From: a virus
Reading direction: 5' to 3' (one strand)
DNA: 22,673 nt
Virus record (IMG/VR): IMGVR_UViG_3300011253_000020
Location: 1 to 22,673 of that record
This document shows, in pieces, positions 1 through 22,673 of this stretch (positions are counted from its first letter, which is position 1; each line of letters starts with the position of its first letter). The position numbers were made by a program, and so were the translations under genes. Under the pieces are notes generated by a model, which ran no database searches, was not told the origin of the DNA, and was given only the letters and a program-made list of their open reading frames with translations.

Positions 1-115
1 TCCTAAAGACTTTGTAAATGACATGGAAGCTGATCGAATCTTAGCTGCAATGTCGCCACAAGCCGTAGAAAAACTCTATGAACTAGCAGTCAAGTATGGC
101 ATCACTAAACTATAA
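1..115 (+). CDS. Partial CDS, probable small terminase subunit (C-terminus)
   Basis: An open frame enters from the left edge (first full codon at base 2) and ends at TAA 113-115, giving 37 visible residues. The visible part reads as an amphipathic helix followed by a tail ending GITKL. It overlaps the start of the large terminase gene by 20 bases in another frame, the tight coupling usual for a small/large terminase pair. In the family the small subunit recognises the packaging site and regulates TerL. No domain can be confirmed from this fragment; the assignment rests on position and the close overlap. Confidence 0.55.
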   Translation, partial: PKDFVNDMEADRILAAMSPQAVEKLYELAVKYGITKL

Positions 116-1607
116 AGCACCAGGCCCTATTGTAAAAGCCTTTATGAAAGATGATTCTTTCTTTCGTGGATTGCGTGGTCCTGTCGGTAGCGGTAAATCA
201 GTCTCATGTTGCATAGAGATATTGCGCAGAGCATTAGCCCAAGAACCAAATGCAGAAGGTATAAGGAAAAGTAGATGGGCAGTCATAAGAAATACTAATC
301 CGCAACTTAAAACAACCACCATCAAGACTTGGTTAGACTGGTTTCCAGAAGAAGAATGGGGTAAGTTTCTATACAGCGTACCGTTTACGCACATGATTAA
401 AAAAGGTGATATTGAGTTAGAAGTTATTTTCTTAGCATTAGATCGACCAGAAGATGTCAAAAAACTACTATCCCTTGAACTTACAGGAGTATGGGTAAAT
501 GAAGCAAGAGAAATTCCAAAGTCTATCATCGATGCTTGTACTATGCGTGTTGGCCGTTATCCGTCTATGCGTGATGGTGGTCCTAGCTGGTATGGCGTTA
601 TTTGTGATACCAATGCTCCTGATACTGAACATTGGTGGCCTATACTTGCAGGGGAGACTGTATTGCCAGACTACCTCACCAAGCAAGAAGCGAAGATGTT
701 AGTCAAACCTGATAACTGGACTTTCTTTAATCAGCCTCCAGCAATGGATGAGATTATAGGCAAAGATAAAATAGTAGATAGATATGAACGCAATGATGAA
801 GCAGAGAATATAGATAACCTTACGCCTAATTATTACCCTAATATTATTAGAGGTAAGACTAAATCTTGGATAGACGTGTATGTCCTTAATAAACTTGGAC
901 TTATTGAAGATGGTAAGCCTGTTTATGATTCCTTTAGGCATGATGTACATGTAGCCAGGAGTGATTGTTTGGTTGCAGATCAAGTACCAATCTACATGGG
1001 AATAGATTTTGGATTAACTCCAGCTTGTGTGTTTGCTCAACGCATACGAGGTAGATGGGTAATACTAGATGAGCTGGTAGCGGAGGATATGGGTATTGTT
1101 AGATACTCTGATTTGTTAAAACAACACATGGCATTGTATGCTCCACGTACATTTCACATTTTTGGTGATCCAGCAGGAGACCACAGAGTGCAAACAGATG
1201 AGGCAACCCCCTTTCAAATACTAAGATCCAAAGGAATAAACGCTAGACCAGCACCCTCAAATGATGTATTAATACGATTAGAAGCAGTTAATGCTACATT
1301 AACTAGAATGACGGATGGAGAATCAGGCTTGTTAATTGATCCAAAATGTATTAACTTGATAAAAGGATTTAGTGGTGGTTATCATTATAAGCGTATACAA
1401 ACAAGTGGTGAACGCTATGATGAGAAACCAAACAAGAATAGGTTTTCACATATACATGATGCCCTACAGTATTTATTGTTAGGTGCAGGAGAAGGGAGAA
1501 GTTTAGTGCTTGGAGGAAAGACAAGTAAACCTTTTGTAGCAAAACGAGCTTTTGATGTTTATACTGTGAAGCCAAAGCGTAATATACATGATAGGAGAAA
1601 CAGATAA
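96..1607 (+). CDS. terL: Large terminase subunit (packaging ATPase/nuclease)
   Basis: 503 residues. TerL is the motor that pumps DNA into the prohead and cuts the concatemer. The N-terminal ATPase shows a Walker A motif GPVGSGKS at residues 28-35, a Walker B-like strand GVWVNEA at about 131-137 (Asn-Glu where many ATPases have Asp-Glu), and a coupling-motif-like DTN at 171-173. The C-terminal RNase H-fold nuclease shows MGIDFG (Asp304), FGDPAGD (Asp358, Asp362) and HIHDALQY (Asp455), which fit the acidic metal-binding residues of the family. Length is normal. The start at 96 overlaps the preceding gene; the stop overlaps the next ATG in a TAATG. Placing terminase immediately upstream of the portal differs from T7, where gene 19 is at the far right end. 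Certain at family level. Confidence 0.95.
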   Translation: MASLNYKAPGPIVKAFMKDDSFFRGLRGPVGSGKSVSCCIEILRRALAQEPNAEGIRKSRWAVIRNTNPQLKTTTIKTWLDWFPEEEWGKFLYSVPFTHMIKKGDIELEVIFLALDRPEDVKKLLSLELTGVWVNEAREIPKSIIDACTMRVGRYPSMRDGGPSWYGVICDTNAPDTEHWWPILAGETVLPDYLTKQEAKMLVKPDNWTFFNQPPAMDEIIGKDKIVDRYERNDEAENIDNLTPNYYPNIIRGKTKSWIDVYVLNKLGLIEDGKPVYDSFRHDVHVARSDCLVADQVPIYMGIDFGLTPACVFAQRIRGRWVILDELVAEDMGIVRYSDLLKQHMALYAPRTFHIFGDPAGDHRVQTDEATPFQILRSKGINARPAPSNDVLIRLEAVNATLTRMTDGESGLLIDPKCINLIKGFSGGYHYKRIQTSGERYDEKPNKNRFSHIHDALQYLLLGAGEGRSLVLGGKTSKPFVAKRAFDVYTVKPKRNIHDRRNR

Positions 1608-1876
1608 TGTGTAATCCGTTTGCTAAACCAAAAGGACCACCAGGACCAACAAGAGAAGAAATAGAAGCGCAAGAAGCATCAAGACGTGCGCAAAGAGAAC
1701 AGCTTAAAGAAGAAAGAGAAACTGCTGCACAACTTAAAGCTGAACAATTAGAAAGAACTCAAGCTGTATTAGCAGGTAAACGTGGTAGAAGAAGTCTATT
1801 AGCAGGAGTTAAAAAAGGTGGAAGTGGATTTGACGTAGCTGATAGTTATCAAAGCAAAAGAACTTTAGGAGCATAA
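1607..1876 (+). CDS. Small coiled-coil virion protein, T7 gp6.7/gp7.3-like by position and tail motif
   Basis: 89 residues, very rich in Glu, Lys, Arg, Gln and Ala. It starts MCNPFAKPKGPPGP, then has a predicted charged helix or coiled coil at about residues 16-55, then a basic Gly-rich tail with GKRGRRSLL followed by a GGSGF segment. Short phage proteins with a Gly/Arg...SL...Gly-rich tail placed just before the portal include T7 gp7.3, a virion/tail assembly protein; gp6.7 occupies the same neighbourhood. The synteny (directly upstream of portal, TAATG junctions on both sides) supports a minor virion or tail-assembly role. The functional link is inference. Confidence 0.6.
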   Translation: MCNPFAKPKGPPGPTREEIEAQEASRRAQREQLKEERETAAQLKAEQLERTQAVLAGKRGRRSLLAGVKKGGSGFDVADSYQSKRTLGA

Positions 1877-3465
1877 TGATAGATAGCAAACCAGAAGTTA
1901 ATGTAGCTCAAATACAAAATCCTGTTAAAAAACTTTTAGCAAGATATGCACATGCAAAGTCTTTGAAAGATCAATGGGTGTCAGTCTTTGAAGAATGTTA
2001 TGAATATGCATTACCGCAAAGAGAATCATTTTTTGCAGAAACTCCAGGCCGAAGAAGAACCGATAATATCTTTGATGAGACGGCAGTAGTAGGCGTACAA
2101 GAATTTGCTAGTAGATTGCAATCAGGCATAGTACCTAACTATGCTAGATGGGCTGAGTTTGTTGCAGGTACAGAAGTACCAGAAGATCAACAAAAAGAAA
2201 CTAATCTAGCATTAGATAAGGTTACTGAATATGTATTTGAAATATTACAGAACTCAAATTTTTCTCAAGAAGTACATGAAACATTTCTTGATATAGCTTT
2301 AGGCACAGGAGTTTTACTAGTTGAAGAAGGCGATGCCATTCAACCAGTAAGATTTAAAGCTATTCCATTACCACAAGTATGTTTGACAAGTGGTCATGAT
2401 GACAAAGTAGATGCGGTGTATCGTACACGTAAGATGAAATTAAAAGAACTTACGTTTGCATATGCTCAACCAATTTATAATGACAAAATGGCTATGGATA
2501 TGGAAGCCAATCCCGACAAGGAAATCACTATTATTGAAACATTGTATCGTGATTATTCACAGACTAAAGAAGAAGTAAATATATTTTGTGCAATAGCTAA
2601 AGACTATGAGCATAAAGTATACGATGAACAATACAAAGGTGTGGGTAGTAACCCATATATTACGTATCGTTGGTCTAAATGTGCAGGAGAAACATACGGT
2701 AGAGGACCATTGCAATTTGCGTTACCTGCAATTAAAACGTCTAACTTAGTTGGTGAACTAAGACTAGAAAACGCACAAATGAGTATATCTGGTATGTACC
2801 AAGTGGAAGATGATGGAGTCATCAATGTTGACAACATTGCACTTATTCCAGGTACTGTAATTCCGAAAGCAGCAGGTAGCGCAGGTTTACAACCAATAGC
2901 ACAAGCAGGTAACTTTAATGTATCTGACCTAGTACTGCGTGATATGCGAACTAACATTAAGAAAGCGTTATACAATGACATGTTAGGCAACCCAAATGAA
3001 AAAACTCCTATGTCAGCAACGGAAGTTGCAGAACGTCAAGCTGATTTGTCCAGACAAATAGGTGCTGCGTTTGGTAGACTACAAGCAGAACTAGTAAATC
3101 CTGTATTAGCAAGAGTAATTTATATTTTAAAAAAACAAGGGCGTATAGAAATACCTACTGTTAATGGTAAAGAAGTACAAATTAAATCTTCTAGTCCATT
3201 AGCTCAAGCTCAATATCAATCAGATGTAGTAAATATTGATAGATTTTTAGGTTTAATACAAGGCAGAGTAGGGCCACAACTACTTAATGCTATGATTAAA
3301 CAAGACGAAGTAGCTAAATATATTGCTAAAAAACTAGGTATACCAGAAGAATTAATTAGATCCCCAGAAGAAATGGCACAGATGATGCAACAAATGCAAC
3401 AGATGGCTCAAGCACAACAAGCAATGCAAGGCACTCCAGCCGAAGGAGCTATGGAAGGTCAATAA
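1876..3465 (+). CDS. Portal protein (head-to-tail connector)
   Basis: 529 residues, the usual size for podovirus portals. The N-terminal part fits the bacteriophage head-to-tail connecting family (PF12236): residues 31-50 read KDQWVSVFEECYEYALPQRE, followed by a TDNIFDETA stretch near 62-70 and FASRLQSGIVPNYARW at about 78-92. Twelve copies normally form the ring through which DNA enters and leaves the capsid, docking TerL during packaging and the tail later. The last 30 or so residues are Met/Gln-rich (MMQQMQQMAQAQQAM), probably a disordered or crown/barrel extension. It begins at an ATG overlapping the previous stop and is followed by the longest non-coding gap of the window. Confidence 0.93.
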   Translation: MIDSKPEVNVAQIQNPVKKLLARYAHAKSLKDQWVSVFEECYEYALPQRESFFAETPGRRRTDNIFDETAVVGVQEFASRLQSGIVPNYARWAEFVAGTEVPEDQQKETNLALDKVTEYVFEILQNSNFSQEVHETFLDIALGTGVLLVEEGDAIQPVRFKAIPLPQVCLTSGHDDKVDAVYRTRKMKLKELTFAYAQPIYNDKMAMDMEANPDKEITIIETLYRDYSQTKEEVNIFCAIAKDYEHKVYDEQYKGVGSNPYITYRWSKCAGETYGRGPLQFALPAIKTSNLVGELRLENAQMSISGMYQVEDDGVINVDNIALIPGTVIPKAAGSAGLQPIAQAGNFNVSDLVLRDMRTNIKKALYNDMLGNPNEKTPMSATEVAERQADLSRQIGAAFGRLQAELVNPVLARVIYILKKQGRIEIPTVNGKEVQIKSSSPLAQAQYQSDVVNIDRFLGLIQGRVGPQLLNAMIKQDEVAKYIAKKLGIPEELIRSPEEMAQMMQQMQQMAQAQQAMQGTPAEGAMEGQ

Positions 3466-3469
3466 GTCC

Positions 3470-3497
3470 TTGACTTTCGGTAACAATTTTATATCAT
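3470..3497 (+). promoter_or_regulatory. Candidate sigma70-like promoter ahead of the head genes
   Basis: TTGACT at 3470-3475 and TATCAT at 3492-3497 each match the sigma70 consensus at five of six bases, with a 16-base spacer. It begins five bases after the portal stop codon and would start transcription near 3504, upstream of the parS-like site and the head genes. In AT-rich DNA such matches arise by chance, so this is moderate evidence supported by its position in the only sizeable leader. Confidence 0.4.
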
Positions 3498-3559
3498 CAA
3501 GTGGGAAGTGAAGAACATTTAACCCCCACAGTTTAATGAAAGTACCTTTGCTTCCTCAA

Positions 3560-3575
3560 TGTTTCACGTGGAACA
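3560..3575 (-). promoter_or_regulatory. parS: Perfect parS (chromosomal ParB/Spo0J binding site) match
   Basis: The + strand reads TGTTTCACGTGGAACA; the - strand reads TGTTCCACGTGAAACA, matching at every base the conserved bacterial parS consensus TGTTNCACGTGAAACA. It is a near-perfect palindrome in the 131-base leader between portal and the next gene, 22 bases before the preferred start at 3597. By established knowledge parS loads the ParB CTPase clamp, which slides over kilobases and works with ParA/SMC in chromosome segregation. No parA or parB is in this window, so host ParB or a phage ParB elsewhere would be the binder. The sequence match is certain; function is inference. Confidence 0.8.
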
Positions 3576-3596
3576 ATTAATTACATGAGGTGTAGC

Positions 3597-3884
3597 ATGG
3601 CAGAAAAAAAAGTCAAAACGCTGATAGGGCTTGATGGTATGGAAAGAACGCCAGATCAAGAAGAAGCACTTAATGCAGTATCAAGAGCATTATTCACATC
3701 AGATGCAGGTAAAACATTTTTGAATTATCTAAGGTCTATTACGATTGAAACCGTAGCAGGACCAGAAGTATCTGATCATCAGTTAAGACATATAGAAGGA
3801 CAGCGTTATATTGTAGGTTTAATACAACGCAGAAGTAACAAAGGACAATCACAAAAAATAGTGGAGGACAGTAACAATGGCTGA
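3597..3884 (+). CDS. Bbp19-like small phage protein
   Basis: 95 residues from the ATG at 3597 (MAEKKVK...). An in-frame ATG at 3585 would add MRCS, but GAGG at 3587-3590 lies inside that extension and is spaced six bases from the 3597 start, so the downstream start is preferred. The centre fits the Bordetella phage Bbp19 domain: ALFTSDAGKTFLNYLRS, then DHQLRHIEGQRYIVGLIQRR with the Glu-Gly-x-Arg signature. Bbp19-type genes commonly lie between portal and scaffold/capsid genes; their function is unknown, probably head assembly. The 3' end overlaps the scaffold start by eight bases. Confidence 0.7.
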   Translation: MAEKKVKTLIGLDGMERTPDQEEALNAVSRALFTSDAGKTFLNYLRSITIETVAGPEVSDHQLRHIEGQRYIVGLIQRRSNKGQSQKIVEDSNNG

Positions 3885-4611
3885 AGAAATTACCGAACAA
3901 GAAATACTAGATGAAGTACCTGAAAATGAAGTACCACAAGAAGAACGACCAGAGCATATACCTGAGAAGTTTTGGAAAGAAGGCAAAGCTGATTACGATG
4001 AAATGGCTAAGTCATATACACAACTTGAGACTTATGTTGGTGGTAAAGAAGAAGCTATTAAAGAAAAGCTAATGGAAGAACTTGCTAACGAACATGCAGA
4101 AAATGTACCAGAGGCCTATGAGTTACCTGCTTTACCAGAAGGTATTAATGAAGAAATGGTAAATGAAAATCCTATGACTACATGGTGGAATGGTATTGCC
4201 AAAGAAAATGGTTTTACGCAAGAAGAATACGAAGCTGGTATCAATGCATATGTTGAAACAATGCAGTCGCAACAACCTAATATTGAGGCAGAAATGGAAG
4301 CATTAGGTGAAAATGCAACTTCAAGAGTAGATGCAGTTAATGCTTGGGCTAGTAAGAACTTTCCACCAGAAGAATTTGAAGCTATTCAATATTCTTTAGG
4401 TACAACAGCACAAGGCATACAAGCTATAGAACGTATGATGGAGATGGGTAAAACTGGCGTAAGATCAGAGCAATTTACGCAACCAGAAAAACAACTGACA
4501 ATGGCTGATGCAAGGGCTATGATGCAAGACAAAAGATACTTTGATCCACGTTATAGAGATGATGCTTATGTAGCAAAAGTAGATGCTGCATTTAGAATGT
4601 TAACAAAGTAA
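3877..4611 (+). CDS. Capsid assembly scaffolding protein
   Basis: 244 residues, strongly acidic, predicted mostly helical and disordered, as expected of scaffolds that guide capsid protein into a prohead and then leave. Residues 25-50 carry the HIPEKFWKEGKADYDEMAKSY...LE pattern found near the N-terminus of T7-like and related podovirus scaffolds. The C-terminal part (MADARAMMQDKRYFDPRYRDDAYVAK) has charged residues of the kind used for shell binding. The SD GGAGG lies just upstream of the start, inside the preceding gene. Its position before the capsid gene supports the call. The stop overlaps the next ATG in a TAATG. Confidence 0.82.
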   Translation: MAEEITEQEILDEVPENEVPQEERPEHIPEKFWKEGKADYDEMAKSYTQLETYVGGKEEAIKEKLMEELANEHAENVPEAYELPALPEGINEEMVNENPMTTWWNGIAKENGFTQEEYEAGINAYVETMQSQQPNIEAEMEALGENATSRVDAVNAWASKNFPPEEFEAIQYSLGTTAQGIQAIERMMEMGKTGVRSEQFTQPEKQLTMADARAMMQDKRYFDPRYRDDAYVAKVDAAFRMLTK

Positions 4612-5162
4612 TGATCTACCTAGAAAAAACAATCCCTGATGATTGTTTTAGACTAGCACCAAACCTACAGCAGTTAGATAAATATGAACTAGCTGCTATG
4701 GGTATTGATCCTTTAACTGCTTTAATAAATCCATTTAGATACAATAGACCAAACACACATACCTTTACTATTTTTGAACAAGGTACAGATGAGATTATTG
4801 CTATATGGGGAGCAATGCCTGTTAGCAAAACTAATCCACATAAAGCTGCTGTATGGTTTTTAGCAAGTGATTTATTGCATAAACATAAAAAAGTTTTCTT
4901 ACATGCTAACATTAGATGGCTTACATATTTAGAATCACACTATACTTTCTTATTTAATTTTATAATAAATGAGCATAAACGTAGTATAAAATGGTTAAAA
5001 TGGCAGAAATATTGCTTTGCAAAGCAACCAATGCTTGTAAATGAGATAGAAATGTATTACTTTTATAAGCATCTACCAAAAGTAGATGTAGACATACAGC
5101 CCATTATTTCGGAGATAGGCCCTAAATGGACAACCGAATTGAAGGATAAAGGACAACTGTGA
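4611..5162 (+). CDS. T7 gp13-like GNAT-fold protein (internal virion protein A family)
   Basis: 183 residues. The layout resembles the phage Gp13/DUF2833 family, which has an acetyltransferase-like fold: an N-terminal LDKYELAAMGIDPLTAL segment, a strand pair with TFTIFEQ and IIAIWGAMP, then AAVWFLASDLL and a helix with RWLTYLESHY, ending in IKWLKWQKYCF. T7 gp13 is needed for stable incorporation of internal proteins but is not retained in the mature virion. Here the gene lies between scaffold and capsid, whereas in T7 it follows gene 12, so the order is rearranged. No acetyltransferase catalytic residue can be assigned by eye. Family call moderately sure. Confidence 0.68.
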   Translation: MIYLEKTIPDDCFRLAPNLQQLDKYELAAMGIDPLTALINPFRYNRPNTHTFTIFEQGTDEIIAIWGAMPVSKTNPHKAAVWFLASDLLHKHKKVFLHANIRWLTYLESHYTFLFNFIINEHKRSIKWLKWQKYCFAKQPMLVNEIEMYYFYKHLPKVDVDIQPIISEIGPKWTTELKDKGQL

Positions 5163-5193
5163 AATTTTAATTTAATTTAACAGGAGATAAAAG

Positions 5194-6018
5194 ATGAGTA
5201 CATCAATATCAACTGCCTTTATTAAACAGTTTGAAGCAGAAGTCCATATGGCATATCAACGTATGGGTTCGAAATTAGCGAATACTGTAAGGCAGACTAA
5301 AAATGTAAAAGGTAGCCAAGCACGTTTCCAGAAAGTAGGGAAAGGTACAGCCGTTACTAAGAATCGTCATGCCGAAGTTCCAACAATGGATATTGCTCAC
5401 AGCACAGTTGACGTAACACTAGCTGATTTCTATGCAAGTGATTATGTTGATACACTAGATGAGTTAAAAACAAACATAGACGAAAGACAAGTTCTAGCTC
5501 AATCTGCTGCGGCAGCTTTAGGTAGACAAACAGACCAACTAATCATTGACGTATTAGATGCAGGTTCAAACTCTGCAAATATTGCGCATGGTTCTGCGGC
5601 ATTGACACTTGCAAAAGCGTTGACAACATATGAGACATTTGGTGAAGCAGATGTTCCAGATGATGGTCAAAGATATTTTGTAGTATCACCTGCTGGATGG
5701 GCTGACTTGTTACAACTAGACCAATTCTCAAGAGCAGAATACGTTGGCGAAGGTGAACTACCTTACGCTGGTGGTATGACAGCTAAGAGATGGTTAGGGT
5801 TCTTATTCTTCACACATTCAGGATTGACACTTGCTAGTACAACTAGAGATTGTCATGCTTACCATAAATCTGCTATCGGCCTTGCTACAGGTGCTGATGT
5901 CAAGACTGAGGTAAACTATGTTCCTGAGAAGGTAAGTCATTTAACAACATCAATGATGAGTATGCAGGCCGTAGCAATAGATCCAGAAGGCTTCATGCAA
6001 ATCCAGATTACTGAATAA
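5194..6018 (+). CDS. Major capsid protein (HK97-fold type)
   Basis: 274 residues following the scaffold. The N-terminus (STSISTAFIKQFEAEVHMAY) and the VPTMDIAHSTVDVTLADFYASDYVDTLDE segment fit the podovirus major capsid family in which a short N-arm leads into the E-loop. Central RYFVVSPAGWADLLQ and the C-terminal AVAIDPEGFMQIQ are typical axial-domain and A-domain strands. There is no obvious protease or cleavable delta domain, consistent with a separate scaffold. An AGGAG ribosome site at 5182-5186 lies seven bases before the ATG in a 31-base spacer. Forms the icosahedral shell. Confidence 0.88.
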   Translation: MSTSISTAFIKQFEAEVHMAYQRMGSKLANTVRQTKNVKGSQARFQKVGKGTAVTKNRHAEVPTMDIAHSTVDVTLADFYASDYVDTLDELKTNIDERQVLAQSAAAALGRQTDQLIIDVLDAGSNSANIAHGSAALTLAKALTTYETFGEADVPDDGQRYFVVSPAGWADLLQLDQFSRAEYVGEGELPYAGGMTAKRWLGFLFFTHSGLTLASTTRDCHAYHKSAIGLATGADVKTEVNYVPEKVSHLTTSMMSMQAVAIDPEGFMQIQITE

Positions 6019-6025
6019 AGGAGGT
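6018..6025 (+). promoter_or_regulatory. Near-ideal Shine-Dalgarno for the decoration-protein gene
   Basis: AAGGAGGT lies five bases before the ATG at 6031 and is the longest anti-SD match noticed in the window. Such a strong site fits high expression of an abundant capsid-surface protein. Confidence 0.75.
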
Positions 6026-6030
6026 TAATC

Positions 6031-6279
6031 ATGGCTTTAACAGCAGCAAATTTAAAATTAGTCGCAGGTGGCGGAACTGGTAATGTTTGGCATTACACTA
6101 CAGCAGATGCTCCAGCTACAGTTGCAGGTAGTGGTTACTTCAATGATGTAACTAATAACTTGAAACAGTACGATATGATATTGGTAGCAGGAACTACTGG
6201 TGGTACAGTAACTTTTGATATGTTAGGAGTTACTTCAGCATCAGGTGCGGCAACTGTTACAACAACTAACGGTACGTAA
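6031..6279 (+). CDS. Probable capsid decoration or head-fibre protein
   Basis: 82 residues, Gly/Thr/Ala-rich and predicted all beta. The core VWHYTTADAPATVAGSGYFND, then LKQYDMILVAGTTGG, fits a small domain (Trp-x-Tyr...Asp-Ala...Thr-Val...Gly-Tyr-Phe) seen in many phage genomes immediately after the capsid gene, often annotated as head fibre or decoration. It is 12 bases downstream of the capsid stop, has the strongest ribosome site seen here, and is followed by a terminator, so capsid and this protein are probably the last two genes of a high-level transcript. Binding to the capsid surface is inferred from position and abundance signals. Confidence 0.6.
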   Translation: MALTAANLKLVAGGGTGNVWHYTTADAPATVAGSGYFNDVTNNLKQYDMILVAGTTGGTVTFDMLGVTSASGAATVTTTNGT

Positions 6280-6292
6280 GTACTATTGATCT

Positions 6293-6333
6293 TGAGGGGA
6301 GGCTCGACTACACCCTTCCCTCATTATCTTTTT
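6293..6333 (+). terminator. Intrinsic terminator after the head genes
   Basis: A 10-bp stem forms between TGAGGGGAGG (6293-6302) and CCTTCCCTCA (6314-6323), with one G-U pair and an 11-base loop, followed by a T-rich tract TTATCTTTTT (6324-6333). It lies between the decoration and tail tubular A genes. T7 has its main late terminator at the same place, after the capsid gene. No promoter is obvious after it, so tail genes may rely on read-through. Confidence 0.85.
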
Positions 6334-6346
6334 ATAGAGAGGTATT

Positions 6347-6961
6347 ATGTTATCAGAAACTAGATTTGATATATGTAACAAAGCCCTTGTGCTAGTGGGT
6401 GCTAACATAATAACTAGCTTTGAAGAAGCTACAACAGAATCAACTGTAGCTGGACAATTATACGAATCAACATTAGAAGCAATGATTACCAGAATACGCT
6501 GGAGATTTGCAACTAAACAAGTACAACTAACTAAGTTAGCAGAAAATCCATTAGGTAGATTTACTGCATCATATCAATTACCAGCCGATGCTTTATTAAT
6601 TCATACTGTTACTGTTAACAGTAATGTAATTGCTTATGATAGATATGGTGATAAAATTTTTGCTGACACAGGTTCAAATGATACATTGATTTGTGATTAT
6701 ACATTCCAGGCTAGTGAAGCAGAGTTTCCTCCGTACTTTAAACAATGTATGGTATTTGAACTTGCTAGTTTATTTGCAGGTGCGATTGCAAGAAATGATA
6801 GTTTGTCTGAGTTATATAGAAATAGAGCATTAGGACAAATAGCTATAGCTAAATCTACTGATGGTCAAGCTCAAACAACTAAACGTATGGATGTTAACAG
6901 AATACGTAATAGAAGAAATCGTACTCATTTTAATAATGTTAACGCAACAGTATCGAGCTAA
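6347..6961 (+). CDS. Tail tubular protein A (T7 gp11-like)
   Basis: 204 residues, close to the 196 of T7 gp11. The N-terminus LSETRFDICNKALVLVGANII and ATTESTVAGQLYESTLEAMI with RIRWRFATKQVQL is the hallmark of this family; a central YQLPADAL and DYTFQASEAEFPPYF follow, as in gp11. A ring of this protein forms the gatekeeper/adaptor between portal and nozzle. The basic C-terminus (RIRNRRNRT) is noted. It follows the head terminator with a GAGAGG ribosome site; the next gene is the expected partner, tail tubular B. Confidence 0.9.
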   Translation: MLSETRFDICNKALVLVGANIITSFEEATTESTVAGQLYESTLEAMITRIRWRFATKQVQLTKLAENPLGRFTASYQLPADALLIHTVTVNSNVIAYDRYGDKIFADTGSNDTLICDYTFQASEAEFPPYFKQCMVFELASLFAGAIARNDSLSELYRNRALGQIAIAKSTDGQAQTTKRMDVNRIRNRRNRTHFNNVNATVSS

Positions 6962-6964
6962 TGG

Positions 6965-8995
6965 ATGCCAACACAAAGAATACATCAAGCCAGTTTTGTA
7001 AGAGGCGAACTAGATCCTAAGATTGTATCTAGGGTTGATGTTGTAGCATACGAGCAAGGTTTAAAGAAAGCTCGTAATGTACTGACTCTAAATCAAGGTG
7101 GTATTGAAAGACGACCAGGCACAGTCTATCGTGCTACTGCTCCAGGCGATGGCAGAATAGAACCATTTATTTTTAGCGATGATCAAGAATATATAATTCT
7201 TTTTACTAATACTGTTATAACTATCTATAGTAGTAATGGTACTTTATTGCAAACAATTACTTCTACTGGTATTGCTACTGCACAGTTAATGGAGTTAACT
7301 GTAACACAACAAGCAGATACTATGATTATTACTCACAAAAGTTTTTCTCCTAGAATATTACAAAGAACTGGAGCAACTACATTTGCTTTATCAGTATTTC
7401 AATTTGATGTAAGTGTTAATGGTGAAAAAACTTATCAACCTTATTTTAAGTTTGCTAGTGATTCTATTACGTTAGACATAAATCAAACTGCAAAAGGACA
7501 GACAGGTGTAACCCTTACTACTTCTGCTGATTATTGGACAGATTCATATGTTAATACAAGAGTGCGTTATCATGGCGCAGAAATATTTATTACAGGTTAT
7601 ACCTCTGCAACTGTAGTAACAGGTACATTGTTAGATGATGTTGAAATAGAATTAGATGCTAATCCATTAAAAAGTATACAAGGTAGTGGTGTAGTAGAAG
7701 TAACAATGGCTCAACATGGTTTTTCTACAGGAGCAAGTATTACTATATCAGGCGCACAAGATATATTTGATTCTAGTGGAGCAGGTTTAGCAACAGCTAA
7801 TTTAAACGGTACATTTACTATTACTGTTGTTGATGATAATAGATTTTCTTATACTGCTGGTAGTAGTGATACAGCAACAGAATCAGTAGATGGTGGTGGT
7901 GCTAGTGTAAAAATAGTAGGTCATCCACCTACTAGAAATTGGGATGAACAACTGTATAGTGAACCTAATGGTTTTCCTAGAGCATGTTGTTTTCACGAAC
8001 AACGATTATATTTTGGTGGTAGTGCAACTGCACCTGATTATTTAACAGCTAGTAAAGTAGGATTGTTTTTTAACTTTGATGTAGGTAAAGGACTAGATGA
8101 CGAAAGTTTGCAAATGCAAATTGCATCAGATCAAATTAATGAAATAAGACATTTAACATCTGGTCGTGTATTAGAAATATTTACCAGTGGTGCTGAGTTT
8201 TTTCTTAGACCGCAGACAGGTAAGAATATAACACCAACGGATTCTATGATTGTTAGACAAACATCATTTGGCGTACAACAAAAAGGTATGCCAAGACCTT
8301 TTGATGGCGGTACTTTGTATATACAAAAAAATGGTAAGAACATAAGAGATTATGTTTTTACATCAACTACAGAATTATTTGATAGTAACAATACTAGCCT
8401 GGAGTCATCACATTTAATTACAACACCAACTGATACAGCAACAGCAACATCATTACCAGATAGAACTGAGCAACTATATTTTTTAGTATGTGGTGATGGC
8501 ACAATGTGTATTTACAATAGTCAGAAAGAACAAAAAATATTTGGTTGGACACAATGGAATACTGATGGCAACTACAAGTCTATTGCTTGTTTATCGTCTA
8601 CAATATTTTCTTTGGTAGAAAGAACTATTAACAGCAGTACCGCATATTACCTTGAACAGTTTGCTACTACACAGTTTGATATACCTACTGATATGTCATT
8701 TACTAAAACCATATCAGCTAGTTATCAACCACATGGTACAGTAAAAAACAAAGGTGCTGTGTCAAGTGGTGTTAGTCAATTTATTATTGATGGTGCAACA
8801 GCTAGTCCTAATCAAGGAGATACGTTTCAGTTTGCTGGTACTGGCACAACACATACAGTTACAAGTGTTACTGCTACAGGCACAAGCAATGAATATATAA
8901 TATCAGTTAGTCCAGCAACAGCATCTATTAGTGATAATACTGACTTTAGTATTTTTAACCAGTCGTGTATTTACTGGCATTACACAGATAGGTAA
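6965..8995 (+). CDS. Tail tubular protein B (T7 gp12-like), N-terminal part, frame-broken
   Basis: 676 residues before a stop. The start (RIHQASFVRGELDPKIVSR...GLKKARNVLTLNQGGIERRPGT) is diagnostic of the gp12 nozzle family. Two inserted beta modules are visible: residues about 235-320, with VEVTMAQHGFSTGASITISG and FTITVVDDNRFSYTAG, resembling small Ig/FCCH-like domains found in phage tails; and about 590-665 with a similar low-complexity beta pattern. The family-typical C-terminal domain is missing here but continues in the +1 frame from 8931. Removing one base, for instance from the T5 run at 8952-8956, gives one protein of 819 residues, near T7 gp12's 794. The break is a sequencing or assembly indel, a real mutation, or a recoding event. 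Confidence 0.85.
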   Translation: MPTQRIHQASFVRGELDPKIVSRVDVVAYEQGLKKARNVLTLNQGGIERRPGTVYRATAPGDGRIEPFIFSDDQEYIILFTNTVITIYSSNGTLLQTITSTGIATAQLMELTVTQQADTMIITHKSFSPRILQRTGATTFALSVFQFDVSVNGEKTYQPYFKFASDSITLDINQTAKGQTGVTLTTSADYWTDSYVNTRVRYHGAEIFITGYTSATVVTGTLLDDVEIELDANPLKSIQGSGVVEVTMAQHGFSTGASITISGAQDIFDSSGAGLATANLNGTFTITVVDDNRFSYTAGSSDTATESVDGGGASVKIVGHPPTRNWDEQLYSEPNGFPRACCFHEQRLYFGGSATAPDYLTASKVGLFFNFDVGKGLDDESLQMQIASDQINEIRHLTSGRVLEIFTSGAEFFLRPQTGKNITPTDSMIVRQTSFGVQQKGMPRPFDGGTLYIQKNGKNIRDYVFTSTTELFDSNNTSLESSHLITTPTDTATATSLPDRTEQLYFLVCGDGTMCIYNSQKEQKIFGWTQWNTDGNYKSIACLSSTIFSLVERTINSSTAYYLEQFATTQFDIPTDMSFTKTISASYQPHGTVKNKGAVSSGVSQFIIDGATASPNQGDTFQFAGTGTTHTVTSVTATGTSNEYIISVSPATASISDNTDFSIFNQSCIYWHYTDR

Positions 8996-9425
8996 AACAG
9001 TACATGCAACATCAGGCTCTACAGAAGCTGGAGATTTTTTTTATTATGGTAGTGGTGTAGTAACATCAGCAGGTACAGTTACTTTTCCATCACCAGCAGC
9101 AGCTTGTGATATAGGTATGGACTATGACATTACCGTAGAAACTTTGCCACAAGATGTAAGACTAGGTGATGGTGTATTAACAGGTAAACCACGTAAGATA
9201 GGTAAAGCTATATTAGAATTATCAACTACATATAATGTTACGATTAATTCTAATCAAGTTTTAATTGGTAGTAATCCTAATGATGATACAACTGGGTTAC
9301 AATCTTTGACAGGTAAAAAAGAAGTGCATACACTTGGCTATGAAGTAGATCCTACATTGACGGTATCGCAAACAGCGCCACTACCAATGAGGGTATTAGG
9401 TATAACATCGGAGGTTTATTACTAA
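8931..9425 (+). CDS. Tail tubular protein B, C-terminal part in the +1 frame
   Basis: About 160 residues continuing the previous gene. It carries SRVFTGITQIGKTVHATSG, then CDIGMDYDITVETLPQDVRLGDG, KPRKIGKAILEL and TLGYEVDPTLTVSQTAPLPMRVLGI, the normal C-terminal nozzle-tip domain of gp12-like proteins. The apparent GTG at 8931 has no ribosome site and lies inside the upstream gene, so it is not thought to be a true start. The frame is closed upstream by TAA at 8898-8900, so the shift must occur between 8901 and the upstream frame's stop at 8995. The stop overlaps the next ATG (TAATG). Confidence 0.75.
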   Translation: MIILTLVFLTSRVFTGITQIGKTVHATSGSTEAGDFFYYGSGVVTSAGTVTFPSPAAACDIGMDYDITVETLPQDVRLGDGVLTGKPRKIGKAILELSTTYNVTINSNQVLIGSNPNDDTTGLQSLTGKKEVHTLGYEVDPTLTVSQTAPLPMRVLGITSEVYY

Positions 9426-10000
9426 TGTGTCATCCAGCAGTATATATAGGTTTAGCAGGAGCTAATATAATTCAAGCTAGACAAACATTAAAAGCTGAAC
9501 AAGCGTTGGCTGAACAAGCCTATCGTGATAGACAAGAACAAATCAAAGATAATCGTACAAGTGTGCAGATAGAAGCAATACAAAAAGGAAATACTTTAGC
9601 TCAAATTTTTCAAGAAAAACAAGCATCTAATAGAGCATTGTTATCACCTAGTGGCATTGGACAAAGCAATTCTTTTGAAGCAGCAATGAACGAAAGTAAA
9701 TCAGCATTTATGCGTGAGTTAAATATTAGTGCATTAAACGCTATCAACAAACAAAGTGAATTAGCATACGCATCAAGAGAGTCTGGATTAACAAAAGTTG
9801 CTGATTTAAATAGAGCAACTGGTAGATTTAATCAAACCATGTTTGATTCAATAGAGATGGGCATGAAAGGTTTTGAAGGGTTAAAAAAACCAAGTACAGG
9901 TCAACAAGTAGGATCTAATAGTTCTAACTATAAATTTTACACACCAGCAGATAGAGCTTTAAGTACAAGCTCATCTTTTAAATCGAGGTTTAAAACTTAA
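9425..10000 (+). CDS. Internal virion protein B (T7 gp14-like)
   Basis: 191 residues (T7 gp14 has 196). It starts MCHPAVYIGLAGANIIQARQ, a short hydrophobic segment followed by long Ala/Gln/Lys/Glu-rich helices, and includes SSALLSP-like and FMRELNISALNAINKQ segments typical of the family. T7 gp14 is ejected on infection and forms a pore in the outer membrane. Its place between the gp12-like and gp15-like genes is exactly syntenic with T7. GGAGGT at 9410-9415 gives a strong ribosome site, and TAATG junctions occur at both ends. Confidence 0.78.
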   Translation: MCHPAVYIGLAGANIIQARQTLKAEQALAEQAYRDRQEQIKDNRTSVQIEAIQKGNTLAQIFQEKQASNRALLSPSGIGQSNSFEAAMNESKSAFMRELNISALNAINKQSELAYASRESGLTKVADLNRATGRFNQTMFDSIEMGMKGFEGLKKPSTGQQVGSNSSNYKFYTPADRALSTSSSFKSRFKT

Positions 10001-10248
10001 TGGCATTTAAAAAAACACAAAGTACATCATTTAATCCAGCATCTATACAAGTTAATAGAGGACAAGGTGCTAGGCAATTAGGTGCATCTATAGGTGAGTT
10101 AGGTAGTGCTAACAGTAGAGGTGTTAATAATTTTATTAACAATCGTTTAAATGAAATGGAAATTAAAGAAAAAAAATTAGGTAAAAAATTAGGGCAAAAA
10201 GCAGAAATAATATATGAAGATACAAACTTATACAGATGCTTCTGGTAA
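10000..10248 (+). CDS. Internal virion protein C (T7 gp15-like), N-terminal fragment, frame-broken
   Basis: 82 residues up to a stop; the last dozen or so are probably out of frame. The authentic part starts MAFKKTQSTSFNPASIQVNRG, as many gp15-like proteins start with a short basic segment, followed by GASIGELGSANSRGVNNFIN and a charged helix. It begins in a TAATG junction with the gp14-like gene, preceded by a GAGG ribosome site. The main body continues in the +1 frame. Deleting one base in AAA at 10224-10226 gives the join AEIIYEDTTYTDASGN and one product of 836 residues. Confidence 0.65.
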   Translation: MAFKKTQSTSFNPASIQVNRGQGARQLGASIGELGSANSRGVNNFINNRLNEMEIKEKKLGKKLGQKAEIIYEDTNLYRCFW

Positions 10249-12511
10249 TACAAGAACACATAAAGTAGCAGTTAATTATAAAACACCAGAAGAATTATTA
10301 ACTACATCATGGTCTGCATCAGCATATGATGAAGAAGCGGCTGATACCTATGTTAAAGCTGTTGTATTAAATGCAAAACAAATACTAGATGATGAAAGAT
10401 TATTAGCTAGACAAAATGTAAAATATACAGATACAGTTGGAGAACATGTAGCTATGTTTGATAAATCTGTAGCAGAACCTATTGAAGCATTATTAAGTAC
10501 TGTTCCATTTGAAATGAGGTCTATTGTAGAAACTGAAATAAATGATGCGGTACGAACACGAAGAACTGATTTAGCAAATAAACATTTTACAAAACGAGTT
10601 GCATTTAATGATGCAACTGCTGAGTCAGCAAGAAAACAATTTGCTAATATAGCGCCAAGTTTAGCTCTAACTAATGCTGCTGCATTTGCAGAACAATTAG
10701 CTAAAATAACAAAAGAAATGACAAGACTATCACAAAAAAGTGATAATCCAAGTAGTGTTGCTTCTTTTTGGTTGCAAGAAGAATTACCTACATATTTGTT
10801 AATGGCAAAGACAGGTGAAAATTTAAAATCTTATATTTTACATGACAATAAAGATTCAAAAAGTATAACTAGAGCATCAAATAATATACAAAAAATAAGA
10901 ATGGGAATAAATAATCCAGAGCAAGTTATAACTTTAGATAACTTAGATGGAACAACAACAGATGTAACTTTAAAATCATTAGGGTTTGGTGATATAGATG
11001 GTTTAGATACAACTAAAATAGATAGTTTTTTAAATAATCATAAAACATATTTAGATGATATGTATACACAATCATCAACATCAGAAAAAAGTACTAATAT
11101 TTTACAAAGAGAAGCAGCATCAGGATATCCAATAGTAAAAACAAAAAAAGAATACAATGCTTTAGCAGATGCATTAAGTGATTTTAATTCACCAGAAAGT
11201 GAAATAACTATAGCTGAATTTGCATTAAGTTTTAACCCACCTAGAGAACACTATACTTCTGAATATTTTACTCAAGCACAACAAGGAGCTGTAGGGCAAA
11301 CACCGACTGCAACTACGGCTGATATAGCAATGTATTATGAATGGTTAGCAGCAAATCATGGTGTAATTCCAACTAATTTAGGCGGAGATTTAAAAAGCAG
11401 AATATCAAATATACAAACTGGAACAGCAAATAATGTAGCTATTGAAAATTTAGTTAATTCACCAGCATTTGCATTAATGCAAAGTTCAGTAGTAATGAAG
11501 GATGGCGTTGTTGATAGTAGAGGTATAATGCAATATTTAGATTTGCCAGAAAATGCAGAAGCAACAATAGAATCTTTAACAAAACATATTACGAATAATG
11601 CTGGTAATGTTAAAGCTGGAGTAGAGGCTTATATGTTAGATAGAAATTTAAAAGATGAAGATGGTTATTATTTTAAAAATAGAGAGTCTTTAAATAAAGC
11701 ATATAGCAAACAAAATAGTGGAAGCGATCCTTTTTTAACTGTGCTTGAAAGTGCAATCTCAAGTGAATTTGCTGATATGGCTGGAATGGATGATGTTATG
11801 GTGTCAAATAATTTTGCAAAAAGAATAACAGAACAAGTTTATTTGCATTATCGTATGGAAAATAATATTCCAAGTGCAAGTCAGTTAAAAGATAAAGCAA
11901 TAAAAATTGGTAAAAAAATGTTAGAAACAAATCATTTTGGTCAATCGAAATTGGTAATTAGCAATACTCAATTTTATACCAAAGGTACTGGTGGCGGTCC
12001 TTTTGGTATATTTGAAGAAGAATTAGGAGAAGATGCACAAATAGTACAATGGCCTATAGATCATTTTTTTTATGTTAGTCAAGAAAAACAAGAATATAAT
12101 AAACGATTTAAACAAAAATATGGCGAAGAAATTGTAAGTTCTAAAACTCAAGTTTATACAATGGTGCAAGATAAAATTAATCAAAGAATACAATCTTTAA
12201 ATCCTAAAAATAAAGGATTAAGAAAAGGTGATGAATTAATATTAGGAGAAACTGTTTTTTTTGAATGTATAAATAAACATAACATTACTAGACCAGAACA
12301 AGCTGTTTATCAATTAAAATATATAGACAAATCTAGTGGATTAGGACGAACAGTATATGATGATAACGACAATCCTATTACATATTCACAAAAAATGTTT
12401 GCAGATATGTATGAAATTGAAGAACCTTATTTTGGTTCAACAAATGAATTAAGTATTACTAAACAAACAAGCATTATAGATAATTTACGTGGTCCTAACA
12501 CAGGAAGATAA
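10214..12511 (+). CDS. Internal virion protein C (T7 gp15-like), main part
   Basis: About 765 residues, mostly helical, Lys/Asn/Thr-rich, without catalytic motifs that I recognise. Size (836 with the upstream fragment; T7 gp15 has 747) and position between gp14- and gp16-like genes identify it as the ejection protein that, with gp16, forms the trans-periplasmic channel. The ATG at 10214 has no ribosome site; TAA at 10208-10210 closes this frame upstream, so the shift must lie between 10211 and 10248. The short TYTDASGNTRTHKVAVNYKT region directly after the break is clean coding sequence. The gene is among the most A-rich of the window. Confidence 0.72.
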   Translation: MKIQTYTDASGNTRTHKVAVNYKTPEELLTTSWSASAYDEEAADTYVKAVVLNAKQILDDERLLARQNVKYTDTVGEHVAMFDKSVAEPIEALLSTVPFEMRSIVETEINDAVRTRRTDLANKHFTKRVAFNDATAESARKQFANIAPSLALTNAAAFAEQLAKITKEMTRLSQKSDNPSSVASFWLQEELPTYLLMAKTGENLKSYILHDNKDSKSITRASNNIQKIRMGINNPEQVITLDNLDGTTTDVTLKSLGFGDIDGLDTTKIDSFLNNHKTYLDDMYTQSSTSEKSTNILQREAASGYPIVKTKKEYNALADALSDFNSPESEITIAEFALSFNPPREHYTSEYFTQAQQGAVGQTPTATTADIAMYYEWLAANHGVIPTNLGGDLKSRISNIQTGTANNVAIENLVNSPAFALMQSSVVMKDGVVDSRGIMQYLDLPENAEATIESLTKHITNNAGNVKAGVEAYMLDRNLKDEDGYYFKNRESLNKAYSKQNSGSDPFLTVLESAISSEFADMAGMDDVMVSNNFAKRITEQVYLHYRMENNIPSASQLKDKAIKIGKKMLETNHFGQSKLVISNTQFYTKGTGGGPFGIFEEELGEDAQIVQWPIDHFFYVSQEKQEYNKRFKQKYGEEIVSSKTQVYTMVQDKINQRIQSLNPKNKGLRKGDELILGETVFFECINKHNITRPEQAVYQLKYIDKSSGLGRTVYDDNDNPITYSQKMFADMYEIEEPYFGSTNELSITKQTSIIDNLRGPNTGR

Positions 12512-12512
12512 T

Positions 12513-15500
12513 ATGAGTGAATTTTTTAAAGCACCTGTTTTTCAAACATCAAGAGAAAAAAGTTTACCATATAGACAAGATCCAACTTTTTTAAGTGCAG
12601 TTAGTGCTGCGTGGCAATTAGAACCACTTGGTCAAATAGCTATGGATCAAGGCACATATTTAGATAAACCATATGATCCGCCTACTGACATAGAAGAGCA
12701 AACATTAGATTATCAACAATACTATATGTCTGGTGCATTTGATGATATAAGAAATCAAGACCATTTAGATTATGTAAAAGAAAGAATAGATAAAAATAAT
12801 GACTTAAGGCGTATAAGAGATCAAGGTGGTTTTATGCCAGAATTAATTGCAGCGTTTGGAGATCCATTAACATACGCACCATTTCCAATGGTAAAAACAT
12901 TTTCAATGGCAAAACGATTTACACAAGGTGCTGGTATTTCTGCTGGTATTGTTGCAGCAGGAGAGCCTGTACGACACAGTTATGATCCAACAGCAACATT
13001 AGGAGAATCAGCAATATATGTTGGTGTAGGTTCTTTGCTTGGTGGATCTATGATTGCATTGTTTGGTAGACGTGGGCCTAAAAGTGTAGGCCATAATACA
13101 CCACCAGAAAAAAAAGCAGAAAAAATACTTGAATCAATCCATGACACAGAAACAAATGATTTTAGTAGCCCTTTATATAATTTAGATGATCCAAAAACTT
13201 ATGACATTGAAGGTATTGATAAAATTGTTACGAATGGAGAATATGATTTAGCAGAAGGTCCAGCTAATTTTTTAGGATTAGAAGCAGGAGAAGTTGTAAA
13301 AATAGTTCCTAAAGGAACTACATGGCGAGGTAAATTATTAGAAAGAGATTTAATTTTAATAGATGAAAATGCTATAAAAAGAAAATTTGATGATGGTAGT
13401 TACATGAATCCAGATGTACGTGGAGCAGGTAAATTACCAGAAATGGCAACTTTTGAAGATTATAAAAAATTTATATTAAAAAAAGCTCATATAAAAGATA
13501 AAGGTGGTGCGCCTAAAGGTATTGACGATATTGATTCAGAAAATTTACTTAACCTAGAAGTTAGAACCGAAATGGAAAAAGCTAAAATAGGTAGACAGAC
13601 TGCTGGTCGTGATGAAGGCAGGAGTTGGTTTGCTGAAAATGTAGATAGATGGATTACTGATATGGGTTCTTTATTAAATAATAAAATAGGTAATAAAAAA
13701 TTAAATACTAATGTTGCTGAATTTGCAATGAGAATGTTTGGTGATGTAGGTACAGTAGATAGAGCAGCTAAAGCAGGTTACTCAGTACCAATGTCTGCAT
13801 TGTTAAAAGCAACTGCAAATCATTTTAAAGGTATAGGTGGTTTTAATGAAGCCTTACATAAATCTTTTCAATTATATAGAAAAGGTTTATCTAAGGTTGG
13901 CGATCAAAAACTTGGATATAATCCAGGCTCTATTGGTATAAGAGCTGGAGATGTAAAAGATAAAATATTAGAAAAAGTTGGTATTATAGATGCAGATGAA
14001 GTAGCTGATGGCGGTATGTCATTTAAAGAATATAGCTCTTTTGTATACAAAGTTATAGTAGATGATGATTTATATAAAACTGCACCAAAAGAAATACAAG
14101 AGTTTGCAGATCAAGTTAGAAATATATATCAAGTAATTGGTGAAGAAGCTGAAAGACTTGGTATGTTTCAAACACAAGGCAGTATAAGAAAATTAAGAGA
14201 ACAATGGGAAGGTTTAACTGTTGATGCACAAAGACACTTAGATGAATTTACAGCAAAACATCCTAAAGATAAAGCTGGTATAGATGAATTTAAATTGCAA
14301 TTAAAAAGAGCAAAGGACCATGTTGCTGAATTAATGCAACAAGAAAAAAATATTACAGAAGGATTAGAAAAAGAATTTTCTCCGTTAATAAAAAATTATG
14401 TAAATCGTGTATACGATATAGATAAAATACAAGATGAAATATTAAATGAAATATGGGAAGAAGCTGCTGTAACCACACTACAAAAAAATCATATACCATT
14501 TGATGCTCCTGAAGGATTTACTGGCACAATGAATGTTGTAGGCAATTTTTCAGAATTAAAAAGAATAGCCGAAGGTGGTAATAAAGGTTATAAAGTAAAA
14601 ACAGGAAAATCAAGAAAAGTAAGAGATGGTAAACCAGTAGCATCATATGTAGATCATAATGCAAAAATACTTTACATAGATGTTAAATATATTAAAGAAG
14701 TTATGTGGCCAGAAAAAGCACATTTAAATCCTAAAGTAGATGGTGTAAAACCAATAAATAAAAAATTAATTAAAAATGAAAATGATTTAGTAGAATTTAT
14801 AATGGCACATGAAGTACATCATATATTGTATAGAAAAAATAAATCAGGTACAAAAACAAAAACAGACTATGAAAATTATATTAATGAAAAAGCTACCTTA
14901 ACTTTGTTAGCTAATAAAACAAGAGGAGCAATAGATCAAAGATACTTTACAATACCTAGACCAAATAGTTTTAGAGGTATTTTATATGAAAACTTTAAAG
15001 GTAATAAACATGATGATGTTGATATTTATATGACTAATTTAGAAGTAGATCAGTCTATAGGTCGTATAACACATGACTCAACACATTTAAATATGGATGG
15101 TGATTTAGCTTATACTAATGGTGTAGCAAGACAAAGTGCGTTTCAAAGCAGAGGCATTGATATAGAAGATAAAATCTTAGCACCGTATTTAATTACAGAT
15201 ATAAACTATTTAGTAAGAATGTATTCTGAACGTATGCATAAAAGAATTGAAATGACTAAAGAGTTTGGAGATCCAACAGCAGATGCAGCAATATGGAAAC
15301 AAAGACAAGATTTATTAAATGGTGAATACAAAGGTGATGGTAACTTAGAAGAAATAAATGCAATCTACAATAGATTAAATGATGCAAGAAATAAATATTA
15401 TGGTTTATTTAACACAGCCGATCCTGATAGTTTTTTTAAATCAAGACTACCAGCTACATTAAGAAACTGGGCTAGTACAGCTATGATGGGTAAAGTTGTA

Positions 15501-16772
15501 TTTTCATCTATAGTTGATTTTGCTCGTATACCTATGACACATGGATTATATAACACATATAGATATTTAAATAGTAAACATCCTTTTGCAGCAGACAACA
15601 AAGAATTTAATGAACAAATAGCTAACAACAAATGGTTAGGTGATGCTTATGATGTAGTAATGAATAATGCTTCTGCAAGATTTGTTGGTCAAACAGATTA
15701 TAGAGTTGGTAGAGGACATAATGCATTTAGTAGATTCTTTGATAGAAAAGTAGGACAGACATTTGAAGATATACAAGCACCTTTTTATCATATGAATTTA
15801 TTATCTGGTTGGACACAGATGATGAAAGAAATGACACAACATATTTCTACACATAGATTTTTAGAAGATTCACAAAAAGTAGCACAAGGCAAAGCTAGTA
15901 AATTTGAAATAGCTAGATTAGCTAGTTACGGTATAAGTCTGCAAGAAGCAAGAGCAATAGGTAAATTGCCAATGCATCGTACTAACAATGGCATGATTTA
16001 TACTAAAATGGATGAGTGGTATGCTACAAAAAACGGTGAGTATTATGGTAACAAATTAAGATACGCTACATTTGCAGATGTACAAAGAACTATTATTACC
16101 CCAAGTATAGCTGATAAACCTAATATGATGTTTGGTGTAATAAGAATACAAAACGAAAAATTAGCAGAAGCATTTGATAATGACGTATTTAGATTTTTAG
16201 GTGGGTTTGAAAAAACAGAATATGGCGGCCAGTTTAACAATGGATTTTTAGCTTTACCATTTCAATTTTATGCTTGGTCTTTTGCTGCAAACAGAAAACT
16301 TATGTTATCTGGACTATCAGGTAGAGAAATGAATCTTTCTGTAGGTATAATAGGGATGCTTTTATTTGCTGGACTTGGAGATTATCTAAAGAATCCATTA
16401 TATTATCAACATAAATCTACAGAAGAAAAAATATATAGAGCAATAGAAATGTCAGGTTTAATAGGATTGCCTGGAGATATGAACTTTGCATTAGAAACTA
16501 TATCAGAAGGTATGTTTGATACACCATTAGGTGTAAGACCAGCATTAGGTATTCCAGGCAGATTTGGAAAAGCTAATGCAGTTGACGGAGCAGGTGAATT
16601 TGTGGGTGCTGGTCCTTCACAAATATTAGAATTTATTAATGCACTAGGATCAGATGTTGGACTAGATGAAAAAGCACAAACGTATCGTAGGTTGATACCA
16701 TTTAACAATGTGATATATTTAGATAGTCTTTTTAAAAAAATAACCAGTGGTGTTACGGAGATTATAAGATGA
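12513..16772 (+). CDS. Internal virion protein D (T7 gp16-like) with HExxH metalloprotease-like motif
   Basis: 1419 residues from ATG 12513, chosen because AGGAAG at 12502-12507 sits five bases upstream; an in-frame GTG at 12489 lacks such a site. Size (T7 gp16 1318) and order identify the largest ejection protein. The N-terminus (FMPELIAAFGDPLTYAP) and hydrophobic runs near residues 140-186, plus a C-terminal region with FLALPFQFYAWSFAANRKLML and a hydrophobic helix near 1273-1292, are typical. Around residue 766 there is AHEVHHIL, an HExxH zinc motif, then NEKAT with Glu792, 22 residues later, as in gluzincin peptidases. No lytic transglycosylase motif like that at the T7 gp16 N-terminus is evident. 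Proteolytic activity is inferred from the motif only. Confidence 0.83.
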   Translation: MSEFFKAPVFQTSREKSLPYRQDPTFLSAVSAAWQLEPLGQIAMDQGTYLDKPYDPPTDIEEQTLDYQQYYMSGAFDDIRNQDHLDYVKERIDKNNDLRRIRDQGGFMPELIAAFGDPLTYAPFPMVKTFSMAKRFTQGAGISAGIVAAGEPVRHSYDPTATLGESAIYVGVGSLLGGSMIALFGRRGPKSVGHNTPPEKKAEKILESIHDTETNDFSSPLYNLDDPKTYDIEGIDKIVTNGEYDLAEGPANFLGLEAGEVVKIVPKGTTWRGKLLERDLILIDENAIKRKFDDGSYMNPDVRGAGKLPEMATFEDYKKFILKKAHIKDKGGAPKGIDDIDSENLLNLEVRTEMEKAKIGRQTAGRDEGRSWFAENVDRWITDMGSLLNNKIGNKKLNTNVAEFAMRMFGDVGTVDRAAKAGYSVPMSALLKATANHFKGIGGFNEALHKSFQLYRKGLSKVGDQKLGYNPGSIGIRAGDVKDKILEKVGIIDADEVADGGMSFKEYSSFVYKVIVDDDLYKTAPKEIQEFADQVRNIYQVIGEEAERLGMFQTQGSIRKLREQWEGLTVDAQRHLDEFTAKHPKDKAGIDEFKLQLKRAKDHVAELMQQEKNITEGLEKEFSPLIKNYVNRVYDIDKIQDEILNEIWEEAAVTTLQKNHIPFDAPEGFTGTMNVVGNFSELKRIAEGGNKGYKVKTGKSRKVRDGKPVASYVDHNAKILYIDVKYIKEVMWPEKAHLNPKVDGVKPINKKLIKNENDLVEFIMAHEVHHILYRKNKSGTKTKTDYENYINEKATLTLLANKTRGAIDQRYFTIPRPNSFRGILYENFKGNKHDDVDIYMTNLEVDQSIGRITHDSTHLNMDGDLAYTNGVARQSAFQSRGIDIEDKILAPYLITDINYLVRMYSERMHKRIEMTKEFGDPTADAAIWKQRQDLLNGEYKGDGNLEEINAIYNRLNDARNKYYGLFNTADPDSFFKSRLPATLRNWASTAMMGKVVFSSIVDFARIPMTHGLYNTYRYLNSKHPFAADNKEFNEQIANNKWLGDAYDVVMNNASARFVGQTDYRVGRGHNAFSRFFDRKVGQTFEDIQAPFYHMNLLSGWTQMMKEMTQHISTHRFLEDSQKVAQGKASKFEIARLASYGISLQEARAIGKLPMHRTNNGMIYTKMDEWYATKNGEYYGNKLRYATFADVQRTIITPSIADKPNMMFGVIRIQNEKLAEAFDNDVFRFLGGFEKTEYGGQFNNGFLALPFQFYAWSFAANRKLMLSGLSGREMNLSVGIIGMLLFAGLGDYLKNPLYYQHKSTEEKIYRAIEMSGLIGLPGDMNFALETISEGMFDTPLGVRPALGIPGRFGKANAVDGAGEFVGAGPSQILEFINALGSDVGLDEKAQTYRRLIPFNNVIYLDSLFKKITSGVTEIIR

Positions 16773-18667
16773 CAATAGCAACAGCTAAAAATACGCCAAG
16801 AAATACGTACACCGCAAGTGGTGGTCAAACCGTATTTACTATAGGCTTTGAATTTTTTGCCACAGGAGACATTAAAGTATTCCGAAATGGCACAGCACTA
16901 ACCTATAATGCAGCACCTAGTAGTGTGGCTCAGTTTAGTGTGCAAGGTACAACTAATGCTAGTGATAGTGCTTATGAGTTTGGTGCAGGTGGTACAGTAA
17001 CTTTAGGTGCTGGTGCTACCGCAGATGACAGCATAGTAATTGTACGAGATATTGTAGTAGAAAGAACCACAGACTTTACTCCAGCCGCATCATTTGATGT
17101 AACTGCATTGAATACACAACTTGATACATTAATGGCAATGATGGCAGAAAGAGAAGAAAGTGCATCTAGGTCTATACGTCTACCATTAGCAGAAACAACT
17201 ACAGGTTTTGACATGCAACTACCTGTTCAAGCAAGTAGAGCAAACAAAATACTAGAGTTTGATGCCGATGGAGATCCAGCTTGTACCATTACCTCAACTA
17301 ACTTATCTGCACTTGGTGCTATAACAACTGATATAACTGCGGTTGCAGCCGTAGCCAGTAATGTAACAACGGTTGCAGGAATAGCAGCAAATGTTACAAC
17401 AGTAGCAGGTATTTCTAGCAATGTTACATCAGTAGCAGCCAAAGCTAGTTTAATTACATCAGATTTTGTATCTGATTTAAATACTTTAGCAACTAGTGCT
17501 ATTGTAACTGACTTAGATATATTAGGTACAGCAGATGTGGTAGCAGACTTAGCTATCCTAGCTACCTCAGACGTGGTAGCAGACTTAAATACATTAGCAA
17601 CAAGTGATATTGTTAGCGATATTAATACATTAGCAACCTCAGATATCGTAAGTGATTTAAATACATTAGCAACATCAGATATAGTATCTGATATCAACAC
17701 ACTTGCTACAAGCGATATCGTGTCTGATCTTAATACATTAGCAACATCTGATATTGTTACTGATTTAAATATACTTGGTACGTCAGCTAACGTAACCAAC
17801 ATGGCAACACTTGGAGCATCTGGTGTGGTCAGTAATATTGCTACTGTTGCTGGATCGGTAGCTAACGTCAATACAGTAGCAAGTAATATATCTAACGTAA
17901 ACAATTTTGCTGCTAGATACAGAATAACTAGTGGTGATCCAGGCTCAGACAATGATGCTGGTGATCTAAACTTTAATACATCAACCAATGTATTGAAATA
18001 TTACAATGGTAGCGCATGGGTAGAGATAGATAGTTCACCTGGTTTAGTAACCATAGCTGACGAATCAACTGATACTACTTGTTTCCCATTATTTGCAACA
18101 GCAGCTACAGGAGATATTCAACCTAAGTCTGGTAGTAATCTAACCTTTAACTCAGACACAGGTATCTTAACAGCTACAGGATTTGCAGGTAATATTACTG
18201 GTAATGTAACTGGTAATACTTCTGGTAGTTCAGGGTCTTGCACAGGAAACGCAGCAGGGTTATCATCTACTCTAGTGGTAAGTAGTGGTGGTACAGGTGC
18301 TACTTCACTTACTGCAAATGGAGTATTAATAGGTAATGGTACATCAGCAGTAACGGCTGTTGATCTATCAACCAAAGGGCATTTACTAGCAGGGGATGGT
18401 TCAGGCAATCCATCTGCACTTGCTTTAGGTACGAATGATTACGTACTGACAGCAGATAGCAGTGAAGCCACAGGATTAAAATGGGCATTGGCTGCGGCTG
18501 GTGCAACAGGTGGTGGTACAGACCAAGTGTTTTATGAAAACGCTAGAGTCATGACAACCAACTACACCATAACATCTAGCAAATCAGCTAGTACAGTAGG
18601 ACCATTAACTATTAATAGTGGTGTAACATTAACCATACCGAGTGGAGAGAGGTTAGTAATCTTATGA
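16769..18667 (+). CDS. Main tail fibre protein (T7 gp17-type N-terminus)
   Basis: 632 residues. Residues 1-150 match the T7 tail-fibre attachment domain (PF03906): NTPRNTYTASGGQTVFTIGF, IKVFRNG, a GGTVTLG.GATADDSIVIVRD strand pair and ASFDVTALNTQLDTLM. Then come ten-residue NVTTVAGI-type repeats and the twelve-residue repeats described separately, probably a coiled or beta shaft. After residue 390 there are beta-rich elements ending in SSGGTGATSLTANGVLIGNG and a GGTDQVFYEN...YTI.S.K tip common to marine phage fibres. The gene overlaps the gp16-like stop by four bases (ATGA) with GGAG upstream. It binds the tail by its N-terminus and probably carries adaptor sites for the following adhesin genes. 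Confidence 0.88.
   Translation: MTIATAKNTPRNTYTASGGQTVFTIGFEFFATGDIKVFRNGTALTYNAAPSSVAQFSVQGTTNASDSAYEFGAGGTVTLGAGATADDSIVIVRDIVVERTTDFTPAASFDVTALNTQLDTLMAMMAEREESASRSIRLPLAETTTGFDMQLPVQASRANKILEFDADGDPACTITSTNLSALGAITTDITAVAAVASNVTTVAGIAANVTTVAGISSNVTSVAAKASLITSDFVSDLNTLATSAIVTDLDILGTADVVADLAILATSDVVADLNTLATSDIVSDINTLATSDIVSDLNTLATSDIVSDINTLATSDIVSDLNTLATSDIVTDLNILGTSANVTNMATLGASGVVSNIATVAGSVANVNTVASNISNVNNFAARYRITSGDPGSDNDAGDLNFNTSTNVLKYYNGSAWVEIDSSPGLVTIADESTDTTCFPLFATAATGDIQPKSGSNLTFNSDTGILTATGFAGNITGNVTGNTSGSSGSCTGNAAGLSSTLVVSSGGTGATSLTANGVLIGNGTSAVTAVDLSTKGHLLAGDGSGNPSALALGTNDYVLTADSSEATGLKWALAAAGATGGGTDQVFYENARVMTTNYTITSSKSASTVGPLTINSGVTLTIPSGERLVIL
17459..17854 (+). repeat. Eleven 36-base (12-residue) repeats in the fibre shaft
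   Basis: About eleven tandem units of twelve residues, consensus SDIVSDLNTLAT, occupy fibre residues 231-362. Units 4 to 9 (17567-17782) are nearly identical in protein and alternate SDIVSDI and SDIVSDL, giving a 24-residue super-period. The DNA units use different synonymous codons (for example agtgatattgtt, tcagatatcgta, agcgatatcgtg), so nucleotide identity is much lower than protein identity. Units at both ends decay into degenerate copies. Confidence 0.85.
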
Positions 18668-19173
18668 CATGTAAAATTAATGCAGATACCAGTGATGGTT
18701 TAAAGATAGTTTCTGATACAAGTGGTATTATAGAATTTCAAAATAATGGTACAACTATTATTACTAGTCAACAACCTGCATTTTCAGCTCATGGTCCTGC
18801 ACAAACTATTGGCAATGCTTCTTGGACTAAACTTACATTTGATACAGAAGAATTTGATACAGATAGTAAGTTTGCTAGTGATAGATTTACACCAACAGTT
18901 GCAGGATACTATCAGATAAGTGGCGGACTTTATTTTGGAGCAACATCAGGAGCTTGTGTTATAAACATTTATAAAAATGGTAGTGGTTATAAAAGAGGTG
19001 CACAAGGTACAGGTGTAACTGGTTTTGGTATGGAAACTGGTGTATCAGCATTAATTTATTTAGATGCAGATGATTATGTAGAATTATATGTTTATCAAAA
19101 TAGTGGCGGAAGCACAAATACAGGTGCTGGAGCAGAATTAAAATTTTTTCAAGGCACTTACATAAGGAGTTAA
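18664..19173 (+). CDS. Fibre/adhesin protein with C1q/TNF-like domain
   Basis: 169 residues. The N-terminal 35 residues (DGLKIVSDTSGIIEFQNNG) are a short beta linker found at the start of many marine phage fibre genes. Residues 45-169 fit a C1q-like jelly roll: LTFDTEEFDTDSKF, FTPTVAGYYQISGGLYF, INIYKNG, VSALIYLDADDYVELYVYQ and the terminal FFQGTYIRS. These domains trimerise and form receptor-binding tips. It overlaps the main fibre stop by four bases (ATGA), so it is translationally coupled and could be a tip subunit. Followed by a small gene with AAGGAG ribosome site. Confidence 0.75.
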   Translation: MTCKINADTSDGLKIVSDTSGIIEFQNNGTTIITSQQPAFSAHGPAQTIGNASWTKLTFDTEEFDTDSKFASDRFTPTVAGYYQISGGLYFGATSGACVINIYKNGSGYKRGAQGTGVTGFGMETGVSALIYLDADDYVELYVYQNSGGSTNTGAGAELKFFQGTYIRS

Positions 19174-19174
19174 C

Positions 19175-19336
19175 ATGGCAACATTAATAGAAAAAATTAA
19201 AACATTAAAGTCAGGTGTAACAGACATAGATTTTGTTAACAATATAATTGTACAAAATGATGGTGGCGAAGATTATATTGCTTCATGGAATCACCCTACT
19301 GAAACACAACCAACAGCAGAGGAGTTAGCAGACTAA
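19175..19336 (+). CDS. Small acidic tail protein, XkdW/YorD-like
   Basis: 53 residues. It starts at ATG 19175, with AAGGAG at 19164-19169, one base after the previous stop, and ends at TAA 19334-19336 overlapping the next ATG. The sequence has an N-terminal helix (IEKIKTLKSG) and a C-terminal DGGEDYIASWNHPTETQPTAEEL. The pattern of Tyr-Ile-x-x-Trp-Asn, Pro and Pro-Thr-x-Glu-Glu-Leu is that of the XkdW/YorD small phage proteins encoded near fibres. Role unknown; tail-fibre assembly or chaperone is inferred from context. Confidence 0.65.
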   Translation: MATLIEKIKTLKSGVTDIDFVNNIIVQNDGGEDYIASWNHPTETQPTAEELAD

Positions 19337-20430
19337 TGGCACTAACATTACATGGCACAGTAGCAGATAACACAGCAGTCTTAAGTAGACCAAATGCTAA
19401 ACCCATTATCATCAACGGTGATATGGCAGTAGCACAAAGAGGAACATCAGTTACAGGTATTACAGGTGTTGGATATAATGCTATTGATAGAATGAAAACT
19501 TTGTTGGGTGATAATGGTACTTGGACACATACACAAGATACAGATGTTCCAACAGGTCAAGGCTTTGCTAATTCTTGGAAATTAGATAATACAACAGCAG
19601 ATACTTCTGTTGCATCTGGTGCTTTTCATACGGCATCTTATTTTTTTGAAGGACAAGATTTACAATTATTAAAGAAAGGAACATCAAGTGCTGAAAAAGT
19701 AACTATATCTTTTTGGATTAAAACAACAGTTACAGGAACATATGTTGCTGAGTTATATGACGCAGATAATACTAGGCACATATCACAAGCCTATACAGTA
19801 AGCAGTTCTAATACTTGGGAAAAGAAAGTGTTAAGTTTTGCTGGAGATACTACAGGAGCATTAGATGATGATAATGCTAATAGTCTAATTTTAAATTTAT
19901 GGCTTGGTGCTGGAAGTGATTACACAAGTGGAACACTTGCTACAAGTTGGGCTTCTGTAACAACAGCAAACCGAGCAGTAGGTCAAGTTAATGGTGCTAG
20001 TAGTACAAGTAACAATATTTATATTACAGGATTACAAATGGAAGTAGGTCAGTTTGATGCTAACAGCATAGCTCCCTTCCAACATGGATCGTATGGTGAA
20101 AACTTTCACAGATGTCAAAGATATCTCCAAAAATACTTGCAACCGCCACTAGTAGGAGTAGCAAATGCAACACAAACAGTTGCAAGAGCAAGTATGCCAT
20201 TACAAGCAAGAATGAGAACAAATCCTACAGCTTCGCAAGTAAATGGTAACTTTGTTTGGTTTAATACTAATAGTCATCAACCGCAAAGTTCAGGATTTTC
20301 AGCAACATATACTGATGAAGATACTTTTGAATGTGATGTAACTATGACGGCAACAGGCAATACTGTGCCAAGTATTTGTAAAGTTTACCAAAGTGGTAAT
20401 GCTTATTTATTGTTAGATTCAGAATTATAG
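19336..20430 (+). CDS. Tail fibre/adhesin with carbohydrate-binding-like jelly roll
   Basis: 364 residues. The start (MALTLHGTVADNTAVLSRPN) and INGDMAVAQRGTS...AIDRMK lead into a jelly-roll-like domain at about residues 60-235, with TISFWIKTTVTGTYVAELYD, TWEKKVLSFAGD and an ITGLQMEVGQF strand. Then comes PFQHGSYGENFHRCQRYLQKY, a conserved motif of marine phage fibres, and a C-terminal beta domain of about 110 residues. This resembles bacterial and phage carbohydrate-binding modules, so a glycan-binding role is likely. It starts at TAATG with the upstream small gene and has a small acidic gene nine bases downstream. Confidence 0.75.
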   Translation: MALTLHGTVADNTAVLSRPNAKPIIINGDMAVAQRGTSVTGITGVGYNAIDRMKTLLGDNGTWTHTQDTDVPTGQGFANSWKLDNTTADTSVASGAFHTASYFFEGQDLQLLKKGTSSAEKVTISFWIKTTVTGTYVAELYDADNTRHISQAYTVSSSNTWEKKVLSFAGDTTGALDDDNANSLILNLWLGAGSDYTSGTLATSWASVTTANRAVGQVNGASSTSNNIYITGLQMEVGQFDANSIAPFQHGSYGENFHRCQRYLQKYLQPPLVGVANATQTVARASMPLQARMRTNPTASQVNGNFVWFNTNSHQPQSSGFSATYTDEDTFECDVTMTATGNTVPSICKVYQSGNAYLLLDSEL

Positions 20431-20439
20431 GAGTAATAT

Positions 20440-20622
20440 ATGGAAGGTAAAATAGTAACAGCAGCTCAATATCAAACAGGAATGATTGGTAGTGGTAATG
20501 TTAGTATTAAAGCAACAATAGATGGTCAAGTATGTTATGTACCTATTAATACAGAAAACACAGACTACCAAGCAATACTAGAATGGGTAGCAGACGGTAA
20601 CACCATAGCGGAGGCAGACTAA
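20440..20622 (+). CDS. Small acidic protein, putative fibre assembly or chaperone
   Basis: 60 residues, with GGAG nine bases upstream of the ATG. It ends NTDYQAILEWVADGNTIAEAD; the terminal Asp-Tyr-x-x-Ile-x-x-Trp-x-x-x-Gly-Asn-Thr-Ile-x-x-Ala-Asp motif is widespread in small phage genes next to fibre genes and in the tails of fibre-assembly proteins. The N-terminal part is a short beta sequence. No enzyme motif. The function is inferred from its neighbour. It ends in TAATG with the next fibre. Confidence 0.6.
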   Translation: MEGKIVTAAQYQTGMIGSGNVSIKATIDGQVCYVPINTENTDYQAILEWVADGNTIAEAD

Positions 20623-21185
20623 TGGCACTAGTAATTAAAGGCAGTAGTTCAGGACAAGTAACGGTTGATGTACCAGCAGCAGCAGGTACTAATACAATAA
20701 CCATACCTGCAACAACAGGTACAATGTTAGACACAAATAGTGTTATTGATAAGTCAAAACTTCCATCAGGAGCTATAGTACAAATGATACATAATTCTAC
20801 TACAAGTCAAACAGGTACATCAGCAGCATCATTTACAGCAACAAATTGTGCTGCACAAATTACTCCACGTGCTGCGGCAAATAAAATTATTGTTATGGTA
20901 TCTTCATCAATTTATATTTCAGCAGCAGGACAACAAGCAAGTGCTACAATTTATAGAGATTCTACAAACTTAAGTGCTAGTACTAGCAGAGGGATTGTTC
21001 AGTTTTGGGATGGTGGTGATGTATCGCAAGGAGATTGTAGTATAATGCTAACAGACCACCCTAATACAACAAATGCTGTAACTTACGCTTTGTACATTAG
21101 AAAATTAAGTGCTGGTGGTAGTCAGGTATTTGCTGGAGTAGATTCAACTACTCAATTTATTACATTATTAGAGGTACAAGTATAA
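20622..21185 (+). CDS. Tail fibre/adhesin protein
   Basis: 187 residues. The N-terminus (MALVIKGSSSGQVTVDVPAA followed by TNTITIPATTGTML) is the short beta/triple-helix-like attachment segment common in cyanophage and pelagiphage fibres. From about residue 50, SGAIVQMIHNSTT begins a C-terminal all-beta domain with IIVMVSSSIYISAAGQQASATIYRD and a final FITLLEVQV, in the style of a C1q/jelly-roll adhesin. The first three residues and the DNA around the start are shared with the fibre at 19336, while the remaining sequence is unrelated. Followed directly (TAATG) by a small gene. Confidence 0.68.
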   Translation: MALVIKGSSSGQVTVDVPAAAGTNTITIPATTGTMLDTNSVIDKSKLPSGAIVQMIHNSTTSQTGTSAASFTATNCAAQITPRAAANKIIVMVSSSIYISAAGQQASATIYRDSTNLSASTSRGIVQFWDGGDVSQGDCSIMLTDHPNTTNAVTYALYIRKLSAGGSQVFAGVDSTTQFITLLEVQV

Positions 21186-21490
21186 TGAATGGCATAGATG
21201 ATATAGGTACAGCAATATTAGCTTTAGATGCAGATGCAGAAATAACAGTTAGAGGTAATACTTTTGATAGTATTGAATGGATTGACAAAAATCCAAACAG
21301 TATTACTTGGGAACAAATACAAGCTAAACAAACAGAGTTAACAACGGCATATAATAATGCAGCATATCAACGTAACAGAAAAGCAGAATACCCATCTATT
21401 GAAGATCAGCTTGATAAAATATACCACGATGGTATTGATGCGTGGAAAGTTGTTATCAAAGCTACTAAAGACAAGTATCCAAAGGGATGA
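21185..21490 (+). CDS. Small acidic tail-associated protein
   Basis: 101 residues. Contains NTFDSIEWIDKNPNSITWEQIQAKQTEL, a helix AYNNAAYQRNRKAEYPSIEDQLDKIYHDGIDAW, and a basic C-terminus. The Arg-x-x-Glu-Tyr-Pro-x-x-x-Asp-Gln-Leu-Asp pattern is recurrent in marine phage tail-fibre assembly genes. It starts in a TAATG overlap with the preceding fibre and forms the third fibre-plus-small-gene pair. Chaperone role is inference. Confidence 0.6.
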   Translation: MNGIDDIGTAILALDADAEITVRGNTFDSIEWIDKNPNSITWEQIQAKQTELTTAYNNAAYQRNRKAEYPSIEDQLDKIYHDGIDAWKVVIKATKDKYPKG

Positions 21491-21493
21491 TGT

Positions 21494-22015
21494 ATGCGCA
21501 GTCTAGCCTTTATAGTAATACTTGCTATAGTCCTGGCTTACATTGCTGAGTGTCAAGCAGCCGATAGCACATCCAATATACACTATAAAGATATGCCAGT
21601 AGCTCCACCATCTGTACCATCAATGGGTGCATCAGGTGCATACTCCGACATATGTGTAGTCGTAAGAGCAGGTGGTATATCAGGTGGGTTCTTTGGTATC
21701 TCTGCTGGTGTCCACGTGGAGGACAAAAACTGTCAAAGGATAAAACTTTCTAGGGCATTAGCACAGCTTGGTATGAAAATAAGTGCGACTGCTATGTTGT
21801 GTCAAGATCCCAGAGTATTTAAATCCATGATAGCGGCTGGAAGCCCTTGTCCTATCAATGGTAAGATAGGCGATGAAGCTATTCAAGAATACAGAAAACG
21901 TGGTATATTAGATGAGGACAATAATGTTATTGAAAATCATAAGGCTACTCCTGTTAAGTTTGATGCTGACAAATCTGTCGGCAGACGAAACTACTACGGA
22001 CAACCTATTAACTAA
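21494..22015 (+). CDS. Secreted protein of unknown function
   Basis: 173 residues, not recognised. Residues 1-22 (RSLAFIVILAIVLAYIAECQA) are a signal-peptide-like hydrophobic stretch with an Ala-x-Ala type end; a lipobox is not convincing because Glu precedes the Cys. A Pro-rich linker PVAPPSVPS follows, then a compact domain with SDICVVVRAGGISGGFFGISAG, CQRIKLSRALAQLGMKI, MLCQDPRVFKSM and GSPCPING; four Cys could form disulfides in the periplasm. Its codon use looks less A-rich than the ejection genes. Its 3' end overlaps the next gene out of frame by 92 bases. A lysis, spanin or envelope role is possible but unsupported. Confidence 0.65.
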   Translation: MRSLAFIVILAIVLAYIAECQAADSTSNIHYKDMPVAPPSVPSMGASGAYSDICVVVRAGGISGGFFGISAGVHVEDKNCQRIKLSRALAQLGMKISATAMLCQDPRVFKSMIAAGSPCPINGKIGDEAIQEYRKRGILDEDNNVIENHKATPVKFDADKSVGRRNYYGQPIN

Positions 22016-22673
22016 CAATACATTTAACGAGAATACAAATGGGTGGACTCTTTCAGATTCTAATGTTAAGCGTGATGCTAATTCTTATAGTGATGCAGGT
22101 AACAGCCCAACTGTAAGATTTAAAGGACAAACCTCTACCATATCACAACTGGTTAGCCTAACAGGTATAGAGCAAGGCAAAGAAATTAAATCGTATACCC
22201 TGAAATACAATGGTTATGGTTGTGGTAATACTCCTAATGGTTGGTGTACTGCTGGTAGCGATGACACCATAGTAACCAATATAACTTTTACGGATGGCAC
22301 AACTACAGAAATATCTAGCCATACCATTGCTGTACCTTATGAAGATGGTTGGACACATCACACCTTTACTAAGTCTATCAATGATACTTTTCTCACCGAT
22401 AATGTAGCAATTAACTTTGAACTATCAGGTGTAGATACTGGTAACTCAAGCTCATGGCTTGGTCCTATTACTGACAACTATGAATTAATGGTAACTTATC
22501 AGGACTATGTAGCTCCTGTAGTTATAGAGCCTGTAGTTATAGAGCCTGTTGTTGTAGAACCAGTCATTGAGGAGATAGTAGTTATAGAAGAAATAGTAGT
22601 AGAAGAATCTATGATTGGTGGCCTTGAACTATCTACTGAAATTACTTTAGACCTTATTCAAGATGTACCTACT
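21924..22673 (+). CDS. Partial secreted beta-domain protein with Val/Ile/Pro/Glu repeats
   Basis: An open frame with no stop to the window edge (250 residues visible). ATG 21924 is preferred because GAGGA at 21914-21918 lies five bases upstream; ATG 21912 is in frame and would add MRTI. The first 19 or so residues (LLKIIRLLLLSLMLTNLSA) form a signal peptide. Then NLLTNNTFNENTNGWTLSD starts a jelly-roll-like domain with two Cys in GYGCGNTPNGWC, ending near ELMVTYQD. It resembles the Asn-rich N-terminus of carbohydrate-binding modules in marine phage structural proteins. A short PVVIE repeat hinge follows. Function unknown; truncated by the window end. Confidence 0.7.
   Translation, partial: MLLKIIRLLLLSLMLTNLSADETTTDNLLTNNTFNENTNGWTLSDSNVKRDANSYSDAGNSPTVRFKGQTSTISQLVSLTGIEQGKEIKSYTLKYNGYGCGNTPNGWCTAGSDDTIVTNITFTDGTTTEISSHTIAVPYEDGWTHHTFTKSINDTFLTDNVAINFELSGVDTGNSSSWLGPITDNYELMVTYQDYVAPVVIEPVVIEPVVVEPVIEEIVVIEEIVVEESMIGGLELSTEITLDLIQDVPT
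22515..22574 (+). repeat. 15-base tandem repeats coding PVVIE units
   Basis: Two exact copies of CCTGTAGTTATAGAG (22515-22529, 22530-22544) are followed by degenerate copies coding PVVVE and PVIEE. They form an acidic, extended hinge in the secreted protein. Further Ile/Val/Glu-rich codons continue to about 22608. Confidence 0.85.

Follow-up and report, generated by a model that had tools for sequence, protein, structure and literature searches.

Among the closest described counterparts of the locus analyzed here are the overlapped two-component spanins of the P2 type. As set out in the part of PMC6139136 available to us, they share with it two exported envelope proteins, the export signal of the second being encoded out of frame in the 3′ end of the first gene, and their families switch between overlapped and separated orders (a 116-bp overlap in DFL12phi1 versus a 17-bp gap in EE36P1). 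The u-spanins of T1 (PMC6139136) and of roseophage cobaviruses (PMC6775973) carry, according to the available sections of these papers, an N-terminal lipobox and a C-terminal transmembrane (TM) segment, and resemble the second protein of our locus in being a single long protein with a proposed role in spanning the periplasm. Curli/type VIII secretion genes occur in SAR11 and other marine phages, and CsgGF has been suggested to act in lysis (PMC9599517 and PMC9004378, both available in part). These genes also encode exported envelope proteins, but by the descriptions in the available text their content and order differ from those at our locus. Family searches with both of our proteins reported no curli family, and we rejected the curli system, a different module, as the identity of the locus.

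The window (the whole 22,673-nt stretch of DNA analyzed, positions 1 to 22,673 of IMG/VR virus record IMGVR_UViG_3300011253_000020) is a T7-like podovirus region of a marine phage, encoding terminase, portal, capsid, tail tube proteins, an internal virion protein, and tail fibres, followed by two genes that we call g1 and g2. A 1427-aa protein (12489-16772) matches the PHROG family "internal virion protein with endolysin domain". Both g1 (21494-22015, + strand; 173 aa) and g2 (21924-22673, + strand, cut by the window end) encode candidate exported proteins. Their different-frame overlap, put at about 90 bases in a preliminary description of this DNA, spans 21924-22015 (+ strand), which is 92 nt, or 104 nt if g2 starts at 21912; from 21912 the g2 frame stays open through 22673 and past the window end. 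Because g2 lies in the +1 frame of g1, third codon positions of g1 are second positions of g2. As in overlapped two-component spanins, the second gene has its start inside the first, out of frame, and its end beyond it. We are highly confident that this overlap, and the three-gene arrangement described below, are real features.

Both proteins have N-termini that resemble type I signal peptides, MRSLAFIVILAIVLAYIAECQAA in g1 and MLLKIIRLLLLSLMLTNLSA in g2, so this part of the preliminary description was borne out by sequence reading. In g1 the signal-like segment comprises residues 1-23 (21494-21562, + strand), with an AxA-type end, and AlphaFold places a helix at residues 2-24. Downstream is a core of about residues 52-131, and four cysteines (54, 80, 103, and 119) are invariant across 55 family sequences. 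The profile of phrog_20531, for which no function is recorded, matches g1 with an E value of 3.4e-10 over residues 34-125 only. Some family members (L007, L099, and L124) have a hydrophobic C-terminal tail. The AlphaFold model of g1 consists of short helices at low confidence (pLDDT 63.6) and had no match in the PDB at E 0.001. Sequence searches of solved structures with g1 gave nothing useful, and NCBIfam gave no informative match for g1 or g2.

The complete g2 is 521 aa from the equivalent of the 21912 start, as read from a related contig (L040:5001-6566) whose g2 is 97% identical to that of the window and was used for modelling. Its signal-like N-terminus (21924-21983, + strand; AlphaFold helix at residues 2-20) is followed by a confidently modelled beta-sandwich at residues 26-200 (21987-22511, + strand), predicted disorder over about residues 210-494, and a short terminal helix. 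The window holds the start of the disordered part, an acidic linker rich in Pro, Glu, and Val (22512-22673, + strand), which continues past its end. By fold, the sandwich is carbohydrate-binding-module-like: it aligns with the sugar-binding Fbs1 domain 1umh (Z 16.3, rmsd 3.1, 163 aligned residues), CBM61 2xom (Z 14.2, rmsd 2.7, 137 aligned), and CBM16 2zew (Z 14.2, rmsd 3.0, 142 aligned). Pfam gave no CBM family match for g2. The N-terminus of g2 in the window contains no cysteine and hence no lipobox, the signal expected of an o-spanin. At two distant loci, L164 and L178, the g2 signal does match the lipobox pattern, and some g2 proteins, as at these loci, may be lipoproteins. The N-terminal domain of g2 differs in sequence among lineages. 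In the g2 proteins of L087, L134, and L139, runs of Cys-rich repeats of the NPLYxxxCPGYxxAY type lie between the N-terminal domain and the linker.

A Shine-Dalgarno (SD)-like site and a start codon for g2 are conserved inside g1, in the other frame. In the window, AGGA (21915-21918, + strand) lies 5 nt before the ATG at 21924. The alternative start (21912-21914, + strand) immediately follows an in-frame TAG and is the position used in relatives, and nothing SD-like precedes it in the window. The preference for 21924 in the preliminary description is thus backed by the sequence. Conservation had favored 21912 as the sole start, a choice that we dropped for the window in light of the SD evidence. 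Counting the window, an SD-like site precedes the first ATG in 11 of 29 distinct relatives and the second ATG, 12 nt on, in 13 of 29, the window being of the second type. Exactly one of the two starts has such a site in 24 of the 29, both have one in none, and neither has one in 5, against a background of SD-like sites at 431 of 8656 positions within g1 (5%). SD-like sites lie in g1 ahead of g2 in other overlapped lineages too (L096, L115, L101, and L010); none was found there in L001, L081, and L124.

Relatives of the window were fetched from IMG/VR, and within its clade the overlap is kept at every locus where both genes were found. Loci with a single gene were cut by a contig end (L037, L038, L050, L053, L067, and L068) or belong to distant phages that the g2 query did not match (L001, L004-L008, and L010). 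Overlap length is 92-107 nt in all 29 tabulated pairs, which represent 24 distinct overlap sequences and reach down to about 50% g1 identity. Both frames are open in all 24, and homologues with only one frame open, which the preliminary description had named as grounds for rejecting its reading, were not encountered within the clade. When g1 was re-drawn with synonymous codons, between 0.04 and 6.1% of the draws for each relative kept an open g2 frame, with a mean of 2.6%, and re-drawing g2 left the g1 frame open in a mean of 2.6% of draws (24 distinct pairs in each case).

Both frames of the overlap are kept under constraint. Third positions are under-variable there in each gene: for g1, 109 of 210 vary upstream versus 18 of 101 within the overlap (Fisher p 5e-9), and for g2, 100 of 149 vary downstream versus 21 of 98 within it (p 1e-12), the downstream figure being inflated in the 101-nt group by two members with diverged g2. 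Inside the overlap the third positions of neither frame are freer than those of the other (p 0.59). This comparison covers 18 of the 24 distinct pairs, in three groups of equal overlap length that were pooled with sites taken as independent; it leaves aside L061 of the 95-nt group (upstream part out of register), L042 and L043, whose group has no other members, and L033, L055, and L063, each of a length of its own.

The g1 family is widespread: it was matched in at least 600 IMG/VR stretches, at 26 loci of genome assemblies (most of them MAGs), and in 11 of 50,697 phage records over two queries, six of them SAR11 phages. None of the matched phage records is named as a cobavirus. A complete g2 was found at 83 of 111 non-redundant g1 loci. 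The other 28 are mainly at contig ends, and a few (such as L005, L111, L116, and L140) have room for a g2 that was missed by the start or adjacency rule. Among the 83, the genes overlap by at least 50 nt in 48, by 20-49 nt in 7, and by 0-19 nt in 11, and they are apart in 17. Distant homologues have the same gene order and no overlap. Long overlaps (40 nt or more) are found in several separate branches of the family and the genes are adjacent in others, so the overlap is unnecessary for function. On a tree of the g1 core, the long or short state changes approximately 8 or 9 times, a figure to be read with a tree of 84 rows and 92 columns that has many open forks and places L008 and L010, probably wrongly, on long branches inside the clade of the window. 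For comparison, overlaps of at least 40 nt between annotated same-strand neighbors number 2 of 57, 1 of 52, and 1 of 58 in three phages. Together, the overlap counts and the changes on the tree indicate that long overlap is frequent here, has undergone several gains or losses, and is nonessential. In the clade of the window, the GQP-type end of g1 reads over a DNLL motif of g2, and this motif is largely kept even where the genes are apart. Its retention outside overlaps suggests that g1 extended over g2 rather than the reverse.

Overall, g1 and g2 open a conserved set of three genes, the triad g1-g2-g3. The gene after g2, in isolates as well as in contigs, is g3, whose product, as read from sequence, has a membrane segment at its N-terminus, then a coiled coil, and in most cases an NPL motif at its C-terminus. 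Among the 96 loci that extend more than 3.2 kb downstream, 94 have a g3-like gene there, the exceptions being L079 and L180; a stricter test places g3 directly adjacent at 71 of 81 loci, and most of the remaining ten show it by eye. In the roseophages CRP-207 and CRP-810, g3-type genes (L008:3292-3873 and L181:7165-7587) are annotated as "lysozyme", a label that we consider unsupported, as the sequence consists of a membrane segment and a coiled coil. Our literature searches found no description of the triad, which is not proof that none exists, and the available part of a transcriptome paper (PMC12753301) gives no gene-level information on its genes. Also seen repeatedly close to the triad is a small protein in which membrane segments come after an EF-hand-like stretch (L008:3870-4226, L163:8628-9071, and L171:6752-7084), and an ORF resembling the iron-sulphur scaffold IscU by eye lies immediately 3′ of g2 in L138.

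Holin-like or endolysin genes are often found nearby. In relatives of the window, g3 follows g2 and is usually followed by a holin-like gene with three TM segments; such genes were assigned from membrane segments and position, and PHROGs classes these proteins as of unknown function. Among 48 loci with sequence on both sides, a peptidoglycan hydrolase lies within a few kb at 14, a three-TM holin-like gene at 25, either at 29, and neither at 19 (raw counts without a random-position baseline; the hydrolase queries excluded the CRP-810 "lysozyme", which is really g3, and a chitinase of L010). A shared strand was found for 66 of 67 matches to holin-like genes and for 39 of 45 matches to hydrolases. 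L178 carries lysozyme, holin-like gene, g1, and g2 end to end, and in MW202481 a lysozyme lies about 1 kb downstream of g2. In the autographivirid S28-C10, the triad sits between tail fibre and terminase, where T7 has its holin and spanins. The triad and the annotated hydrolase lie far apart in both HTVC202P and EXVC032P. The annotated lysozyme of MW202481 has a hydrophobic N-terminus, and its gene shares 98 nt, in a different frame, with the holin-like gene that precedes it (L150:37979-38076), a second instance of a signal encoded in an overlap.

A lipobox scan of six g1-bearing phage records (two of them 50-kb parts) returned only chance-looking ORFs except in CRP-207; gp18.7 was recovered from T7 as a control. 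HTVC019P, which lacks g1, has no credible lipobox ORF either, so a missing spanin is not diagnostic, and we dropped spanin absence as an argument for the role of the triad. The small lipoprotein ORF of CRP-207 matches the g1 profile (E 0.00085). By the lipobox list, a small separate lipoprotein ORF occurs near g1 at 14 of 137 loci. At roseophage-type loci, it lies just upstream of g1 (L152:48061-48276, − strand; similar in L010 and L181).

What the triad does can be approached from this conservation and setting. A conserved triad that is often near holin-like or endolysin genes makes a lysis role of g1 and g2 plausible, judged from gene content and order. Our preferred reading, held tentatively and put a little short of probable, is that the triad forms a complex that works on the envelope late in infection, at lysis or close to it. 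Specifically, g1 and g2 would be exported by Sec, with g1 a disulphide-stabilized periplasmic protein. The N-terminal sandwich of g2 may bind an envelope glycan (peptidoglycan, LPS, or a surface sugar), and its long acidic linker could bridge distance. The third protein would reside in the inner membrane with its coiled coil in the periplasm, and late in infection the three would jointly help to open up or detach the outer layers as the cell lyses, a task like that of spanins but performed without a lipoprotein anchor. The preliminary description had likened the locus to nested lysis genes. Its lysis idea gains from the position after the tail fibres, the holin-like or endolysin genes nearby, and the i-spanin-like g3. 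The likeness itself fares less well: g2 of the window lacks a lipobox, is not a small protein but about 520 aa long, and keeps its order without overlap in distant homologues, so the overlap is not in itself evidence for lysis. The description's remark that the window holds no other lysis candidate is formally correct for a dedicated cassette, but the window ends inside g2, and g3 and the holin-like gene follow in relatives.

The main rival is a surface or periplasmic exclusion or adhesion system, in which exported g2 would bind a surface or cell-wall sugar and block superinfection or aggregate infected cells. The carbohydrate-binding-like fold of g2 fits this equally well, its N-terminal domain varies strongly by lineage while g1 and g3 stay, as expected of a ligand-facing part, and curli export genes with such proposed roles are reported from some pelagiphages (PMC9599517, in the part available). 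Against it stand the co-located holin-like and endolysin genes, the late-gene position after the tail fibres, and the lack of any partner surface anchor among the genes found, and we consider it rather unlikely. That position, directly 3′ of the tail fibre genes in the window, together with the resemblance of g2 to tail-protein domains, would also suit virion or receptor-binding accessories that are produced along with the tail fibres and join the particle once lysis has occurred. Export signals on both proteins are unusual for virion parts, however, and the conserved partner g3 is by its sequence a membrane protein, leaving this account improbable.

The lack of a lipobox in g2 of the window argues against g1 and g2 being a classical overlapped spanin pair there. 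Such a pair, with g1 as i-spanin and g2 as o-spanin, would account for a second export signal that begins in the first gene and a second gene that runs on; overlapped spanins are moreover more numerous than any other class, at 228 of the 528 pairs in the available part of PMC6139136, and the g2 signals of L164 and L178 match the lipobox pattern. Yet the signal of g1 looks cleavable and a coiled coil is not evident in this protein, g2 runs to about 520 aa and has a glycan-binding-like fold, and the i-spanin-like topology belongs to the third of three genes, so we regard this identity as very improbable. A u-spanin is also a poor fit, since the full-length g2 of L040 has neither an N-terminal lipobox nor a C-terminal TM segment. 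The overlap could in principle be an annotation effect, with the true g2 start downstream of g1. The frame constraint, the conserved SD-like site and start, and the conserved overlap length make that exceedingly improbable, and such a start would delete the signal peptide.

Returning to the late envelope complex, its most specific form would be a widespread and as yet unnamed machine of three parts with which aquatic phages disrupt the outer envelope. It would be a functional analogue of spanins that relies on non-covalent sugar binding instead of a lipoprotein anchor, and its first two genes would have come to overlap more than once; in this full form we find it doubtful. The overlap itself looks like genome compaction of two weakly conserved parts, the g1 tail and the g2 signal peptide, because a weakly conserved part of g1 joins a signal peptide, an element that depends little on its exact sequence. 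Translational coupling of g1 and g2 is possible, and the overlap would not be the mechanism.

As such, the overlap is ordinary, and it is of interest as the entry to a widespread, uncharacterized phage module. It is a clear example of the signal peptide of one protein sharing DNA with the tail of another gene, in which the start codon visibly shifts between relatives. The absence of a credible lipoprotein spanin from lipobox scans of five of the six g1-bearing phage records, and of HTVC019P, bears on how marine phages break the outer membrane, and the triad provides defined genes for tests in cultured phages of SAR11 and other marine bacteria.
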